From Cohnella algarum (GTDB lineage: Bacteria > Bacillota > Bacilli > Paenibacillales > Paenibacillaceae), in NCBI RefSeq assembly GCF_016937515.1, contig NZ_JAFHKM010000002.1, forward strand, positions 372,001 through 436,000: 64,000 nucleotides of DNA, given 5' to 3'. Positions 1-64,000 of the stretch are shown one piece after another (the first letter of the stretch is position 1; every line of letters starts with the position of its first letter). The translations under genes were made by a program, and so were the position numbers. Under the pieces are notes generated by a model, which saw only the letters and a program-made list of their open reading frames with translations, was not told where the DNA came from and ran no database searches.

Positions 1-354
1 ATTCAAAAAAGCATGATCACCATGATCGACGATAAATCGGATTTATTCATTCTGGACAGGGACAACTTTTCGAAGCTGGCCAAGCAGGAAGCGTTCCTGC
101 CGCTCGAGGAAGCCGCCGGCGAGGCGATCCGGCCGCTGCTGGATACCGATGCCGCCGTTGCGGAGACGCTGGAGCCGGGCCTAAACGAGGAAGATGAACA
201 ACCGGAAGAGCACGTCTACGGCATCGATCTGAGCGATACCCCGATCGGCGAAACGCTCGGCATTACCGGAAACGAATTTATCGCGGCGATTCGCGCGACC
301 GCCGAACATCAGCAAAACGCCGAAGCGTTTATCGCGTATTTCGCAGCGCAATAA
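1..354 (+). CDS. Acidic hypothetical protein, 5' end probably outside the window
   Basis: The reading frame is open from the first base to the TAA at 352-354. The first ATG inside the window is at 13 and another is at 22, but neither has a recognisable ribosome binding site, so the true start probably lies upstream. The visible product (about 113 residues from the first ATG) is very acidic, with many Asp/Glu and a central Glu-rich stretch, and has no signal peptide or membrane segment in what can be seen. I do not recognise the family. A strong terminator follows at once, so this is the last gene of its transcript. Confidence 0.55.
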   Translation: MQKSMITMIDDKSDLFILDRDNFSKLAKQEAFLPLEEAAGEAIRPLLDTDAAVAETLEPGLNEEDEQPEEHVYGIDLSDTPIGETLGITGNEFIAAIRATAEHQQNAEAFIAYFAAQ

Positions 355-360
355 AAGAAG

Positions 361-391
361 CCCGAAGGCGATGTGACGCCTTCGGGTTTCT
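361..391 (+). terminator. Intrinsic terminator
   Basis: A 10-bp stem cccgaaggcg / cgccttcggg with a 6-nt loop is followed by tttc. It sits directly after the stop of the acidic gene. The opposite arm is followed by a T-rich stretch on the minus strand, so it may also stop leftward transcription from the lipoprotein gene. Confidence 0.8.
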
Positions 392-419
392 CCGTTTTTC
401 GGCCTTCGCGGCTTTACGC

Positions 420-800
420 TTATTCGGCGGCCGGCAAGGTGACGCCGTCCGTCACGCCGGAATCCGTGCCCTGAACCGGCAGGTCGCCCGCTTCCGCCGG
501 CGTCTCGCCTGCGCCGATCGCTCCGGCATCGGCTTCCGCGTCTTGTTCGGCGGCCCCTTCGCCGGCCGTCCCTTCAGCCGCGCCGTCCGTCGCTTCGCCG
601 GAAGCCCCGTCATCCAGGCTGCCTTCCGTCTCCATATCCGTTTCCTCATCCAATCCCGTATCCGTCGGAGCTTCTTCTTGTATCGTGCCCGTATCGGTTA
701 CGCTGCCGCCGTTCCCGTTATCGCCGTTCGACGAGCAGCCGGCGGCGAATGCCAGAAAAGCCGCCAACGCCAACATGATGGACCATCTGTTGAATTTCAT
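420..800 (-). CDS. Small acidic lipoprotein
   Basis: The 126-residue product starts with a basic n-region and a hydrophobic core and then a clear lipobox (FAAGC, cysteine near residue 22), so it should be exported, lipidated and held on the outer face of the membrane. The mature part is a low-complexity, strongly acidic chain of Glu, Asp, Thr, Gly and Ala with no folded domain that I recognise; it may be a spacer or surface polymer-like tail. A good AAGGAGG site precedes the ATG at 800. The function is unknown. Confidence 0.75.
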   Translation of the reverse strand: MKFNRWSIMLALAAFLAFAAGCSSNGDNGNGGSVTDTGTIQEEAPTDTGLDEETDMETEGSLDDGASGEATDGAAEGTAGEGAAEQDAEADAGAIGAGETPAEAGDLPVQGTDSGVTDGVTLPAAE

Positions 801-1129
801 CCGATATGACCTCCTTGAAATTTTTGCATGTATTGTCGCGAGTTGCTCCCGCAGTCTCCGGTTGAGCTATCGCCTCCCTCCCGCTACGATAACGGTACCC
901 GCGAAACCTTAGCGCTTCCTTAAAAAAAGGCGAATATGAACGATCCTTCATTATTTTTACATTTTTCTCATCGGATCTTTTTCCGTCGCCCGCTTGTCTT
1001 CTTTCGGCCAAAATGCTTGTGCGCTCGCGGATATTTGCCGATCCGGGCGCCTGTACTGTCGATCTGCTTCCCCGCACATAGATTAACAGGGTGATATTCA
1101 TTCACAATAATCAAACGGTGGTGATTGCC
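801..1129. other. Intergenic region between divergent genes; possible sporulation promoter
   Basis: No gene is visible here. At 1077-1085 the sequence CATAGATTA fits the CATA-N3-TA form of the -10 element used by mother-cell sporulation sigma factors (SigE/SigK). It lies about 45 bp before the YjcZ-type gene, which would make sense for that family. This is a motif match only. Confidence 0.35.
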
Positions 1130-1258
1130 ATGAGTTATCCCGTTGGAGGCGCTGCTTGCGAAGGTCCCAAGTACGGCGGCATGGGCGCAGCCGCGTTCGC
1201 TCTTGTTCTCTTCGTTCTGCTTGTCATCATCCTCAAAGCAGGCTACGGCGGCTACTGA
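1130..1258 (+). CDS. YjcZ-family sporulation miniprotein
   Basis: A 42-residue protein: a Gly-rich N-terminus (MSYPVGGAACEGPKYGG), one hydrophobic membrane helix (AAAFALVLFVLLVIIL) and a Gly/Tyr tail (KAGYGGY). This layout is typical of the YjcZ/YtzL-like tiny proteins of Bacillus and Paenibacillus, which are made during sporulation; their exact role is not known. The ATG at 1130 is preceded by a GGTGGTG stretch, a modest ribosome binding site. It is a single-gene unit closed by the terminator at 1284. Confidence 0.8.
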   Translation: MSYPVGGAACEGPKYGGMGAAAFALVLFVLLVIILKAGYGGY

Positions 1259-1283
1259 GTTTTCGTTTTAAACGGTTTATCGG

Positions 1284-1320
1284 GCATCGCGCCGACAGGG
1301 CGCGATGCTTTTATCTTTTT
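1284..1320 (+). terminator. Intrinsic terminator after YjcZ-type gene
   Basis: A perfect 10-bp stem gcatcgcgcc / ggcgcgatgc with a short loop is followed by ttttatcttttt. Confidence 0.85.
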
Positions 1321-1427
1321 TAGGCCGTAACCCCCGTCCCGAATCGCCGGATTCCATACGAACGTAGGAGGGCGAACGATGGCCTGTCGTGGTATAATGG
1401 ACAACACACCGCAAAAAGGAGCTGATT

Positions 1428-2000
1428 TTGTTGAAATCCGCACGCATGCTCGTTGTCGGCGTTCTTGCCGGCATTTTGCTCGCCACGGCAGGCTCCGCGT
1501 TCGGCGCCTCCGCATGGAAAGAAGTAACCGCGCTGCTGCGGCCCGATTTCGTCGTGAAAATAAACGGAAAAACGGCGGACTTGTCCAACGATCCTTTGAC
1601 CTATGACGGGACGACATATATTCCGCTCCGCGAAGCCGGGGAGTTGTTCGGTTATGATGTCGGCTACGCGAACGGTACGATTACGCTGAAAGACAGAGAC
1701 GCATCCGCGGGCGGCGGCACGGAAGAAGGCATCGACTCGCAGGATTGGGTGGCGCTGGACGACACGGAGGCTTTGGGGATAAAAGCGGAGGTCGGCGAGC
1801 TCAGCGGAAACAGCATTTACAACGGGCTCACCTTGTCCGGCAACGGGATTACCGTCGAAGTGCCGCAATTCCGGCTGGACACCTCTCCGGGCGTAGCCGT
1901 TCATTCGTTGACGGACGGCGGAAAAATTACCATTAAATACGCCGACGGGAAAGCGTACTTATCGATCAAAAGCCTGCGCGAGCTGAAGCTGGTTTCCTGA
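1428..2000 (+). CDS. Secreted protein with copper-amine-oxidase N-terminal (stalk) domain
   Basis: The 190-residue product has a signal peptide (about residues 1-28, ending near AFGAS) followed by one stalk-type domain: VKINGK, TYIPLREAGELFGYDV and TITLKD are the usual landmarks (about residues 42-85). These domains occur in many Paenibacillus exported proteins and probably act in surface attachment; no enzymatic part is present. The C-terminal 90 residues are not recognised. Two TTG codons (1428, 1431) follow a good AAAAGGAG site, and either may be the start. It is a single gene with its own terminator. Confidence 0.75.
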   Translation: MLKSARMLVVGVLAGILLATAGSAFGASAWKEVTALLRPDFVVKINGKTADLSNDPLTYDGTTYIPLREAGELFGYDVGYANGTITLKDRDASAGGGTEEGIDSQDWVALDDTEALGIKAEVGELSGNSIYNGLTLSGNGITVEVPQFRLDTSPGVAVHSLTDGGKITIKYADGKAYLSIKSLRELKLVS

Positions 2001-2012
2001 CGGACGCCCGCA

Positions 2013-2058
2013 AACCGCCTGCATCCGGTATTGAATCCGGGTGCGGGCGGTTTTTTTC
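2013..2058 (+). terminator. Intrinsic terminator
   Basis: A long imperfect stem, aaaccgcctgcatccgg against ccgggtgcgggcggttt, followed by a run of T. Confidence 0.85.
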
Positions 2059-2078
2059 GCGCGTACGGCGCAAGGTTG

Positions 2079-3467
2079 TCATTTCTTTGATTTCAGGATT
2101 TCGACGATTTCCGCATATCCTTTTTTCCTTGCGATATCGAGCAGGCTGTCGCCCATAGGGTCGCGGACGTTCAAGTTGAATCCCATGCCCGCCATTTTGC
2201 GAACCGCCTTGCTTCGTCCTTCGCGAACGGCTTGAATGATCGCTTCTCTTCGCTTATTCGAATGGAACGCCTTCACCTTGTTCTCAAGCATTTCTCCCGG
2301 GAAATCGGACTCAAGCGCCGCAAACAAAACCTCGTTCGTCAACGATTCCGGACACGCGTTTATGTAATCTTTCACAATTCGATCGTGCTTCGCCATGAGA
2401 GCCTGAATCAGAGGCTCGAAATCCGCAAGGCGGGTTCCTTCGCCCATCAGCCGCCGAAACGACTGCTCGTCTCCCGTTCTCACTGCCGTCGCAAGGCGGC
2501 TTTGCCGGTCGAGCTCCCGTTCCGCGCGACGCTGCGTTTCCAGCTTCTCCTCGGCCTTTCTTTCCGCCTCTTCCTGCTTTCTCTTTTCGGCGCGCGCTTC
2601 CGCTTCTTTGGCCTTTTGCTTCACATACTCGCCGTATTCCGGGGCATACGCTTTTCTCAGCTTGCCGTTATCGAACAGATAAAATTGTTCGACCGCGCCG
2701 GCTTTGACCCTTTGGGTCAGGGGCATGCCCGCGCTTTCGGCGGTTATCGCTCCGAGCTCCAGCAATTGAGGCGGATGTTCCCCCGCGGTCGACAGAATGG
2801 CGAGCGCCAAAACGTCCGCGGCCCCGCCCTCCAGCAAACGCTTCTTGGAAGCCGACATCGTATAGCCGGTCGTAATGATGTCGTCGAGAAGCAAGATCCG
2901 TTTATTTACGATTGCGGACGAATCCGTCAGACGGATCGAGCCCGCCGAGGCCTTGCGTTCCCCGGAACCCGAAGTTTTGGACGCCTGCCCGTTTTTTTCG
3001 AGCACTTTGAAATACGGAATCGACAAGCTTTGGGAAACCTTCTCCGCAATAAGCTCGAGCGGCTGCGTCGCCCGGATTTGGCTGGCGGGGCATGTGACGA
3101 TACCGTCGATTTCGCGGCGGATCCCCGTTTTCAGGATGAACCATTGAACCGCTCCCGCGAACAAAGCGGCATTGGCGTGACGATAATGGTATTTCATTTC
3201 GATTATCGCCTTGGTCAACGTATCGTTATGATGGAGTTCCCGATCGGCCGTCAACGGAAAATATAAAGATAGGGCAAACGCTTCTCCTTTTGCAAAATAC
3301 GGCCCCCGGATCAGCTTTTCGATGTCCTCGGGCGGAGAAGGCGTCAACGTCCGTTCTTTCCTCTTGCCGTTCAACGCGTCCAGCGCATGGCCGACCGCCA
3401 CCCCGGCCGCGGTTCCTGCGGGTCCGAATATCGTTCCGATCGCCCCGCCGATCAATTTGCCGAGCAT
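2079..3467 (-). CDS. ComF-like phosphoribosyltransferase with coiled coil and ankyrin-like C-terminus
   Basis: The 462-residue protein has four parts: a Gly-rich hydrophobic N-terminus (residues 5-30) that could lie in a membrane; a type I phosphoribosyltransferase domain (about 55-275) with a PRPP loop ILLLDDIITTGYT at 191-203; a Lys/Glu-rich coiled coil (about 285-340); and helical ankyrin-like repeats ending in MGDSLLDIARKKGYAEIVEIL. ComF proteins act in DNA uptake, but their usual length is about 230 residues, so this is a fusion. It lies 18 bp after the DprA-like gene, with a GGAGG site before the ATG, and is cotranscribed with it. What the transferase acts on cannot be told. Confidence 0.75.
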   Translation of the reverse strand: MLGKLIGGAIGTIFGPAGTAAGVAVGHALDALNGKRKERTLTPSPPEDIEKLIRGPYFAKGEAFALSLYFPLTADRELHHNDTLTKAIIEMKYHYRHANAALFAGAVQWFILKTGIRREIDGIVTCPASQIRATQPLELIAEKVSQSLSIPYFKVLEKNGQASKTSGSGERKASAGSIRLTDSSAIVNKRILLLDDIITTGYTMSASKKRLLEGGAADVLALAILSTAGEHPPQLLELGAITAESAGMPLTQRVKAGAVEQFYLFDNGKLRKAYAPEYGEYVKQKAKEAEARAEKRKQEEAERKAEEKLETQRRAERELDRQSRLATAVRTGDEQSFRRLMGEGTRLADFEPLIQALMAKHDRIVKDYINACPESLTNEVLFAALESDFPGEMLENKVKAFHSNKRREAIIQAVREGRSKAVRKMAGMGFNLNVRDPMGDSLLDIARKKGYAEIVEILKSKK

Positions 3468-3485
3468 TGCAGCGCCTCCATGTCT

Positions 3486-4394
3486 TCACCTAGAAGTAAT
3501 ATGCGCAACGAACGAATCCAGACTGCCGCGATCAAACAGAGGCACCGCTTTGCCCTGCCCGATCAGGTATCGGTTGCCGGCAGCCTTTTCGTTGGATTTT
3601 AAAAACTTTCGCGGATGGTCGAAGCAGCCCAGCCCTTTTCCCTGTTCCAGACAGAAGCCGACGGTATGCATCGTTCCTCCGGTTATGCCGGTTTCGATGA
3701 CGATCAGCCCGTCCGCAAGACCGACCTGCAACCGGTCCCGTTCGACGTACATGTTGCTCTCCGGAACCGATCCGAGTTTGTACTCGCTAAGCAGGCAGCC
3801 GCTTCCGGTCTCGATTTGGCGCGCCAGTTCCCGATTTCGGAACGGATACACCATGTCGAGCCCGTGAGCCAGCACCGCCACCGTCCTGCCGCCGGCAGCA
3901 AGGCAGCCTCTATGCGCATGCTCATCGCACCCAAGCGCCAGGCCGCTAACGACGGCCAAGCCGCTGCGAGCCAAGTATTCGCCGTATTTGAACGCGATCC
4001 GGGCGCCGTACTCGGACGGCGAGCGAGTCCCCGCCACCGCCGCCGAGGCTGGAGCCTGAAGGCAGTCGATGTTCCCCTTGGCGTACAGCAGAACCGGGGG
4101 CTTGGGAATCGTTTTGAGCCTTGCCGGAAACGGCTCGTCAAAAAAACCGAGCGCCCGTATTCCGAGAGCGGCGCATTGCTCCAATTGACGGACCGCCCGC
4201 TCGCGGGCCGACGCGAGACTGCCGTAGTCCGGCGCCGGCAGTCTTTTCAGACAGCTTTTGCACGCAAGCATCGCTTCGTACAGATCGCGCAAATCGTTCA
4301 CGGGACCGTCGAGCAGCCCCAGCATTTGACGCACCGTGGCCTTTCCGACCCTCGGCAGCTCCAGCAGCGTCATGATCTGAAGCGTATCCAGCAT
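3486..4394 (-). CDS. DprA/Smf-like Rossmann-fold protein
   Basis: The 302-residue product carries the DprA core: an N-terminal helical part (1-60), then the Rossmann fold with AVAGTRSPSEYG (119-130), VVSGLALGCDEHAHRG (148-163) and GLDMVYPFRNRELA (178-191). Classical DprA loads RecA on incoming single-stranded DNA. In this copy the usual PRRNR-type basic motif reads YVERDR (216-221), so DNA binding may differ. I chose the ATG at 4394 because AGGTGA precedes it and the longer frame runs back over the next gene. It heads a two-gene operon with the phosphoribosyltransferase gene. The topA neighbourhood of housekeeping dprA is absent. Confidence 0.75.
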   Translation of the reverse strand: MLDTLQIMTLLELPRVGKATVRQMLGLLDGPVNDLRDLYEAMLACKSCLKRLPAPDYGSLASARERAVRQLEQCAALGIRALGFFDEPFPARLKTIPKPPVLLYAKGNIDCLQAPASAAVAGTRSPSEYGARIAFKYGEYLARSGLAVVSGLALGCDEHAHRGCLAAGGRTVAVLAHGLDMVYPFRNRELARQIETGSGCLLSEYKLGSVPESNMYVERDRLQVGLADGLIVIETGITGGTMHTVGFCLEQGKGLGCFDHPRKFLKSNEKAAGNRYLIGQGKAVPLFDRGSLDSFVAHITSR

Positions 4395-4477
4395 GCGTTC
4401 ACCTGTTTCCTTAACCCGTCTAAGCTCTATGCGGTTTATTCTACCATGCGCGGAAACTTTTTTTCTGCGTCTCCGCA

Positions 4478-4512
4478 CAAAAAAACGCCAAAGTTTTCTT
4501 AAACTTTTGGCG
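4478..4512 (-). terminator. Intrinsic terminator of the dehydrogenase gene
   Basis: Read on the minus strand, an 11-12 bp stem CGCCAAAAGTTT / AAACTTTGGCG is followed by seven T. It separates the dehydrogenase gene from the DprA-like operon. Confidence 0.85.
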
Positions 4513-4536
4513 AGGATGCTGCTATCGAGAACAAGG

Positions 4537-5373
4537 CTAGCCGAGTCCGCACAACGCCAAACTGCGTTCGTACAGCATCTCCTGCTGCTGTATATCATAG
4601 GAAAACGGTCCCGTTTGCTTTTTCGTTTCTCTGTTGTAATAGTGCCCCGTCGCGCCTTCAAGGGAGGGATCCATAGCCAGTCTCAGCGATGGCCGCGCCC
4701 CTTTTTCCGGAGCGGACATAAACAGCTTTAAGAGCGGCCGAAGAAAGGACGGCACCATTCGCGCAGATTGAGGCGTATAGATCACCCCGGGATGAACCGC
4801 GTTGACCGTTACGGCCGTGCCTGACAGCTTGCGGGCAAGCGCGTAAGTGAACATGACGACGGCCAGCTTGGCAGCGCGATAAACGTTCATTGCGCGATAG
4901 TCGCCGGGATCGATCAATTTCTCGAAATCCAGGCTTACGGCCTGCATTTCCGAAGCCACGTTTATAATGCGGGCGGGCGAACTTTTCTTCAGCGTTTCAA
5001 GCAAAAGCTGCGTCAAAAGAAACGGCGCATAATAGTTCAACGCAAAGGTCAGCTCCATTCCCTCCGCGTTTTTCCGATAATCTTTGAAAACGCCGCCGGC
5101 ATTATTGATCAGCACGTGCAGGTTGTCATGCCGGCTTAAATACTGGCTTGCCAAAGACCGGATGCCATCGCCGGCCGTCAGATCCGCCAGCAGCAATTCG
5201 ACCTTCCGGTTCCCGCTGAGCCGAATGACCTCCTCTCTGGCTTCCTCCCCGCGCTTTCGGTCCCTTGCCGTCATGACGACATGCGCCCCGGATTTCGCGA
5301 GTCCGAGAGCGGTTGCCTTGCCGATTCCCGAATTCGCTCCCGTTACGAGACAGATCTTCCCGGTCATGTCCAT
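4537..5373 (-). CDS. Short-chain dehydrogenase/reductase
   Basis: The 278-residue product is a classical SDR: the nucleotide-binding motif TGANSGIGKA lies near residue 11, NNAGG near 90, a catalytic serine in the NVASE region near 139 and YRAAK (YxxxK) near 164. The overall pattern resembles retinol dehydrogenase/WWOX-type members, which use NADP(H) on lipophilic alcohols or ketones; the substrate cannot be read from sequence. The ATG at 5373 follows GGGAGG; the longer frame adds 22 unlikely residues. It is a single gene with its own terminator. Confidence 0.85.
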   Translation of the reverse strand: MDMTGKICLVTGANSGIGKATALGLAKSGAHVVMTARDRKRGEEAREEVIRLSGNRKVELLLADLTAGDGIRSLASQYLSRHDNLHVLINNAGGVFKDYRKNAEGMELTFALNYYAPFLLTQLLLETLKKSSPARIINVASEMQAVSLDFEKLIDPGDYRAMNVYRAAKLAVVMFTYALARKLSGTAVTVNAVHPGVIYTPQSARMVPSFLRPLLKLFMSAPEKGARPSLRLAMDPSLEGATGHYYNRETKKQTGPFSYDIQQQEMLYERSLALCGLG

Positions 5374-5550
5374 TGCCTCCCGCCCCCTCCCGATTGAATG
5401 GCGCTCTTGCGCGGATTGCATTTGCGTGATAATCGCCAAATTCGTAATATAAATAAACTTGCCGCTGCGGTCTTTGTCCGGTATTTTGGATCATATTTCA
5501 AACATAAGGACTCGCCTGTCTTCGTCAATTGGACTAGCTGTGCAGACGTC

Positions 5551-5669
5551 TACGGGATCGAAAAAATGATCTTCATATGGGAAGATCAGGATTATATATA
5601 TCTGCAATCTAGCATACAAGCAGTCGTCCGTTCAAGAATTGAACGCGGAAATCTGCGCTTGCCAAATTT
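5551..5669 (+). pseudogene. Decayed C-terminal fragment of an ATP-dependent DNA ligase
   Basis: The plus-strand translation (YGIEKMIF, EDQDYIYL, SSIQAVVRSR, GNLRLPN) lines up with the last 45 residues of the prophage ligase at 14594-15445 (YGIAKTIV, EDRNYVYL, PSIQAVVQFR, GLLRSPE). Both copies show the OB-fold end of the protein. No start, nucleotidyltransferase domain or lysine motif is present upstream, so this is a remnant. It lies in host DNA about 1.7 kb left of the attachment junction and suggests an earlier visit by a related element. Confidence 0.65.
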
Positions 5670-5804
5670 GCTCAGTTTGTTGTTGAATACGACTGAACTA
5701 GATTTCATTTTTGACGCCGTGCGATCGAATAGTTCATTACATACCAGATACCGTCCTTTTACACGTAAAGCAAAAAAAGCAACGAGGCTTACTCTCTCGT
5801 GCTT

Positions 5805-6425
5805 TTATAAAATATCCTTTAATTGTTTTACCATCATGCAATATCCATTTTCTGTTTCAAACGCATCAATCAGATTAAATCCATTTGCTTTATAAAAATT
5901 AATAATTTTTTCTACGTTCTCACATTCTAGATATAATATACGACCGCCCACAATACGGTGGGCCTCAGCAATCTTTCTATAAGCAAGTTGGAGAAGATCA
6001 TTACCACTACAACAATTAGCTGAGCGAGCTTCATCACTAAAATTCTTTCCTAATTGCCCCAAAAGGTAACCTTTAATAATAAAGGTACTTTGCTCAGTTT
6101 TATGCCCAATTCCCATTAAACGTTTTTGCATACTATTTGTTAGTTTGCGAAATTGTTTGTTAGGAATTGAAAGAGGTTTATTAGAAATAGAAAAATATCC
6201 GACGAGAACTGGATTAGATTTGTAAGTAGACATAACTAAATAAGTCCTAGCCAAATCCATTTTTTCGAATTGAATGGCTTTATTATGCAAAAAATATTCT
6301 ACATCTTCGGCACCAGAACTATCTTGAGCTTTATAAGTGCTGAACGAAAAGAGGAGTTTTTTAATATCCTCCTCTGTTGGTATTGATCTAATCATATCAT
6401 TAAGGGAAATGACATTTAAGGACAT
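5805..6425 (-). CDS. GNAT-family acetyltransferase, possible toxin
   Basis: The 206-residue protein has the secondary-structure order of GNAT acetyltransferases: a strand-rich middle (TYLVMSTYKSNPVLVGYFSIS), a region where acetyl-CoA would bind (near GQLGKNFS) and a late ECENVEKIINFYKANGF segment typical of the final strands. Its start codon overlaps the stop of a 58-residue gene by one base (TAATG). That tight pair and the low GC content fit a GNAT toxin-antitoxin module of the TacT/AtaT kind, where the toxin acetylates aminoacyl-tRNA. A simple acetyltransferase is the alternative. Confidence 0.65.
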   Translation of the reverse strand: MSLNVISLNDMIRSIPTEEDIKKLLFSFSTYKAQDSSGAEDVEYFLHNKAIQFEKMDLARTYLVMSTYKSNPVLVGYFSISNKPLSIPNKQFRKLTNSMQKRLMGIGHKTEQSTFIIKGYLLGQLGKNFSDEARSANCCSGNDLLQLAYRKIAEAHRIVGGRILYLECENVEKIINFYKANGFNLIDAFETENGYCMMVKQLKDIL

Positions 6426-6601
6426 TATTTCCCTTTCAAAAAGCCTTCCATAATTCTTTGTATTTTTTCAGTCCGCACGACATCATTAACCGTCAGCTTG
6501 ATTTCATGATCCACTCTTTTGGATTTTTCAATCGCATCGGCCAATTTCGAACTGGACTTCTGATTAAATTTGAACTCTGAAGTAAAGCTTTTGGTAGCCA
6601 T
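6425..6601 (-). CDS. Small basic protein upstream of GNAT gene, possible antitoxin
   Basis: A 58-residue, Lys-rich protein starting at the ATG at 6601, which is about 8 bases after AAAGGTGG. It has a short strand-like start and two predicted helices, and could be a small DNA-binding antitoxin, but I see no clear ribbon-helix-helix signature. It is translationally coupled to the GNAT gene. The region is much more AT-rich than the neighbouring chromosome. Confidence 0.55.
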   Translation of the reverse strand: MATKSFTSEFKFNQKSSSKLADAIEKSKRVDHEIKLTVNDVVRTEKIQRIMEGFLKGK

Positions 6602-7362
6602 AAATGTTGCCACCTTTCGTCGTCAATTCCTGATCAACGCCAACACCAATATCTTACCCTAAACTTATCGGTTCGCATAGTGGTAAAAAAAATTTCACAA
6701 TTCATTATATTTATTCATATTCAACGTAACTCGAGATGTTCCGGTTTTAACTTCTCTTTTCGTTAATTAAATTATCCCCATTTTCAACAATTTTGAATCA
6801 GTTTATTTCATCATAACGCGCACTCATTTTTTCTGAATTGAATCAGTTCATCAAGTAAAAGATAAAATCAGAAATTATCCGTTCAATTCTAACTTTTTAT
6901 CCTCCACTTTAACATGGCATTCGTACGACAACTCAAATATAGTTTGTAAGCCGAGTTCCGAGCGTACGCCAATCGATCCATTCGATAATTCCCCCGGTTT
7001 CTCTTGCACGGTTGGCTACGCATATTTGGGGCAGTTATTGATCTTTTGCAGCCGCGAGTCGATCTCGCCCGCCCCCCACTTGATTGCAAGGGATGACCGA
7101 TACGTGTAACGATGCATTAACCAAGGTGTTCAAAAGTTGGAAAGGTGGACGATAAAAGCATACCCGGGAGTCAAAAATGTATTAGTCATACAGTGGGATT
7201 TGGGGATCAATAAAATCAGATGAAGAGGGAGTGAAACTTTAGACAAGTATGTGACTAAAAATTGGCGTGTAACGGCCTCCGAAAAGCATTCCTCCTTCCG
7301 CTCCAGTAAAATGACAAAAATAAAAATCCCTTATGTATCGAGGGATTTCATCGATTTAAGTA
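6602..7362. other. AT-rich non-coding stretch at the host/prophage border
   Basis: No convincing gene is seen over about 760 bases. The sequence is AT-rich on the left half. A hairpin aaaatccctt / agggattt at about 7323-7349, followed by T-rich sequence on both strands, could end transcription of the tRNA that lay here before integration. Confidence 0.5.
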
Positions 7363-7418
7363 TGGTGCGGTCGGCGGGATTCGAACCCGCACGCTTTGTG
7401 GGCGCTACCCCCTCAAAG
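7363..7418 (-). other. attL: truncated 3' half of tRNA-Leu(GAG)
   Basis: Read on the minus strand this is the anticodon loop (TTGAGGG, anticodon GAG), the 3' anticodon stem GGTAG, a long variable arm (CGCCCACAAAGCG), the T arm GCGGG-TTCGAAT-CCCGC, the acceptor 3' strand and CCA. The long variable arm marks a class II tRNA. The bases 5' of the loop (TCACT) cannot pair with GGTAG, so homology to a tRNA stops in the anticodon arm. This is the footprint of a tyrosine integrase that uses tRNA genes: the original 3' end is left here, and the rebuilt full gene should lie beyond the right edge. Confidence 0.8.
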
Positions 7419-7456
7419 TGAAATATTGGCCGTTTTCAATCCGATTGAATCCTCGG

Positions 7457-7485
7457 GACCCTTGTAAATCAAGGGTCTTTCTTTC
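7457..7485 (+). terminator. Rightward intrinsic terminator at prophage left end
   Basis: An 8-bp stem gacccttg / caagggtc with loop taaat is followed by tttctttc on the plus strand. It would stop host transcription from entering the prophage. Confidence 0.6.
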
Positions 7486-7566
7486 ATCGTTCTTTGCAGA
7501 TGCGAGTGAATTTCGGGGGTCACGAGCAGCTTTTGTCCCCAATTTGTCCCCAATCCGCCCCCAGCG

Positions 7567-7590
7567 TAAAATAAAGAGCCCCGGCTCTTA
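7567..7590 (-). terminator. Terminator of the leftmost prophage operon
   Basis: The stem AAGAGC / GCTCTT with a 4-base loop, followed by TATTTTA on the minus strand, overlaps the stop codon of the 132-residue gene. Confidence 0.65.
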
Positions 7591-7986
7591 ACCGGAGCGT
7601 CCATCGCCTTGCAGCCGTCGCTCCATCTCCTCTATGTGCTGGGTCAGCCGCAGGCGCATCTCGGTCTTTACGACCTCCCGTGTGACCCCAAACTCATTTT
7701 GGTATCCCCGGCAGTTGTATTGCACGTAAATGATGTCGTTGTCCTGTCTCTCGTCCCACACCTTGATTTTGCGGCGCTGCATCTCCATCCGGAGCTTGGA
7801 GTGTTCCCGGCTGACTGCATAGATCAGCGCATCCGTAGCAGCCTGATAAAGCGGCTTGAGCAGTTGTGTCGTATACTCCATCTTTTGGCGTTGCTGCTCG
7901 AGCATTACGGCCAGGTTGGGCAATACGATCATATCCCGGATCATATCCCATTCTTCGATTGTCGGGACTCCCTTCGGGTCCTTCAC
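7588..7986 (-). CDS. Hypothetical protein, second gene of SOS-type operon
   Basis: A 132-residue, mostly helical, charged protein with no export signal. I do not recognise the family. Its start overlaps the end of the preceding 66-residue gene by four bases (ATGA), so the two are translated together from the promoter with LexA-type boxes at 8201-8246. The role is probably linked to the DNA-damage response of the prophage, but this is only from context. Confidence 0.6.
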   Translation of the reverse strand: MKDPKGVPTIEEWDMIRDMIVLPNLAVMLEQQRQKMEYTTQLLKPLYQAATDALIYAVSREHSKLRMEMQRRKIKVWDERQDNDIIYVQYNCRGYQNEFGVTREVVKTEMRLRLTQHIEEMERRLQGDGRSG

Positions 7987-8183
7987 GACACACGCCTCCC
8001 GTCAGCTGGCAGCACGGCGAGGATGCGATCGAGGGTTAGCGTCCGAAACGCCCTTTTGCCGGCGTCGTAAACTCTGGCGTACCCGCCGCCAATCGATCGC
8101 ACCGTGACGATCCGCTGCGTGATCAGTCCTTTGCTGTCCTGGTAAATGATTTCGACGAGCCGGCCAACGTATTTGTCGATCAT
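7983..8183 (-). CDS. Small beta-rich protein, YolD-like or WYL-like in pattern
   Basis: A 66-residue protein (VEIIYQDSKGLITQRIVTVR, then YARVYDAGKRAFRTLTLDRI). The alternating strands and the ending resemble the small YolD-like/WYL-like domains found beside Y-family polymerase genes in Bacillus prophages; the similarity is by eye only. The ATG at 8183 follows GGAGGCGAACAGC, so I reject the longer frame. It is the first gene after the LexA-boxed promoter. Confidence 0.6.
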   Translation of the reverse strand: MIDKYVGRLVEIIYQDSKGLITQRIVTVRSIGGGYARVYDAGKRAFRTLTLDRILAVLPADGRRVS

Positions 8184-8200
8184 GCTGTTCGCCTCCAAAC

Positions 8201-8246
8201 AAGAACACTTGTTCTTATTATATTGCGAACGTAAGTTCCTATTCAA
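8201..8246 (-). promoter_or_regulatory. SOS-type promoter with two LexA-like boxes
   Basis: On the minus strand, TTGAAT (8241-8246) and TATAAT (8217-8222) are 18 bp apart. Within the spacer lies CGAACGTAAGTTCC (8226-8239), 13 of 14 to the Gram-positive LexA consensus CGAACRNRYGTTYC. Just downstream of the -10 lies AAGAACA-CT-TGTTCTT (8201-8216), which keeps the GAAC-N4-GTTC core. LexA bound at either site would block this promoter. Confidence 0.65.
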
Positions 8247-8251
8247 GAGGT

Positions 8252-8284
8252 AAAAAAAGAGCAGTCTCAAAATTCTGAGCTGCT
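8252..8284 (-). terminator. Intrinsic terminator
   Basis: GAGCAGCTCAGAATTTTGAG followed by ACTGCTC forms a stem closed by GAGCAG/CTGCTC and is followed by seven T on the minus strand. It ends the transcript of the 146-residue gene. Confidence 0.75.
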
Positions 8285-8291
8285 CAGTTTA

Positions 8292-8732
8292 TCATCTTAA
8301 CTCCCTTGGGTATAAAGTCGCCCACCCGAAGCACCGGGAAAAATCTCCTGTCCATTCCAACGCATCCATGTGCAAAGCCGCGCTGACCTCTAACCGATCA
8401 GCAATGTACGGCAACGGTACGGGATCAGTCGCTTTTGTGGCGAGCGGCTCGCCGGCCGTCTCGTGCAGCATACGCCAGATTGCACCGCTGTCGAGTTTGC
8501 TGCAAGCGGTCGTCAGGATCGGCGCGCCGTCGCTGGCATAGACAGTTGCGATTGTGGCCATGTCGGCGTGAATGCTCTTGACTCGATAACCGTCAAACAT
8601 TACCGCCCCTTCCGGCTTGGTTGCATCCCGCAGGATCCGCTGAAGCACGAAATAAAGCTCCTTGTTAACCTCGTTCGGATAGGTTTTTCGAACATGGCCC
8701 GTGTTAAGGGTTATATGGTTAAGGTGTTTCAA
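8292..8732 (-). CDS. Hypothetical phage protein
   Basis: A 146-residue soluble protein of mixed strands and helices; no known motif is seen. The start is a TTG at 8732 behind a strong GGAGGGAGGGG stretch; this start gives MKHLNHITLNTGHV. It is monocistronic with its own terminator and is divergent from the plus-strand gene at 8893, whose promoter lies 80 bp to the right. Confidence 0.6.
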   Translation of the reverse strand: MKHLNHITLNTGHVRKTYPNEVNKELYFVLQRILRDATKPEGAVMFDGYRVKSIHADMATIATVYASDGAPILTTACSKLDSGAIWRMLHETAGEPLATKATDPVPLPYIADRLEVSAALHMDALEWTGDFSRCFGWATLYPRELR

Positions 8733-8812
8733 ATCTTCCCCTCCCTCCTATCGTCCACCCATATTATATCCGTAATTACGAGTTTTGTCTGTCTATTTAG
8801 CACTATGATTTA

Positions 8813-8863
8813 TACTTATATAAGTACAAAATGCTTGACATTATACTTATATAAGTATATAAT
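8813..8863 (+). promoter_or_regulatory. Promoter 1 with two TACTTATATAAGTA operators
   Basis: TTGACA (8835-8840) and TATAAT (8858-8863) are exactly 17 bp apart. The spacer holds the perfect palindrome TACTTATATAAGTA (8844-8857), and a second perfect copy lies at 8813-8826, 31 bp upstream. A repressor on these sites would cover the whole promoter. The same design recurs at 9514-9565 and 10116-10144. Confidence 0.8.
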
Positions 8864-8892
8864 AAAAATATAGAAAGGAGGTGAGAAAAACA

Positions 8893-9099
8893 ATGAGCAA
8901 AGAAGCATTTAGAGCAATTGAAAAACTCCAAAAAAGAGAACACCTCTTGCAGACGATGCGTCATCGCCTGGAAACGGGGCGCATCACCGAAGAGGTGTTC
9001 TCGCAGTCGGTAGCAGACATTGATAAAACCTACCGACTGACGGCCGCTGAACAAGCCGCTTACGATCAGTATATCATTCGTAAAGCGCAGAGCAAGTAA
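8893..9099 (+). CDS. Small helical hypothetical protein
   Basis: A 68-residue protein made almost wholly of charged helix (about residues 3-35 and 50-65). The ATG at 8893 is 11 bases after AAAGGAGG; an in-frame GTG at 8881 overlaps the ribosome site and is less likely. It is expressed from operator-controlled promoter 1 and closed by the terminator at 9107. Function unknown. Confidence 0.65.
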   Translation: MSKEAFRAIEKLQKREHLLQTMRHRLETGRITEEVFSQSVADIDKTYRLTAAEQAAYDQYIIRKAQSK

Positions 9100-9106
9100 G
9101 GCGAGG

Positions 9107-9135
9107 GAGAGGGGCGATCAGGCCCCTCTCTTTTT
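9107..9135 (+). terminator. Intrinsic terminator
   Basis: A 9-bp stem gagaggggc / gcccctctc is followed by five T on the plus strand. It overlaps the end of the convergent gene at 9118. Confidence 0.8.
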
Positions 9136-9276
9136 ACGTCGGCGCGGGATGTTCTTTATTTCGATTCGACCAGCTGCGTCCTCTTGGACGAAGTAGTCGA
9201 ATAAGTCTTGATCGATCAGGATTAATGGATAAACAACATTACCATCAACGGCGTAGTCAAGATGGGTCAGTTTCAT
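9118..9276 (-). CDS. Small basic-tailed protein beside RHH-like gene
   Basis: A 52-residue protein: a strand-rich start (MKLTHLDYAVDGNVVYPLIL), then a short acidic helix and a very basic tail (PRRRKKRG). The ATG at 9276 follows GGGAGGGAAGCGGAG and overlaps the end of the RHH-like gene by about 20 bases, so the two are coupled. It could be a toxin partner or a corepressor; nothing decides between these. Confidence 0.5.
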   Translation of the reverse strand: MKLTHLDYAVDGNVVYPLILIDQDLFDYFVQEDAAGRIEIKNIPRRRKKRGA

Positions 9277-9472
9277 GATCTCCGCTTCCCTCCCGCTGGA
9301 TTTTCTCCTCAATCGCTTGAACGACAAACGAGTTCAGGCTTGCATATCCGTGTTTTTTTGCGTGCTCGGCGTAGTCGTCTTTTTTTCCTTTCGGAGTGAC
9401 GACTAAGAATTTATCATAATTCGCGGCGTTATACTTGTTCTTCGCCCGCGTAGATGCTTTTCCGGTCATCAT
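9257..9472 (-). CDS. Ribbon-helix-helix-like DNA-binding protein
   Basis: A 71-residue protein. After a basic N-terminus comes YDKFLVVTPKGKKDDYAEHAKKHGYASLNSFVVQAIEEKIQ in outline: one strand, then a helix, a Gly turn and a second helix with SLNSFVVQAIEEK, the usual ribbon-helix-helix signature of Arc/CopG/ParD repressors. GGAGG precedes the ATG. It is divergent from the gene at 9597, and two copies of the palindromic operator lie between them, so it is the best candidate to bind those operators and repress all three promoters. Confidence 0.7.
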   Translation of the reverse strand: MMTGKASTRAKNKYNAANYDKFLVVTPKGKKDDYAEHAKKHGYASLNSFVVQAIEEKIQREGSGDHETDPS

Positions 9473-9513
9473 ATCGACCTCCTTCGTTCTTATTTAACAT
9501 AACAAAAAAAATA

Positions 9514-9565
9514 TACTTATACAAGTACAAAAAGTGTTGACTCTATACTTATATAAGTATATAAT
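9514..9565 (+). promoter_or_regulatory. Promoter 2 with paired TACTTATATAAGTA operators
   Basis: TTGACT (9537-9542) and TATAAT (9560-9565) are 17 bp apart with TACTTATATAAGTA at 9546-9559. A one-mismatch copy TACTTATACAAGTA sits 32 bp upstream at 9514-9527, close to the start of the divergent RHH-like gene, so both directions could be controlled. Confidence 0.8.
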
Positions 9566-9596
9566 TGAGATATAAATTACAAGGGAGCGATGAACG

Positions 9597-10109
9597 ATGA
9601 AAGCAACGATTATGAAACGGGCACACGAACTTGCAAAAGGATTCGAAGGCCATTACGCCGCCTGCTTGGCGCTGGCCCTGCGCCAAGCCTGGGTTGAAGC
9701 CCGGACGCCAGCTCCCGCAGTTGAAGAAGTCGCTGAGGCGATCGTATCCGGTCTGAGCTTAGTTCGCGGCTGCCGCAAGATCGACGAGGCTGTTATCCGG
9801 ACCGAGGCCCACAGTGGATGGAGCAAGGGCTGGCTGGCCCGTGTATCGTTGTCAGCGCCGGGCGCACGCTTCGACCTTGAACGTGAGTTCGTCCGTGCCA
9901 GCGCTGACAACACCAATCGGTCCGGTAACGGCTACAAAGAGTACAATTTGAGCCAGTTGGTCGACGGCATCTATGAGGCCGACAGCGTGGCAAAGAGCTA
10001 CCAATCGCACCGGACATTCTTCCAAGTCGCCGGCGGATCGGTGGTTGAGATTTTCGAGGATAAAGCAGCCGCAAAAGCCGCGCTTGGTGCGGGAAAATAT
10101 GCAGCATAA
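9597..10109 (+). CDS. Hypothetical protein under operator-controlled promoter 2
   Basis: A 170-residue soluble protein. The first 60 residues are helical and Ala-rich, followed by a more strand-rich part (GWLARVSLSAPGARFDLEREF) and a C-terminal helix. I do not recognise the family. The ATG at 9597 follows AAGGGAG at 9581-9587; the ATG at 9590 is out of frame. It sits between two operator promoters and therefore forms its own transcript. Confidence 0.65.
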   Translation: MKATIMKRAHELAKGFEGHYAACLALALRQAWVEARTPAPAVEEVAEAIVSGLSLVRGCRKIDEAVIRTEAHSGWSKGWLARVSLSAPGARFDLEREFVRASADNTNRSGNGYKEYNLSQLVDGIYEADSVAKSYQSHRTFFQVAGGSVVEIFEDKAAAKAALGAGKYAA

Positions 10110-10115
10110 AACTAC

Positions 10116-10144
10116 TTGACCATATACTTATATAAGTATATAAT
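10116..10144 (+). promoter_or_regulatory. Promoter 3 with TACTTATATAAGTA operator
   Basis: TTGACC (10116-10121) and TATAAT (10139-10144) are 17 bp apart and the spacer again contains the perfect palindrome (10125-10138). Only one operator is present because the upstream bases are the end of the previous gene. Confidence 0.8.
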
Positions 10145-10175
10145 AGAATCATAAAGAACAAAGGAGACGATGCAA

Positions 10176-10412
10176 ATGAACAAACCGAGCTACGAAGAAG
10201 TAATCAAGTTGGTAAACGAAATGAACGCGGCGGCAAAAGTCTTCCACGAAATGTTGGAGCGCTCGAAGACCAACCCTCTCGGCCCGAAAGAGTTGATCGA
10301 GATGGAGAGGGCCGGGCACAAAGCTTCCGACCTCAATAAAAAGCGAAAGGAAGTGCTGGTGCTCTTCACGCCGGAAGAGTTGGACGAAATCCGCAAATTG
10401 GCACAAAAATAA
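10176..10412 (+). CDS. Small helical hypothetical protein
   Basis: A 78-residue, helical, charged protein (PSYEEVIKLVNEMNAAAK and later FTPEELDEIRKLAQ). I chose the ATG at 10176 because it is 9 bases from AAGGAG, whereas the ATG at 10170 is only 3 bases away. It is driven by promoter 3. Function unknown. Confidence 0.6.
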   Translation: MNKPSYEEVIKLVNEMNAAAKVFHEMLERSKTNPLGPKELIEMERAGHKASDLNKKRKEVLVLFTPEELDEIRKLAQK

Positions 10413-10422
10413 CCCCGCCTGA

Positions 10423-10510
10423 CGATGGCCGGATGGGAACCGGCCGAAACGCCCTCCGGGGCGTCGCGGGATCCCGCTACGAGCTGGCCCGGCCGGGCTG
10501 GCCATTACAT
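10423..10510 (+). other. GC-rich multi-hairpin leader before the gene at 10577
   Basis: Successive perfect stems are visible: GGCCGG / CCGGCC, then ACGCCC-TCCG-GGGCGT, then GCGGG-AT-CCCGC, then a stretch around CCCGGCCGGG. No open reading frame explains them. They lie in the leader of the 90-residue gene and would fold in RNA. This could be a regulatory leader, a small RNA or a structured repeat; I cannot assign it to a known family. Confidence 0.4.
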
Positions 10511-10576
10511 AGATCACTCTTTGAAAATCAAATACCGCGACAGCCCATAGGAGGCGGCGGACAGGAGGCACACGAA

Positions 10577-10849
10577 ATGAGCGTAAACGTTTATTTTCGG
10601 GGCATCAAAGCCCCGACCGAGGAGTATCGGAAGAAAGTCGCCGCCTACAAAGCTCTGGAAGATGCGGGCTTGGACATTCCGGAGGAGCTGCAGGAGTTTT
10701 TCGATTACGAAGAACCGGACGAATCCGGACAGACCGTCGAAATCGAGGAAGCCGAAGACGGTGACGTGATGGAAGATGGCGAGGTCACCATCGACCTTTC
10801 TAAGCTTCCTCCGGGGGTTACGCACATCAAGGCAATTTTGAGCTACTGA
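10577..10849 (+). CDS. Acidic hypothetical phage protein
   Basis: A 90-residue protein: a strand start (MSVNVYFRGIKAP), a helix (about 15-45), a very acidic stretch (about 48-78) and a final short domain (DLSKLPPGVTHIKAIL). The ATG at 10577 follows AGGAGG at 10563-10568. It is flanked by two hairpin-rich leaders. Not recognised. Confidence 0.65.
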   Translation: MSVNVYFRGIKAPTEEYRKKVAAYKALEDAGLDIPEELQEFFDYEEPDESGQTVEIEEAEDGDVMEDGEVTIDLSKLPPGVTHIKAILSY

Positions 10850-10861
10850 CAGGGCTAGGGA

Positions 10862-10928
10862 CTGTCCCGTGCAAGCCGGGACCGCCGGGCAACCGGCGCT
10901 CCGCTCAACCTGTCCGCAGGGCAGGAAT
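10862..10928 (+). other. Three-hairpin leader before the Csx16-like gene
   Basis: Three perfect stems follow one another: GTCCCG-TGCAAGC-CGGGAC, CGCCGG-GCAA-CCGGCG (a GNRA-type loop) and CCTG-TCCG-CAGG. The element ends about 25 bp before the Csx16-like start codon. The layout resembles the leader at 10423-10510, although the bases differ. It may regulate the gene below or be a small RNA. Confidence 0.4.
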
Positions 10929-10952
10929 ACATTATTGGAGGAATGACATATT

Positions 10953-11498
10953 ATGAAACTCTCTCAACTGCTCGCATCCAAAAAAGTCGTCGCTTCCGGT
11001 TTCGCCGCCATCTCGGGGCTGTCCACACACTCCCTCGGAACCGAGGAGGCTGTCCTGTCGTCGCTCGCGCCGTCGGTGCTGGCGGAGCAAGGCGTGGCGG
11101 AATATTACGCGCTGCAACTGGCGCGCGGGACCGTCTACAACACGACGGAGGAGATCGTCGCAGCGGATCCGGATGTCCGGCGCTATGTGATTCTGGCGAT
11201 CGACAACACATACGGCGCCGACGTGGTTATCGTCTCGCGGCATGCCGGTACGGTCGCCCTGCTGCTTGAACGCTACCCAGGCGCTGACGTGCTGGAATCC
11301 GTGACGGCTGACCAAATCGCCGGCAAGCACGTCGTCGGCACGTTACCGCCATATCTCATCACCGCTGCGGACGCGTACACGGCCGTCACCATCCGCGGGT
11401 TTGACCACACAAAGGACGGCGACCTGGCAGGTGACGAGCTGGCGGAGCGGATCGTCATCGCGGACAAGCCGCTGCGGGTTGTCGAGCTGCCTGCATAA
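10953..11498 (+). CDS. Csx16-like protein, candidate phage ring nuclease
   Basis: The 181-residue product has an unassigned N-terminal half (1-88) and a C-terminal half that follows the Csx16 (VVA1548) pattern: VSRHAG at 94-99, a hydrophobic helix, DQIAGKHVVGTLPPYL at 120-135 and GDLAGDELAER at 156-166. Known Csx16 proteins belong to type III CRISPR loci, and members of the group degrade cyclic oligoadenylate. A phage copy would switch off the type III alarm signal. The match is by eye; the usual HLSLD-like stretch between the last two blocks is poorly kept. TTGGAGG lies 11 bp before the ATG, and the hairpin leader precedes it. Confidence 0.55.
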   Translation: MKLSQLLASKKVVASGFAAISGLSTHSLGTEEAVLSSLAPSVLAEQGVAEYYALQLARGTVYNTTEEIVAADPDVRRYVILAIDNTYGADVVIVSRHAGTVALLLERYPGADVLESVTADQIAGKHVVGTLPPYLITAADAYTAVTIRGFDHTKDGDLAGDELAERIVIADKPLRVVELPA

Positions 11499-11499
11499 A

Positions 11500-11535
11500 A
11501 AAAGCCCCACCCCGTCAGAGTAGGACTTTTTGGCG
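11500..11535 (+). terminator. Probable terminator after Csx16-like gene
   Basis: AAAAAG-C-CCC pairs imperfectly with GG-A-CTTTTT across a loop of about 15 bases, and ends in TTTTT on the plus strand and a longer T run on the minus strand. Confidence 0.4.
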
Positions 11536-11590
11536 AGTGCCGGATTGCGGCCGGCCTCGCCTCCATCATACCATAATTGGAGGTCATGAA

Positions 11591-11917
11591 ATGTACAAAG
11601 TACCTGTTTATAACAATGTTTGCGACCGCGATGTCATTTCCCGGGTCCGCTATAACGAGCGGCTCGATCGCTGGAACGGAAGCAACTGGCAAAACGGCGG
11701 CGTCGGCCGTCATCTCGGCATTACCCGCTTGCAGGACGGGCGGTTTGTGCTGATTTACGGAACGCAATGGGAGGGCGAGCGCGATTATGGCCTGATCGCC
11801 ACGGATCGGGAGGCGCTCGACGAGATCCTCCGGTCCGGGAATGATGATCTTTTGGAGGATAAACGGTTTGCGCCCCTCAAGGCGCTTGCCGAAAAGCTCA
11901 TGCCGGAAATAGTCTGA
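11591..11917 (+). CDS. Hypothetical phage protein
   Basis: A 108-residue protein beginning MYKVPVYNNVCDRDVISRV. A beta-rich N-terminal half with WDGSNWQNG-like and GRFVLIYGTQWEGERDYG segments is followed by helices. The pattern suggests a small mixed domain with no motif that I can name. The ATG at 11591 follows GGAGGTCATGAA. It has its own terminator, so it is a separate accessory unit beside the Csx16-like gene. Confidence 0.65.
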   Translation: MYKVPVYNNVCDRDVISRVRYNERLDRWNGSNWQNGGVGRHLGITRLQDGRFVLIYGTQWEGERDYGLIATDREALDEILRSGNDDLLEDKRFAPLKALAEKLMPEIV

Positions 11918-11922
11918 TTTTC

Positions 11923-11946
11923 AAGGGGCTACTTGGCCCCTTTTTG
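11923..11946 (+). terminator. Intrinsic terminator
   Basis: aaggggc / gcccctt with a 6-base loop, followed by TTTTT. Confidence 0.8.
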
Positions 11947-11984
11947 CTTTGCTGGTAAAATACGATAAAAGGAGATGAGACGGG

Positions 11985-12263
11985 ATGAAACAAAATCATA
12001 AATCGATAGGTCAGCGCTTAAAAAGGGCTCAATCGCCGGAGTCCAAAAAGGCAATCGCCCTTGATTGGGCGCAGAACTGGAAAGAGGATCACGACGAGCT
12101 TATCCGCAACCTCGAGCGGGCCATACGCACCAACGACTATGATCTGCTCTGCATCGCGACAGGACAGTTAAAAGCCGTCGGACAAAAGCGATTTGACGCC
12201 CTCCCGCGAGTTTTATCCCATCTTGCCGAGGCGGCGGCGCCCGAGCCTGAAAGCGTGGATTGA
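11985..12263 (+). CDS. Helical hypothetical protein
   Basis: A 92-residue, basic-then-acidic helical protein starting MKQNHKSIGQRLKRAQSP. GGAGATGAGACGGG precedes the ATG. It is followed after one base by the zinc-finger gene, so three small genes (11985, 12265, 12521) form one operon. Function unknown. Confidence 0.6.
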   Translation: MKQNHKSIGQRLKRAQSPESKKAIALDWAQNWKEDHDELIRNLERAIRTNDYDLLCIATGQLKAVGQKRFDALPRVLSHLAEAAAPEPESVD

Positions 12264-12264
12264 A

Positions 12265-12540
12265 ATGAAAACGCGAGTTTGCAAATCCAATTCCTGCGAT
12301 AAATCGTTTATCCCATTACGGGACGATCATTATTTCTGCTCTGATCGATGTCGGTACCGGGATCACAAGGCCCACAAGCGGGCATCGAATAAACGCGCCG
12401 GGAATTGTCCGCAATGCGGCAACGTATGGATCGAACCGCGAATGACACGCCGGGGCAAGCCGGAGCATTGCCTGCGGTGCCAGGACTATTATGCCCGGCG
12501 ACACAAGGAGATGACGCACCTTGAGCAGGCTCAGGCGTAA
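12265..12540 (+). CDS. Small zinc-finger protein
   Basis: A 91-residue protein with two groups of possible zinc ligands: CKSNSC...CSDRC (residues 4-28) and CPQCGNVW...CLRCQDYY (about 45-70), with a basic linker between. Such double zinc ribbons bind nucleic acid or act as small adaptors. The ATG at 12265 overlaps the previous gene end almost exactly. It is translated just before the 66-residue zinc-ribbon gene, with which it overlaps by 20 bases. Confidence 0.6.
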   Translation: MKTRVCKSNSCDKSFIPLRDDHYFCSDRCRYRDHKAHKRASNKRAGNCPQCGNVWIEPRMTRRGKPEHCLRCQDYYARRHKEMTHLEQAQA

Positions 12541-12721
12541 TGCGGTACGATGCCTTCGGTGCGGGGATGTCGTCGACTCCACATCGTTGCACCAGATTGC
12601 CCGCTGCAACTGCGGCGCGGTGACCGTCGATGGCGGCCTTGAATACGCCAAACGTATATGGGTTGGTGGGCTTCCGGAAGAAATCTTCGAAGAATTATCC
12701 GAGTACGAAAAAGAGCAGTGA
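12521..12721 (+). CDS. Small zinc-ribbon protein
   Basis: A 66-residue protein with CLRCGD (11-16) and CNCGAV (29-34) knuckles, then a short strand and an acidic helix. The start is TTG at 12521, 9-10 bases after AAGGAGATG. This kind of two-knuckle protein is common in Paenibacillus prophages and of unknown role. The stop lies inside the hairpin of the following bidirectional terminator. Confidence 0.6.
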   Translation: MSRLRRNAVRCLRCGDVVDSTSLHQIARCNCGAVTVDGGLEYAKRIWVGGLPEEIFEELSEYEKEQ

Positions 12722-12744
12722 CCCCGAAAGGCCGCTGCTCTTTT
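12708..12744. terminator. Bidirectional terminator shared with the repeat RNA
   Basis: The stem gagcag (12713-12718) / ctgctc (12735-12740), extended by further pairs, is followed by TTTT on the plus strand and TTTTT on the minus strand. It ends the zinc-ribbon operon from the left and the CRISPR-repeat-like transcript from the right. Confidence 0.8.
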
Positions 12745-12764
12745 GAAATGACTTGAAAAAAATT

Positions 12765-12797
12765 ATTTCAATCCACACGGTTTTTAGCCGTGAATAC
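12765..12797 (-). repeat. Type I-C-like CRISPR repeat, degenerate (second in the RNA)
   Basis: On the minus strand: GTATT, then stem CACGG-CTAAAAA-CCGTG, then the handle TGGATTGAAAT. The last 11 bases are the same as the 5' handle left by Cas5d on typical type I-C repeats; the hairpin sequence differs from common repeats but keeps its position. Confidence 0.65.
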
Positions 12798-12813
12798 ACT
12801 TAATAAATTATAT

Positions 12814-12845
12814 GCTTCAATCCACACCCGCTCACCACGGGCGAC
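12814..12845 (-). repeat. Type I-C-like CRISPR repeat (first in the RNA)
   Basis: On the minus strand this 32-nt unit begins GTCGC, has the stem CCCG-TGGTGAG-CGGG and ends TGTGGATTGAAGC. Length, first five bases, hairpin position and the GTGGATTGAA ending all follow the Bacillus type I-C repeat family. Confidence 0.7.
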
Positions 12846-12853
12846 CTACCTGT

Positions 12854-12882
12854 AGAATATCCCATTAGTTATATTTTGTCAA
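12854..12882 (-). promoter_or_regulatory. Sigma-A promoter of the repeat RNA
   Basis: TTGACA (12877-12882) and TATTCT (12854-12859) on the minus strand are exactly 17 bp apart. The predicted start point is two bases before the first CRISPR-like repeat. Confidence 0.75.
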
Positions 12883-12937
12883 CCCGAGTTGGGTATTGAG
12901 CCTGTCCCGCATGAGAAACGTAGAATGGGGTGGTATT

Positions 12938-13390
12938 ATGGGAATCGAAAAGGTACCTCAGGAGATTAGAGACAAGCTTCAAAAGCTTTTTAACGAGTAT
13001 GGCCTGAACGAGGGATATCTTTATGTTGACCTAAGTTCAGGCGACGTTGAACTGCGTACGAATAAAGCCTCGCCTGAAGATTTAAGGTTGGCGAAAATCA
13101 TAGCAGGCATCTATGCAGAGAGGGACCCCGAAAATATTGAGAAGATCGTATTGTTCGGGTCACGAGCTCGCGGGGATTCAGGCGCCAGCAGCGACTTTGA
13201 TATCCTTATTTTAGTGCAAGAGGATAGTAAAGATATTCGGTCAAACATACGAGCGGGAAGACGGCACTCAAGTAAATTTCCTATAGTTGATCTAGACTTG
13301 ATTATTTGTACGGATGAAGATTTCAAAAAGTCCAAGATTTATGAAAGTGTTTTGAAGGAAGGGATCCTGTTATATCAGCGTGGCAATTAG
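12938..13390 (+). CDS. MNT-type nucleotidyltransferase without a HEPN partner
   Basis: A 150-residue protein with the minimal nucleotidyltransferase core: FGSRARGDSGASSDFDILI gives the GS and DxD motifs (about residues 72-90), and DLDLII near 124 gives the third acidic residue, so the catalytic set is complete. In MntA-HepT modules the MNT protein AMPylates a HEPN RNase toxin; no HEPN gene is next to it here. The GGGGTGG before the ATG at 12938 sets the start. The DNA is more AT-rich than its neighbours, which suggests a recent acquisition. Confidence 0.75.
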   Translation: MGIEKVPQEIRDKLQKLFNEYGLNEGYLYVDLSSGDVELRTNKASPEDLRLAKIIAGIYAERDPENIEKIVLFGSRARGDSGASSDFDILILVQEDSKDIRSNIRAGRRHSSKFPIVDLDLIICTDEDFKKSKIYESVLKEGILLYQRGN

Positions 13391-13503
13391 GGAATATTTT
13401 CAGCCGATAACACCGACGAGTGATTAGTATATGTTTACCTCCTATCGCCATGTTTTGAATTCCATTGTATGATAATGATGGAAAAATGATGGGAGGTTGA
13501 AAA

Positions 13504-14460
13504 ATGAAGCGCTGGAAAATTGCCATTTTATCTGTTATTGTCGCGCTTTTCTCTGCAACCGTCACAAACGCCGCTCCGAAGATTTCACTCATAGTCAACG
13601 GCAAGACGTCAACAGCCGAAGTCAAAGCTATCGACGGAACTACGTATGTCCCACTCCGCGCAGCTGCTGAATTACTCGGAGCGGATGTAAATTATGTAAC
13701 CAGCACAAAAACGGTCGTAATTACCTCGAAAGGTGCTCAACAAACCGCAACCCCGACGATCGAAAAAACGTCGAAAATGACGCTTGTCGTCAACGGCACA
13801 ATCGCCAAGGTTGAGCCAAAAGTGATGAGCAACACGACGTACGTTCCCGTACGCGCGGCGTCTGAGCTTTTGGGCGCAGACGTCAAATATGACCCGAAGA
13901 CTTACACGGTCACGATTACCCAAGGCGAGATTACATACGACGTTACCATCACGTTCCCCGCAGACCGCTATCCTGAAACGGCGGCCCACATTAAAGCAGC
14001 GATTGCAAAAGGTGAATCCGCGGTCTGTACAATCGATCGCGACGGCGCAGATGAAAACCGAGAAGAGTCCTTAAAGGGAATACCGACAAAGGACGGATAC
14101 GATCGGGACGAATGGCCAATGGCCATGTGTGCCGAGGGCGGTACCGGCGCGGATGTCGCTTACGTTGAGTCGTCCGACAACCGCGGCGCGGGTGCCTGGG
14201 TCGGAAATGCACTTGAGGAGTATCCGGACGGTACCCGTGTTTTGTTCGTGATATCCGGAGGAGCAGGGACGACGACCAACCAGCCGGAAACATCGACGGG
14301 TAATGATCCGAGTGAACCAACAAATCAACAATCTGGAACTGTAGTTTACGAAACGTGCAAAGCTGCCAGAGAAGCTGGAGCAGCTCCGCTGTACGTTGGC
14401 GATCCTGGATACAGCAAAAAGTTAGACCGCGATGGTGACGGTGTCGCGTGCGAATCATAA
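13504..14460 (+). CDS. Secreted NucA/NucB-like DNase with stalk and Excalibur domains
   Basis: The 318-residue product has a signal peptide (1-24), two copper-amine-oxidase-type stalk repeats (about 27-76 and 92-137, each with TTYVPxRAAxELLGADV), a NucA/NucB-type DNase domain (about 145-250; [31 protein letters not shown]) and a C-terminal Excalibur calcium-binding motif ([11 protein letters not shown]). It should be exported and degrade extracellular DNA, perhaps while held at the wall by the stalk repeats. GGGAGG precedes the ATG, and it is monocistronic with a strong terminator. It is unusual as prophage cargo. Confidence 0.8.
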
Positions 14461-14467
14461 TGATGCT

Positions 14468-14493
14468 CCCCGGCTTTTATGCCGGGGATTTTT
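14468..14493 (+). terminator. Intrinsic terminator
   Basis: ccccggc / gccgggg with a 6-base loop, followed by attttt. Confidence 0.85.
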
Positions 14494-14551
14494 AATGTCC
14501 TGCAGAAAGGTAAGGGAACATTTACCGCCGTCAAAGCCATGCCCAGAGTGA

Positions 14552-14579
14552 TACAATCGGTATATCAAAAATGATATAC
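14552..14579 (+). promoter_or_regulatory. Palindromic operator before the DNA ligase gene
   Basis: GTATATCA-AAAA-TGATATAC is a perfect 8-bp inverted repeat (14560-14579). It lies right after a possible -10 element (TACAAT, about 14552-14557), over the expected transcription start, which fits a repressor site. Confidence 0.45.
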
Positions 14580-14593
14580 GGACGGTGTGCCTT

Positions 14594-15445
14594 ATGTTTA
14601 TCTCCCCCATGCTGTTGGAAAAACGCGAATCCCCTTTCGACGACGATCGCTACATATTCGAGCCCAAGATCGACGGCCACCGGATGATCATGTCCATCCA
14701 GGACGGCGCCGTCCGGCTCTACACGCGCCATGAAAACGAGGTCACGCGCCAGTATCCCGAGCTGCATGACGTACCGATCGCGAACAGCTCCGACGCGGTC
14801 CTAGACGGGGAGGTGGCGATCGTGGATCCGGAGAGTGGCGCGGTCGAGTTTGAATCGATCATGGAGCGGTTTCGAATGAGTCGGCCGATGTCGATCCGGG
14901 AAGCGTCCGTCCGGCGGCCAGTCCATTATTTCGTTTTCGACATATTGCGGTACAAAGGCCAGGACGTCCGCTCGAAGCCGCTGACGGAGCGCCGGGCGCT
15001 GCTGGATGACGTGCTGCAAAACAATCGGTATTTCAGCCGTACGCTGGCCGTGGACGGCGCTGGAAGGAAATTATTCGAAGCGATCAAAGATAAGGATATG
15101 GAGGGCATTGTCGCAAAACGCAAGGACAGCACATACGTAAGCCAGCGCAGCCCGAAATGGCTCAAAATCATCAATTACCAGTATGCGACGGTCCGGATCG
15201 CCGGATACCGTAAAAATCAGTTTGGATGGCTGGCGCAGCTTGATGGCCGAGGAGTGGGAATCATTGAGCTGGCCGTGCCGGCGGTTCACCGGCAGGCGTT
15301 TTATGGGATCGCAAAGACGATCGTTACGGGCGAGGATCGGAATTATGTATATTTAGAGCCGAGCATTCAGGCCGTTGTCCAGTTTCGAAATTGGACGCGG
15401 GCCGGGTTGCTGCGGTCGCCGGAATTTGTGCGATTTATAGTCTAG
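14594..15445 (+). CDS. ATP-dependent DNA ligase
   Basis: A 283-residue two-domain ligase. The adenylation motif EPKIDGHR (KxDG, lysine near residue 22) is followed by DGEVAIVD (motif III), YFVFDIL (IIIa), DMEGIVAKRK (IV) and SPKWLKI (V), then an OB-fold C-terminus. It is of the short bacterial/phage LigB-like kind and seals nicks with ATP. I prefer the ATG at 14594; an in-frame GTG lies at 14585. It forms a single-gene unit behind a palindromic operator. A decayed relative of its C-terminus lies at 5551. Confidence 0.85.
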   Translation: MFISPMLLEKRESPFDDDRYIFEPKIDGHRMIMSIQDGAVRLYTRHENEVTRQYPELHDVPIANSSDAVLDGEVAIVDPESGAVEFESIMERFRMSRPMSIREASVRRPVHYFVFDILRYKGQDVRSKPLTERRALLDDVLQNNRYFSRTLAVDGAGRKLFEAIKDKDMEGIVAKRKDSTYVSQRSPKWLKIINYQYATVRIAGYRKNQFGWLAQLDGRGVGIIELAVPAVHRQAFYGIAKTIVTGEDRNYVYLEPSIQAVVQFRNWTRAGLLRSPEFVRFIV

Positions 15446-15591
15446 TCTTTTCACAAAATTAACCTCACATTATGCTCCCTATCGTATAATTTTGGTATTC
15501 ATCGTATTATAAAAGGGGTTAAATTACCTAGCTCGGGAGAACGAATAGTTCGACGGTCACATCCCGTTTTCCCGAAAATGGAGGGCATAAT

Positions 15592-15726
15592 ATGGATCAT
15601 GAACTGCTTAAAAAAGAAACTGAAGAAAACGTAAGTTGGTTATCATTCAGGATCTCTTCAGGTGCAAATATTGTTAGCGTAGAACTAAAGAGTGGAGAAG
15701 TCTATAACTTCTATCTTCAAGCTTAA
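15592..15726 (+). CDS. Small hypothetical protein
   Basis: A 44-residue reading frame (MDHELLKKETEENVSWLSF, then strands ending VYNFYLQA). The ATG at 15592 is preceded by GGAGGG at good distance. The first part is helical and the second is two strands, like many phage miniproteins of unknown role. Confidence 0.45.
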   Translation: MDHELLKKETEENVSWLSFRISSGANIVSVELKSGEVYNFYLQA

Positions 15727-15810
15727 CTTTTACATGGATACTGAGACAATAATAAACGGAAGTTTGTATACATATAAAAAAATAAGCAGTAAGGTAAATC
15801 CCTCCCTGCT

Positions 15811-16443
15811 TTAATAAAAATCATTCTTATTTGTCTTTAGTTCCATCTCCAGCGCGTGCCTATCTATTTCTGAATAAATCTCGTTTTTTTCTTCCTCTAA
15901 TGCTAATAATTCAGCGCTATAACAGTCATAGCAGTCATCGGGGGGGTCGCATTTAACTATTCCTCCGTGTTTCTTTGAAGGGTAAAGATTATGATCTGGA
16001 TCCAACCATACTATGTAAAATACGTTGTCAATTAAAAATCCGTGTACCCTTCCTCTTGCAGTAGACAATGCAAATTGATATGCGTCGTTTTCAATTTGTT
16101 TAAAAAGTTCATCATTAAGAGGAAATTTTGCACTCACATGATCCCAATTATGGGGATGAACTCTTAACGGTTTATGGCGATGAACTTTAAATTCTACTAC
16201 TTTCATTCCCGAGACTTTTTTCATGGTCTCTAAACAATTGAGAAGCCATCCTTGATCAGCATTTCCACAATTAAAATACTTATGTTCACGATCAAAAAAT
16301 TGCCACGAAAATATTACATTTTCTTCAGCGTATCTGTTCAATGTCTTTTGAGCTGATTCTGAAAATAAAGACCCCATCTTTTTAGAAGGGGCCTCCGGTC
16401 TAGGTATAGAAAATCCTTTGTGCTCCCTTTTAGGATTAGGCAT
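15811..16443 (-). CDS. Putative toxin partner of the Panacea protein
   Basis: A 210-residue protein starting at the ATG at 16443, overlapping the Panacea gene by 8 bases. It contains HRHKPLRVHPHNWDHVS and ARGRVHGFLIDNVFYIVW-LDPDHNLYP segments, a strand-rich pattern often seen in small toxins that are fused or paired with antitoxins; I cannot name the family with confidence. Panacea antitoxins neutralise many unrelated toxins encoded next to them, so the partner position is the main argument. Confidence 0.5.
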   Translation of the reverse strand: MPNPKREHKGFSIPRPEAPSKKMGSLFSESAQKTLNRYAEENVIFSWQFFDREHKYFNCGNADQGWLLNCLETMKKVSGMKVVEFKVHRHKPLRVHPHNWDHVSAKFPLNDELFKQIENDAYQFALSTARGRVHGFLIDNVFYIVWLDPDHNLYPSKKHGGIVKCDPPDDCYDCYSAELLALEEEKNEIYSEIDRHALEMELKTNKNDFY

Positions 16444-16921
16444 TTCCCAATTCCATCCTAACCTGTTCAATAATATCCTTATCTTTAATCGGTGAATTTG
16501 ATGCTTGGAAAGGTTGAAGACCAGCTCTTGCCCTTTTCCAAGGAATTTGATCATGAGTTAAGGCTTCAAGTTCATCAGCATCCAAGTGGCCGTAAGATTC
16601 GTAAAGCGATTCAAGGAATTCATATACCTCTGCATCATTTGTTATTACATTTGGGACGGTAGCCTCACGTGGGATAGCCGACCACCCAAATTCTTTGTAA
16701 GTGTGGTAAAGGCTCGGATCAACTGGCCCATGCACCCATGCCTGAAACCTATTGTCAAAGAGTGGTTTTTCGAAATAGTATAGGTACCAAGAGTAAGCGT
16801 AGAAGCAAAGCTTCTGAAGTTTTTTTGGAGACATTGATTCCATGTTTAAGAACGTTTTTGCCACATCGTGAATGGTGACCATTTTCCTCACCCTTCTTTT
16901 AAAATCTATAATGACTCCCAT
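16436..16921 (-). CDS. Panacea-domain (SocA/DUF4065) antitoxin-like protein
   Basis: The 161-residue product shows the Panacea pattern: SPKKLQKLCFYAYSWYLYY near residue 30, a short FQAWVHGPVDPSLYHTYK segment and LTHDQIPWKRARAGL near the end. Such proteins act as antitoxins or as adaptors to proteases. The ATG at 16921 follows AGGAGTGGTGAG. It is the first gene of a two-gene AT-rich minus-strand unit, placed between the ligase and the lysis genes, a usual place for lysogenic cargo. Confidence 0.75.
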   Translation of the reverse strand: MGVIIDFKRRVRKMVTIHDVAKTFLNMESMSPKKLQKLCFYAYSWYLYYFEKPLFDNRFQAWVHGPVDPSLYHTYKEFGWSAIPREATVPNVITNDAEVYEFLESLYESYGHLDADELEALTHDQIPWKRARAGLQPFQASNSPIKDKDIIEQVRMELGNA

Positions 16922-17186
16922 GATCTCACCACTCCTTAAATTTGGATTGCTACATTCATTACCCAAATTAAATAAGGATATTCTGGTTAGATCAAAACAA
17001 GAGGTTAAAACTAATTTGATTCCATAATACACCAACGTAATGTCGAATGTTGTCGTAATTTGTCTTTATTGATTAATTTTTTATTCCCACAGCAAAAATT
17101 TATAGAACATCCTTGTAGGTCAAAGTCCCCAATATTGGCACCTCGTACAATCTAACTCATATATCAGTGGCATTCGTTTGACAAAT

Positions 17187-17215
17187 AAAAGCCCGAGAGC
17201 CGAAGCCCCCGGGCT
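17187..17215 (-). terminator. Terminator of the late operon
   Basis: On the minus strand, AGCCCG / CGGGCT closes a longer GC-rich hairpin and is followed by TTTATTT. It lies right after the amidase stop. Confidence 0.8.
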
Positions 17216-17220
17216 GATTA

Positions 17221-18063
17221 TTATTGATAAATGAAGACTTTTTTAACCCCGCCGTGCCAGTACACTTCGGCCCCCAGCAGTTCCCCCGCCGCGCGTACAC
17301 CGACGAACGTCATGCCGTCGACGACGGAGAACGTCTCAACAGCTTTGCCGTCGACATACGGCAGCTTAGCCTCATTGTCCCAGTGGACCGGTTTGCCGAG
17401 GGCGTCGCCGAGCTGGCGAAGCGGCAAATAGACATGGCCGTCGATCACCCGGCCGTGGCCGGCCAGCTTGTCGTTGACGATGACCGGGACGTCGGCGGCC
17501 GCCGCCTGCTTGAGCTGCAATCCGAGGTAAGCCGCCATGCCCGCGACGATCCCGTCGGCGAAGGCGTCCAGGACGTCCTCCCGCCGGAGCTTGGCGGCGT
17601 CGGCTGCCACATCGATGAAAAGGCACTCGATCAAAACGGCCGGCATATTGGATTCCCGGCACATGTGCAGGTTTGCTCGTTTCTGGCCGCGGTCCCGCTC
17701 GACGCCGAGCCGGTTGATTCGCTGCCAGATTTCCCGGTGCAGAACATTTTGAAACGCAGCCGACGCCGCGCTCGCGCCTGTATAAACGAAGGATTCGAAG
17801 CCGCCAGCCCCTCCCCCAGCGTTGACGTGGACGGAGACGAGCGCATCGGCCTTCGCGCGGTTTGCAAAGCTGGTCCGCTCAGACAGCTCCAAAAACGTAT
17901 CCATCGAACGCGTCAGCAGCACGCGGGCGCCATCGTAGCGCTCGAGTTTGCCGGCCGCGAGCTGCGCGATCCGTAACGTGATGTCTTTTTCCTGCAAGCC
18001 GTTTCCGACGGCGCCGGGATCCCGCCCGCCGTGGCCAGCGTCAATTACGATCGTCTTAGCCAT
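17221..18063 (-). CDS. N-acetylmuramoyl-L-alanine amidase with stalk-type C-terminus (endolysin)
   Basis: The 280-residue protein has an Amidase_3 domain (about 1-180): the first zinc ligands in VIDAGHGGRDPG, then SVHVNAGGG and MPAVLIECLFID with the catalytic Glu. It cuts the bond between muramic acid and the stem peptide. The C-terminal 90 residues (VYLPLRQLGDALGKPV, VGVRAAGELLGAEVYW) are two half-repeats of a copper-amine-oxidase-type stalk, probably the wall-binding part. It overlaps the holin gene by 8 bases; together they form the lysis cassette. Confidence 0.9.
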   Translation of the reverse strand: MAKTIVIDAGHGGRDPGAVGNGLQEKDITLRIAQLAAGKLERYDGARVLLTRSMDTFLELSERTSFANRAKADALVSVHVNAGGGAGGFESFVYTGASAASAAFQNVLHREIWQRINRLGVERDRGQKRANLHMCRESNMPAVLIECLFIDVAADAAKLRREDVLDAFADGIVAGMAAYLGLQLKQAAAADVPVIVNDKLAGHGRVIDGHVYLPLRQLGDALGKPVHWDNEAKLPYVDGKAVETFSVVDGMTFVGVRAAGELLGAEVYWHGGVKKVFIYQ

Positions 18064-18418
18064 TGACACCATCCCCCTGTTTATCATATTCGCGCTTGTC
18101 CGCTTGCGTGTCGGCGGCCGACGCCCCCGGTGGGTTCAGCGCTTTGTTCTGCATCTGGCCGGCGGCCGCCGCAACCAGGAAGGCGTTGGCCACCGCCAGC
18201 GCGTAGACGCGCCAGTCTCCCGCGCTCGAGCTGTCCACGGCGAGCTGGGCCAACGTCAGCACCAGCCATGCCACGATGACCGCGTACAGGTCCGTCGGCA
18301 GCCAGCTGACAAACCGATCGACGAGCCCCTTGGTGTACTGTACGACGAAATAGACAAAAACAGACGCCCCGGCCATCGTGCCCAGGGCGCTCCAAGTGAA
18401 AAGCTGATTTTCAGGCAT
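18056..18418 (-). CDS. Holin
   Basis: A 120-residue protein with three hydrophobic segments (about 11-30, 45-63 and 72-88) and a charged C-terminal tail with ADKREYDKQ, the usual build of a class I holin. It would permeabilise the membrane so that the amidase reaches the wall. It lies between the XhlA-like and amidase genes and overlaps the former by one base. Confidence 0.75.
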   Translation of the reverse strand: MPENQLFTWSALGTMAGASVFVYFVVQYTKGLVDRFVSWLPTDLYAVIVAWLVLTLAQLAVDSSSAGDWRVYALAVANAFLVAAAAGQMQNKALNPPGASAADTQADKREYDKQGDGVNG

Positions 18419-18711
18419 TACGCATCCGCCTCCAATTTATCGATTCGCTTATGTGCTTGCTTTGTCGACTCCTCAACCCGCGTCACGCGTTCGGCCAGTT
18501 GGTCGAAGCGCTGTCCCTGAGCCCGCTGTTCCAGCCGCACGTCGTCAACACCCCGCTTGATGTACTCCATGTCGAGCATTAAACGGGCATCCTGACTCGC
18601 TTCTGCGACCGTGTCCTGCCGAACTGATCGGGATCGCCCAAGCCACCCGATGATGATGCCGCTTATGGCTGCCACCGCTGAAACTATTGCCCCGATGATT
18701 GAATAATCCAC
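18418..18711 (-). CDS. XhlA-like lysis protein
   Basis: A 97-residue protein: one N-terminal membrane helix (SIIGAIVSAVAAISGIIIGW) followed by a long amphipathic coiled coil ending in KQAHKRIDKLEADA. XhlA of PBSX has this build in reverse order and works with a holin in lysis. The start is GTG at 18711 behind GGGGGTGCGAGG; the longer frame runs into the terminator of the tail fibre gene. Confidence 0.6.
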   Translation of the reverse strand: MDYSIIGAIVSAVAAISGIIIGWLGRSRSVRQDTVAEASQDARLMLDMEYIKRGVDDVRLEQRAQGQRFDQLAERVTRVEESTKQAHKRIDKLEADA

Positions 18712-18729
18712 CCTCGCACCCCCAATAAA

Positions 18730-18754
18730 TAAGGCCCCGCGTATCGCGGAGCCA
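18730..18754 (-). terminator. Terminator after tail fibre gene
   Basis: GGCTCCGCG-ATA-CGCGGGGCC followed by TTATTTATT on the minus strand. Confidence 0.65.
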
Positions 18755-21247
18755 TTACCAAAATGCGTACCATGTGAATGTCTGTCCGACCAGTTCCGAC
18801 CATGTGCCAACCGGTATCCGGAACGGGGTAGGACCTCCCAATATACCATCATCTGCAAAAGGACCGGAGAAATGCATCGACGTCCCGAAAGTCCCGGTGT
18901 CCCTCGCGGTTTTGGTACAAAATGCTATCTGGCCATAGGAAAGTCCGCTCGTGTTGGGCAAAGTAGTTCCCATTGATATACCAGATGAATAGACGACGTT
19001 GTATAGCCAGCCGTTGGGGTGATTACAATAGCCAACGATCAACCTCGGAAGTCCTATGTCAGTACGGACATTACCCTCGATATAATAGGAGTCGTACACA
19101 TAGCTACCAGGGTAATTGGAGAACCCATATACCCTGATAGTGGCATTCGGCACCCCCGACGATCCACTCTGCCTCAGGGAGGTGAGGTTGCCGACGATCC
19201 TCTGTCCGTTTGTGTAGCCGACCCTGCCGTTCAGTATGTCGCCCGCGCCAACATTCCCGTCACTCGTGAATGTGCCTGCGACCCCTCCGACCGTCACCCC
19301 TGCTTTGATATTGCCCGCAGCCAGATTACTAACCCCAGCAACCGTACCACCACTCGTGTATCCCGCTGGGATGGACTGAGCGTTCGGACCGGGCGTGAAG
19401 GACAGGGAACCATTGTTCGGCATCGTGCCTGTCACAAGTCCGTTCTGGGTGCCGATCGTTTTCCCGGCCAGTACGTCAGCAGCTACTGCCGTGCCATACT
19501 CACCCCCTTCACCCTGCAAGATAAAATTTGTGCCATCGTAGACCAGCGTATAAACGCCGCCCGACTTGAGGAATCCTGACGGCGGCGCGGTACCGTCTAC
19601 CCGCCGAATCGCCTTGGCCCCGAGGCTGTTGACGTTGATCGTCGGGTTTGCACCGTTGGCCGCATTGAGCTTAACCGATATCCTCATGCCCATCGTGAGT
19701 TCCGTGGGAGCCGGGCTGAGAGACACCGTGTAGGCCGTCCCGGTCCCGGCCGTCGTGCCATACCCGATCGACTTCATGGCAACCTCGTTCACAGCGCTGA
19801 CGAGCGAGTTTTTGTTGGTCGTTAATAACGCCGAACGGGCCCCCACCTCTCCCGTTACGTACGCTGTATTTGCGATTTGTTGGGAGTCGCTTCCGGGCGA
19901 GGCAGTATTCACCGTAGGCTCCCCCGGCAGGAAGATATTCGCCTCCGGGAGTGCAGTCGAATCCGTCGTATAGACGGGGCTGAGTTGAGAACCGAGAAGG
20001 TTTTGCTGCCCTCCCGAACCATTAGCGTACCCTCTGACATGAACATCGATCGGACTGTTTGTGGTTATGTTGGATATACCTATCTTAATTCTCCATCGGG
20101 AATTTGCCGTGTCATATTCTACATCCCCAATGGATATATAGAGACGGGCTGCTCCGAGCGCTTCCACGTAACGCGAGCCTTGGTAAGCGATGGTAGAAGC
20201 CCCCGAGGTCGCAACAACAATACGCTTAACCACCCTACCGGTCAGATTCCCGGTATTCCACGCGCTTGTAACCTCGACGTCTATATATCCTTGAATGCCG
20301 CCTGTCCAATAAAGGTCGAACTTCTTATTGGTCTGATCCGTGGTGTGAGTTCCACGCCCGACGTACTTTTCGAAATAGAACGAACTAAGCTCACGGAACG
20401 TCGCCGCTCTTACCGAGTTCGCCGACACTGGACCGGAGAAGGTTACGGCCCCAGTGTTCCTGTTGATGGTAAACGGCATCGCCCTGTACGATCCGTCATC
20501 GTTGTATGACCAAATCGAAAAGTTAGAACCGGAATTATCGCCGTTTTCGATGCCATTAAGGCCAATATTGAACCTAATTTGTTCGCCAGAATGCAAGCCC
20601 AGGTGTTGTGACCCTGATCCGCTTGTTCCGGCATTAGTCATGATTCTAGCAAACGTCGGGCTTGCCATCGTTCTTACGTCTTGGTTCGTACGCGCATCTA
20701 AGGCCGCCTGCACTGCATCAACTTCTGCTTTGCGCGCGATGTCGTCCGTCGCGGCCGGAGCTGCCACCTTGGCCCGGCCGGAAGCGTCGCGCTGCATAAT
20801 CGTGTTGGACGTCGCCGCTGCCGTCGCGCCATGCGCTCCGGTCGTCGTATCCATATGCCCCTTGGCCGCCTCCAACGTCGTGGCCGGAGCCGTCCGCCAG
20901 TTGCTTTTGCCTGTGATCGCCTTGATCATGTAGGCCAGCCAGCTCAGTAGACTGGTCAGCGTCCCAGTGTTCCCGGTCGGCGCGGTCGTGTCCGAGACCG
21001 TCCGGTTGCCAATGACCGCATCCGTAGCCGACCCCGCGCTGCCGGCGCCCGAGGTGATCCCGTCGAGCTTCCCTTTGTCGGCAGCGCTCATGAAGCCTGC
21101 GGACGATGTTGTCGCTGCCGCGTGGGCGGCTCCGCCGGCGCCAATATGGTTTTCCAGGCTCTCCGCGTTATCGTTAATCTCTTGGCCGATCTGGTTCATG
21201 TCCTCCGGCTTGACGGTGTCGCCCATCGTCCAGTTTGTTTTTGCCAT
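18755..21247 (-). CDS. Tail fibre / receptor-binding protein
   Basis: An 830-residue protein typical of a tail fibre: a conserved N-terminus that attaches to the baseplate (WTMGDTVKPEDMNQIGQEIN), then a long shaft with Ala/Thr/Gly-rich repeats, a middle part with NTGAVTFSGPV-type fibre signatures, repeated YTNGQRIVGNLT/GLVTGTMP units (about 580-700) and a C-terminal beta-rich tip. It is placed last of the structural genes, before lysis, and probably decides host range. No reverse transcriptase or variable-repeat pair was seen. Confidence 0.85.
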   Translation of the reverse strand: MAKTNWTMGDTVKPEDMNQIGQEINDNAESLENHIGAGGAAHAAATTSSAGFMSAADKGKLDGITSGAGSAGSATDAVIGNRTVSDTTAPTGNTGTLTSLLSWLAYMIKAITGKSNWRTAPATTLEAAKGHMDTTTGAHGATAAATSNTIMQRDASGRAKVAAPAATDDIARKAEVDAVQAALDARTNQDVRTMASPTFARIMTNAGTSGSGSQHLGLHSGEQIRFNIGLNGIENGDNSGSNFSIWSYNDDGSYRAMPFTINRNTGAVTFSGPVSANSVRAATFRELSSFYFEKYVGRGTHTTDQTNKKFDLYWTGGIQGYIDVEVTSAWNTGNLTGRVVKRIVVATSGASTIAYQGSRYVEALGAARLYISIGDVEYDTANSRWRIKIGISNITTNSPIDVHVRGYANGSGGQQNLLGSQLSPVYTTDSTALPEANIFLPGEPTVNTASPGSDSQQIANTAYVTGEVGARSALLTTNKNSLVSAVNEVAMKSIGYGTTAGTGTAYTVSLSPAPTELTMGMRISVKLNAANGANPTINVNSLGAKAIRRVDGTAPPSGFLKSGGVYTLVYDGTNFILQGEGGEYGTAVAADVLAGKTIGTQNGLVTGTMPNNGSLSFTPGPNAQSIPAGYTSGGTVAGVSNLAAGNIKAGVTVGGVAGTFTSDGNVGAGDILNGRVGYTNGQRIVGNLTSLRQSGSSGVPNATIRVYGFSNYPGSYVYDSYYIEGNVRTDIGLPRLIVGYCNHPNGWLYNVVYSSGISMGTTLPNTSGLSYGQIAFCTKTARDTGTFGTSMHFSGPFADDGILGGPTPFRIPVGTWSELVGQTFTWYAFW

Positions 21248-21534
21248 CAGCTCGTGACCTCCTTGACTTCGATGTTTTGCAGCATCAGCGTGTCCGTTGT
21301 AATCGGCACGTTGACGTTCGCGGAGCTGATCACGTTGTCGGCCGCGTCCATGAGCTCGATCGTCGTGATCAGCGAGACGTCCGCGACCGGCACGATGTAA
21401 TTCAGCGCGACGGTGTTTTCGGCCACGTCCTTCGCCTCGAACTCGGTGATGACGTAGGTCCCGTTGATGACCACCTTCGCGATCCGACCGTCAACGTACT
21501 CGGCGACATCCATTAAAAACGATTGCGTGATCAT
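21247..21534 (-). CDS. Small tail/baseplate-associated protein
   Basis: A 95-residue beta-rich protein (GRIAKVVINGTYVITEFE, NYIVPVADVSLITTIELMD). It overlaps both the YmfQ-like gene (ATGA) and the fibre gene, so it belongs to the baseplate-fibre block. The family often appears at this place in Paenibacillus phages, but its role is not known to me. Confidence 0.65.
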   Translation of the reverse strand: MITQSFLMDVAEYVDGRIAKVVINGTYVITEFEAKDVAENTVALNYIVPVADVSLITTIELMDAADNVISSANVNVPITTDTLMLQNIEVKEVTS

Positions 21535-22118
21535 GTGATCTGCTCCTCCGTTCCAAGCGTCGAATAAGGTTCCTCGCCGAGATCCCATGATCCGTCCAGC
21601 TTGTAATTCCAGGTGATGGTCTGTCGGCTGATGTGCTCCTCAAGCCCGATTACATCCAGCAAGGACGTGTTTTGCTGATAGATCAGGTTGGCCGGCTTGA
21701 CCGTCTGGATCGTATGCAGGACCTCATGAAAGATATTGGCGTTCTCGATATTTGTCGTGACGTAGAGGACGAATTCCTCCACGTCGACGGAGACGATCGT
21801 CATCCCTTGGCCGACAAGTTGGTCGAGCTGCTGCTGCAGCCAGCGGATCGTAAACGGCGGCTTGGTTTGGTATCGGTTGAGGATCCGCTTTTTACGAAAT
21901 TCAAGCGTCTCCGTCGTTGGGTCCGCTTGAATGCCCAGCATCGCCTCCCGCCGCTTGATCGCCAGCAGGTCGGATGTCTCGACAAACTGGTCGTCAAAAA
22001 GCCGCTGCACGGCAGCGGCCATCAAATCCAGCTCGATATCCTCTGTTTCGGCCAACTCCACGACATCCAGGATGCCGCGATAGTACGCCGGCAAATACTG
22101 CAAAATGCGATCAGACAT
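21531..22118 (-). CDS. YmfQ-like (DUF2313) tail protein
   Basis: A 195-residue protein with the family's start (ILQYLPAYYRGILDVVELA), a middle with FRKKRILNRYQTKPPFT and an ending region of strands. This is the Mu gp48-like baseplate component that follows the baseplate J protein in many contractile-tail phages. It overlaps its neighbours by 8 and 4 bases. Confidence 0.85.
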   Translation of the reverse strand: MSDRILQYLPAYYRGILDVVELAETEDIELDLMAAAVQRLFDDQFVETSDLLAIKRREAMLGIQADPTTETLEFRKKRILNRYQTKPPFTIRWLQQQLDQLVGQGMTIVSVDVEEFVLYVTTNIENANIFHEVLHTIQTVKPANLIYQQNTSLLDVIGLEEHISRQTITWNYKLDGSWDLGEEPYSTLGTEEQIT

Positions 22119-23190
22119 TGACGGTCACCGTCCCCAGCGCGGGCATTTCTTCAGCCCCGAACGTCAGGTTAGCCGGGGCACCGTTGAGCGCCGTGTCCCT
22201 AACATCGATGACGCCGGGCACCGTCAAGATCGCCGCGTCGATCTGCGCTACGCGCGCGACCAGCTCCGTCTCATTCGCCCAGCTTCGCCGAAGCCCGAGC
22301 AGGTACGCGCCAATGGCGTCCTCGATCGGCCCCTGCACCTGTCCCACCGTCGTGCCGCTGGCCAGCGTCACGGTCGTGACGACATTGACGGTGAGCGCCT
22401 GCACGCCGGTGATCGTGACCCGATGGCCAATCGGCGCCGTCCCGAGCCCCTCCCCGCTGTTTTCCGTCGGGTCCACAATGGTTTGAACCTCGTCGATCAG
22501 CGCCTGTGACGGCTCGTTCCAATCCGCGGCGATGATCGTGCATTTGACCGTGCCGCCGCCTTGCCAAACAGGGAAGACTTTTGTGCCGCCGACGCCGTCG
22601 ATCTCGTTGATCGTCTGCCGGTAGTCGGAGACGTTGCCGCCAAACCGAGGCTCGTTGACCGCCTCATAGTATCGTTGGCGCAGCTCCGCGTCCGGCTCTT
22701 GATCCTCCCCCGGCACCAGGACGTCGGTCAGCTCGGCCCGGACGAGCCCGGCCACGTATTCGATCGGCAGCATCGCCCCGAAGTATTGGTTGCCGATGGT
22801 CCCGGCCGTCTCGCACCGGAGCGAAAACTCGCCGGTGGCGATCTGCTCGGCGACCGTATAGTTGATGCCCGATATGCCGTACCGGCTGCCGATCGGCACA
22901 TTGACGGGGACATTGTTGTTGCCGTAGAACACGCCTTTCCGGATCGCGGACGTTGCGGCCCGGCGGTTGACGCCGAACTCCGCGGTCCGGCGCGCCAACT
23001 CGTCGCCGGAAGCCGTATCCGCGAAGGACAAATTGCGGTTAATGTCCAAATCGATGTACATCTGGGCAAGCTCAGCCGCGGCGGGCGCCAGGGCGTCGTA
23101 AATCAGGCTGCCCTGCCGCTTGTCGACGTCCGGCCGCACGCGATCCAGCATCCGCTGCAAAATCACTTCGTAGGTCAAAGTCTCATACAT
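22111..23190 (-). CDS. Baseplate J-like protein (XkdT-like)
   Basis: A 359-residue protein with typical baseplate wedge features: YDALAPAAAELAQMYIDLD near residue 30, a middle with DEELRQRY-like DAELRQRYYEAVNE, and a C-terminal strand-rich region (TVPGVIDVRDTALNG). It corresponds to Mu gp47/PBSX XkdT and forms the wedge of the contractile baseplate. It overlaps the XkdS-like gene by 8 bases. Confidence 0.9.
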   Translation of the reverse strand: MYETLTYEVILQRMLDRVRPDVDKRQGSLIYDALAPAAAELAQMYIDLDINRNLSFADTASGDELARRTAEFGVNRRAATSAIRKGVFYGNNNVPVNVPIGSRYGISGINYTVAEQIATGEFSLRCETAGTIGNQYFGAMLPIEYVAGLVRAELTDVLVPGEDQEPDAELRQRYYEAVNEPRFGGNVSDYRQTINEIDGVGGTKVFPVWQGGGTVKCTIIAADWNEPSQALIDEVQTIVDPTENSGEGLGTAPIGHRVTITGVQALTVNVVTTVTLASGTTVGQVQGPIEDAIGAYLLGLRRSWANETELVARVAQIDAAILTVPGVIDVRDTALNGAPANLTFGAEEMPALGTVTVNV

Positions 23191-23563
23191 TGACGCTCGT
23201 GCTCCTTTCTACTCGGATCGAGCCAAAAATCGTAACAACCGTAAAAGTAACGACGGCCGTGTCGCCGGCCCCGATGGTAACCTCAAAATCCTCGACGGCC
23301 GTAATCCGGTCGTCCTGAAGCAGCGCATCGGTGACGAGATTCTGAATTTCGCTCGCCGGCCCGCGAATTCGGCCGTACGAGTCATTGTAAATCAAGAATG
23401 CGAATCGCTCGGTGTCGACGATTTTGTACACCGCCTGCTTGACGGCATCAACCCCGTCGGTCATGCCCGCGATCCGCCCCTTGTCGAAATCGATCCGGTA
23501 CGTATGGCTCGTTTGGACCGTGTCCTCCGTTACCGGCGTGGCCCCTGCTGGCAATATGCTCAT
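23183..23563 (-). CDS. DUF2634/XkdS-like baseplate protein
   Basis: A 126-residue protein: TYRIDFDKGRIAGMTDGVDAVKQAVYKI in outline, then FAFLIYNDSYGRI and a C-terminal strand pair. This matches the XkdS/gp25-like wedge protein with lysozyme-like fold seen in PBSX. Its ATG overlaps the expected stop of the upstream DUF2577 gene (ATGA) once that gene's frameshift is corrected. Confidence 0.85.
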   Translation of the reverse strand: MSILPAGATPVTEDTVQTSHTYRIDFDKGRIAGMTDGVDAVKQAVYKIVDTERFAFLIYNDSYGRIRGPASEIQNLVTDALLQDDRITAVEDFEVTIGAGDTAVVTFTVVTIFGSIRVERSTSVNV

Positions 23564-23852
23564 GGCAACCTCCCCAGAATGACGTAATCTCGGCCCCCAT
23601 CGATCGCAGCAGGACGAGCCGGTCCCCCTCCTCGATTCCGCGGCGGATTTCCACCGTTTGGCCGTCCACGGTGACCGAGTAGGCCGTCATGTGCTCCGGG
23701 ACAATTAAAAAGTCCGCTGACAAAGGCAACCGTTGGTCAACGGTTACCTCGAGCGGACTTGTTTGGGTTACGACGCCATACATGACCGTGGCGGGCTGAG
23801 ACGCTTGATTTACATTCGAGGCAATCTGCTTCATCACATCAGTGAGGCTCAT
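23448..23852 (-). CDS. DUF2577/XkdR-like baseplate protein, frameshifted C-terminus
   Basis: Residues 1-85 follow the DUF2577 pattern (VMYGVVTQTSPLEVTVDQRLPL, then EEGDRLVLLRSMG). After a run of five G (23594-23598) the frame continues for 49 odd residues over the start of the next gene. With one more G it would read MGGRDYVILGRLP and stop at 23560-23562, overlapping the XkdS-like ATG as ATGA, the ending expected for the family. So there is either a real one-base deletion, a homopolymer read error or slippage. As deposited, the protein ends wrongly. Confidence 0.75.
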   Translation of the reverse strand: MSLTDVMKQIASNVNQASQPATVMYGVVTQTSPLEVTVDQRLPLSADFLIVPEHMTAYSVTVDGQTVEIRRGIEEGDRLVLLRSMGAEITSFWGGCHEHIASRGHAGNGGHGPNEPYVPDRFRQGADRGHDRRG

Positions 23853-24819
23853 TGCCGTACACCTTCATTTCGAGCTGCATGGTATGCTCGTCCCCCTTAA
23901 ACCGGTGCGTGCATTCGTCGACCAGGTAATATTGATTGATGCCAAGCTCCTCAATCGTCACCTGCAGCTTCACACCCGCGCGCACCCCGGGGTACCCGAG
24001 AGCCTCCAGCGTAAAGCGTACCTGCTCGCGATTTTTTAAAGCGATAAACCGCGCCATGATCTGATTGATCTGCGCCTCATTGAGGCCATCGTCTACCTTT
24101 TGGTAATATTGCAGGCGGCCCCAGCGCGCGATCGTGGCGCTGTCTTGCGTGATGTAGACGTCCCGGTTGCCAGTCTCCTCGTTGTCCCTGACCAACTTAA
24201 TCCGGTTGTAGGTGTCGCTGTCGATATCGCGCTTGAGATTGTACCCGTAAACGAGGCTGCCATCCCCCAAGATCAGGTCAACCGTCAGGTTTTCGACATC
24301 CCGCAACGTAAGCGCGCCCGCGTCGTCGTAAAAGACGTACAGCCGCCCCGTCGCCATTAGCGTCTCGTCGAGCGCAGAACAGATGATGTCGATTCGTTTC
24401 TGGCCGTCCTGGAGGAAACGAGGGATTCGGTGCACAGTGTCAACCAAATCGCCGACGTTCAGGTCGACGGCGCTCGTGTTGTCCCGGATGACCTCCGTCG
24501 CCGTGACGTTGGTTTTGACGTACGTGTCGGTCTCCATCAAGTACCGGATCTGATCGTACGCGGTGATCTTTAGTTCGCGGTCGTCTGATTCCTCGATCAC
24601 AAACACGTTTCCCACGAACAGCAGATCCCCGTCCATCCGAACCCGAACGACATCGCCGTTGTTAACGACGAGCTGCTCCTGATAGGCGGGGCCGCGGACG
24701 ATCGATAAATCCAGCACGCCCGCCTTTCCGACGCGCGACGTGCGCCAGGACGATTCGGCGACCAGCTGCGTGATGTCCCACAGTATGCCGTTTCGGTTGT
24801 CGAGAATAACCTCGAACAC
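23839..24819 (-). CDS. XkdQ-like tail hub protein
   Basis: A 326-residue protein with the XkdQ/YqbQ pattern: LDNRNGILWDITQLVAESSW, VRVRMDGDLLFVGNVF, ITAYDQIRYLMETD and a late YYLVDECTHRFKGDEHTM. It is the hub protein (gp27-like) of the contractile tail. The GTG at 24819 lies 7 bases after AAGGAGG, which makes it the best start; the longer frames at 24852 and 24879 lack a ribosome site. Confidence 0.85.
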   Translation of the reverse strand: MFEVILDNRNGILWDITQLVAESSWRTSRVGKAGVLDLSIVRGPAYQEQLVVNNGDVVRVRMDGDLLFVGNVFVIEESDDRELKITAYDQIRYLMETDTYVKTNVTATEVIRDNTSAVDLNVGDLVDTVHRIPRFLQDGQKRIDIICSALDETLMATGRLYVFYDDAGALTLRDVENLTVDLILGDGSLVYGYNLKRDIDSDTYNRIKLVRDNEETGNRDVYITQDSATIARWGRLQYYQKVDDGLNEAQINQIMARFIALKNREQVRFTLEALGYPGVRAGVKLQVTIEELGINQYYLVDECTHRFKGDEHTMQLEMKVYGNEPH

Positions 24820-24912
24820 GTTCGTTCCTCCTTCTGGAAGGACTTCCCTCATAAATGTCGAATTATGGTAGTTGTCCAAACTTTACTTATCGACAAAGAG
24901 GGAGGTGTCACT

Positions 24913-25116
24913 GTGGCAAAAATCAAAGATTGGAATGTCTCTTTCAATCGAGCCGAATTCTTCACTTCGGAAGATGGGAGGCGGCATCTTATTCGTGATG
25001 AACGCGGCGATGTTGCTGAAATATCAGACAACCCGAGTAACATCGTGATTCGCACATCCGACATCACGATCGTGATCGATGATGGCAAAAAAGAAATTAC
25101 AGTTTCGCGGAAATAG
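24913..25116 (+). CDS. Small plus-strand gene inside the late operon
   Basis: A 67-residue protein read against the direction of all neighbours: AKIKDWNVSFNRAEFFTSED followed by strands (NIVIRTSDITIVIDDGKKEITVS). GGGAGGTGTCACT precedes the GTG at 24913. Its 3' end overlaps the convergent gene at 25097 by 20 bases. It may be a moron expressed from the prophage; a beta-sandwich-like fold is likely, its function unknown. Confidence 0.6.
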   Translation: MAKIKDWNVSFNRAEFFTSEDGRRHLIRDERGDVAEISDNPSNIVIRTSDITIVIDDGKKEITVSRK

Positions 25117-25408
25117 TCTTTCCAGATTGAAGCCGAGCGTGCTTGAGCTCTTCCTTTACACGCTCAAGGATGTCCTCGGCTTCTCTGATGGTCGCTTCAT
25201 ACTTGGTCAGAACCTCGATAATTTCATATTGCACAACCGATTTTTCGTAATCATCCATGAATGGTCGACTCCTATCGTTTAGAATTAATGTCTGAGAAAC
25301 TTCCCGCGTCACCCTCCGATCAATCTGACCGATCATTTCGTCAACATCGACCTTCTTATTGATGACCAATTCCTCCCGAACAATCTTCCTTATGCGCTGT
25401 TCATCCAT
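25097..25408 (-). CDS. Helical coiled-coil protein
   Basis: A 103-residue, highly charged, helical protein (EQRIRKIVREELVINKKVD, later YEATIREAEDILERVKEEL). It has no membrane segment. It sits between the LysM protein and the XkdQ-like gene, where PBSX-like phages have no gene, so it is likely linked to the plus-strand gene beside it. Unknown role. Confidence 0.6.
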   Translation of the reverse strand: MDEQRIRKIVREELVINKKVDVDEMIGQIDRRVTREVSQTLILNDRSRPFMDDYEKSVVQYEIIEVLTKYEATIREAEDILERVKEELKHARLQSGKTISAKL

Positions 25409-25426
25409 CCTTACCGTCTCCTCTCA

Positions 25427-26146
25427 TTATGTTCTTCTTGCCGGCATCTGCAGGACCCGCCCCGGCTGCAGCCGCTTGAGCTCCGAGTCGGTAATGTTGT
25501 TGAGCTGCTGGATCTCCCGCCAGCGGCCGGAGTCGCCAAGCTGCAGCCGGGCGACCTTCAGTAGCGTATCCCCGGGCTTGAGCGTGTACGTAGCCTGGGG
25601 GACGCGGGGGTCCCACGCCTGCGCTTGCTCCTTAACCAGCTTCGTCGTGCCATCCGGCTGTTGCACCGGACGCGCCCGCGCCGGGGCAAAAAAGACGTAT
25701 TCCTTGAGCTTGAGCGAATAAAAGATGTCGCCCGGGGAGCCGCCCTGCTCCCAGCGTTCGAACGATTCGATCGTCATCGGGAGCCAGATTTTTGTTTTGT
25801 CGTCGTTTATGTTGCTACCAATGTATGAAAAGCGGACTGGATATCCGCTGTGCATCCATTTGTTAATGTAGTAAACGTATCGATGTGCGTCAGGCTTTCC
25901 ATCCGTTTGAAAGTGTTTGGGGTTGATAAAGGGGTAACTGTTACCGGGGAAGAAACTTTCAAAACTGATTTCTGCCAATTTCGGCTTTTCGATCGTCTGA
26001 ATAGGCCCGGTTCCGATGATCCGGTATTCCTTTCCTGACCCTTCTCGTTTAATAGTTACTTTTCCCGGAAGAATGGGAAACGGCCATCCCTCTTCGTTAT
26101 TGTTCCAACTGATATACATCGAAAACGGCTTTGTTTCCTCTTCCAC
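25427..26146 (-). CDS. XkdP-like LysM baseplate protein
   Basis: A 239-residue protein. The N-terminal 165 residues (FPILPGKVTIKREGSGKEY, SYIGSNINDDKTKIWLP) are the baseplate part, and the C-terminal 55 residues form a LysM domain (TYTLKPGDTLLKVARLQLGD ... LQPGRVLQMP) that binds peptidoglycan. It corresponds to PBSX XkdP and helps place the tail hub on the wall. Confidence 0.9.
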   Translation of the reverse strand: MEEETKPFSMYISWNNNEEGWPFPILPGKVTIKREGSGKEYRIIGTGPIQTIEKPKLAEISFESFFPGNSYPFINPKHFQTDGKPDAHRYVYYINKWMHSGYPVRFSYIGSNINDDKTKIWLPMTIESFERWEQGGSPGDIFYSLKLKEYVFFAPARARPVQQPDGTTKLVKEQAQAWDPRVPQATYTLKPGDTLLKVARLQLGDSGRWREIQQLNNITDSELKRLQPGRVLQMPARRT

Positions 26147-26166
26147 GTTTTTCCCTCCTATCCAAA

Positions 26167-26191
26167 ATGAAAGCGCCCCTTTCGGGGCGCC
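26167..26191 (-). terminator. Terminator of the stalk-protein cargo gene
   Basis: GGCGCCCC-GAAA-GGGGCGC followed by TTTCATTTT on the minus strand, inside the tail operon. Confidence 0.7.
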
Positions 26192-26194
26192 TGT

Positions 26195-27181
26195 TCATTT
26201 CGAGATAATTCCTTCTCTTTGAAGGTCACTTATATTGAAAAATACATTGCCATAATATTTCTTAATTCGAATGCCATCTATTTCAAAGTCACCATCACGT
26301 GTCTCATTGAATTCTTCTGGTAAAGTTATTTCCTTGTAAATAGTTAAGTTCATGAGGTTTTCGTTGCTGAAAACCATTTTACCGGGAATGGTTGAAATGC
26401 CTCCGTAATATACATCTTCAATCTCTGACAGCATACTAACCGATATCCACCCCTCGCTCAGCAATGGGGGCAGCTCGTCACGCCCTTCGGCGACGGCCAT
26501 CTGATACGTGATATCCGCCGAGTCCGGATATCCTTTGTACCCGGGCACTTCCTCCTCAACAAATTCCGTGTCCGGGCCCAGGATCCCGCCCTGCGGTAAT
26601 CCGGAGCCGGGCGAGCTGACGTCGCTCGTTTTCCCGGGGTCGGAAATATCCCGGAAATATACGTTCCCTTCCTTGATAAACCCACTGCTTGCTTCAATCG
26701 TTCCATCCGGCTTGAGCGTCAAATAAGCGCCGCCGTCGAACGTATACGTGAGCCCTTGAAAGTCCGAGCTGATCACCTGCACGAGGTTGACTTCTTTCGT
26801 CCAGGTTACCAACCGGCCCGTCGATTCCCCGACGAATCGGAGGGGAACGTACGTCGATCCGTTTTGCGCAAACGGGGCCGCGCTGAGGGTTGTCGATTTT
26901 CCGTTGACCGTGGCGGTCTTGCTCCCCACGGTTAAGGCGACGCTCACGCCATCCCCTTTGCCGGTGACCGTCCGGCTGGCCGGATCGTATCCAACGTCCA
27001 GCGCCATGCTTTCAAACAGGGCGCGAAACGGTAAGTAGATGGTGCCGCTCTTGGTGATCGCATCTCCGCTGATCGGGATGCCATCAATAAAAATATGAGT
27101 CTTGCCGGCAGCTGACGAGGTGAACGGCAGCGCGACCAACAAGACGAGAGCCGCAAGTATCGATGAAATTGCTTTTTTCAA
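26195..27181 (-). CDS. Secreted stalk-domain protein inserted in the tail operon
   Basis: A 328-residue exported protein: signal peptide (about 1-24), then two copper-amine-oxidase-type stalk repeats (TIYLPFRALFESMALDVGYD and STYVPLRFVGESTGRLVTW) and a C-terminal 190-residue part that I do not recognise. The TTG at 27181 lies 9 bases after GGGAGG; a GTG at 27190 touches the ribosome site. It has its own terminator and a TATAAT-like element upstream, so it looks like a lysogenically expressed cargo gene between the tape measure and LysM genes. Confidence 0.75.
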   Translation of the reverse strand: MKKAISSILAALVLLVALPFTSSAAGKTHIFIDGIPISGDAITKSGTIYLPFRALFESMALDVGYDPASRTVTGKGDGVSVALTVGSKTATVNGKSTTLSAAPFAQNGSTYVPLRFVGESTGRLVTWTKEVNLVQVISSDFQGLTYTFDGGAYLTLKPDGTIEASSGFIKEGNVYFRDISDPGKTSDVSSPGSGLPQGGILGPDTEFVEEEVPGYKGYPDSADITYQMAVAEGRDELPPLLSEGWISVSMLSEIEDVYYGGISTIPGKMVFSNENLMNLTIYKEITLPEEFNETRDGDFEIDGIRIKKYYGNVFFNISDLQREGIISK

Positions 27182-27189
27182 AATGCACA

Positions 27190-27251
27190 CCCTCCCACGA
27201 TTTGGTTTGCTTTACCATATATCGGATTATACGCGAAAAATCGTGAGAGGG
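27190..27251 (-). promoter_or_regulatory. Inverted repeat around a TATAAT element
   Basis: Two 14-base arms (27190-27203 and 27238-27251) match in 13 positions as an inverted repeat: ccctcccacgattt against aaatcgtgagaggg. Between them, on the minus strand, lies CGCGTATAATCC. It could control the stalk-protein gene, or be a terminator that isolates it. No good -35 is visible. Confidence 0.4.
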
Positions 27252-27256
27252 TTGCG

Positions 27257-29641
27257 TCAAAGCCCGTACACGGTCCGCGCGGTCGACTCGATTTCCTGTG
27301 ACATCCTGCGCTCGAGCTGCGCGATCATATCGTCGACGTCGACATCTTGGGTGATCGGGCCGGTCGTGACCTCGAGCGTCGGCGTCAGCGTGACAAAATT
27401 TTGAATCGCCTGCATCTCCGCCAAATCCCGCATGACCTTGAGGTCCTCGCTGGAAATGTCGACGGTGTCCTTGATCTTGCCGACCTCGCCCACTTTGCCG
27501 ACCGAATCAATCGATCCCACGTTTTTGGCGAATTTGTCGAAATCGTATTTCGAATCCTCTTCCGCGGCTTCTCTTGCGGCCTTCTCCGCCTCTTCCCTTG
27601 CACGTTTAGCTGCGCGGTTGTCCAGCATGTCCTGTACCTTCAATTCCCGTTCGGCGGCTTTTTGGGCCGCGCTCGCGCGCATTTCGGCAACCTTCTCTTC
27701 GCCGGCCTGCTTAATGGCTTCAGCCTCAGCTGCTGCCTTCGCCGCGAATCCTAACGATTCGACGGCCTTTAATTCGACGCCCGGAATCGTGTTAAGCTTC
27801 TCAATCAGCCAGTTAATGCCGTCGATGACCCCGTTGACGAGATCCTCCATAATCTGCAACGACTCTGCTTTTGCCCATAGAAAAGCATTAATGATTCCGT
27901 TGCCGACGATTTGAAAAAAGATCGGAACCTGGTCAAAGAAATTGAGAATCGTATTCCAGACCCTCATGAGCCCGGCCGCGAATTGATCGTTGGTCTGCCA
28001 CAACTTGATGAGCCAAACGATGAGCCCCGCGATGACCGTGATCAAAAACACCATCACGTTGGCACGCTGAGCTGCGTTAAGCCCCAGCCACGCAGTACGC
28101 AGGCCAAACACGGCGGCCGTCTGTGCAAAGGTAGCCGCGGTCGTGATGCCGGATTGCACGGCCAGCACGCCCTGCATGATCGCTTGACGCTGCGTCATAA
28201 TCAACCAGGCCAACATCGCCGCGGTGATCCCCCACAAAATAGGCTCAATCGTCGGCCAGTTGGTCGACATAAAACCGTAAACGTTGGACGCCGCAGTCAG
28301 GAGCCAGTTCGCCGCGTCCGCTGCCGTGCCGAACGCCGATTTAATCCCGGCCACAAACTGCTGGCCAGTTGGGCTATTGAGCATGCTATTAATCCGCTCG
28401 ATGACCGGGCCGAATTCCTGCAAGGCGGAATTACCGATTTCATTGGCGACATCCCCGAAGGTCTTCGGCATCGTTTCCAGCTTTGCGTTGATGTCGTCAG
28501 CCGCCGAAAACATGGCCCCTTTGATGATGTCAGCCGTGATCGTCCCTTCCGCCGACATCTCCTTGAGATCCCCCATCGACTTGCCCGTAAAATCAGCAAT
28601 CGCCTGGGCGAGCATGGGGGCGTTTTCCATGATCGATCGAAACTCGTCGCCCTGCAACCGGCCCGCGGCCATCGCTTGCGAGAGCTGGTACATGCCGGCC
28701 TGCTGCTCCATCGTGGACGCCCCGCTGACCCGGAATGATTTTTGCATGAGCTCCGCAAACGCGACGAGCTCCTCGTTGCTTCGAAAAGCATCCCGGGCGA
28801 GTGTCCCCATCCGTCCGATTACGCCCGCCATGTCGCTGTAGCTTCCGCGGGCACGGTCGGCAGCCTCGAAGATGTCTTGCTGCAGCTCCTTGGTGGTCTG
28901 CAACCCGTCGTTGATGAGCTCGATCCGGGCGAGCGAGTTGATAAAATCGTCGCTGACCTGCGTCGCGGCTTGGAATCCGCGTACCGCCATGCCGATCAGT
29001 TCGAAGGCAAAATAGATCGATCCGAGCGTTTCGACCCAGCCGCTCAGCGCACTTCTTCCGGAGCGTACATTCTGGTTGATGCGGCTCTGCTGGTTGGCCG
29101 CCTGGCTAAGGTGATGATTGGTCTGGTTGAGGGTCTGATTGATCTGCACGTAATTGTTGTTGATGACCTGCGTGACGCGGACAACCTGCTGATTGAGCTG
29201 CAACATCCTCTGCTGGTTATGGACAGTGTTCGCAGGTACGGTTAACGCCGTGCTGCTTCCCCCTGTACCGGTCGCTCCGTGTGCCGTTGTGCTCGGTGTA
29301 CGATTCCGCATCGTTTGATTGAGACGAGCGATGGATGATGTAAATTTATCCACGCGATTCGTTGTCAAATCAATCATCCTCGCCAAATCGCCCCACGAGG
29401 TCAGCACTCGGTTCTGCGGATTGACCTGATCGACGCTGCTTGTTGCTCCAATATCAATCACCTGATTGCTCGGGTCAGGTACCGGAGCCGCGGGAACGGA
29501 TGGTCCTCTTGCGCCCGTGCCCCCCATCACGCGGTTAACGCGCTCCGCGGAGGCGATCAGCCTATCCATGCGTTCGTTGATGCGGTCTATCGTTCCCGAC
29601 ATGGAATCCATCATCCGCAACGTGGTGGATATGGTCGGCAT
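27257..29641 (-). CDS. Tail tape measure protein
   Basis: A 794-residue protein with a long helical N-terminus (linkers rich in Gln/Asn, NQINQNVR-like), a tape measure core (LARDAFRSNEELVAFAELMQKSF, GDEFRSIMENAPMLAQAIADFTG, DLKEMSAEGTIT; about 330-440), three membrane-like segments (about 480-600) and a coiled-coil, Lys/Glu-rich end. It sets tail length and is ejected during infection. It follows the frameshifted chaperone genes, as is usual. Confidence 0.9.
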   Translation of the reverse strand: MPTISTTLRMMDSMSGTIDRINERMDRLIASAERVNRVMGGTGARGPSVPAAPVPDPSNQVIDIGATSSVDQVNPQNRVLTSWGDLARMIDLTTNRVDKFTSSIARLNQTMRNRTPSTTAHGATGTGGSSTALTVPANTVHNQQRMLQLNQQVVRVTQVINNNYVQINQTLNQTNHHLSQAANQQSRINQNVRSGRSALSGWVETLGSIYFAFELIGMAVRGFQAATQVSDDFINSLARIELINDGLQTTKELQQDIFEAADRARGSYSDMAGVIGRMGTLARDAFRSNEELVAFAELMQKSFRVSGASTMEQQAGMYQLSQAMAAGRLQGDEFRSIMENAPMLAQAIADFTGKSMGDLKEMSAEGTITADIIKGAMFSAADDINAKLETMPKTFGDVANEIGNSALQEFGPVIERINSMLNSPTGQQFVAGIKSAFGTAADAANWLLTAASNVYGFMSTNWPTIEPILWGITAAMLAWLIMTQRQAIMQGVLAVQSGITTAATFAQTAAVFGLRTAWLGLNAAQRANVMVFLITVIAGLIVWLIKLWQTNDQFAAGLMRVWNTILNFFDQVPIFFQIVGNGIINAFLWAKAESLQIMEDLVNGVIDGINWLIEKLNTIPGVELKAVESLGFAAKAAAEAEAIKQAGEEKVAEMRASAAQKAAERELKVQDMLDNRAAKRAREEAEKAAREAAEEDSKYDFDKFAKNVGSIDSVGKVGEVGKIKDTVDISSEDLKVMRDLAEMQAIQNFVTLTPTLEVTTGPITQDVDVDDMIAQLERRMSQEIESTARTVYGL

Positions 29642-29661
29642 CTATGCTCCTCCCTCCGCGG

Positions 29662-30233
29662 CTATTTTTTGCTTAACTTTTTCTCCGCTTCGACCCGTTC
29701 GTCGATGGCCGCCATGACAAACGCCCGTTCTTCGCGCGGGAGAGAAAAAAATTCGTTTGGCCATTTGTGAAACTTATGGAGGGCGTAGTAGGCGTAATTC
29801 GCCTCCGCGTCGCCCTCCCGGATCAGTTTTTTGCTTCTTCGACCAGGTCAGCCATGTCGATGTCGAAGCCGCTGAGCTTTTGAATTTCGTTGACAAGCGT
29901 CGTAACCTCGCCGGCGAGAAGAACGCGCTCGACGTATTCCTCCGGCGTATCGCACCCCAACTTTTGCAGGCTCGCCGCGTCTTTGAACGACGGCTCCAAC
30001 GTGTGGCCAATCACGACGGAAAGGTTAAAGGCACCCGCGTCGAACTCCGATTTGCGCCCTTTGACTCGCGTATGGCGCTTGCGAAGATCGTCGAACACCT
30101 TATTCGTCATGGCCTTGATCCGGAATTTCAAAGGGTTACCGTCCTGGTCCTTGAAGCGCGGGGAGACGACGACTTCCTCCGTCAGGTTGTCGACCGGGTT
30201 GGCGTTAAGGAAATCCTGAAGAGAGCTGGACAT
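29662..30233 (-). CDS. Tail assembly chaperone, long form by -1 frameshift
   Basis: At 29826-29832 the minus strand reads the classic slippery heptamer A-AAA-AAC in the right phase (GCA AAA AAC TGA). A -1 shift avoids the stop at 29823-29825 and adds about 55 residues (KLIREGDAEANYAYYALHKF, ending in EAEKKLSKK) up to the TAG at 29662-29664. This is how many long-tailed phages make the second chaperone needed for tail assembly, directly upstream of the tape measure gene. Confidence 0.8.
29823..30233 (-). CDS. Tail assembly chaperone, short form (XkdN-like)
   Basis: A 136-residue protein (SLQDFLNANPVDNLTEEVVV, then FKDAASLQKLGCDTPEEYV and a C-terminal helix). It corresponds to XkdN of PBSX. 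It lies between the tail tube and tape measure genes. Its last codons form the slippery site used to make the long form. Confidence 0.85.
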   Translation of the reverse strand: MSSSLQDFLNANPVDNLTEEVVVSPRFKDQDGNPLKFRIKAMTNKVFDDLRKRHTRVKGRKSEFDAGAFNLSVVIGHTLEPSFKDAASLQKLGCDTPEEYVERVLLAGEVTTLVNEIQKLSGFDIDMADLVEEAKN

Positions 30234-30263
30234 GATCTTATTCCTCCTGAAAAAGGGCGCCTA

Positions 30264-30731
30264 TTAAGCGCCCGTAATGGTATTGAACTGATCTTTAATG
30301 TCGTAATCGCTGAATGTAAACGGCATTTCTTCCTCTAGCATGTCGTCCGACGTTGCATCGAACCGCGCCGCGATGACGCTGTCGAGGTTGCAGTTTTTGA
30401 GGAAAACGGTCTGCTTGCCCGTCGAGCTGCCGGGCTGCTCGTTGGTGACCATCAGATCAAACCAAAAATCCTGCCCAGTCTGAATGTACTGGCGCATGAG
30501 CTGCCGGAATTTCGATGTGACGTAATAGACCGTCAGCGTGCCGCTGCCCGACCATCCGGCCGAGCGCTGCGGCGTGTTGGTTTTGCCGAGGATCGGTACG
30601 TCGACTTTGTTTTTCTCGATCGTTGCTTCGAGCGATCGAGCGTAAAACAGCTCCTCGACTTGGCCGTCGATCGTGGCATAGGCTTTGGCGTGCTTGCCGC
30701 TGATTGCGTCGCTTTCCCGGAAAAAAGCCAT
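30264..30731 (-). CDS. Tail tube protein (XkdM-like)
   Basis: A 155-residue protein with the XkdM pattern: AFFRESDAISGKHAKAYATI, then ITYYVTSK-like VYYVTSKFRQLMRQYI and FTFSDYDIKDQF at the end. Polymerised, it forms the inner tube of the contractile tail. It comes after the sheath gene but is separated from it by an inserted AP2/HNH-type gene. Confidence 0.9.
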   Translation of the reverse strand: MAFFRESDAISGKHAKAYATIDGQVEELFYARSLEATIEKNKVDVPILGKTNTPQRSAGWSGSGTLTVYYVTSKFRQLMRQYIQTGQDFWFDLMVTNEQPGSSTGKQTVFLKNCNLDSVIAARFDATSDDMLEEEMPFTFSDYDIKDQFNTITGA

Positions 30732-30750
30732 GAGAGAATCCCTCCTTTGT

Positions 30751-31386
30751 TTATACGGCGGTTAGCCCGGCGGTTAACTCTTTGAAGGAACGACAACCCC
30801 TTTTATATCGACTGTACAGAGTCTTATCCAGTATTCCCGTACGTCTCGACAACTCGGCTAAAGTGATCAACTCCCCATTCACTTCAACTCGAATGTTATT
30901 CCTTCTATTGCTTTGTTGATCAGCAATAGAAATCCACTTGCAATTATCCGGGGCGTAGTTTCCATTCACATTTTTTCTTTCCAGAGTCAGTTGCCCATCA
31001 TATCCGGTCTGCAATGCCCATTCTTTAAAAGATTCGTAATCATCCCATTCTGCACAAACTCGAATACCTCTACCGCCGTAGTCCTTATATGCGGCTGTTT
31101 TAGGATTCTGGCAGCGGGATTTCATTGCCGCCCACACTCGGTACAATTTTGCGGACGCATCTCCGTGCTTGAACATGGCCCCTTTTCCAATTAAAGAGGC
31201 TGCCTCACGTTGGAGACAGCCGCATGATTGAGCATATATTTTCCCCATTCCCCTGATGACTTTTTTATTCCCGCATTCGCATCGGCAATCCCACATTGGC
31301 TGATTGTGCTTATTCTTACCATGGTATTGGAGTACCGTCAGTTTACCAAATTTCATACCGGTGAGGTCAGCAAAGTCACTCCGCAT
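30751..31386 (-). CDS. AP2/HNH-type homing endonuclease-like protein
   Basis: A 211-residue protein. N-terminal CRCECGNKK and QSCGCLQRE form a zinc knuckle, followed by the KLYRVWAAMKSRCQNPKTAAYKDYGGRGI motif and LTLERKNVNGNYAPDNCKW, typical of the phage HNH/AP2 protein family, and a helix-turn-helix end (TLAELSRRTGILDKTLYSRY). Such proteins are usually selfish nucleases. The ATG at 31386 follows GGAGGG. Its place between sheath and tube, which are normally adjacent, supports an insertion. Confidence 0.8.
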   Translation of the reverse strand: MRSDFADLTGMKFGKLTVLQYHGKNKHNQPMWDCRCECGNKKVIRGMGKIYAQSCGCLQREAASLIGKGAMFKHGDASAKLYRVWAAMKSRCQNPKTAAYKDYGGRGIRVCAEWDDYESFKEWALQTGYDGQLTLERKNVNGNYAPDNCKWISIADQQSNRRNNIRVEVNGELITLAELSRRTGILDKTLYSRYKRGCRSFKELTAGLTAV

Positions 31387-31408
31387 TATCATCCCTCCGA
31401 GCTGGTGA

Positions 31409-32740
31409 TTACACGATCTCGACGGTCATGTAAATTTTCTCGATGCTGTCGACCGGCTGGATCGACAGCTCGATAACGACGGCATCGGCGTCGATCCCCT
31501 GGGCGACGGAGATGTCGCTCTGGCTGTCGAAGTTTTGGATCGCGCCGGCCCCCTGCAGAGCCAGCAAGTAGTTGACGATCTCCGCCTCGAGCAGCGCGCG
31601 TCCGTCATCGTCGTTGCCGACCTTGCCGACGTAAAACGTCTCGAAGATGCGCTTGACGTCGTTGGCAATGCTGTCAAGCACGCGAACGACGCGGTTTTTG
31701 CTGAACGGTCGGCCTCGGTCCGGTGTGAAGCTGGTCAGCGTATTGATGTCCTGCTCGATCACCGCAGTACCGTTGACGGCCGTAATCACCAGCTCGCCGT
31801 TTTGGAGCGCGGCGATCGTCTCGCTGTTGGTGAGGCGCGGGAACGCATCGACCGCGTTGGGAATGGCCGTATACGTCAGCGATTGGTTGACGTCTGCGGC
31901 CGCCTCCATCGCCGCGATCTCCCAGAGGATAAACTCGGGAGGAACGTTAAGTCCGTCCGTCGTGACGATCCCGTTACGCAGGCTGATGACGCCCTCATAA
32001 TCGGCCGTCGGGTAATCGACCAGGACCGCTTGAACCTTCTTCCCTTCTTCTTCACGCTGCCGGCGCACGTACGCCGCGGCGAGCTGCTTGCTCGTGGCAT
32101 CCGTAAGCGGGACGCCCAGCACGTTAAACTGGTACGCCTCAAACGCGCTGAGAGCGGCGGAAAAGTCGGCGCCGCTGGCCGTTCCCTCGGTTCCGCCCGT
32201 GAGCGGTACGCCGGCCGTGACCGCAGGGGCGCCGCTGCCGGACCAATCGATAAACGCCGAAGGCTGAAGCTCTTCAATCTCGGCGACCGTCTGCCGATCG
32301 ACCTCCTCGCCTTCTAGGTATGTCACGACATCATACTTGCTGGAATCGTCAATATTGACCTGCACCGCAACCTGCAGATCGTTCCCACGCGTCCCGCCCC
32401 ATTTGGCCGTCGCGGTCAGCGTATCCACCGACGCGGTCGCTTTGGCGGCCCCGGTCCCGCCAAGCCGGAACAACAGCACCGTGCGGGCATGGCTCACGGC
32501 CGCCGAAACGTGCCGGATCCTCGCATCGGTCGCCCGGAAGCCGATCAGCTCGAGCGACTTGTCCATGTATTCGGACGCCTCGATCACGATCACCTTGGCG
32601 GGGTCGCCCCACGGCAGCGGGGCCGGGAATGCGACGATGCCGCGCTCGCCCAGCGATCCGAGCGGCTGCGGTCGGCTCTTGAAATTGATGTAAACGCCCG
32701 TGCGCACTTTATTTTGCGCCGTCCATGTTCCTCCACTCAC
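31409..32740 (-). CDS. Tail sheath protein (XkdK-like)
   Basis: A 443-residue protein beginning with TGVYINFKSRPQPLGSLGERGIVAF in outline and ending with the conserved part DPRGRPFSKN-like TPDRGRPFSKNRVVRVLDSIAND ... VNYLLALQGAGAIQNF. This is the contractile sheath of the PBSX/XkdK type; it drives injection. The GTG at 32740 follows AAAAGGAG. It makes clear that the phage has a myovirus-type tail. Confidence 0.92.
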   Translation of the reverse strand: MSGGTWTAQNKVRTGVYINFKSRPQPLGSLGERGIVAFPAPLPWGDPAKVIVIEASEYMDKSLELIGFRATDARIRHVSAAVSHARTVLLFRLGGTGAAKATASVDTLTATAKWGGTRGNDLQVAVQVNIDDSSKYDVVTYLEGEEVDRQTVAEIEELQPSAFIDWSGSGAPAVTAGVPLTGGTEGTASGADFSAALSAFEAYQFNVLGVPLTDATSKQLAAAYVRRQREEEGKKVQAVLVDYPTADYEGVISLRNGIVTTDGLNVPPEFILWEIAAMEAAADVNQSLTYTAIPNAVDAFPRLTNSETIAALQNGELVITAVNGTAVIEQDINTLTSFTPDRGRPFSKNRVVRVLDSIANDVKRIFETFYVGKVGNDDDGRALLEAEIVNYLLALQGAGAIQNFDSQSDISVAQGIDADAVVIELSIQPVDSIEKIYMTVEIV

Positions 32741-32968
32741 TTACAACACTCTCCTTTTCAGGTACGCCTGCAGAGCCTTGTCGGCCTCGGCGTCCGTGTA
32801 GGTCTTGCCATCCTCCAGCACCGCGACGAAGATATCCCGCTGCGCCGGCGTGTACTTGCGCGCCGCCAGAAACTGCGCCTTGGTATATGCCGGTTCCGGC
32901 GGCGTAACCGGTAAGGATTCCGCGGCCGCCGCGGGCATGGCCGGCTTTTCAGTCTTCCTCGAGCTCAA
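32741..32968 (-). CDS. Small phage protein before the sheath
   Basis: A 75-residue protein, Ala/Pro-rich at first and then a helical domain (YTKAQFLAARKYTPAQRDIFVAV, TYTDAEADKALQAYLKRRV). This YqxM-type small gene is found before the sheath in several PBSX-like phages. The TTG at 32968 follows AGGAGG. Role unknown. Confidence 0.65.
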   Translation of the reverse strand: MSSRKTEKPAMPAAAAESLPVTPPEPAYTKAQFLAARKYTPAQRDIFVAVLEDGKTYTDAEADKALQAYLKRRVL

Positions 32969-33389
32969 AGACGTACACCTCCTGTATCAATTCCTGCATC
33001 TTCGGAGCTTCCGGTTCCCTTATCCAAACGATGAATGAAAGAGAAAAGAAGAAATGAAGCACCTCATCCACGATTTCAAAGTGCATGCCCCGCGCCGGCC
33101 ACGGGCGCCCGCCGATTGTGATCCACTCGAGGGCTGACGTGAGCCGCTCGGCCTTGTCGTACATGTCCTCGTTGGCGCGCTCCGGCGAGAAGTACCGGAC
33201 CACGAACGGCATGTCGCGGCGGTACCGGCGCCCCAGCTCCTGTGTATGGGCAGGCTCCAACAAGCGCACAAAAAAACGAGGCGGATCAAGGTTTTGCTTG
33301 ATCTCCTCGTTTGCAATCGGGATGTCCGGGAACGCGGTGTCAAGGGCGGCGTTGACGGCGTAAATCACATCGTTGATCGTCACCTGCAT
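32949..33389 (-). CDS. Tail completion / minor tail protein
   Basis: A 146-residue protein (INDVIYAVNAALDTAFPDIPI, FFVRLLEPAHTQELGRRYRR, then a strand-rich end). The order after the HK97 gp10-like protein and the pattern fit the tail-terminator/completion group (XkdJ position, DUF6838-like). Confidence 0.75.
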   Translation of the reverse strand: MQVTINDVIYAVNAALDTAFPDIPIANEEIKQNLDPPRFFVRLLEPAHTQELGRRYRRDMPFVVRYFSPERANEDMYDKAERLTSALEWITIGGRPWPARGMHFEIVDEVLHFFFSLSFIVWIREPEAPKMQELIQEVYVFELEED

Positions 33390-33393
33390 GGCG

Positions 33394-33795
33394 TCACCCC
33401 AGAAATTTCTTCAAAAACTTTTCGAGCCTTTTTTCCATCAGGGCCGGCAGTTCCCGCTCAAGCTCCTGATTGGAGATCGTCAGCATAAAACTGCCTTCGA
33501 CCCATCCCATATGATTGGCCGTCCGGTGCCCGTATTCCCGGTAAAGCGAATACTCGACCGGATTGATGACCTCGACCTCATAGCCGTCGGGAGTCTTCCG
33601 GATTTGCCCGATCGTCCATCTCCGCCGCAGCTCCCCGGTATCGACCGGAGTCCGCGGCACGACTTTGGCGAGCAGACGGCCCGCGATCTCCCGCACGCAC
33701 TCTTCGATAAAGCCCGGCAGCGCACGCTCCAACTCTTTCAGATTGGACCCGAGTTTTCGCAGCTCGTCGAATTCAAATCGCCCCCATCTGGGCAT
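33394..33795 (-). CDS. HK97 gp10-like head-tail protein
   Basis: A 133-residue protein with the gp10/XkdI pattern: ELRKLGSNLKELERALPGFI and VPRTPVDTGELRRRW, EVEVINPVEYSLYREYGHRT. The ATG at 33795 overlaps the previous stop (TGATG). It joins head and tail during assembly. Confidence 0.85.
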   Translation of the reverse strand: MPRWGRFEFDELRKLGSNLKELERALPGFIEECVREIAGRLLAKVVPRTPVDTGELRRRWTIGQIRKTPDGYEVEVINPVEYSLYREYGHRTANHMGWVEGSFMLTISNQELERELPALMEKRLEKFLKKFLG

Positions 33796-34100
33796 CACAG
33801 CCACCTCATCCGGAGTCGATCGAGCCAGCGCTCGTACCAACGGGACGGCCGGCCCTCCGGCTCGACGTATCCCTCAATGTCCACGGCGATGATGTGCCGA
33901 TGATGCATCATGTGGATCTCGGCATCATGGACAACGTGCCATGCCCAAACCTGATCTTTCCCGGGGCGCCGGAACCAGTCCATGAAGTTTTGTATCACCT
34001 CTGCATCGTCCACCGACAGGTACTGGGTAAACGATTCGCCGCCGACAAAATGGACTCGCAGGGTGATCTCCTGATTAACCGGTTTGATTGTATCGAGCAT
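33795..34100 (-). CDS. Small head-tail region protein
   Basis: A 101-residue protein starting MLDTIKPVNQEITLRV at 34100, overlapping the previous stop. Contains a cluster of His (EIHMMHHRHI) in a strand-rich middle that could bind a metal. Not recognised beyond its place among connector genes. Confidence 0.65.
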   Translation of the reverse strand: MLDTIKPVNQEITLRVHFVGGESFTQYLSVDDAEVIQNFMDWFRRPGKDQVWAWHVVHDAEIHMMHHRHIIAVDIEGYVEPEGRPSRWYERWLDRLRMRWL

Positions 34101-34462
34101 CAGGCCCACTCCTTGCGCTGCAGGCTGACCTCCTGATGAGTCGAGTACGGAAAGGGTTCACCGGCTTCGTACCGGCGCGTCACGGCTTCCCGCGTCACTT
34201 CCAAGAGGTCACCCTGCCGGATCTCCACCTCCGGCGCCACGAATAACTTGGTTTCGTACTGGATGTCGTTCTGCGCCTCGGTCTGGCCGTTTTTGCCGAG
34301 ACCGGTCTGCGAGATCCGGCAAGGCTGATCTGCTAAGATGATTTGGGGGATCTGCATCGTCGATTTGGTCACCGGGTCCTTGACGGGCTCGTACCGATAA
34401 AGCGTCATCCGATCCGTGTAAAACCGTTCGATTTCCCGGCGGTGCCGCCTGATGTTGATCAT
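34100..34462 (-). CDS. XkdH/YqbH-like head-tail connector
   Basis: A 120-residue protein (RHRREIERFYTDRMTLYRYE, then QPCRISQTGLGKN and QGDLLEVTRE). This follows the YqbH/XkdH (head closure) pattern. The ATG at 34462 overlaps the upstream stop by two bases. Confidence 0.75.
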   Translation of the reverse strand: MINIRRHRREIERFYTDRMTLYRYEPVKDPVTKSTMQIPQIILADQPCRISQTGLGKNGQTEAQNDIQYETKLFVAPEVEIRQGDLLEVTREAVTRRYEAGEPFPYSTHQEVSLQRKEWA

Positions 34463-34848
34463 CGGCTCCACCTCATTCGGCGGTACCGATGCAGGTCGAA
34501 CCGATAGTTGAACACGACATCATCGATCGCCTTTTTCGCCGTGTTGGACAGGCCGCCACCGGATCCGCCCCCGCCGGAGACGGAAGTGTCGCCGATCTTG
34601 ACGTTCACGCCGCCCCCGCCGACCGAGCCGGCGATCTCCTCGTCATTCGGCTGATCCACTCGAACCGCATCGACCGTCATCGAGGCCCAGACATAAAGGA
34701 GTCCATCGGGGATGGTGGAGATGTTGCACCAGTGCTTGATCCGCTCCCCGATCTCCATGATGTACGTGCCGACAAGGTTTTTCTTCTCATCGGAGATTGC
34801 CCCAAGCCGGATCTTAACGATCGGCCATACGTCCGCAGCGTCGATCAT
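34459..34848 (-). CDS. Head-tail connector (YqbG/gp6-like)
   Basis: A 129-residue protein starting MIDAADVWPIVKIRLGAISDE. The helical N-terminal half fits adaptor proteins of the gp6/gp15 kind; then comes a Gly-rich loop (GGGGVNVKIGDTSVSGGGGSG) and a helical end (TAKKAIDDVVFNYRFD). It overlaps the 41-residue gene as ATGA. Confidence 0.75.
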   Translation of the reverse strand: MIDAADVWPIVKIRLGAISDEKKNLVGTYIMEIGERIKHWCNISTIPDGLLYVWASMTVDAVRVDQPNDEEIAGSVGGGGVNVKIGDTSVSGGGGSGGGLSNTAKKAIDDVVFNYRFDLHRYRRMRWSR

Positions 34849-34970
34849 TCGCCCTCGCCGCCTTCCGCTTGCGCTTCCTCCGCTGGTTCGACGTATTCGA
34901 CGGGGAGCGGATTGCTTTGGGAAACGTAAACGAACTGTTTTTTGTCCTCGTCCCAATATTGCACGGCCAT
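34845..34970 (-). CDS. 41-residue head-region miniprotein
   Basis: Reading MAVQYWDEDKKQFVYVSQSN, then PLPVEYVEPAEEAQAEGG and a short acidic end. GGAGGG lies just before the ATG at 34970. The segment WDEDKKQFVYVSQSNPLPV repeats the N-terminus of the next upstream gene product (WDDDEKRWRYVRKSKPLPM), so it is probably a partial duplicate of the head-fibre anchor. Confidence 0.6.
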   Translation of the reverse strand: MAVQYWDEDKKQFVYVSQSNPLPVEYVEPAEEAQAEGGEGE

Positions 34971-34976
34971 CCCTCC

Positions 34977-35585
34977 TTATGCCTTGAGCGCCGCGACCAC
35001 AGCGTTGAGTAACGTGGCCACAGTGGAGAGCTCAGCAGCATTAGGGTCCGCGATCGGCGTCAATGCTGTGATCTCGGCCTTGTTTTTAGTGCGCTCGTTG
35101 ATTGCCCCGGCCAGCACAGCGGCCGTGATGGCCCGGGCTGTCGTCGCCGTCCCGGCAGTCGCCTCGGTTGCGGTCAAGGCGGTCAGGTTCTGGCTACTCG
35201 TGCCGGCACCGATTGCGGTGCGAGCAGCGGCTGCGTCGGCTGCGGTCAATACGGATCGGCCGACCACGCTCGCATCGGAAATGTCAGCGGCCGCCGGCGT
35301 CCAGTTGCCCGCCTTGGCCGTCAACGACGTTGAACCGATTGTTGGCGGAAAAGTGCTGGGCTTCCCGGTAATTCCTGCCCACGGCGCGGCGTCCGCTGTT
35401 GCCGCAGACGGCGCCTTGGTACCAGAAGCGAGCTTCGCCGTCGTGACGGAGCCATCCGCGAGCTTCGCCGTTGTAATGCTGCCGTCCGGGATCGTTACGG
35501 CTCCGCCGTTGCCCGTCATCGGCAGCGGTTTGCTTTTACGCACGTACCTCCAACGCTTTTCATCATCGTCCCAAAAACGCGACAT
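34977..35585 (-). CDS. Head fibre protein
   Basis: A 202-residue protein: a short N-terminal anchor (RFWDDDEKRWRYVRKSKPLP), then fibre-like repeats (GSITTAKLADGSVTTAKLA, ITGKPSTFPP) and a long Ala/Thr-rich helical end. This resembles capsid head fibres of Bacillus phages, which may help attachment. It lies next to the capsid block. Confidence 0.7.
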   Translation of the reverse strand: MSRFWDDDEKRWRYVRKSKPLPMTGNGGAVTIPDGSITTAKLADGSVTTAKLASGTKAPSAATADAAPWAGITGKPSTFPPTIGSTSLTAKAGNWTPAAADISDASVVGRSVLTAADAAAARTAIGAGTSSQNLTALTATEATAGTATTARAITAAVLAGAINERTKNKAEITALTPIADPNAAELSTVATLLNAVVAALKA

Positions 35586-35848
35586 CAGCCCACCTCCGCC
35601 GCCCTGACGACTTTTGCACGCTTCAGCTCATCGAATACGGCCGGGGCCAGCTCCACGATCTGTCCGGCCTGGTATCGGGTACGGTTATGCTTGCAGTACA
35701 CGACGAAAACCGCCTTTACGGTCTCCGGCTGCTTCGCCTCAGGCGGTTGCGCCGGCGGCTGCTGAGTCGTTTGTTCGCCTGCCTCGGGGGCTTGCCCCAG
35801 CTGTTCGGAGGTGGCAGTTGCCGCTTCCTTATTGCCTCTTGGTGCCAT
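35585..35848 (-). CDS. Small head-region protein
   Basis: An 87-residue protein with a Gln/Pro/Ala-rich N-terminal half (about 1-43) and a compact C-terminal domain (VKAVFVVYCKHNRTRYQAGQ, IVELAPAVFDELKRA), of the type often found after the major capsid gene. Function unknown. Confidence 0.65.
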   Translation of the reverse strand: MAPRGNKEAATATSEQLGQAPEAGEQTTQQPPAQPPEAKQPETVKAVFVVYCKHNRTRYQAGQIVELAPAVFDELKRAKVVRAAEVG

Positions 35849-35890
35849 ATTGATCGCTCCTTTCGGAAAAATAGAGGGGCGACACCCCTC

Positions 35891-36934
35891 TTATGCCACT
35901 TTGGCGATAAATACCGTGTCCATCGTTTCGAACGACGGAAGCACGATTTCGGAAACGATCGTTTCCACATTGACCGGATGAGGCTCCTTGATCGTCGTGA
36001 TCGCAACGCCCGTATTGACGATCTGCACCTCGGCCGCCGTCGCGCCGGCCATCAGGTCAGCTTCTTCCGGCGTCGTGCCGTACCACGTATTGCCCAGGTT
36101 GCCGGCCGGAATGAGGGTGAAGAAGTCATCCGGGAAGAATTGATGCGTGCTACCGTCCTGCAGGGCGTACATTTTGTTGTACACCGCAACCGAAATTTGA
36201 AGCTTGTTCCGCAGGTACTCGTGCAGCAGCGCATCGGTCATGATGATGTTTTGGCCGCCGATCGGATTCATGTCGAGACGGATCGACGGATGCTGCATCA
36301 GATAGCCCCACGTCTTTTCCGTGCAGATCGCCCGGGCCAGCGTTGCCCCCGTGTCCCCGTTAATAATCCGTTTCCAGCGCTGGATATCCTCGATCGGCGT
36401 GCTGTCCGGATCCGTCCATACAGCGGTACCCGTCAGCGTCTCCATGTGCGACTGCGCGAAGTGGTAGTCATAGTCATAATCCTGCCGGTTGTCCGTGATT
36501 TCGATTTTCCCGGTCGAGAGCAGCTGCATGATCATCCGCTCCGGGATGACCTGCGCGCCGTTGACGAGGTTTGCCGCATCATCGAAGATTTGCGTGATCA
36601 GCGGCATGACATACTGGTCGTTGCTGCTCTCCATAAGACGCAGCAGGTCTTGTCGATCCTTTTCCCCAATACGCATCGCTTCGCGGAAGAACGGCATCTC
36701 CGTCTCAATCTTCGAGATCCCGATGCGGTCCCGCAGCGTCGCTTTGGCGTCGAATGCCGACGGCCGGAGCGCTACCGGCAGCCCGCGGGAGCCTTTGATC
36801 CAAGCCAGGTCAAGGCCCAGCTTCTTGCGCGCCGGGAACAGCGTCGCGCCCAGGTACGGGATTTGGTTGCTCGGGTTGGTGGTCACATACGAGGCGATTG
36901 CCCGGGCGTTGATCAGGTCAAAAATATTAGGCAT
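35891..36934 (-). CDS. Major capsid protein
   Basis: A 347-residue protein of the lambda gpE-like branch: an N-terminal NQIPYLGATLFPARKKLGLDL, then MPFFREAMRIGEKDRQDLLRL, and late TEKTWGYLMQHPSIRLDMNP, VYNKMYALQDGS and FFPDDFFTLIPAGNLG. It makes the icosahedral shell. The scaffold and decoration-like genes are just upstream. Confidence 0.9.
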   Translation of the reverse strand: MPNIFDLINARAIASYVTTNPSNQIPYLGATLFPARKKLGLDLAWIKGSRGLPVALRPSAFDAKATLRDRIGISKIETEMPFFREAMRIGEKDRQDLLRLMESSNDQYVMPLITQIFDDAANLVNGAQVIPERMIMQLLSTGKIEITDNRQDYDYDYHFAQSHMETLTGTAVWTDPDSTPIEDIQRWKRIINGDTGATLARAICTEKTWGYLMQHPSIRLDMNPIGGQNIIMTDALLHEYLRNKLQISVAVYNKMYALQDGSTHQFFPDDFFTLIPAGNLGNTWYGTTPEEADLMAGATAAEVQIVNTGVAITTIKEPHPVNVETIVSEIVLPSFETMDTVFIAKVA

Positions 36935-36957
36935 GTTGTCAGTCTCCTTCCCGCCGA

Positions 36958-37317
36958 TTAGGCGATAAACTTGATTTGATTGAGCGCGGCAACAGCATCA
37001 GCCGTCGGCGCTTCCGGCAGCTTGGCCCGATCGATAAACCCGTGAATCAGCAGCGCGCCCGGCGCCGGTCCGAACGTCACGTCAACGTCGTTGAAAAGCA
37101 CGCCCTCCGCGTTCGCGTCGTTGGACTTGACGGCCAACACCGTCGGGTCATTGATAACACCGCCGCCCATGATCGTGCCCGCCGGGACGATCTTTTTGCC
37201 GTCCGGGCCCGCCGTCACGCCGGCGTCGCTAACCGTGATGGCCAGGTTGACGTAATGGTCCGGGAACTTGAGGATCTGTTTCCGGTTGCCGTAGTCCGTT
37301 TGCACAAACTTGCTCAT
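36958..37317 (-). CDS. Head decoration-like protein
   Basis: A 119-residue protein between scaffold and capsid genes (FPDHYVNLAITVSDAGVT, VPAGTIMGGGVINDP, DVDVTFGPAPGALLIHGFID). The position and the beta-rich pattern fit a capsid-stabilising decoration protein (gpD-like). Confidence 0.7.
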   Translation of the reverse strand: MSKFVQTDYGNRKQILKFPDHYVNLAITVSDAGVTAGPDGKKIVPAGTIMGGGVINDPTVLAVKSNDANAEGVLFNDVDVTFGPAPGALLIHGFIDRAKLPEAPTADAVAALNQIKFIA

Positions 37318-37323
37318 GTGAGA

Positions 37324-37971
37324 TCAGCCTCCAAAATAAGATTTTTGCGCATCAGCGGTGGCCGCGTTTTGTTTGGCAAAATCGGCGATCCGCTTGCCAA
37401 ACTCAGCAGCATCGTCTTTCCCGCCACCGCCGCCGCTGGGGTTGCCGCCTTCCGGAGGCTTCGCCCCGCGGAATTGGAACGAGCTGCCTTTGTCGTTGCC
37501 TTCCGGGACAAACAAAAAAGCCTTGTCCTTCTGCAAGCCCTTCAGTTGATCGTCAAGCCCCGCCTTCACATTGCCGGCGTCGTCCAGCTCGATTTTCGTT
37601 TTGTCGATCAAGCCGGCAACGATATCCGGATCGTGCGCTTTGCCGGCGAGCGCCAGCTTGAGCGCGGTGTTCAGGCGCAGGTCCTTGACTTCGGCCTCGT
37701 ATTTCTCCTTCGCCGTCTTGTTCTCACCCTGCAGCTTTTCGATCTGCTGCTTCAGCGACTCGGCGTCGCCGCTGGACTTCTTCAGATCCTCGAGCTGTTT
37801 GTCCCGGTCGGACACTTCTTTCTCAGCTTTCTTGCGGGCATCGACGACATCGTTGTACTGCGTCTTGGGCACAAAGTGCTTCGGCAGCTCCTTGGCCACT
37901 TCGGTGTCGATCTTGTCCACCTCAGATTCCGCGACGCCCAGCTTTTTCAAAAGCTCCTTCAGCCAATCCAT
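37324..37971 (-). CDS. Phage scaffold protein (GP20-like)
   Basis: A 215-residue protein with a long charged coiled coil (about 45-110; KKAEKEVSDRDKQLEDLKK) and a flexible Gly-rich end with DDAAEFGKRIADFAKQ. This is the GP20 scaffold family that guides capsid assembly. Confidence 0.85.
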   Translation of the reverse strand: MDWLKELLKKLGVAESEVDKIDTEVAKELPKHFVPKTQYNDVVDARKKAEKEVSDRDKQLEDLKKSSGDAESLKQQIEKLQGENKTAKEKYEAEVKDLRLNTALKLALAGKAHDPDIVAGLIDKTKIELDDAGNVKAGLDDQLKGLQKDKAFLFVPEGNDKGSSFQFRGAKPPEGGNPSGGGGGKDDAAEFGKRIADFAKQNAATADAQKSYFGG

Positions 37972-38096
37972 CTATCATCAGCCTCCATAGATTTTTATAG
38001 CTGCTCTCCAGCTACGGGAGTCGGCCGCTATACTCCGGCCGGCGAGTACGCCTAGTTTAGAGCCATGCGACAGGGCAAAAGAAAAAGGCCCGGGAA

Positions 38097-38399
38097 TCAC
38101 TCCGCGCCCTCACCGCTTTCCACCAAAGGTTGATATTCCGCCGAGAATTCGGCTTCGATCATCTTGGTCAGCTTGCCTGTATCGTCTTTGACCAGATAAT
38201 CTCCGACACCTGCAACGACGACATCGTACGTCCCGCGGATCACACGCAACGTAACCGCACCGCTCGACGAGTAATCGATCGATATCGATAAGCCCGTGAA
38301 TGCAATGATCTCGGCGATATGGGCTGCGTCCGCTCCTTGAAATTGGATCGCATCAACATAAAGGAGCTTCTGATAGCGTTGAGCTGACAAATTCATCAT
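38097..38399 (-). CDS. Small hypothetical phage protein
   Basis: A 100-residue protein, MMNLSAQRYQKLLYVDAIQF, then IAFTGLSISIDYSSSGAVT and GTYDVVVAGVGDYLVKDDTG. The last part resembles short phage proteins with a DxVxxGDYVVKDxxG signature. GAGGTG precedes the ATG. It lies between the scaffold and a terminator, so is a separate short unit. Role unknown. Confidence 0.6.
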   Translation of the reverse strand: MMNLSAQRYQKLLYVDAIQFQGADAAHIAEIIAFTGLSISIDYSSSGAVTLRVIRGTYDVVVAGVGDYLVKDDTGKLTKMIEAEFSAEYQPLVESGEGAE

Positions 38400-38418
38400 C
38401 ACCTCACTTTTTGGCCAA

Positions 38419-38452
38419 CAAAAAAGCACCCTCGCTTGTGCGGGAGTGCTTA
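38419..38452 (-). terminator. Intrinsic terminator
   Basis: On the minus strand AAGCACTCCCGC and GCGAGGGTGCTT form a stem that is followed by six T. It overlaps the stop of the 55-residue gene. Confidence 0.75.
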
Positions 38453-38617
38453 CGGCTTCGGCAATTGTAACTTCTCACGGGTCTGTTTCTCAATTAGTTC
38501 GCGGAACTTTTCGTATGCCGGAAGGAACTCCTCCGGTGCGTCGGGCTTGATATGGACCGTTCCTTTTCCGAAGTAGACCCACGGCATCAGCTCCATTGGT
38601 ACGACGGGCAACGTCAC
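38450..38617 (-). CDS. 55-residue head-region protein
   Basis: Starts with GTG at 38617 behind GGAGGTGAGGCT and reads TLPVVPMELMPWVYFGKGTV, then helical (PAYEKFRELIEKQTREKL). It overlaps the end of the head morphogenesis gene by four bases and ends in the terminator hairpin. Too short to assign. Confidence 0.6.
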   Translation of the reverse strand: MTLPVVPMELMPWVYFGKGTVHIKPDAPEEFLPAYEKFRELIEKQTREKLQLPKP

Positions 38618-40404
38618 AGCCTCACCTCCTGAAATTTACGCTTCAGAATACGTAAGATTTCCCGAGCCAGCGCCCGGGGATTGTCGGTCCCGACTGCTTC
38701 TGCGACTGCCTCGGCCAACGTTTCCGCTGCCATTACCGTCGCGTAGCCGCTGAGATACTGCCGGATGATCTCTTCTGTGTTTGGAAGACCAAGGGCCTGC
38801 AGGGCCTCCGCGACAATTTCGAGCGAAAGAACGTTACGGTTAATCCGGGTAAATGCGATCCGTATCTCGTCTGCATCCATATCGGTGCCTGGCCACACCC
38901 CTAACAGCTGCAAGGCGTGCGCATATTCGGCTAAATGGCCGAACTCATGGATGATCACTGAAAGAGGATTAGATCCGGGCGGCCAATGCTGTGAATCAAC
39001 GGATGCCTTGATTATATCACCGATATCAGCCGGATTGTAGTAATACACGGACACTTCCAACCTGGACTCCACGGTGTTTCCAACGGCATACAAACCTGCC
39101 TGCGCCACAAATTCTTCTGTATTTGACACAGATAATTTTTTCGTGAAACCTTTGAGTCCAGGAAACTCAGTAAGCGCGATACCGATGGCTCTGTTAATGT
39201 CATTCGCGCTATCCAAGTGCATCCCCGTATAGTTGACTTCTTCGAAACCCAACTCCCGTTTGGCGTACTCCTCAGCCTCATCGAGCGTTTTGGCTGGGGA
39301 GAACGGTTCGGCCTGGCGTACCTGCGGCGGAGTGACCGGCTTCGGCGTTTCCGGATCCGGCGCATCGCTTGCGTTCCGCGGCGCGTGCTTCCGCTCCCAC
39401 TCCGCGTACGTCATATTGCCGGGCACCATGTATGTCTTGCCGCCGCCGTCCCGCGCCGCGCGCTCGCCGGGTGCCGCGTCCTCGTAATACGGGATTGTCG
39501 TCGAGCGGCAGTACACATGCAGCGGCGGGTAATTGACCCCCGCCTGCGCTTCGCTGACCGGAATGACCTCGCCGTCCATCCGGCGGCATTGATCCGAGGT
39601 GCGTTTGTCGAGCGTCGCGACGAATTTGTATCGTTCGACGCCCAACTCCTTGTACGCGTCGAGCCGAGATTGCCCGGAAAAATAAGCGGACTCCGTACGG
39701 ATGAGACGCTCGGCATCGCGCCGGTGCACGCCCATGCGATCGGCAAAATCGGAAATCACCCGGTCCGACGGCTCGCCGCGGATCAGGTCCTGCGTCAGGA
39801 TCTTCTGCAGCTCGGCGACCAGTTTCGTCCGGTCCGCCCAGATCCGGGCCGAGAAGTTGCTACCGTCCGGTGCCCACGGCTTGGCGAGCACCTTGTCGAT
39901 CTGGCGGTCATCCAGCGCTGCAAACGAGGAGCCAACGCCAGCACCCTTCTGCAGCTCATATATGGACCGGTAATAGCTGTCCTTGTAGATGTCACCCAAG
40001 GTGGCCGTCGTGCCCTTCTGCCGCTTGGCCGCCAATTGCTCGATCTCGTTCCGGAGATGAGTCTGCAACTCCTCCAGCCGGGTGATGTGCACTTTGGCGC
40101 TGGCGTTCTCAAGCTCTTTCATCCACCGCTGGTCGACCGCGTTCTCGCGACCGGCCTTGATGTACTCCTCGACGGTCCATTTAAATTCACGGAGCTCGTT
40201 GGCCTTGAGGAGCTTGCGGGCCTCGGCCATGCTGACGTTGTTGTTCTTGGCGAGCCGTGCGTACCAGGTCTCGGTCTGCTTCTGGATCTTCGCGAGGGCC
40301 TTTTCGTACTCCTCGTTCTGCGTCCGGATGTACTCCTCGCCCTTGGCCAGCATCGCCTCGTTGAGATCGTCCATCCGCTTTGCCCAGTATGCTTCCGACC
40401 TCAT
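38614..40404 (-). CDS. SPP1 gp7-like head morphogenesis protein fused to an HExxH metallopeptidase-like domain
   Basis: The 596-residue protein has a helical N-terminal part (1-170), the gp7 head morphogenesis core (RNEIEQ... RTESAYFSGQSRLDAYKELG, then DKRTSDQCRRMDGEVIPVSEA and PPLHVYCRSTT; about 170-335), a linker and an extra C-terminal domain (about 390-596) with SVIIHEFGHLAEYAH (HExxH at 486-490) and a Glu-rich helix ETLAEAVAEAV that may give a third ligand. The core is a minor capsid protein; the extra domain may be a zincin sent into the cell with the DNA. The fusion is uncommon. Confidence 0.8.
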   Translation of the reverse strand: MRSEAYWAKRMDDLNEAMLAKGEEYIRTQNEEYEKALAKIQKQTETWYARLAKNNNVSMAEARKLLKANELREFKWTVEEYIKAGRENAVDQRWMKELENASAKVHITRLEELQTHLRNEIEQLAAKRQKGTTATLGDIYKDSYYRSIYELQKGAGVGSSFAALDDRQIDKVLAKPWAPDGSNFSARIWADRTKLVAELQKILTQDLIRGEPSDRVISDFADRMGVHRRDAERLIRTESAYFSGQSRLDAYKELGVERYKFVATLDKRTSDQCRRMDGEVIPVSEAQAGVNYPPLHVYCRSTTIPYYEDAAPGERAARDGGGKTYMVPGNMTYAEWERKHAPRNASDAPDPETPKPVTPPQVRQAEPFSPAKTLDEAEEYAKRELGFEEVNYTGMHLDSANDINRAIGIALTEFPGLKGFTKKLSVSNTEEFVAQAGLYAVGNTVESRLEVSVYYYNPADIGDIIKASVDSQHWPPGSNPLSVIIHEFGHLAEYAHALQLLGVWPGTDMDADEIRIAFTRINRNVLSLEIVAEALQALGLPNTEEIIRQYLSGYATVMAAETLAEAVAEAVGTDNPRALAREILRILKRKFQEVRL

Positions 40405-41885
40405 CCGCTGTCAGCCCCGGGCGCCGGTGGGCCTCCCTCAGGCGGCGTATTGGGAGGGAGGCCGCCGTAATTCCTCTGCTCCTCCTCGCGCTGTTCCTTA
40501 ATCCGATCCAGTTCGGCCAGCACATCCTTAACCCACGGATGCTGCGCGACGAGCGTCTCGTCCGAAAGGATGCCGACGCTATCTTTAATTGCCGTGATAA
40601 TAGCGGATTCGTCGATCGGCATGTCACGGTTAAAGATAAACTCGACTTCTTCGCCGCTGTAATCGATGCCGGTCGTGTTGTACAAATGCGCGTCGATAAA
40701 CCAGCGCACCTGCTCGAGTGACGCCTGAAACTCAGTCTCCATGAGCGATGCGTCCATGTCCAGGTCAGAATACAGAAAGCGGAGTGCCACCCCAGAAGGC
40801 GCGCTGCCAATATCCACGCCCTGCGTGTCCACTCCGCGGCCAAACTCGTAAATATCCTTCCGGTTTTGCTCCTGATGGTTTTTGTACGCCTCGGTGTCGA
40901 TCTCAATGTTGATCGAGTCGACCCCGCCGTCATCAGAAACAAAAGCAACCCGGTACCGCGAAATATTTTTCCGGAATTCCGCCGCATCCGTGCCGTCGTA
41001 ATTTTCAACGACGTAAATGCTGTTCGGCAGGTCCTCCAGGTTGTTCGAGTTGTCCGACTTATTCCGGTCGTAGTCGTCGACGAGGGTTTTAATCAATTCA
41101 ACGAGTGGCTGCTCCTCCTCGTTGTACTTCCAGGCGATAAACGGGACGCGTTCCCAGTTCATACCTTGTTCCTTTCCGTCCTTGACGACGGTAAAGTGCG
41201 CTCCAACTGCGCCGGCCTCAACGTCAGGAATAAAGCCTGTCCCGTCCGCAACGTAACGGCGGACGCCGCTTGTGTCCCACCATTCGACTTTGCGGACCGT
41301 CTTGCGCTGCAACCCCTCGTAAACGGTAACCTCGTAATCGCGAATGACGGCGTCCAGGATTGTATGCGCCTCGTCCGCCCAAAGCGGGATGATTTCCAAG
41401 CTGTTCATCAGCTTAAACAACAGCCGCCCGGAATCGTCATAATAGGGATGCCACCACGCGATTCCGGAATTGATTGCCGCTTTCCCGGTAGACTGCAGAC
41501 GCCGCATCATGGCGCTGTCGAATATTTCGTTCAGCTTTTCGAGATACCCCTCGTTGTCCGCCTGGATACTCATCGGCTTCCCGAGCAAATATCCAACCTT
41601 TTGGTCGACCAGCTTGCGCGTAAAACCGTTCGCCAGCCGGTTGTCCGCGAGATTCGTCGCGATCTCACGGGCGCCCGACTCGCCGATCGTCTTCCGGTGC
41701 CGGTCCAAAATGTCCGGCTTGTTGCGATAGTAGCGGACTCCGATCTCCATCCATTTTCGTTTGTCGGAATTTTGCCACTCGCCGATTTCGAGCTGCATGA
41801 TCTGCTCGATCGTCGCAGCCGTTTTAGCGCCGCGGATGATGATTTCTTCAATCTCCTGCTGTTCCTGTCCGGGCCAAAACAACAT
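40401..41885 (-). CDS. Portal protein (SPP1 gp6-like)
   Basis: A 494-residue protein: YYRNKPDILDRHRKT near residue 45, DNRLANGFTRKLVDQKVGYLLGKP near 80, then WWHPYYDDSGRLLFKLMNS and a long helical C-terminus. This is the SPP1-type portal, the ring through which DNA enters and leaves the head. It overlaps the head morphogenesis gene by four bases. Confidence 0.9.
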   Translation of the reverse strand: MLFWPGQEQQEIEEIIIRGAKTAATIEQIMQLEIGEWQNSDKRKWMEIGVRYYRNKPDILDRHRKTIGESGAREIATNLADNRLANGFTRKLVDQKVGYLLGKPMSIQADNEGYLEKLNEIFDSAMMRRLQSTGKAAINSGIAWWHPYYDDSGRLLFKLMNSLEIIPLWADEAHTILDAVIRDYEVTVYEGLQRKTVRKVEWWDTSGVRRYVADGTGFIPDVEAGAVGAHFTVVKDGKEQGMNWERVPFIAWKYNEEEQPLVELIKTLVDDYDRNKSDNSNNLEDLPNSIYVVENYDGTDAAEFRKNISRYRVAFVSDDGGVDSINIEIDTEAYKNHQEQNRKDIYEFGRGVDTQGVDIGSAPSGVALRFLYSDLDMDASLMETEFQASLEQVRWFIDAHLYNTTGIDYSGEEVEFIFNRDMPIDESAIITAIKDSVGILSDETLVAQHPWVKDVLAELDRIKEQREEEQRNYGGLPPNTPPEGGPPAPGADSG

Positions 41886-41900
41886 GTTTCTCCCTCCTTC

Positions 41901-43199
41901 CTATTTGGCATCCGGGAAGTAGACGCCGCGCTTACGTTTGACAACGCTGCGAACGAAATAGCGATCGCCGTCCATCTGGTGGTCGTTATCCTTGACCGGC
42001 TTGTCCTCGCCGCGCTGTGCGGCCTTCTCGTCCCAAACGTAGGACGAATATTCGCGAAACGTCTCCTGGCAGCAGTCGTTGTATTTGATCAGACCCTCGA
42101 CGAGCGAGGAAGCGACGTCCCGGATCCCGTTGATCACGTCGTTGTCGGCCTTGATTACCCGCAGCCCGCCGCGCTTTTTGACCGCCGTAATGAAAGAAGC
42201 CGCCGAGGGGTCAATGATCACACCCCGAACCGACAGCTTCCCAACAAACTCGATCAAATCGTCGCAGTATTCCTCGTCCGTCTTTTGGCGGCTTTTGGCT
42301 CGGCCGTCGTAATGATACTCCTTGACCTTGTACCAGACGCCCTTGTGCAGGCCCCAGAGTCCGAACGTCATCGGGTTTTGTGTACCGTAGTCGCAGCTCA
42401 CATAGTATTGCTGGTAGGGCCGATCCTCTGTCCGTACGACATGCTTGCCGCCAACTTCTGGGTCGAACATGTCGTAAATTAGGCCCTCTGCCATCACCCA
42501 CAACCCGAGGATGTATCGCTTGAAGAAGATCCCGCTGTACATCCGCCGGTAGCGTTCTTTCACGCGCTCCGATAGCGACGGATTGTCGTCCATCGTGAAA
42601 TGGAGATGCAAGGCGTGCTTCTGGCGGAGCTGGTCGAGCCATTCGAGCTTGAACCAGTGGTAGGGCCCTGCAGGGTTACAGTTGAACCAAAGCTTCGCCC
42701 CGTCCACCGAACACCGCGCCGTCGCCTGATTGACGAAGCTTTTTGGCATCAGCGCGACCTCGTCGAAAAACATGCCAGCCAGCGTGATCCCTTGGATGAG
42801 ATCCTGAGAACGTTCGTCCTTTCCGCCAAAAAGATAAAAGTCGTTGATCTTACCGCCCCGGATGACCGTCAGGAAGTTCTCCGAGCGGTGATCTTCGACC
42901 TGGTATCCTCTGCCGATGAGCATTTGCTTCAGCGGCCCAATGACGTTACGGCGAAGCGCGCCGATCGTCTTGCCGGCCATCCCAAGCTGCTGCCCGTTAA
43001 ACGTCTCCATCGCCCATACGATAAAACTGAACGACATTGACGCGGTTTTCCCGGCGCGCACCGAGCCGTCGCAGATCAGTGCATCCTTGTCATGATGCGG
43101 GCTTTCCGGCATCCACCAAGTAAGCACTTGGAACTGTTTGGCGCTGAACGGCTGCCATCGGAAGGTCGGTTTAATTCTCCGGATCGTCCGATTCGCCAT
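41901..43199 (-). CDS. terL: Terminase large subunit
   Basis: A 432-residue packaging motor. Walker A-like GSVRAGKTASMSFSF lies near residue 45, Walker B-like GMFFDEVALMP near 138, and the nuclease domain acidic residues are in YVSCDYGTQNP (about 268) and GVIIDPSAASF (about 340). I chose the ATG at 43199, 7 bases after GGAGGGC. The small subunit gene is 175 bp upstream. Confidence 0.92.
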   Translation of the reverse strand: MANRTIRRIKPTFRWQPFSAKQFQVLTWWMPESPHHDKDALICDGSVRAGKTASMSFSFIVWAMETFNGQQLGMAGKTIGALRRNVIGPLKQMLIGRGYQVEDHRSENFLTVIRGGKINDFYLFGGKDERSQDLIQGITLAGMFFDEVALMPKSFVNQATARCSVDGAKLWFNCNPAGPYHWFKLEWLDQLRQKHALHLHFTMDDNPSLSERVKERYRRMYSGIFFKRYILGLWVMAEGLIYDMFDPEVGGKHVVRTEDRPYQQYYVSCDYGTQNPMTFGLWGLHKGVWYKVKEYHYDGRAKSRQKTDEEYCDDLIEFVGKLSVRGVIIDPSAASFITAVKKRGGLRVIKADNDVINGIRDVASSLVEGLIKYNDCCQETFREYSSYVWDEKAAQRGEDKPVKDNDHQMDGDRYFVRSVVKRKRGVYFPDAK

Positions 43200-43269
43200 A
43201 CCCAACGCCCTCCTTGCACGGACATTTGTACATAATCCGGTATTTTGTGAACATGTCTTGCAATCAAAA

Positions 43270-43298
43270 CTTGAAAATCGGCCGAAAATGGCCGATAT
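43270..43298 (-). terminator. Hairpin between terminase subunit genes
   Basis: ATCGGCC / GGCCGAT with a six-base loop, followed on the minus strand by TTTC. It may attenuate transcription into the large subunit gene, or only be an RNA stem; the T run is short. Confidence 0.4.
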
Positions 43299-43373
43299 CG
43301 ATCATTTCACTTCCGTGGAACATTACGAAAAACGGAGACAAACACAAAAAAGCCGAACTCGCAAATGCTCGTT

Positions 43374-44126
43374 CTAGCTCTCGTTTTCGCTATCATCCGT
43401 TTCCGTGTTTTCAGTGTTCCAAACCTCGGCCGCTTTGCCTCTCAACGCCTCGATAAAGCCGTCATCCTGCGTCTTATCGTCGTCATTTGTGAGCGCCTTG
43501 ACCTCGGCCTGCAGCTTCTGGAGACGCAAACGCTGTTCTTCGGTGGCCAAATCGCTTCGGCATAGCTCATCGTATTGCCGAATCAGCCCTTGCAAGGTAG
43601 CCATCGCCCGGCTCTGCGCTTGCAGGAAAGTCGCCTGCTTATCCCAAGCCTGCTGCACTTCCCACTTCTCGCCGATAACATTGCCGTCCTTATATTCGAC
43701 GCGTTCAATCGTCTTGTCGTCCCGGTCTTTAACATACATGATCTGCTGCGCCCGGACGATAGCCGTGTACTGGATTACAATGTTCTCCCAGAGGATGTCT
43801 ATCGGGCTACGCATTGTCAAGCCCTCGGCGATTGCCAGGGCGTCCGCAGGCAAGTGCTTGCGGAAAAAGCCATGCGTCACGGCATTGCTGTTTCCCTTTG
43901 GCGCGGCCCCGCCTCGATTCCCTGCTGCGTTTCGGTTTCCGTCGGGTGCACCCGTACGTTTTGTGTGCACACTTTTATTCGAGTGTGCACCCCCAGTGCG
44001 GTTCCATCCTTGCCGCTGTTTCCACGACTTGACCGTGTTAATCGTAACGCCGTATTTCTTCGCGATGTCCTTATATTTCATCCCGGACAAATAGTCCTGT
44101 TCGGCCGACTTATGCACCGCCTCCAT
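43374..44126 (-). CDS. terS: Terminase small subunit
   Basis: A 250-residue protein: an N-terminal helix-turn-helix (YLSGMKYKDIAKKYGVTINTVKSW), a Gly/Asn-rich basic linker with APKGNSNAVTHGFF, and a helical oligomerisation part. This is the YqaS/XtmA-type subunit that recognises the packaging site. Confidence 0.9.
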   Translation of the reverse strand: MEAVHKSAEQDYLSGMKYKDIAKKYGVTINTVKSWKQRQGWNRTGGAHSNKSVHTKRTGAPDGNRNAAGNRGGAAPKGNSNAVTHGFFRKHLPADALAIAEGLTMRSPIDILWENIVIQYTAIVRAQQIMYVKDRDDKTIERVEYKDGNVIGEKWEVQQAWDKQATFLQAQSRAMATLQGLIRQYDELCRSDLATEEQRLRLQKLQAEVKALTNDDDKTQDDGFIEALRGKAAEVWNTENTETDDSENES

Positions 44127-44150
44127 GTCGCATGATCACCACCTCCAGCG

Positions 44151-44684
44151 TTATGTTTGTTTTGCTGTCCGATTGGGCCGGCGAAGGATCAAGTGCCGAT
44201 TCTCGACATGCTGATCAGCATGACAATCGTTACACAACGTCATCCCGTTTTCATCAACGATCCTTAACTCGGGGAACTCAGCCCAGGATGCCAAATGATG
44301 CGCCTCCAAGTTCTCTGTAGATCCGCATAAAACACATCGATGGCCATCCCGCCGAAGCACCCGTTTCCGCCAAGCTCGAACCTCGGAACTGTTCCGATCA
44401 ACCACTTGACCCAGAATACGGTATCCGACAATCTCGCGCCATTCCGGTAAGAAGTAATCTAACAGCGATGCGCACGCCATCTTCTGGATGAAATGGGCGT
44501 TTTCGTCCCGAATGATTTCAACGCACCGAAGGCATAATGCCTTTGCTTCGTCTGTCAGTTGCGCTGGCCTTCGAAGGTTTCCATACATGCCGACATATCG
44601 ACCAAGCTTTCTAAGCGCATTGAGCTTATGAATCAAAGCATGCTCAAATGAACGGCGCTGTCTCGTTGTCATTGGCACCCGCAT
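44151..44684 (-). CDS. HNH endonuclease
   Basis: A 177-residue protein. The C-terminal half is an HNH domain with zinc knuckles: CVLCGSTENLEAHHLASWAEF and NGMTLCNDCHADQH. HNH proteins next to terminase assist DNA cutting at packaging in HK97-type phages; a homing function is also possible. An in-frame ATG at 44672 is an alternative start. Confidence 0.85.
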   Translation of the reverse strand: MRVPMTTRQRRSFEHALIHKLNALRKLGRYVGMYGNLRRPAQLTDEAKALCLRCVEIIRDENAHFIQKMACASLLDYFLPEWREIVGYRILGQVVDRNSSEVRAWRKRVLRRDGHRCVLCGSTENLEAHHLASWAEFPELRIVDENGMTLCNDCHADQHVENRHLILRRPNRTAKQT

Positions 44685-44723
44685 CGCCTCCTTCCGGGCA
44701 AAATAAAAAGCACCCGAAGGTGC

Positions 44724-45032
44724 TTAGTACGATTCGTTCACGACCCATTCAGCCTTGGCGTCATCGGTTTTATAGAACGACAGTAGTTGACTCATTGCAC
44801 TACGCAATGCTTCTTCGATGGTCGATCCGTCGTTTCGCGAAGAAATATAGGGACCGGCTTGTGTTGACCCATGGTAGAAATGACTTGTTGAGGATACATA
44901 TCCGCCGCGCTTATCTTTTTTGACTTTTATCTTCACGCGTTGGTAACCGATCCAAACTTCCCACTCCCCGACGATTTCGTAAACGTCTATTACTTGCTTA
45001 TACTCTTCAAGTAGTTCCATGTATTGGGTCAT
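44724..45032 (-). CDS. Hypothetical phage protein
   Basis: A 102-residue protein, MTQYMELLEEYKQVIDVYEI, then strands (WEVWIGYQRVKIKVKKD) and STIEEALRSAMSQLLSFYK at the end. The ATG at 45032 follows GGGAGGG. It is driven by the promoter at 45052-45080. Not recognised. Confidence 0.6.
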   Translation of the reverse strand: MTQYMELLEEYKQVIDVYEIVGEWEVWIGYQRVKIKVKKDKRGGYVSSTSHFYHGSTQAGPYISSRNDGSTIEEALRSAMSQLLSFYKTDDAKAEWVVNESY

Positions 45033-45051
45033 TATCATCCCTCCCGACTCT

Positions 45052-45080
45052 ATCATACAGCATCTTCCATCTTTCGCCAA
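45052..45080 (-). promoter_or_regulatory. Minus-strand promoter before the late genes
   Basis: TTGGCG (45075-45080) and TATGAT (45052-45057) are 17 bp apart on the minus strand. It would feed the 102-residue gene and perhaps the HNH-terminase block. Confidence 0.5.
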
Positions 45081-45122
45081 TGTATGATAGAATAGGGGCA
45101 AATCCGAAAGCATCGGTCGAAA

Positions 45123-45154
45123 AGCCCCGTAGCGAAGCACGCTCGGGGTTTTTT
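45123..45154 (+). terminator. Strong hairpin with T run on the plus strand
   Basis: CCCCG-T-AGCG / CGCT-CGGGG with loop AAGCA is followed by six T on the plus strand and four T on the minus strand. All genes here are on the minus strand, so it either works in both directions or ends an unseen plus-strand RNA. Confidence 0.65.
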
Positions 45155-45249
45155 GTTGTTTAACAAAGCCGCCACCCCGCGGCGCACGGGATAGCGGCAA
45201 GTCACGCGCGCGATCTAATGGGTTCCGAACTCCCACCTCCTCGCATGAC

Positions 45250-45287
45250 AGCCAAAATACAAAGAGGCCGCCCGCATTGGCGACCTC
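45250..45287 (-). terminator. Terminator of the early/middle operon
   Basis: GAGGTCGCC / GGCGGCCTC with a short loop followed by TTTGTATTTT on the minus strand, downstream of the late-regulator-like gene. Confidence 0.7.
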
Positions 45288-45362
45288 TACACTTTGGCAC
45301 AGTACCATTTTAGCATGGGTTGACACGGCTGAAAAGCACTCGTCCGTGCCAACTTTGTGCCA

Positions 45363-45968
45363 TCATCGTGCCAGTAGTTTATACTCCCTTTCGGCCTCGC
45401 TCATCCGCCTCCAAAATGTGCGGACGGAGACATTCATTTCGTTCCGGAGTTCACCGGCACTCTTACCGTCAACATAGACTGACCGCAAAAGGGTAGCGTA
45501 CTCCGGCTTGTATGCTTCGAGGGCTTCTAAAACAGAATCTATGTGCGCGATTTCCGCTTTGAGGTCCTGAAACTCGGCCACCCGTTCAAGCACATCGTCG
45601 ATATCATCCCGCAGATCCCAACCGCGGGCCGCGATCACCTTGCGGATCGCCTCGCGAATCTGCCGCAGCTCCTCGTCGTCATCCGGATCAGCTCCGCGGT
45701 TCGGCACGGCCGCCAGCTGCGCCCGGGTCCCCGCCGGGTACTTGGTCAGATATGCGTGTGCCGTCGTCTCCAACCGCTGCTCGCGGCTCGACAGGTACAG
45801 ATAGCTTGGCAAGCGCCGCAGCTTCCGATGCAGCTCCTGCAGGTGATCGTCCTCATTAAGCCGGCTGACGGTAATGCCGGCGCCGACGCTGTATTTCGAC
45901 AGCACCCGAAGACGGGCTTGCTTTTGCCGATATTGGGTCAAACGATCAATCGCCTGCTGTTCGTTCAT
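45363..45968 (-). CDS. Phage late transcription regulator with sigma-like HTH
   Basis: A 201-residue protein. The helical N-terminal two-thirds is not recognised, but the end (YATLLRSVYVDGKSAGELRNEMNVSVRTFWRRMSEAEREY in outline) is a sigma-70 region 4-like helix-turn-helix, as in ArpU/RinA/Xpf late regulators. It is the last gene of the early operon and lies just before the late genes, the usual place of such activators. Confidence 0.75.
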   Translation of the reverse strand: MNEQQAIDRLTQYRQKQARLRVLSKYSVGAGITVSRLNEDDHLQELHRKLRRLPSYLYLSSREQRLETTAHAYLTKYPAGTRAQLAAVPNRGADPDDDEELRQIREAIRKVIAARGWDLRDDIDDVLERVAEFQDLKAEIAHIDSVLEALEAYKPEYATLLRSVYVDGKSAGELRNEMNVSVRTFWRRMSEAEREYKLLAR

Positions 45969-46015
45969 CGTTGTCCACCTCGCTGATTGATCTTGTAGCC
46001 TTGCACGTTCGCGCG

Positions 46016-46444
46016 TTATACGCCGCCTTCCGCGGGCTTATCCGCTCGGAAAAAATTGCCGAACCGGTCCTGTTCCGGCACCCCGTCAGAACCAACAATA
46101 CCGGCGGCTGGCCGCACCTGTAGAACATTTCCGCACTCGTGGCACTCCGTCGTTGTGTCCGTCAGCTTGATATACTGGTTGCCTTGATGCTTGCACCCGG
46201 GATTCTGGCACCAGTATCGGGTTCGGTAATATGCAACACCGTTCTTGTACTTGATTCCGGTCTCGTACCATTCCGGACGTTCAGGCTCCATCCGCTGTCC
46301 TGCCTGCAGCGGTCCTGGCCCGTTCATCTCCCGGCAATAGCCAAAAAATGCGGCGACCGTGTACTTCTGGACATCCTCCGTCGGGTCAAAAAGCCGAAGA
46401 CGGTCCTTGCCGTCCGAATGCGCAATTTCAATTCGAATTTCCAC
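46016..46444 (-). CDS. Hypothetical protein with zinc-binding motif
   Basis: A 142-residue protein. Near residue 80 begins WCQNPGCKHQGNQYIKL ... TECHECGNVL, a four-Cys zinc ribbon. The first part is strand-rich. It overlaps the preceding gene by 17 bases. Function unknown. Confidence 0.6.
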   Translation of the reverse strand: MEIRIEIAHSDGKDRLRLFDPTEDVQKYTVAAFFGYCREMNGPGPLQAGQRMEPERPEWYETGIKYKNGVAYYRTRYWCQNPGCKHQGNQYIKLTDTTTECHECGNVLQVRPAAGIVGSDGVPEQDRFGNFFRADKPAEGGV

Positions 46445-46664
46445 GAGAACTCCTCCTCTGGTTGTATACTTCCTCGAGCCATTCGGTCATCATGATCATT
46501 TGCTTGATCGCCAGCCGATGGTCCTGATATTTCCGGCATATGTGCCCGGCGGAATCCGCCACCCACGCCCAAAACTCCGCGCTTTCCATCCCGTGCCGTG
46601 TGGCCGCCACATTGGCCTCACCGATCCACGCCAGCACGTCCGCAAAGAACGCCTTGTAGTCCAT
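46428..46664 (-). CDS. Small Trp-rich helical protein
   Basis: A 78-residue protein, MDYKAFFADVLAWIGEANVA, wholly helical with several Trp residues and a basic Arg-rich end. It lies three bases after the RusA-like gene and overlaps the next one. Unknown. Confidence 0.6.
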   Translation of the reverse strand: MDYKAFFADVLAWIGEANVAATRHGMESAEFWAWVADSAGHICRKYQDHRLAIKQMIMMTEWLEEVYNQRRSSRGNSN

Positions 46665-46667
46665 CGC

Positions 46668-47069
46668 CTACAGCTCCTCGATCCTGACGTAGATGCCCGG
46701 CAGCTTGGCCCAGAACTTCTCGATGATCTCGCTGGCGACGATGGCGTCATCCTTCCAGAATCCCAAATCGGTCATGATATCGAACGGCAGCTTGTTCAGA
46801 TTGTGCGTGTCGGGCTTCGTTGTCTTCCACTCGCCGTCGTAATGATTGCTACCCTCCGGGATGGGGAACAGCCATTTGACGATCACCCGCAGCGCTCCCG
46901 TGTATTTTTTCGCCGGCACATGCTTCCCGAGGTGAGTTGTCAGCTTCGCCCGGGCCGCCTTCAGGTCGTCGGGCTCGTAGAAGATCGGTTTGCCGTTCTG
47001 GCATGAAACCTGCTTTTCTTGATGCGTCGCGGTCGGCGGCTTCATGGGCATGAAGAATTCAGTCGTCAT
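46668..47069 (-). CDS. rusA: RusA-family Holliday junction resolvase
   Basis: A 133-residue protein with the RusA core: VKWLFPIPEGSNHYDGEWKT, KPDTHNLNKLPFDIMTDLGFWKDDAIVASEI with the acidic residues that bind metal (D near 90 and 107-108). It cuts four-way DNA junctions before packaging. The ATG at 47069 overlaps the previous gene by 11 bases. Confidence 0.85.
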   Translation of the reverse strand: MTTEFFMPMKPPTATHQEKQVSCQNGKPIFYEPDDLKAARAKLTTHLGKHVPAKKYTGALRVIVKWLFPIPEGSNHYDGEWKTTKPDTHNLNKLPFDIMTDLGFWKDDAIVASEIIEKFWAKLPGIYVRIEEL

Positions 47070-47328
47070 CGCGTTCACCTTCGAGCATCTCTTCCCAGTC
47101 ATAGACCAACTGTCGGAGATAGCTGGGGGCTTCATCGCTGCTGAATAATTCCTTGCGATCGAGGACGAACTTGACTTGAAACACTTCGTTACCCGTGTTC
47201 TTGCTCTTGTACCACACACCGAATTGCAATTTTCCGGCCTTATCAAAGCATCGCATGAAGTACGTTCCAAACTTGATAGTTTCGGCTGGTTCATTTTCCC
47301 AATATTTGTTATCGTATTTCTTCGCCAT
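47059..47328 (-). CDS. Small hypothetical replication-region protein
   Basis: An 89-residue protein, AKKYDNKYWENEPAETIKFG, with a beta-rich middle (FGVWYKSKNTGNEVFQVKFVLD) and a helical acidic end. The ATG at 47328 follows AGAGAGGAAG. It lies just after the iteron cluster. Not recognised. Confidence 0.6.
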   Translation of the reverse strand: MAKKYDNKYWENEPAETIKFGTYFMRCFDKAGKLQFGVWYKSKNTGNEVFQVKFVLDRKELFSSDEAPSYLRQLVYDWEEMLEGERDDD

Positions 47329-47460
47329 TTTTTTCTTCCTCTCTCTTTCTCGCGCGGGAGACTGTTGTGCTGAGAAGGGGTTGCCGCTCTCCTGCGGCGG
47401 CAACCTTCTCTCAGTCTTACAGACTTACATAGTCATAAACATAATTACTACGGGCGCGCG

Positions 47461-47632
47461 TTATATTTTTATATAATATAAGGCGATGAACCACCGATGT
47501 TTTTGCGGCAATGACCATGATTTTATGGTGCTCGCCGTTCGGCAATAACCATAAAAAGTATGATTGTTGCCGCTCGGCATCATGTACGTTGATCATGTTC
47601 GTTGCCGTTCGGCAATACATCGGCAATCGGCA
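47461..47632. other. 35-bp iteron cluster, candidate replication origin
   Basis: Three copies of the inverted repeat TGCCGTTCGGCAAT (47533-47546, 47568-47580, 47603-47616) are spaced exactly 35 bp apart; a half copy (GCGGCAAT, about 47505) lies one period to the left and further CGGCAA/CGGCAT pieces to the right (47621-47633). A very AT-rich stretch (47461-47480) is at one side. Phase-spaced iterons with AT-rich DNA next to a replicative helicase gene are typical of phage origins; an operator cluster is the alternative. Confidence 0.55.
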
Positions 47633-49903
47633 TCAATCATGATCGTTGCCGTTGTCATCGTCCGACTTGACAATGACATTTCCGTTGTTTCGGTCGATTT
47701 TGAAACCGTATTTTGAGACCCAGCTTCGAATTGTCCGTTCAGGAACTTCCTTGCCTGTCGACGAGAACCAGTCTTGCAGGTCCTTTACGGTCGGCGGCTC
47801 GCCCATATTGCAGTTCGCCACCGCGTCTTCGAACTCCTCGGCCTTACTTCGGCGCTGCTCCTTCGCCTTCTCCTTCCGCTTGCCGGCTGCCCGTTGCCAC
47901 GCCGGCGCCTCTCCCTCCGGCTCGATGTCTTTCAGGCTGCCGACGTCGTCCACGCGGTGGACTGGATAGGCGAACCACATATTGACTGGCCTGAATTTGG
48001 CATACTCCCGCAGTGTGCCCTCTACACGCCATGCAGAACGATTGCGCACCGCCTCCAGGACGCGCTGAATCTCCTCCTGGGCGGCCGCCTGCTCCGTGTT
48101 GTAGATCGCCCGCCGTGCATGCTCCTCCATCGCCTTTGCGCTGAGCTCGTCGTCCTGCGACACCGATTGTTCCAAATATTGCGGGTTGTGCTGCTGGAAG
48201 TAGCGCTTGTACACGGCGCAAATCGCCTTGTTTTCTTCCTGCTTGAGCAGCGCCTCTGTCACCTCGAGCTCGACGAGGTCGATCAGCGCGTCCGGATCCC
48301 GGGCGAAGACGCCGCTGCCGCTGGCCCGGTCCATCGACTTCTTACCGCCCTGGGCGCCCTTGCTGTGATGGTGGCAGTAAATGACCGACGCGCCCAACTC
48401 GGTCGCGATCTTGTCAAACTGGTTCGTAAAGTGGGCCATCTGGTCGGCACTGTTCTCGTCGCCAGTCAGCACCTTGTAAATCGGGTCGATGATGACGGCA
48501 ATGTACCCCTTCTTGGCCGCACGCCGGATCAGCTTCGGCGCCAGTTTGTCCATCGGGACAGACTTGCCGCGTAGGTTCCAGATATCGATATTGGCGATGT
48601 TCCGCGGCGGCAGCCCAAGCGCCCGGTATACGTCCTTGAAGCGATGCAGCGCGCTGGCCCGGTCCAGCTCGAGATTGACGTAGAGGACCTTGCCCTGTGT
48701 GCATTGCCACGCCAGCCATTTGACACCCTCTGCGATGGCGATGGAAAGCTCAATCAGCGCGAACGACTTGCCAGCCTTCGATGGCCCGGCCATGAGCATT
48801 TTATGACCCTGCCGCAGCACGCCCTCGATGAGCGGCGGCGCCAGCTCCGGCATGTTGTCCCAGGTGTCGGTCAGGCTTTCCGGATCCGGGAGATCGTCGT
48901 TGACTCCCTCGATCCACTCGTGCCATTCCGCCCAGCTCGCCTTTCCGATATTACGGTCAACGATGAACTGCTTCTTGCCGTTCCGCACGACACCAGGCAT
49001 GCGCGACAGTCGCGATGGATTGCGGTTCTGCTTGTCAATGGTGATCCCGTTGCGGTTACAGACGTTGTACAGATAGTCGACACGCTTGCGGTATTCGTCA
49101 TAGTTGGGCGCCTCGATACGCACGATGGCGTGGAGACTCTTCCCGCCGCTATAGACAAGGACGGCGATCGGCAGCTCCAGCTCCCGCATGATGGCGTGCT
49201 GCTTCTCGATGTCCATCGTGTCGGACTCGACGAGCGCATAACGGAATTCGGTCACGTTTTCGTTCTTGACGCCCTTGCCGTCGAGCGGATTGAAGCGGAT
49301 CCAGGCGCCCGCCTCCGGGTTGTAGTCGCCCAGGACCGCCCCAATGTCGCCGTTGCATTCGTTCAGGCGTTGAATCAGCTCGCCGGCTGTCCGGTCCCAT
49401 GCGCCTTTCGTCGGCTTGTATTTCCCATCCTCGTCTTGCCACGAATCGACGACATAACCGACGTTCTCGGCCGCCTCGAACAGCGTCTCGAGGTACGTGG
49501 CCAACTGCTGCACTGGGTTCCAGACGGCTGGCTCGTGGATCTCCTTGCCTTCGATCCAATTGCGGTCAACGACGACATAATCGCCGGCGATCTCGTCGTC
49601 CCAGCCGAGTTCGTGGTGATCCCGTTCATCGCGGCCGCCCCGCGGCGTCCAGCCGGCGTCTTTGGCCATCTGCGTGATCGTCGCGCCGGTTACCGGGTTT
49701 GTCGATCCCTCGAACGTGGTCCACTTTTTGAAGCACTCGCCAGGGTGATAACGTCCCGGGTCACGCTTGCTCCAGTTGTCCCAGTCTGCTGCGGTATAGC
49801 CCTCGTATTTGAGGGCCATGCCGACGTTGATCCATTCTTGGTAGCTCAGATGGGTTGGGTCGATGTAATCTAGCAAAGTGATGAGGTCAAGTTTGTGCTC
49901 CAT
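47633..49903 (-). CDS. Primase-helicase replication protein
   Basis: A 756-residue protein: PriCT-like start (LDYIDPTHLSYQEWINVGMALKYEGY), a D5/primase-like middle (residues 110-330, with VLVYSGGKSLHAIVRI), a RepA-type AAA ATPase with Walker A AGPSKAGKSFALIE near 372 and Walker B-like YIAVIIDPIYKVL, and a C-terminal winged-helix end (SKAEEFEDAVANC ... WVSKYGFKI). It should start and drive phage replication. The ATG at 49903 is preceded by GGGG only. Confidence 0.85.
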   Translation of the reverse strand: MEHKLDLITLLDYIDPTHLSYQEWINVGMALKYEGYTAADWDNWSKRDPGRYHPGECFKKWTTFEGSTNPVTGATITQMAKDAGWTPRGGRDERDHHELGWDDEIAGDYVVVDRNWIEGKEIHEPAVWNPVQQLATYLETLFEAAENVGYVVDSWQDEDGKYKPTKGAWDRTAGELIQRLNECNGDIGAVLGDYNPEAGAWIRFNPLDGKGVKNENVTEFRYALVESDTMDIEKQHAIMRELELPIAVLVYSGGKSLHAIVRIEAPNYDEYRKRVDYLYNVCNRNGITIDKQNRNPSRLSRMPGVVRNGKKQFIVDRNIGKASWAEWHEWIEGVNDDLPDPESLTDTWDNMPELAPPLIEGVLRQGHKMLMAGPSKAGKSFALIELSIAIAEGVKWLAWQCTQGKVLYVNLELDRASALHRFKDVYRALGLPPRNIANIDIWNLRGKSVPMDKLAPKLIRRAAKKGYIAVIIDPIYKVLTGDENSADQMAHFTNQFDKIATELGASVIYCHHHSKGAQGGKKSMDRASGSGVFARDPDALIDLVELEVTEALLKQEENKAICAVYKRYFQQHNPQYLEQSVSQDDELSAKAMEEHARRAIYNTEQAAAQEEIQRVLEAVRNRSAWRVEGTLREYAKFRPVNMWFAYPVHRVDDVGSLKDIEPEGEAPAWQRAAGKRKEKAKEQRRSKAEEFEDAVANCNMGEPPTVKDLQDWFSSTGKEVPERTIRSWVSKYGFKIDRNNGNVIVKSDDDNGNDHD

Positions 49904-49905
49904 GT

Positions 49906-50730
49906 TCAAACCCCGCACATCCCCTCACATTCATTCAAAAAACCGTCATCGAACCAGTCCATTTGATCTTCCTGTAAATCCACTTGGTCAAGTGGCACAC
50001 ATGAACGATGCAGAAATACTTGACCTCGAAACCGTTTCAGTTTGCGGATCTCGTAGTCGATAAACACAGCTTCTTCCCATGCTTCCAGATCGTTTCGCTT
50101 GATCTCCAACCAGAGACGGTCGTCGTGATAAGGACATCCGATGCAGCTTGACTTCGGAGGTATCGGATATCCATGACGTGTCAGCCAAGACACACAACCG
50201 ACCCTACTCATCCCGATTTCAATCAATGGCCATCTGTGCGTAATCCACGGTGTTCTGGACGGTTTGATGCGCTGAATCTCATCCGTCGATATCCCGATCC
50301 ATTCGGTGATCTGTTCTTTCACTCGTTGGCGCGGTTTATAACCGAGTTGAGCGCGTATCTCTTTGACGATCTGCTCAATCTTGTATTCTTTCGTGCACTG
50401 CCGCTTCATCATCGACACCGTCCCATCCGCGTTCTTCACGAAAAACGGGATGTTTGCGAATCGAACGGTGTCTTTGAACTTGATGTCGCCTTCAACAGCA
50501 GCGAGCAGATCATCGCGGATGTTTCCTTTGCTCGTCTCGATGATCGGAATACCGAATTCATCAGCCTTTCCTTTCAGCCATTTCAGATGCTGGTATACCT
50601 TCCTTGGCTCCCAACCGGTGTCTGCAAAAACCGCGAAGTCCGGTTTCGGTCCGATCTCCCCATGTCCGGCCATGAGAAACAAGGTTGTACTCTGCACGCC
50701 TGCCCCGAGGCTGATAACATGCGTTGTCAT
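49906..50730 (-). CDS. PAPS-reductase-like PP-loop protein
   Basis: A 274-residue protein with the PP-loop SLGAGVQSTTL (7-17) that binds ATP, then DFAVFADTGWEPRKVYQHL and a late cysteine pair CIGCPYHDD. Phage members of this adenine-nucleotide alpha-hydrolase group are common, but their substrate is unknown; some relatives (DndC) modify DNA with sulphur. The Cys and PP-loop residues are kept. It sits within the replication genes. Confidence 0.75.
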   Translation of the reverse strand: MTTHVISLGAGVQSTTLFLMAGHGEIGPKPDFAVFADTGWEPRKVYQHLKWLKGKADEFGIPIIETSKGNIRDDLLAAVEGDIKFKDTVRFANIPFFVKNADGTVSMMKRQCTKEYKIEQIVKEIRAQLGYKPRQRVKEQITEWIGISTDEIQRIKPSRTPWITHRWPLIEIGMSRVGCVSWLTRHGYPIPPKSSCIGCPYHDDRLWLEIKRNDLEAWEEAVFIDYEIRKLKRFRGQVFLHRSCVPLDQVDLQEDQMDWFDDGFLNECEGMCGV

Positions 50731-50734
50731 GTTC

Positions 50735-52315
50735 TCACTCCCCACGATACGTCTTCGGATCGATGCCATCCGGCACGCGCCAGCCGTTAGCTGCAATTCG
50801 GTCAATCAAACGCTTAGCAGCCTCAAATGACCAAGTTCCCACATGCTGAAAGCCACGCCCCTCAAGGAAGCGGATTTGCTTTGGCGTTGTCAAACCTTCT
50901 TGCCGTCTCTTGTCCAAGCGTTCCAGCAGTTTCGCCGCCTTACCGGCATTGTCGATCTCGTCCGGGAAAATTCCTAGCTTCTCGAGCGTGCGAATTTGCT
51001 TTTCGCTCGGCGGAGCCATTTCCCATCCAAATGCCGGCACATAGCTGGACAGGTCTTCCGCCTGGATGCTCATTTCAAATTGCAGCGGATCGACGAGTTT
51101 CCGCTTCCGGCGCTTCATCTCTTCGAGCTGCTTCGCCAACGCTTCCTCGCGAGCGGCAACAACATCTTCTTGCGCCTGCTTCTCGACAGCCTCCAGGTCC
51201 AGCGGAATGCCGGCTTGTTCGATCTGCTTGGTCATGGCCTGGGCGATCTCTTCGTTCTCCGCGATGAGATGCGCCGGGTGACAAAGCTCGTGTCGCTCCG
51301 TATGCCACAGGAAGTCAAGCAGCAGCAACTCCGTCTTGCCGGGATACAGCCGGGTACCGCGCCCGACCATTTGGCTGTATAAGCTGCGGACCTTCGTCGG
51401 CCGCAAGACGACAACACAATCGACGCTCGGGCAGTCCCACCCTTCCGTCAGCAGCATCGAATTGCAGAGGACATTGTATCGGCCAGCGTCGAAATCGGCC
51501 AGGATTTCCGCCCGGTCCGGTGATTCGCCATTGACCTCAGCCGCCCGGAACCCAACTGAATTCAGAATTTTTGTAAATTTCTGACTTGTCTTGACGAGCG
51601 GGAGAAACACAACGATCTTGCGATCCCGAGCGGCTTTCCACATTTCGGCCGCGATGGACTCCAGATACGGATCCAAGGCTGTGCCCAGGTCACTGGCTGC
51701 GAAGTCACCGGATTGCTGCCTGACTGCTGACAAGTCCAATTGCAAAGGGATGGTTAGCGCCTTGATCGGGCTGAGATACCCCTCTTTGATCGCCCTCGGA
51801 AGCGTGTATTCGTAGGCCAAGCTTTCGAAGTAGCTGCCCAGGTTCCGCATGTCGCCGCGATCCGGCGTGGCCGTGACACCGAGCACCTTTGCGCCGGAAA
51901 AATACTGCAGCACGCGCTGATAGCTGTCAGAAATGCAATGGTGTGCCTCGTCGATAATGATCGCGTCGAAGTGGTCCGGAGCGAACTGTTCGAGACGTTT
52001 CGGGCGCATCAACGTTTGGATGCTGCCCACGACGACCCGGAACCAGCTGCCGATCGATGTCTGCTCCGCCTTCTCTGTCGCGCACTTGAGGCCCGTTGAC
52101 TTCTCAAGCTTGTCAGCCGCCTGTTCCAGCAGCTCGCCGCGGTGAGCGAGGACAAGCAACCGCTCGCCCAATCGGACCCGATCCTCGATGACTTTGGAAA
52201 AGACGATCGTCTTGCCGCAACCGGTCGGGAGGACAAGCAGCGTCCGACGGACGCCGCTCTCCCATTGCGCTTGGATGGATTCCCGCGCTTGCTGCTGGTA
52301 GGGTCTGAGATTCAT
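50735..52315 (-). CDS. SF2 DEAD/DEAH-box helicase
   Basis: A 526-residue helicase: Q-motif-like LRPYQQQARESIQ, Walker A LPTGCGKTIVF (29-39), DEAH at IIIDEAHHCIS, then ATPDRGD, and motif VI QMVGRGTRLYPGK. The C-terminal 110 residues add a helical part with repeats PPSEKQIRTLEKLGI and TTPKQIRFLEGRGF. It unwinds DNA in replication or recombination, and follows the DUF669 gene. Confidence 0.85.
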   Translation of the reverse strand: MNLRPYQQQARESIQAQWESGVRRTLLVLPTGCGKTIVFSKVIEDRVRLGERLLVLAHRGELLEQAADKLEKSTGLKCATEKAEQTSIGSWFRVVVGSIQTLMRPKRLEQFAPDHFDAIIIDEAHHCISDSYQRVLQYFSGAKVLGVTATPDRGDMRNLGSYFESLAYEYTLPRAIKEGYLSPIKALTIPLQLDLSAVRQQSGDFAASDLGTALDPYLESIAAEMWKAARDRKIVVFLPLVKTSQKFTKILNSVGFRAAEVNGESPDRAEILADFDAGRYNVLCNSMLLTEGWDCPSVDCVVVLRPTKVRSLYSQMVGRGTRLYPGKTELLLLDFLWHTERHELCHPAHLIAENEEIAQAMTKQIEQAGIPLDLEAVEKQAQEDVVAAREEALAKQLEEMKRRKRKLVDPLQFEMSIQAEDLSSYVPAFGWEMAPPSEKQIRTLEKLGIFPDEIDNAGKAAKLLERLDKRRQEGLTTPKQIRFLEGRGFQHVGTWSFEAAKRLIDRIAANGWRVPDGIDPKTYRGE

Positions 52316-52324
52316 AGGCCCTCC

Positions 52325-52828
52325 TTAAAACTGTCCGGCGTTCCACCCGCCACCTTGCTGTGCCGGCGGAAACGGCGGTTGCTGCTGATTCGCTGGGCGT
52401 ACTTCGTCGGCCGGGTAAAACGTCTTCACTTGGTTGTTCGTGCGCTCCTCTCCGTCGCGGCCCTTAAACTTGTTAATCTCCAGTTTCAGGCGTCCGCGCG
52501 CGCCGACTACCACGTTCCAATTCATGCGCAACGGCTCACCCTTGCGTTTTTGCCCGATGCCGGCGAAGAAGTTGGACAGCAGTCCTTCCGTTTTCGTATG
52601 CAGGAACAGGTTATGGAAGACGACAACGTCGCCATGCTCGGGAGAATGGACGGTTAGCTCCAGCTTGGCTTGGTTGCACGGCGGCATCTTCTCGCTTCCC
52701 GGGAAGCGGCCGCGCTCGAATTTCGTAACCGTAAAATCATAGTCCCCCGCGGGAAGGACGACGAACTCGCCGCCATCCTTTTCAATTGTGTCGTCCCAGC
52801 TCAGTTCGCGTTCTTGTTGGTTATTCAC
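52325..52828 (-). CDS. DUF669 protein, probable single-strand DNA-binding
   Basis: A 167-residue protein with the DUF669 pattern (LPAGDYDFTVTKFERGRFPGS, KLELTVHSPEHGDVVVFHN, LSNFFAGIGQKRKGEP) and a Gln/Pro/Gly-rich end. Such proteins accompany Sak4-type recombinases and probably coat single strands. Confidence 0.8.
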   Translation of the reverse strand: MNNQQERELSWDDTIEKDGGEFVVLPAGDYDFTVTKFERGRFPGSEKMPPCNQAKLELTVHSPEHGDVVVFHNLFLHTKTEGLLSNFFAGIGQKRKGEPLRMNWNVVVGARGRLKLEINKFKGRDGEERTNNQVKTFYPADEVRPANQQQPPFPPAQQGGGWNAGQF

Positions 52829-52846
52829 GTATGATTCCTCCTGATG

Positions 52847-53929
52847 TTAAAATGGCAAATCTTTTCTTGCTTCTTGAATCATTCCAAACACTTGCGGCCA
52901 AGCGCCGACAAGAACACCTTCGATAAAACCGGGATCATAGTTGGCGATCGGCGTATCCGCAGTATAGTAACCCCTTTTTCCGACTACCGTTTGAATCTCC
53001 AACTCGCTGACCTGGTTTGCCTCCATCAGATCGCGCAAGGAACGCGGAATATTCGGGCTCAACTGCGGTCCGGTGGTGTCGATCCGCGGTTGTGCTTCTT
53101 GCGGCGGCGTCGACGCTTCGGCGGCCGCCGGAGGCGTCGCTGTGGACGGAACGGCGCCGGACGACGACGGGGTCGCGGATGGCGTCGCTGGCGTGGATCC
53201 GCTAAAGATATGCGCAATATGCGCATAGTCCAGCGGAAACTCGTCGGGCAGCCCCTGCCGGTTCTTTGCATCCCACGCTGGATGGTGCGTGGCGAACACC
53301 GTCCGCTGTCCACCCTGTGCCTTATGCTTGTTCCCATTCTTATCCGCGGCCACCGAGAACGTCTTATAGTTGATGAACAGCACCATGTCCGCCCACTCCT
53401 TGACGAGCGCCGCCGTCCGGCTACCGGTCTTAGCGCCCAACTTGAGCTGATACCGGTCATAGGCTCCCATCTCGTCCGGCTGCTCGAATTTGACGATCTG
53501 AGAATGGGCGACGAGCACGACATGGAAGCCTGCCTCGATGACGTCGCTTAGGAGATTCAGAAAGCGTCCGAACTCTTCGGCCACGAAGATGTAGCCTTTG
53601 CCGTAGCCGAAGTCCTCGACTCCGGTCTTCTGGTGAGCTGCGCAGATACTTTCCACGCAGAGCATTTCAGCCCAGTCGATCGTGTCGATGACAAGAGTCC
53701 CGAAACGTTGTGTACCTTGCTGCTTGACCCATCCGATTTGCTGTTTGAGCATTTCCCAGCTCGTCGGCTTGGGCAGTCTCCCGACATCCATTTCGGTGGT
53801 CGACCCCTCTGTATCAATAAAGATCGGCCGCGGGAATTTTGCGGCGAGCGACGACTTTCCGATGCCTTCGGGGCCGTACAGGACAACCTTTTTCGCCTTT
53901 TGAACTTTGCCACTGATGACCTCGAACAT
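52847..53929 (-). CDS. Sak4-like RecA-type ATPase
   Basis: A 360-residue protein. The Walker A motif LYGPEGIGKSSLAAKFP lies near residue 17-33, Walker B at TLVIDTIDW near 82, then LVAHSQIVKF. The C-terminal 130 residues are a Pro/Ala/Ser-rich linker and a small helical part. It is a single-strand annealing/exchange recombinase of the Sak4 group, in a row with DUF669 and SbcC-like genes. Confidence 0.8.
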   Translation of the reverse strand: MFEVISGKVQKAKKVVLYGPEGIGKSSLAAKFPRPIFIDTEGSTTEMDVGRLPKPTSWEMLKQQIGWVKQQGTQRFGTLVIDTIDWAEMLCVESICAAHQKTGVEDFGYGKGYIFVAEEFGRFLNLLSDVIEAGFHVVLVAHSQIVKFEQPDEMGAYDRYQLKLGAKTGSRTAALVKEWADMVLFINYKTFSVAADKNGNKHKAQGGQRTVFATHHPAWDAKNRQGLPDEFPLDYAHIAHIFSGSTPATPSATPSSSGAVPSTATPPAAAEASTPPQEAQPRIDTTGPQLSPNIPRSLRDLMEANQVSELEIQTVVGKRGYYTADTPIANYDPGFIEGVLVGAWPQVFGMIQEARKDLPF

Positions 53930-53931
53930 GA

Positions 53932-55242
53932 TTAGAATTCACCTGCTTTCCATGTTGGCCCCGGGTCAATCTCGCCCGGTGGTTGTTGTAATGTGACGCC
54001 TTCCTGGCCGGCGACATAACCGTCCTCAATGATGATCGAGCACTCCTCGCCGGTGCTGACGCGCGTCGCGATCGCCTGCAGCCCCTCCTGCTCGAGCCAC
54101 TGGCCGAATTCGCGCAGCGTCTCCAGATCCATCTGCTCGAGTTTGTCCAGTAGAATAAACCCGCAATTCGGCTTCAACCGGCGAACGATAGCCGTCGCAA
54201 CTCGGAGCTGTTCGGATCCGCTCATGTTGTCCCAGCGCTGGCCGTTGTAAATCAGCTCGCCATCCTCTACGGACAGGCCCGGGAGAGGCAGATTCGCGTT
54301 CGTCAGAAGGTCCGTCTTTTGCTGGCGAACGGCATTTATCTCGGCCGTCAGCACGTCGTATTGCTGGCGGTATTCGTTTGCGTCCGTCTCGGCCTTGTCC
54401 TTGTCCAGGTTCGCGCGGACCTTCCGATTGATCTCGTCGATCTGCCGGATATTGGCCTCGAGCTCCACGGTCGATTCGTCGTGCAGATCAAGTGCGTCCT
54501 TTTGGGCGATCGCCAAATCATTTTGAAGTTGGCTGTACTTTTCCTGAGCGGCGTTGAGCATCGCCGTCAGTCGGACTACCTCACGGCCCTGCTGTTCGAA
54601 TTCAGCCTGAATCTGAGAAACGCGCTGCCGCTTACGCTGGTTCTCACCGTTTCGGGCCAGGATCTCCTGCTGCTGCCGGATAAGCTCCGATGCGGAGATC
54701 GGCTCCTTCGGCGCGTCCGGGAAGTATGGCTGCTCCTTCGCAAACTTTGCTTTTTGGTCAGCGATCTGGCCGATCGCGTGACGCCGGTTGTAGACCTCCT
54801 GCTCCTTGACCTCCAGCTCGTGCAGCCGATCACCGACACCGATGATGCGCAGCAGGATGCCAGCCTTCTCCTTGGCGGAAGCGTTCATGAACTTCGGGAG
54901 GTCGATTGCGAGCTCTTCGACGAAGCTATCGAGGAGCTGCTGGCCACCCTTCTGGCCGTTCGGATCGATGACCTTCAGGTCGCTGTTCTTGCCCTTCCGC
55001 TCGACGATCAGGCCGTTGCTCAACACGAGGTGCAGGTACGGCGGAACGACCGATCCTTCCCGTTGGGCCTGGGAAGGGCGGTATTTGTTCCCGCCGAGTG
55101 CCCAGGCGATGGCGTCCAGAACGCTGGTTTTACCCTGATTGTTCTTCCCGCCGACAACCGTCAGGCCCGCGCTGGACGGCTCGATTTTCACCGCCTTGAC
55201 GCGCTTGACGTTCTCGATTTCAAGCCTATTGATCTTAATCAT
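53932..55242 (-). CDS. SbcC/Rad50-like ATPase
   Basis: A 436-residue protein: Walker A VVGGKNNQGKTSVLDAIAWA near residue 35, two long coiled-coil arms (about 160-310), and the C-terminal ATPase half with a NMSGSEQLRVATAIVRR signature and FILLDKLEQMD Walker B. No CxxC hook is evident in the middle. It probably holds DNA ends for recombination; a partner nuclease gene is not clear. The ATG at 55242 overlaps the preceding gene by four bases. Confidence 0.8.
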   Translation of the reverse strand: MIKINRLEIENVKRVKAVKIEPSSAGLTVVGGKNNQGKTSVLDAIAWALGGNKYRPSQAQREGSVVPPYLHLVLSNGLIVERKGKNSDLKVIDPNGQKGGQQLLDSFVEELAIDLPKFMNASAKEKAGILLRIIGVGDRLHELEVKEQEVYNRRHAIGQIADQKAKFAKEQPYFPDAPKEPISASELIRQQQEILARNGENQRKRQRVSQIQAEFEQQGREVVRLTAMLNAAQEKYSQLQNDLAIAQKDALDLHDESTVELEANIRQIDEINRKVRANLDKDKAETDANEYRQQYDVLTAEINAVRQQKTDLLTNANLPLPGLSVEDGELIYNGQRWDNMSGSEQLRVATAIVRRLKPNCGFILLDKLEQMDLETLREFGQWLEQEGLQAIATRVSTGEECSIIIEDGYVAGQEGVTLQQPPGEIDPGPTWKAGEF

Positions 55243-55436
55243 GTTTCTCCCCATCCCTTTCCTTTCTTGTTGAAATGCCGTTTTACGATGGATTCAATGT
55301 GTTCTGTCATTACGTACACGACTCGGCCGTCGTCTGTCTGCAGCTTGTACCACGAGCGAGCGACGCCCCATGAATCCAAGACCTCCGCAGTTTCGCCGGA
55401 TTTCAGTTTGACCGTATCGCCTTTAAGGCAAATCAT
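55239..55436 (-). CDS. Small SH3-like hypothetical protein
   Basis: A 65-residue, strand-rich protein (CLKGDTVKLKSGETAEVLDS, YKLQTDDGRVVYVMTEHI) like a small SH3-type barrel. The ATG overlaps the upstream stop (ATGA). Not assigned. Confidence 0.6.
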   Translation of the reverse strand: MICLKGDTVKLKSGETAEVLDSWGVARSWYKLQTDDGRVVYVMTEHIESIVKRHFNKKGKGWGET

Positions 55437-55795
55437 GATGGTCCATCCTTCATCCGAACAAATCGCCCGTAACCCTTTTTCTGCAGGCCACCATCTCCGC
55501 CGCAGATCGGGCAAGTCGCGACAGAAAGGTCGACTTCTTCGTAATCCTCAATTGCAAACGAGACGAAGCAGTCGTCGCACTCATAAAAATGCATCATGAG
55601 TGGCGGATCTGTCGAAATGGATGGGTTAATACGATGCGGCCACTTATACGGATCTCGCTGCCGTTCCTGGTAGATCATCGTCCGGATGCTCCCGAGTGTG
55701 CTGCCGAATTCCTTCGCAATTTCCGCCAGTGGGGTCCCGGACATAAAAAGCTCATGCAGACGCTTTTTGTCGACGACAATCGGTTTCGTGCTCAA
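55433..55795 (-). CDS. HTH and zinc-ribbon protein
   Basis: A 120-residue protein. Residues 8-45 (DKKRLHELFMSGTPLAEIAKEFGS in outline) form a helix-turn-helix; a zinc ribbon with CDDC and CPICGGDG is near 75-105. The start is TTG at 55795 behind GGGGGGGATTGG. It may bind DNA in the early region. Confidence 0.6.
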   Translation of the reverse strand: MSTKPIVVDKKRLHELFMSGTPLAEIAKEFGSTLGSIRTMIYQERQRDPYKWPHRINPSISTDPPLMMHFYECDDCFVSFAIEDYEEVDLSVATCPICGGDGGLQKKGYGRFVRMKDGPS

Positions 55796-55808
55796 TCCAA
55801 TCCCCCCC

Positions 55809-57412
55809 TCATATTGAGAGTTGCAACTGGCCGACCGTCTCACGGTACCGTTCGAACGTCAACGCACGGCCCGCACCCGTGCAGAGTTCCGGCAGGTTCG
55901 CGCGAACGAGCGCTTCCGCGAATGGCGGCGGCACGGAGTTTCCGCACCGGGCGACTTGCGCCGACTTCGGGTATCTCTTGCCGTTGGCGTCCCGGTCGAT
56001 GATGTAGCATCGCGGGAAGCCCTGCGCGGCGAACAGTTCGTGCGGCTCCAGCATCCGCATGCCAATGTCGACGATCTGGTATTCGGTCCCCTCGATCGTG
56101 ACGAGGCCGAAGCGGTCCTTTGTCGTAACCGTATGCAGCGGCTCGTCCAGCTGCTGACCATTGTCTGCGCTGCCGTAATATTTCAGGAGGAACGACCGGA
56201 CCTCGCCGACATGCAGACCACCGGCCGTGATGGTCGGCATCGGCTCTGTTACAGGCTGGCCGTCCGCACACGTCCCGCGTAGTTTGACCAAGTGGCTCGT
56301 CACGAGGCCGTATCGGTTCGATGTGTCAAGCGTTAGGATCGGGCGATCCAGAGTCTGTCCTCTAACGTCATGTCCGGCCGTCTCGCTGTGATATTGGGCA
56401 AGGAAGGCTGTTACCATGCCTAACGTATGAGCGGCTCCCGCTGGCCGTTTCGCACCATCCCCAGAAGTGATGGTGTGGAGGGGTTCGGTCATCGGATGAC
56501 CTGTCGCTCCGGTCCGGAACTTCGTTACATGCGGAACGACAACGCCCCATCCGTTCTTGGCTGTTATGGTCTGCAGGGGCTCTCTGACCTCTTGGCCGCG
56601 GAACACATCGTCTTTGCTGTGATTAACCTTAATTACGAACGGCCGTGGGTTGTCGATCACGAACCGCTGAATCCCCGGGCGATCCGGCGCATGGTGTTCT
56701 CCGCGAGCGGCCGGGCTCGCTGGAAGATACTCGGACACGGGATTGACCAGTCGATGATCTCCGCCGCCGTCCTCCAAGGCTGCAGCCGGCCGGATTTAAC
56801 CAACTCGCTCTCCGGGTCACCGTGCGTCGGATCCGGCCAGACAATCGGACGGCCGTCGCGGCGGGCGACCAAGAAAAACCGCTTCCGAATCGTCGGCGCG
56901 CCATAATCGCATGCACGCAGTTCGCGCCACTCGACCTCGTACCCGTGGCGGCGAAGGGCATTGACGAAACTGTTAAATGTCCGCCCTTTCCGTTTCGGGT
57001 CTGGCCAATGTTTACCGTCCGGCCCGACGACGAGCGGTCCCCACGTCTTGAACTCCTCCACATTTTCCAGCATGATAACCCGTGGCCGGACCGTCGCCGC
57101 CCAGCGAAGCGCCACCCACGCGAGCCCGCGGATCTTCTTCTCTACGGGCTTGCCGCCTTTCGCCTTCGAAAAATGCTTGCAGTCCGGGGAGAGCCAGCAC
57201 AGACCGACCGGACGGCCCGCTGCGACCTTGCGGGGATCAACATCCCAAACCGATTCGCAATAGTGTTCCGTCTCCGGATGGTTAGCTTCGTGCATGGCGA
57301 TCGCCGCGGGGTCGTGGTTGATCGCAATATCAACACTCCGGCCAGTCGCCATTTCGATCCCGGTCGAGGCTCCACCACCGCCGGCAAAGTTATCGACGAT
57401 GATTTCGTTCAT
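55809..57412 (-). CDS. DNA cytosine-5 methyltransferase, interrupted by a one-base frameshift
   Basis: The first part (57412 to about 56660) shows motif I DNFAGGGGASTGIE, motif IV LCWLSPDCKHFSKAKGG and the ENV motif MLENVEEF. The second part, in another frame, continues with GIQRFVIDNPRPFVIKVNHS, a target-recognition region and motif X GNSVPPPFAEALV. The two join if one G is added to the run of four G at 56673-56676. So the gene was a full 534-residue methyltransferase that protects phage DNA or marks it; as deposited it is split. The start overlaps the MazG-like gene (ATGA). Confidence 0.8.
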
Positions 57413-57891
57413 AGTACCTTTCCACCATGCCGACGCGGCCGCGTTGCGTTGTACGCCATCTTCTCGCGGATCGCCGTCTCTAGGTCGATCCCGGCCCGGC
57501 CGCAATAATCGAACACGCGAATCACGACGTCGGCCAGCTCGGACGGGATACCGCAGGGCTTATAATCCGGTGTAAGCTGCATAACCGAGTAGCCTTCATC
57601 CTTATGCTGATACCAAATGCCGTCAGGCTTATGACCGGCGCGGTAATCCTCCACAGCCTCTGCGATCTCCGTTACGATCAGCATCGCGATCTCCGGGAAG
57701 CTTCGCTCCTCGTCCCACCAGCCTTTGTCGATGGCGTTTTGATGGGCTGCCGAGACCAAGGACGTAATGCTTTTCTCCTGCTCACCTTCAAGCGCTAGGG
57801 CAAGTTCGTAGATATCCAGCTCTTCGTCCATCAGATAACCGCGCCGGGCTTGGCGCTCCGCCAGCCGCATTTTGATCAATTCCAGATTCAT
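57409..57891 (-). CDS. MazG-like nucleotide pyrophosphohydrolase
   Basis: A 160-residue protein with the MazG fold signs: FPEIAMLIVTEIAEAVEDYR (ExxE) in the middle and ELADVVIRVFDYCGRAGID (ExxD) near the end, which bind metal. It may remove unusual NTPs or lower ppGpp. It precedes the methyltransferase gene. Confidence 0.75.
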   Translation of the reverse strand: MNLELIKMRLAERQARRGYLMDEELDIYELALALEGEQEKSITSLVSAAHQNAIDKGWWDEERSFPEIAMLIVTEIAEAVEDYRAGHKPDGIWYQHKDEGYSVMQLTPDYKPCGIPSELADVVIRVFDYCGRAGIDLETAIREKMAYNATRPRRHGGKVL

Positions 57892-57907
57892 CGTTTAACC
57901 TCCGCAT

Positions 57908-58312
57908 TCAAACAATCTGGCTGTTCCGCCAAAATCCATTGTCGTTCTGATGTTTTTCGCGGTTATGTTCCATCAAGGCCTGATAGCCTTTCGTTCCATA
58001 TATTTGAAGCTTTTTGTATCGGTCGGCTTGAATTTGATCGATCAGCGCATCGACCTCGCTTATCGGAAAGAAATGCCGCTTCCAACCTTCCGGCGTAATC
58101 GTGGAATGTGCCTTCTGGCAGCCTCGGATCAGGTTGTATCGATAATTCAGGTGCCTTTTTCCTTCGTGATCGCTGATCCGGACGCTGTTACAAACGCCGA
58201 AATCGAGTTTGAGGTAAACGCTGGACGTGGAAAAGGCGTCATATCGCTGAACCGCGAATCCCTCCGATTTCAGCCTCCTAACCAGCTTGTCGGCCACTTC
58301 TTTTAAGTGCAT
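57908..58312 (-). CDS. Hypothetical phage protein
   Basis: A 134-residue protein (KEVADKLVRRLKSEGFAVQR, HLNYRYNLIRGCQKAHSTIT, then helices). It resembles small early phage proteins but has no known motif. The ATG at 58312 has only a weak ribosome site. Confidence 0.6.
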   Translation of the reverse strand: MHLKEVADKLVRRLKSEGFAVQRYDAFSTSSVYLKLDFGVCNSVRISDHEGKRHLNYRYNLIRGCQKAHSTITPEGWKRHFFPISEVDALIDQIQADRYKKLQIYGTKGYQALMEHNREKHQNDNGFWRNSQIV

Positions 58313-58326
58313 CGATTAACCCTTCC

Positions 58327-58845
58327 TTAGTCCCAGGGACCAGTATGATATTTTTCAAGCTCCGCACGGAGCCGATCGACTTCGGCCTCGGCGGCCAGCG
58401 CGCGCCGGATGGCGTACGGCCAGCCTTGGCGGGCGGTGGCGATGAACCGACAGTTATTAATGTGGTTCTCCATCGTTTCCTCGTCCTTGTACCACAACTG
58501 GCAAATCCAGTTCGGAAAGGCAACACCGGCATGGGCCACTTGAGATGCCATGGCATGTTCTTGCGATTCCCACGGCCCCGGCGTCGCCGCCTCGCAGATC
58601 GCGAGGTCGGCTTCGAGGTCGCGAGTCTCTTCGATCTCGTTATGTTCAGCCTTGGCCGCCGGGGGACGGCGCCTCGCAGCTTTGATCGCCATTCTGGCAG
58701 CGGCGCCATTGTCCCGGGAATCAATCCAGCCATTCGCATACATTTCTAGCGCTTCGAGCAAAACGAGCTTTTGCCGCGCGCTTTCGGCCAACTCCGCTTC
58801 AAGATTGCGCGGCTCCGACTCGGCCACCCTCTCGATACTGGACAT
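58327..58845 (-). CDS. Hypothetical protein with helical repeats
   Basis: A 172-residue protein with two helical parts (NLEAELAESARQKLVLLEAL and DLEADLAICEAATPGPWESQ) and EAEVDRLRAELEKYHTGPWD at the end. The ATPGPW segment occurs in many phage early proteins of unknown function. It overlaps the zinc-ribbon gene by 47 bases. Confidence 0.6.
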   Translation of the reverse strand: MSSIERVAESEPRNLEAELAESARQKLVLLEALEMYANGWIDSRDNGAAARMAIKAARRRPPAAKAEHNEIEETRDLEADLAICEAATPGPWESQEHAMASQVAHAGVAFPNWICQLWYKDEETMENHINNCRFIATARQGWPYAIRRALAAEAEVDRLRAELEKYHTGPWD

Positions 58846-58993
58846 CGAAATCCTCCTCTCTCGTCAGGTCGTCGATACAGACCGGGCATACCCGGCGACC
58901 ACTCCAACGACGGAGGAACTTCGCCTCCATACGCTGCCCGCAAATTTGACAATCTGGTTTGAGCGTGATGATCTCTGCCTTTAAAACTTTCAC
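58799..58993 (-). CDS. Small zinc-ribbon protein
   Basis: A 64-residue protein with CQICGQRM and CPVCIDDL knuckles, a classical CxxC...CxxC ribbon. GGAGGGCAATCGGTG precedes the ATG at 58993. It lies in the early operon after the sigma factor. Confidence 0.65.
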   Translation of the reverse strand: MKVLKAEIITLKPDCQICGQRMEAKFLRRWSGRRVCPVCIDDLTREEDFDVQYREGGRVGAAQS

Positions 58994-59005
58994 CGATTGC
59001 CCTCC

Positions 59006-59998
59006 TCACAGATAAAATTTCAACGTTTCTTTCAGCAATCGATTTTCCTGCTCCAAGCGGATGACCTTCTGTTCGAGATCAAACTCGGAGCTTTTTTTGG
59101 CCCAGAGTTCTAGATATTTGGCTTTCCAATCCTCCTGATCTTCAGGTTGAACTGCAGCGGGCATAGTCTTTGCTGGTGTCGGTTTCGTCTTTTTCTTTTC
59201 CGGCCGGAATCGTTGCGCCGATACGCCCCATTTCTTTTTCATGCGTCCAAGCGTTGAACTCCCAAGGTCGTACTCCTTGCAAATGACCTCGTCAGACATT
59301 CCGCGTTTCTTCAACTCAATGTATTTTTCCTGAGTGAGCTCGAGGCTCATAGAATGTACCTCGCTTTCGTTCAACCCAAGATAAGTTGCCAGTTTATCCT
59401 GAATCAACTTTAAAAGGATCGGCCGTTCTTTTCGTTCCCCTGCTATTCGAGCCTGTACAAAAGTCCGTTCGACCGCCGGAAGTTGTGAAAGAAATTCTTT
59501 TACGGTCAAGTCGGACATGTCTTGAGTCTGCCCGATCAACTCGCCGATCGTAACATCTTCAATGCCAACCGGCTGCTCAAAGGAAACGGCACAATTTTCG
59601 CGCCAACACTTTAATGCACGGGCCGCTTCAACCTCGCTACAGGACAACCGGCTGGCAATTAACGACGGCTTGCATTCTTCCAAATGATTGCGCAGTATTT
59701 TGCCAATTAATCGGTAAACGGAACGCGGCACGCGAACGGATGTCCGTCGGCGTTGGATGAAGTCTAGGATCTGTCCACGTATCCACGGGGCCGCGTAAGC
59801 TTCGAACTTGGCGCGGCCGTCATACCGATCGAAAGCCATTAGTAATCCAATGCTTCCCTCGCTGATCAGGTCATCCATGTCGATGTGAGCCGCTTGTGCC
59901 CAGCGGAATTTTTGAGCGATCGCGTGAACGAGCCTCATATGTTGCTTAACGACGTCATCCTTATGGCCGAGATGGGGATTGAAGTCCCTTTCGCTCAT
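59006..59998 (-). CDS. Phage sigma-70-family factor with extra HTH and coiled coil
   Basis: A 330-residue protein. Region 2 is clear (HIDMDDLISEGSIGLLMAFDRYDG, FEAYAAPWIRGQILDFIQRRR; about 35-85); region 3-like helices follow. Region 4 is unusual: a middle helical part (165-230), a short HTH (DEVICKEYDLGSSTLGRMKKKW) and a C-terminal coiled coil. It may direct RNA polymerase to phage promoters. It is the first of two sigma-like genes in this region. Confidence 0.75.
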   Translation of the reverse strand: MSERDFNPHLGHKDDVVKQHMRLVHAIAQKFRWAQAAHIDMDDLISEGSIGLLMAFDRYDGRAKFEAYAAPWIRGQILDFIQRRRTSVRVPRSVYRLIGKILRNHLEECKPSLIASRLSCSEVEAARALKCWRENCAVSFEQPVGIEDVTIGELIGQTQDMSDLTVKEFLSQLPAVERTFVQARIAGERKERPILLKLIQDKLATYLGLNESEVHSMSLELTQEKYIELKKRGMSDEVICKEYDLGSSTLGRMKKKWGVSAQRFRPEKKKTKPTPAKTMPAAVQPEDQEDWKAKYLELWAKKSSEFDLEQKVIRLEQENRLLKETLKFYL

Positions 59999-60014
59999 GG
60001 CTAGGTTTTTGGGC

Positions 60015-60260
60015 TTATCGGCTCTCCGCGATCTCGCCTACGCAGGCCTGACAGATCAGCTTGTCGCGGAACGTGCGGAGATTGGTCACACTGCCGCAAT
60101 GGATGCAGCCGGGTTGGTATTTGCGGATTACGATTTTTTCGCCGTCGACGAAAATTTCCAGCGAATCCTTTTCTTCGATGCCCAGCGTGCGACGCAGCTC
60201 CATCGGAATGACAATCCGGCCAAGCTCGTCGATTTTACGAACAATACCAGTAGCTTTCAA
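60015..60260 (-). CDS. AbrB/SpoVT-type regulator with zinc ribbon
   Basis: An 81-residue protein. The swapped-hairpin DNA-binding domain is clear (GIVRKIDELGRIVIPMELRR, TLGIEEKDSLEIFVDGEKIV), followed by CIHCGS and CQACVGE knuckles. AbrB relatives hold back transition-state and sporulation genes in Bacillus. A phage copy could alter host sporulation or regulate phage early genes. Confidence 0.85.
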   Translation of the reverse strand: MKATGIVRKIDELGRIVIPMELRRTLGIEEKDSLEIFVDGEKIVIRKYQPGCIHCGSVTNLRTFRDKLICQACVGEIAESR

Positions 60261-60370
60261 AATGAAGCCCTCCCATTTTTCCGCCGATCGTGTTATACTG
60301 GCGGTGTCGAATACGATTTTTTTTGAAGCGCGGCCCCGTCTCGGCTCCTACCCCGAGTAAGGGTCGTTTT

Positions 60371-60559
60371 TCATGCCAAGTACGGATTCCAGGTTCCGGC
60401 ATCGACCTTTTCAACGAACTCCCGGAACGTAATTTTGTAGCGGATAAAAACGTTAAAATGCGTGTAATACTTGCGGAGTTTGTCCAACCGGACGATTTCC
60501 GGGTCGGGCTCGATTACCGATTCCGCCCGCAGCTGGGGCACGATCAGGACGTGCTGCAC
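60371..60559 (-). CDS. Small protein overlapping the sigma gene
   Basis: A 62-residue protein starting with GTG at 60559 behind AGAGGAGGTGAAACACG. It overlaps the end of the sigma factor gene by about 107 bases. The product is helical with PEIVRLDKLRKYYTHF. It might be a sigma partner, but nothing proves it. Confidence 0.5.
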   Translation of the reverse strand: MQHVLIVPQLRAESVIEPDPEIVRLDKLRKYYTHFNVFIRYKITFREFVEKVDAGTWNPYLA

Positions 60560-61214
60560 CGTGTTTCACCTCCTCTCGCAGGTATTCCGTCAGTAATTTG
60601 CCGACGCGGGTCAGGATCCGGCTTACCTGTACTTGCGTCACACCAAGACGCCCGGCGATGATGGTTTGCGATTCGCCCCGCATCCGGTACTTAACAGCCC
60701 GGCGTTGCTGATACGTCAGCCTATTAAGAAATTCCTCGACCCACGCTCCGGAAAAATCCGCATCATCGGGGATTTGCTCATGAAAGTTGTCGGGACCGTC
60801 GTACGAAATGGGGCAATCCAGTGACAAAACCGTTACCTCTCCGGCTTGCAGCGCCTTTTCGATTCGATCCCGGCTGTACCCAAGCTTCCGTACAACTTCT
60901 TCGATCGGAGCTTCTTCGAGGATGGAACGCTTAATCTTGAACCAAATATCTCGAGTTGGCCTCGGAATCTGAATACGCTGACCGGTATCTCGAAGATGGC
61001 GAAGGATCTGGCCATTAATCGTGGGGACGGCGTATGTTGTGAATGCCAGCCCACGACCCGGATCGAATTTATGAATGGCCAGCATGAGTCCGATATAGCC
61101 AGCCGAAACGATATCGTCGTAATCCTCGCCTCTCGCTTTGGCTGCGCCCGCATAACGCTTTGCGACATGATGGACCAAAGAAAGATAATCTTCAGGTTGA
61201 ATTTGTGCGTTCAT
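60453..61214 (-). CDS. Phage sigma factor of the SigF/SigG-like type
   Basis: A 253-residue protein with all sigma-70 parts: region 2 (DYDDIVSAGYIGLMLAIHKFD, LAFTTYAVPTINGQILRHLRD), region 3 (PTRDIWFKIKRSILEE) and region 4 HTH (QTIIAGRLGVTQVQVSRILTRV). The layout is closest to the sporulation/general stress group of Bacillota. The last 35 residues lie over the next gene and look unlike the rest. A phage copy could change host sporulation or time phage genes. Confidence 0.8.
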   Translation of the reverse strand: MNAQIQPEDYLSLVHHVAKRYAGAAKARGEDYDDIVSAGYIGLMLAIHKFDPGRGLAFTTYAVPTINGQILRHLRDTGQRIQIPRPTRDIWFKIKRSILEEAPIEEVVRKLGYSRDRIEKALQAGEVTVLSLDCPISYDGPDNFHEQIPDDADFSGAWVEEFLNRLTYQQRRAVKYRMRGESQTIIAGRLGVTQVQVSRILTRVGKLLTEYLREEVKHGAARPDRAPAAGGIGNRARPGNRPVGQTPQVLHAF

Positions 61215-61262
61215 TGTTCCTGTTCACCTCCTCTCAAAATCGTCTTTGCACCTCACGCACGC

Positions 61263-61514
61263 TCATAAACACATTGCTTCCAGCGCGTCGATTTGCCGGC
61301 AAATGTCCTGCAACCAGCCGTCGTCTTTGGCCAGATGCGCCTGAAAGGCCAGATTTTGCAGCTCATCCATGCGCCGGACGAGCTCGAGGTTTTGCCGGAG
61401 CAGCGGGATCAGCAGCTTGAGCTCAGCCGGGCCGATGATCGTGTTACCCGTGCGATCCGTCGACATGTAAACGATCTCAGCCAGGCGACGGTGGACGGCG
61501 TGGATAGCGATCAT
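61263..61514 (-). CDS. Small helical early protein
   Basis: An 83-residue helical protein (IAIHAVHRRLAEIVYMSTD, LKLLIPLLRQNLELVRRMDE). The ATG at 61514 overlaps the excisionase-like stop. Unknown. Confidence 0.6.
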   Translation of the reverse strand: MIAIHAVHRRLAEIVYMSTDRTGNTIIGPAELKLLIPLLRQNLELVRRMDELQNLAFQAHLAKDDGWLQDICRQIDALEAMCL

Positions 61515-61828
61515 GAGGTTTGAGCCCCCCTGGGAAGGTAGTTGGCTTCTTCCTGATCCCGAATCCATTGATCCAGTCGCCGACTGCTGAACAGATACCG
61601 CGGATTCTTCGAACCTTCCGATCCGTAAACCCGGTGAGGAATCCTTTTTTCGCGGCATAACCGTCGAAGCGTGTAGTCCGACATGTTCAGGTGATCGCAG
61701 GCCTCGGCAAACGATAAGGTTCGATCTGGAACGGTGTGAAGCTCTGCGCGAAGCTCATTCATTAGCTCGGCCTTTAATTGTTCGCGCAATTGTTCGACGA
61801 AGGCCGCAAAGGTTTGTTCAACCGTCAT
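61511..61828 (-). CDS. HTH (excisionase/MerR-like) DNA-binding protein
   Basis: A 105-residue protein: an N-terminal helix and then a winged-helix domain (LSFAEACDHLNMSDYTLRRLCREKRIPHRV in outline, with SRRLDQWIRDQEE), typical of phage excisionases or Cro-side regulators. The ATG at 61828 follows GGGAGCGCAAGA; a TTG at 61846 is less likely. First gene of the early minus-strand operon after the immunity region. Confidence 0.75.
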   Translation of the reverse strand: MTVEQTFAAFVEQLREQLKAELMNELRAELHTVPDRTLSFAEACDHLNMSDYTLRRLCREKRIPHRVYGSEGSKNPRYLFSSRRLDQWIRDQEEANYLPRGAQTS

Positions 61829-61849
61829 TTCTTGCGCTCCCTTCAATTC

Positions 61850-61930
61850 GGTATTTTAAGTACCGTTAAGAGCAAAAAAAATAAATCACAAACGATGGGT
61901 ATTGACAGTACCATTATTGGAGGCTATACT
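61850..61930 (+). promoter_or_regulatory. Left immunity operators and a rightward promoter
   Basis: GGTATTTTAAGTACC (61850-61864) and GGTATTGACAGTACC (61898-61912) match the operator family of the right side. The second one contains TTGACA (61902-61907), which is 17 bp before TATACT (61925-61930): a strong plus-strand promoter under repressor control. It reads antisense through the Cro-like gene toward the repressor gene. Confidence 0.7.
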
Positions 61931-61954
61931 AATTTTTGGGTAGCATGAATACAC

Positions 61955-62167
61955 CTAAGTACCTACAATGTCCTCAAATAACTGTTCGGGAGTTGAATTT
62001 AATTCCTTACACAGTTTGAACATTAACGGGGTACTCGGATTAACCCTACCGTATTCCAGGCTTTTGATGTGCTCAAAGCTTACCCCAACTAAGGTTGCTA
62101 ACTCTGGTCTGGACAACCCTTTAGCGACCCTGGCAGCGATCAACTCAGTTCTTTTATGAGCACTCAT
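61955..62167 (-). CDS. Cro-like XRE-family regulator
   Basis: A 70-residue single-domain helix-turn-helix protein (LIAARVAKGLSRPELATLVGVSFEHIKSLEYGR in outline). The ATG at 62167 gives MSAHKRTEL; GAGGTGATT lies upstream. It is divergent from the CI-like gene and driven by the operator-covered promoter at 62208-62250, the classic Cro position. Confidence 0.8.
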   Translation of the reverse strand: MSAHKRTELIAARVAKGLSRPELATLVGVSFEHIKSLEYGRVNPSTPLMFKLCKELNSTPEQLFEDIVGT

Positions 62168-62207
62168 TATAATGGGAATCACCTCTATTCGTTGTGTGCT
62201 GTTTCCC

Positions 62208-62250
62208 ATTATAAATGGTACTCAAAGTACCGTCAAGTATTTTAAGTACC
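62208..62250 (-). promoter_or_regulatory. Early leftward promoter with two repressor operators
   Basis: TTGACG (62231-62236) and TATAAT (62208-62213) are 17 bp apart on the minus strand. GGTACTCAAAGTACC (62217-62231) fills the spacer and AGTATTTTAAGTACC (62236-62250) covers the upstream side. With the two left copies the consensus is GGTACTTNNAGTACC. A 12-base inverted repeat (62167-62178 and 62203-62214) also overlaps the -10. Confidence 0.8.
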
Positions 62251-62278
62251 CTTTTTTTTCGAAGTGGGAGGTATTTTT

Positions 62279-62710
62279 GTGGAATCGCTCGGTTCGAGGA
62301 TCAAAAAACTGCGTAAAGAACGGGGGTTAACGCAAGACGACATAGGCAGGCATTTGGGGATGGGACGTTCGAATGTCGGCCATATCGAGAACGGCAGAAC
62401 AATCCCTACATCCGAAACTTTGGACAAGATTGCCAATATACTTGGTACCACAACAGACTATCTCCTGGGGCGTTCGAACGATCCTCATGGTAAACCGTAT
62501 TACTCGCTTACAGACAAAGACGATAAAGATATCGCCAGAAAACTCGAAGCCATGATGAACGAGCTTGAATCCGATTCTGCTTTAGCGTTCATGGGCGAGC
62601 CTATGGACGAAGAGGATCGGGAACTGCTCCGCATCTCTCTGGAGAACACATTACGTATGTCGAGGGAGATGGCCAAAAAGAAGTTTACTCCGAAGAAATA
62701 TAGAAATTAA
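62279..62710 (+). CDS. CI-like XRE-family repressor
   Basis: A 143-residue protein with an N-terminal XRE domain (IKKLRKERGLTQDDIGRHLGMGRSNVGHIENGR in outline; about 8-60) and a short helical C-terminal part, without a self-cleaving protease domain. The start is GTG at 62279, 8 bases after GGGAGG. Lying beside the operators and an ImmA/IrrE gene, it should keep lysogeny and be removed by that peptidase after DNA damage, as in ICEBs1. Confidence 0.85.
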   Translation: MESLGSRIKKLRKERGLTQDDIGRHLGMGRSNVGHIENGRTIPTSETLDKIANILGTTTDYLLGRSNDPHGKPYYSLTDKDDKDIARKLEAMMNELESDSALAFMGEPMDEEDRELLRISLENTLRMSREMAKKKFTPKKYRN

Positions 62711-62729
62711 CTCCGGGGGCGTCTACAAC

Positions 62730-63140
62730 ATGGTGAGAATAAAAGCACGAGAGCTGATGGAGACCCACGGAACCAACTCACCTATTGAAATTGCAGCGCA
62801 GAGAAATATAGTGGTTCTGGTCGAAGATCTTGGCAAACATACATGGGGCTACTACACGCTAACGAATCGCATTCCGTGCATTCATATCAACAGTCGTTTG
62901 GATCCTGATGACGCCCTTTTCGCAGCTGCGCATGAGCTGGGTCATCATGTTTTGCATCCCGGCATCAATACACCGTTTTTGCGCAGCAACACACTTTTAT
63001 CGGTGGACAAGATCGAACGCCAGGCAAATCGATTTGCCGTCCATCTGTTGGCCGGCGAAAATGAACCGGAACCTGGAGAAACAAAGTCGCAATTTTTGAT
63101 TCGTTGCGGCATTCACGAGATGTTCCATATTTTTTACTAA
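62730..63140 (+). CDS. ImmA/IrrE-family metallopeptidase
   Basis: A 136-residue protein with the zinc motif AAAHELGHHVLHPG (HExxH near residue 70) and a later ERQANRFAVHLL that gives the third ligand. ImmA cuts the phage repressor and triggers induction. It follows the CI-like gene by 19 bases. Confidence 0.9.
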   Translation: MVRIKARELMETHGTNSPIEIAAQRNIVVLVEDLGKHTWGYYTLTNRIPCIHINSRLDPDDALFAAAHELGHHVLHPGINTPFLRSNTLLSVDKIERQANRFAVHLLAGENEPEPGETKSQFLIRCGIHEMFHIFY

Positions 63141-63186
63141 CCTTCGCGTTTTCCAGCCGTAAGGCTGTTTAAATATATCTTTATAT

Positions 63187-63200
63187 CGAACATATGTTCC
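63187..63200 (+). promoter_or_regulatory. Consensus LexA box before the integrase gene
   Basis: CGAACATATGTTCC matches the Bacillus LexA consensus CGAACRNRYGTTYC at all positions. It lies 21 bp before the integrase ATG, where LexA would block transcription or translation start. Confidence 0.75.
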
Positions 63201-63221
63201 ATAGAGGAGGTTTTTGCACCA

Positions 63222-64000
63222 ATGAAAGGAAGCATCGAGAAACGCGGAGAAGCAAGTTGGCGGCTGACCGTCGATGTCGGCACGTTACCGGATGGCTCTC
63301 GCGATCGTCGACGCAAAACCATTACCGTTGAGGACAAGGCTCTTCTCAAAACGACGAAGAAGCTCAAAGATTACCTGGACGAGCAACTCGCTGATTTTAA
63401 GCGGGAAATTGAGTCGGGAGAGTATCTCAAACCGCAGAAGATGACATTTTCAGAATTCGTTGAGAACGAATGGAAACCGAAATACGCCCAGGACGAGGAT
63501 AATTTGTCACCGAGCTCGTACGAAATATATTGCGGTCATCTGAAAAATCATATCCTGCCTCGAATCGGACACTTTGAAATTCAAACCATCAACACAATGA
63601 AGCTCGTTAACATGATGAGCGATATCAAAAAAGCCGGAAGCCGTAAAGACGGCAAGGAAAAACCACTATCTCCCGGGACAGTCCGTTACATCCATAGGGT
63701 AGCCAAGAACGTATTTAGCCGCGCGGCTGAATGGGGGCTCATAAAAGAAAACCCGATGAACGGCGTACAGAAACCGAGTGAAAATCAAGGGGCTGAGAGA
63801 TTTTACGACGAGGATGAGACCCAAAATGTGATCAACAAAATTTATAGTCACCTGCCGCTAAAGTGGCGTTTATATTTTGTGGGCGCCATTGTCGGAGGAT
63901 TTAGGCGCGGAGAGCTGACCGCTTTACAATGGCCCGATGTGCTCTTAGATCAGAATGCTATTCGGGTTGCAGTAAGCATTTCAATCATGCGTAAAGGCAT
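63222..64000 (+). CDS. int: Tyrosine-type site-specific integrase, runs off the right edge
   Basis: At least 259 residues are seen: an arm-binding N-terminal domain (GSIEKRGEASWRLTVDVGT), a SAM-like core-binding domain (TFSEFVENEWKPKYAQDED, LSPSSYEIYCGHLKNHILPR) and the first part of the catalytic domain with the box I arginine in GGFRRGELTALQW. The remaining catalytic residues lie outside. AGGAGG is 11 bases before the ATG at 63222. It should recombine attP with tRNA-Leu(GAG). Confidence 0.92.
   Translation, partial: MKGSIEKRGEASWRLTVDVGTLPDGSRDRRRKTITVEDKALLKTTKKLKDYLDEQLADFKREIESGEYLKPQKMTFSEFVENEWKPKYAQDEDNLSPSSYEIYCGHLKNHILPRIGHFEIQTINTMKLVNMMSDIKKAGSRKDGKEKPLSPGTVRYIHRVAKNVFSRAAEWGLIKENPMNGVQKPSENQGAERFYDEDETQNVINKIYSHLPLKWRLYFVGAIVGGFRRGELTALQWPDVLLDQNAIRVAVSISIMRKG

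Follow-up and report, generated by a model that had tools for sequence, protein, structure and literature searches.

The accessory end of a Cohnella algarum prophage carries a compact minus-strand element (12882-12708 of the window, the whole stretch of 64,000 nucleotides that was analysed), which we take, with moderate confidence, for the gene of a small RNA that mimics the repeats of type I-C CRISPR arrays and serves the prophage as an RNA anti-CRISPR of the Racr kind. A preliminary description had proposed such a reading, and its core idea is the best one available: the mimicry of I-C repeats in a I-C host and the self-targeting spacers speak for it, while the assignment to the solitary-repeat class was abandoned because the element consists of two diverged repeats. 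That description had missed a neighbouring MNT gene, which is kin to the MNT-HEPN pair of the host CRISPR locus, a Csx16-type gene and the self-targeting spacers themselves, and the link with an antitoxin constitutes the more unusual part of the case.

All the parts described earlier (promoter, repeats, handle and terminator) were found in place on the minus strand. The element begins with a promoter-like site TTGACA-17-TATTCT (12854-12882), which has 10 of the 12 consensus bases and from whose placement a transcription start is predicted at about 12849-12845. Repeat 1 (32 nt, 12814-12845) starts with GTCGC and forms a hairpin of 6-7 bp followed by the handle TGGATTGAAGC at 12824-12814. Repeat 2 (12765-12796) forms a hairpin of 5 bp and ends with the exact host handle TGGATTGAAAT at 12775-12765; its hairpin had been called altered, and its stem sequence is indeed unlike that of repeat 1. 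In both units the 3' side of the hairpin abuts the handle, and the two repeats are identical in 20 of 35 alignment columns. They are separated by an AT-rich spacer (12797-12813) containing TATAAT, which is short, as first reported, but does not have the 16 nt given for it: its length is 17 nt by the 32-nt repeat count, or 19 nt if repeat 2 begins two bases before its stem, like the host repeats. The element is closed by an intrinsic terminator hairpin (12709-12744) of -21.4 kcal/mol, with a z of -5.1 and equalled by 0 of 200 shuffles. This hairpin overlaps the end of a DUF7695 gene (12721, plus strand) and is perhaps bidirectional, in which case it may be used from both sides.

The folding of the element was compared with that of shuffled sequences. 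Taken alone, repeat 1 gave a hairpin abutting TGGATTGAAGC with an energy of -11.3 kcal/mol, equalled by 3 of 200 shuffles, and repeat 2 a weak hairpin of -5.8 kcal/mol, equalled by 13 of 200. The centroid structure of the whole transcript retains both hairpins; in the minimum free energy (MFE) structure, which represents 1.2% of the ensemble, the handle of repeat 1 is paired elsewhere. The sequence TGGATTGAA is present in 3 copies in the window for 0.65 expected, a number reached by 1 of 100 shuffles. In the window, two hairpin-handle units lie at a distance of 49 nt from each other. Among 60 Markov sequences, each 64 kb long and with the dinucleotide make-up of the window, there were 32 handles, none of them with an abutting hairpin of at least 5 bp, and no pair. 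Because neither promoters (3 vs 2.0 ± 1.6) nor terminators (1 vs 1.4 ± 1.3) are more numerous in the region than in shuffles, these two signals count only by their placement. At the element, none of the Rfam families attained its gathering score. At 12253-12266 (plus strand), 0.5 kb from the element, GCGTGGATTGAAAT is a 14-nt exact match to the end of the host repeat, located at the stop/start junction of two phage ORFs, and is perhaps a third relic; no hairpin was found at the corresponding handle (12256, plus strand), which was left out of the unit count.

The 6.2-Mb genome to which the window belongs has a complete type I-C operon, with cas3, cas5d, cas8c, cas7, cas4, cas1 and cas2 as open frames. 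Its I-C locus contains two arrays, with 35 repeats of 33 nt bearing the same handle as the element and 33 spacers of 33-38 nt. The I-C repeat architecture first attributed to the element was recovered in both of its units, and the complete I-C system of the genome uses the same handle. The likeness to I-C repeats, assessed on those of the host itself, held for the handle and the hairpin register, and was limited over the whole repeat, the global identity to the best host repeat being only 26/36 columns for repeat 1 and 23/37 for repeat 2. Both values are below the 90% identity to a known repeat asked by SRUFinder. Counting from the handle, most host repeats have A-T at the fourth pair of the stem, and the fifth pair of host repeats is T-A or T-G; at both positions repeat 1 has C-G and repeat 2 has G-C. 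The handle is hardly changed across all these repeats. A kept handle together with two-sided stem changes is what would be expected from selection for binding of the repeat nuclease; according to the relevant part of a review, cutting by the Cas5d of type I-C results in a 5' handle of 11 nt and a 3' hairpin handle of 21 nt (PMC5965380). The genome has a second CRISPR region (2.852-2.875 Mb), which adjoins type III genes (RAMP proteins, Cas10 palm) and whose repeats nearly all end in TGGATTGAAAC. Between two arrays of this region, MntA and HepT domains are fused in one open frame (L050:13980-14786; 2.862 Mb).

The prophage itself is recognizable by families for baseplate, tape measure, head, portal, terminase, primase and helicase at 22-52 kb. 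A DprA gene at 3.5-4.7 kb suggests that the host chromosome lies to the left, and the element is found in the accessory end, beyond an amidase gene at 17-18 kb. No cas gene other than the Csx16-type one was seen among the window proteins scanned, in agreement with the absence noted earlier. We compared with the window 111 host spacers, of which the I-C locus contributed 33 and the second region 78, the latter including 14 from an array at 2.8737-2.8748 Mb. Five of the 111 match the prophage at 28/34 or better, and three of these five protospacers, all on the minus strand, are flanked by TTC, used as I-C PAM in the portion of PMC10810201 consulted: a 32/32 match at 23285-23316, a 33/34 match at 19087-19120 and a 30/34 match at 13584-13617. 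The other two are on the plus strand, a 31/33 match at 41991-42023 with the upstream triplet ATC and a weak 28/34 match at 28466-28499 with the upstream triplet CTT. All five spacers come from the second region, beside type III genes and from arrays with the handle GAAAC or GAAAT, and none of the 33 spacers of the I-C locus matches the window. The 32/32 and 33/34 protospacers have the orientation of minus-strand phage ORFs, which makes pairing of a type III guide with the corresponding mRNA impossible; DNA targeting by I-C appears to be the likelier use of these two spacers, and the remaining three matches could fit either system or be decayed. Cas5d and the I-C system would then make use of the second-region arrays. 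A lysogen with open cas genes should not survive unless its I-C system is inhibited or silent, and from the spacer matches and the open I-C cas genes an I-C inhibitor is expected. Self-targeting is a usual sign of an anti-CRISPR and does not say which gene is responsible.

Divergent from the element is a gene for an antitoxin-type MNT nucleotidyltransferase (12938-13390, plus strand; PF18765, PF01909) with an intact GSx10DxD motif. It is preceded by a decayed I-C repeat and a ribosome-binding site (12893-12937, plus strand), a stretch identical at 30 of 45 positions to one of the host CRISPR locus; within the 36 nt before the ribosome-binding site 21 match the host locus, and 0 of 20000 random places in the window do as well. 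The homology with the host locus stops near the end of MNT. Its counterpart there belongs to an MNT-HEPN pair (L009:16436-16882 and 16033-16446), located between the larger I-C array and cas3 and with decayed I-C repeats, read by eye, before and after it. The phage and host MNT are 86% identical in protein over 148 residues and 88.7% in DNA, with a dN of 0.068, a dS of 0.36 and a ratio of about 0.19, which indicates that the protein was kept under selection since the copies parted. The decayed repeat before the phage gene suggests that MNT may have moved from a CRISPR locus into the phage. In the host pair (L009:16033-17060; 751 kb) the repeat preceding MNT extends over the ribosome-binding site of the gene, and Cas5d might cut or mask the antitoxin mRNA via that repeat.

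The window yielded no HEPN partner (best tblastn E 0.87); the genome has a single HEPN domain of the PF05168 kind, which lies at the cas locus. In 2020, Songailiene reportedly associated HEPN-MNT with a cyanobacterial I-D CRISPR locus. MNT proteins are described as disarming HEPN toxins by nucleotide transfer (in the available part of PMC11586414). The toxicity of the host HEPN is nevertheless uncertain because, in HEPN of the PF05168 kind, the catalytic H of Rx4-6H is replaced in several cases among those covered by the consulted text of PMC3710099. When solved structures were compared, HEPN had no match and MNT 3 weak ones. The neighbour recalls the HEPN-MNT (type VII) systems by its GSx10DxD motif and by its 86% homologue in an MNT-HEPN pair, and differs from them in that the phage MNT is an orphan.

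A Csx16-type gene (10953-11498, plus strand; PF09652, below the Pfam cut-off) is located 1.2 kb upstream, in the same neighbourhood as the element and MNT. It encodes a candidate ring nuclease with an extra N-terminal part. The precomputed PF09652 domain is present in 23 of the 28 listed proteins, the window protein included, and the relatives comprise a named Csx16 of Paenibacillus medicaginis as well as a Bacillus phage protein; tblastn in phage records gave no match, even though that Bacillus phage protein is among the listed relatives, and no solved structure matched. As far as the examined text of PMC12409355 goes, Csx16 degrades cA4 and is present in 2 of 28,114 phage genomes. The protein of this prophage is, from its domain, a candidate viral ring nuclease against type III CRISPR, whose genes the host carries. 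Just upstream of its gene, at 10847-10917 (plus strand), is a twister-sister ribozyme (RF02681, 50.4 bits), the sole Rfam match.

An RNA anti-CRISPR with this anatomy could work as follows. Transcription from at or a few bases before repeat 1 to the terminator would give an RNA of ~140 nt, in which the host Cas5d would recognise the two hairpin-handle units and cut each of them just 3' of the stem. This cutting would release crRNA-like pieces with a proper 5' handle and a guide of only ~19-20 nt, which would occupy Cas5d, and probably Cas7, in shortened and useless complexes. Few Cascades would be left with real guides, and the prophage would be tolerated in a host with matching spacers. At the same time, the phage MNT, present without a toxin, would keep the host HEPN modified and harmless. 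Arguing for an RNA anti-CRISPR are the absence of the hairpin-handle pair from the 60 random windows, the complete host I-C system with its 35 same-handle repeats, the two-sided stem differences with a kept handle, the five spacer matches (three with TTC), the short-spaced I-C doubles of other viral contigs, the MNT and Csx16-type neighbours and, by analogy, the published I-C Racr, which inhibits I-C immunity according to the accessible part of PMC10651486. On the other side are the weak hairpin of repeat 2, the MFE structure of the whole RNA, which competes with the handle of repeat 1, the location of all the matching spacers in arrays by type III genes and the two protospacers of five without TTC; in addition, the prophage could be tolerated because of a protein Acr encoded elsewhere or because I-C is silent.

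We also envisage, tentatively and as something on the doubtful side, that the RNA and the antitoxin form a matched pair, in which the RNA would disable the I-C Cascade and MNT would be the antidote to a HEPN guard kept in the same CRISPR locus. To disable CRISPR and nothing else would set the toxin free or favour it; a phage would therefore have taken from such a locus the antitoxin without its toxin, and an island that also contains the Csx16-type gene would answer I-C, the guard and type III together.

Other explanations do not involve inhibition by the element. It could be a fragment of the CRISPR locus carried along with the MNT gene and without function, as the kinship of MNT and of its decayed upstream repeat with that locus would allow, decayed repeats being visible by eye in the host too. 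We find such a passive relic unlikely, considering that the handles are kept while the stems differ by two-sided changes, that a promoter-like site is present at the right distance with a terminator after, that the element is opposite in direction to MNT, unlike the host locus, and that similar short-spaced units exist in other viral contigs. Nor does the tolerance of self-targeting need the element, which might be inert or of minor effect if I-C is silent or is blocked by a protein Acr that went unseen; the I-C self-targeting of Xanthomonas albilineans, for instance, was traced to AcrIC11, as reported in the part of PMC10810201 at hand. This would leave the repeat mimicry unexplained, and appears quite improbable to us. 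No known Acr model (NCBIfam) was found among the 10 accessory ORFs scanned, which weighs little against a protein Acr because, to our knowledge, most Acrs are not covered by such profile models.

In layout, the chief rival is CreA (of CreTA / CrePA), in which a crRNA-like guide with a short spacer would send Cascade to a promoter of the phage, of the MNT-HEPN pair or of the cas genes and repress it through seed pairing. Two differing, degenerate repeats around one spacer, a guide-like stretch and an adjoining toxin-antitoxin gene correspond to the creA layout as published (consulted part of PMC8501985), and the TATAAT within the spacer fits as well; the element differs by its location in a phage, by an antitoxin-type neighbour without toxin and by the lack of a TTC-flanked seed target. 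In the 6.2-Mb genome, there are 0 sites with TTC followed by spacer positions 1-5 and 7-11; the two best TTC sites have one seed mismatch, and sites with at most 2 mismatches number 51, vs 35 for the reversed pattern. When the 18-nt spacer was sought in its own genome with up to 3 mismatches, nothing besides itself had fewer than 2, and its match to the operator-like phage sites at 8841, 9543 and 10122 (up to 15/20) was equalled by 101 of 200 shuffled spacers. Nor did the sequence following repeat 2 have an exact TTC and seed site in the genome; its one-mismatch sites number 19 vs 6 for the control, one of them at prophage position 16090 inside an ORF. PAMs besides TTC (NTC, NTT) were scanned in the window and the cas locus, and a CreA-like guide may have a non-TTC PAM or a target on another phage, but we hold regulation of this type to be decidedly unlikely. 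Very improbable, finally, is a mini-array whose spacer would serve, with host Cas proteins, in competition against other phages. Viral mini-arrays with such use are known, and they too are repeats without cas genes in a viral genome; however, those presented in the available text of PMC11656645 have repeats identical to those of the host and spacers mostly directed against related viruses, and the element has neither. Its spacer is 17-19 nt long for 33-38 nt in the arrays of the host I-C locus, its repeats are not identical to the host repeat and no phage record matched it.

The RNA anti-CRISPR that we favour is related to, and distinct from, the Racr already published. In the sections of PMC10651486 that were available, Racr is defined as a solitary repeat unit with no second repeat within 100 bp, and RacrIC1, from a Bifidobacterium pseudocatenulatum prophage, was shown to inhibit I-C. 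Like RacrIC1, the element is a phage-encoded mimic of I-C repeats, located in a prophage beside other counter-defence genes; like Racr in general, it is encoded on the virus outside cas loci and mimics a repeat subtype present in the host. It is not solitary, however, but made of two diverged units 49 nt apart with a short spacer. According to the same sections, RacrIC1 shares a transcript with an acrIC5 homologue located 11 nt upstream of it, whereas the element has its own promoter-like site, and RacrIF1 works via a product without 5' handle (PMC10651486), whereas both products of the element would keep theirs.

Searches for relatives of the element and its neighbours covered genomes, viral contigs and proteins. 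The element DNA had 0 matches in phage records and was found in 1 of 37 genus genomes, its own. For MNT, no other family genome gave a match at E 1e-15 (1 of 394, its own with both copies), the search of 5.8 billion proteins (E 1e-5, shared short words being needed) returned only its own two copies, and 0 relatives were confirmed among 70 + 6 candidate stretches in genome_contigs and viral_contigs. MNT and the element are each confined to their own genome, among the 394 family and the 37 genus genomes respectively, so that the RNA anti-CRISPR reading draws no support from conservation. The gene preceding the element has relatives in 14 of 394 genomes; when 18 loci (~3 kb) of these relatives were inspected, handles were present in two, its own and L035, the latter with one handle.

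When IMG/VR was scanned for pairs of GTGGATTGAA handles at a distance of 22-50 nt, 33 pairs in 30 stretches were obtained, 4 of these 33 pairs having hairpins of at least 4 bp at both units (L071, L075, L079 and L084). In L071, L079 and L084 the two hairpin units have no further handles within 400 bases, and L075, with four further handles nearby, was set aside as a longer array. L063, with a 3 bp hairpin at its first unit, and L073, with a hairpin only at the second, were retained for inspection. All remaining pairs were discarded by eye because one or both units lack a hairpin, and some of them are perhaps coding repeats. On the reverse strand of L063 (IMGVR_UViG_3300050645_000051, ~5060-5300) there are three diverged I-C units with stems of 3, 6 and 6 bp and AT-rich gaps of about 19 and 31 nt, behind a TTGACA and a TATAAT that are 15 nt apart by eye. 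Comparison with PHROGs identified tail and lysis families in L079 and, strongly, one family of unknown function in L063. No MNT or HEPN was found by tblastn (E 1) beside L063, L071, L073, L079 or L084. Short-spaced I-C doubles therefore recur in viral contigs, with only one case so far of a link with MNT. The pattern scan of genomes gave at least 80 loci and at least 124 pairs; among the matches listed, both hairpins are present in 61 of 124 pairs, and the only both-hairpin pairs without a further handle within 400 bases are L135 and L140. Among the papers listed by the literature searches, judged by titles and the beginnings of abstracts, none describes a phage I-C repeat double with MNT.

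If the element is an RNA anti-CRISPR, then RNA anti-CRISPRs also exist as compact multi-repeat genes, a form with two units that SRUFinder, by its rules, should miss or discard, and phages couple them with antitoxins common to the CRISPR locus. If the matched-pair idea is also true, the MNT-HEPN pairs embedded in CRISPR loci would stand guard against anti-CRISPRs, and an MNT gene orphaned in a phage would mark an anti-CRISPR locus. An orphan MNT, decayed repeats and self-targeting spacers found together would then be a possible signature of anti-CRISPR islands. Because the host, the prophage, the matching spacers and both MNT copies share one genome, the case is testable, and it is open to a direct test of HEPN-MNT guarding CRISPR immunity.

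The accessory end of the prophage presents some further features. The near-perfect palindrome TATACTTATATAAGTATA occurs at 8841, 9543 and 10122 (and at 8810 and 9511). At three small accessory genes it overlaps the -10 region that follows TTGAC, and it looks like a shared operator. A gene with a Panacea/SocA-like antitoxin domain (PF13274) is located at 16436-17035 on the minus strand, and adjoining it, at 15811-16554, is a protein weakly like MAG6450.
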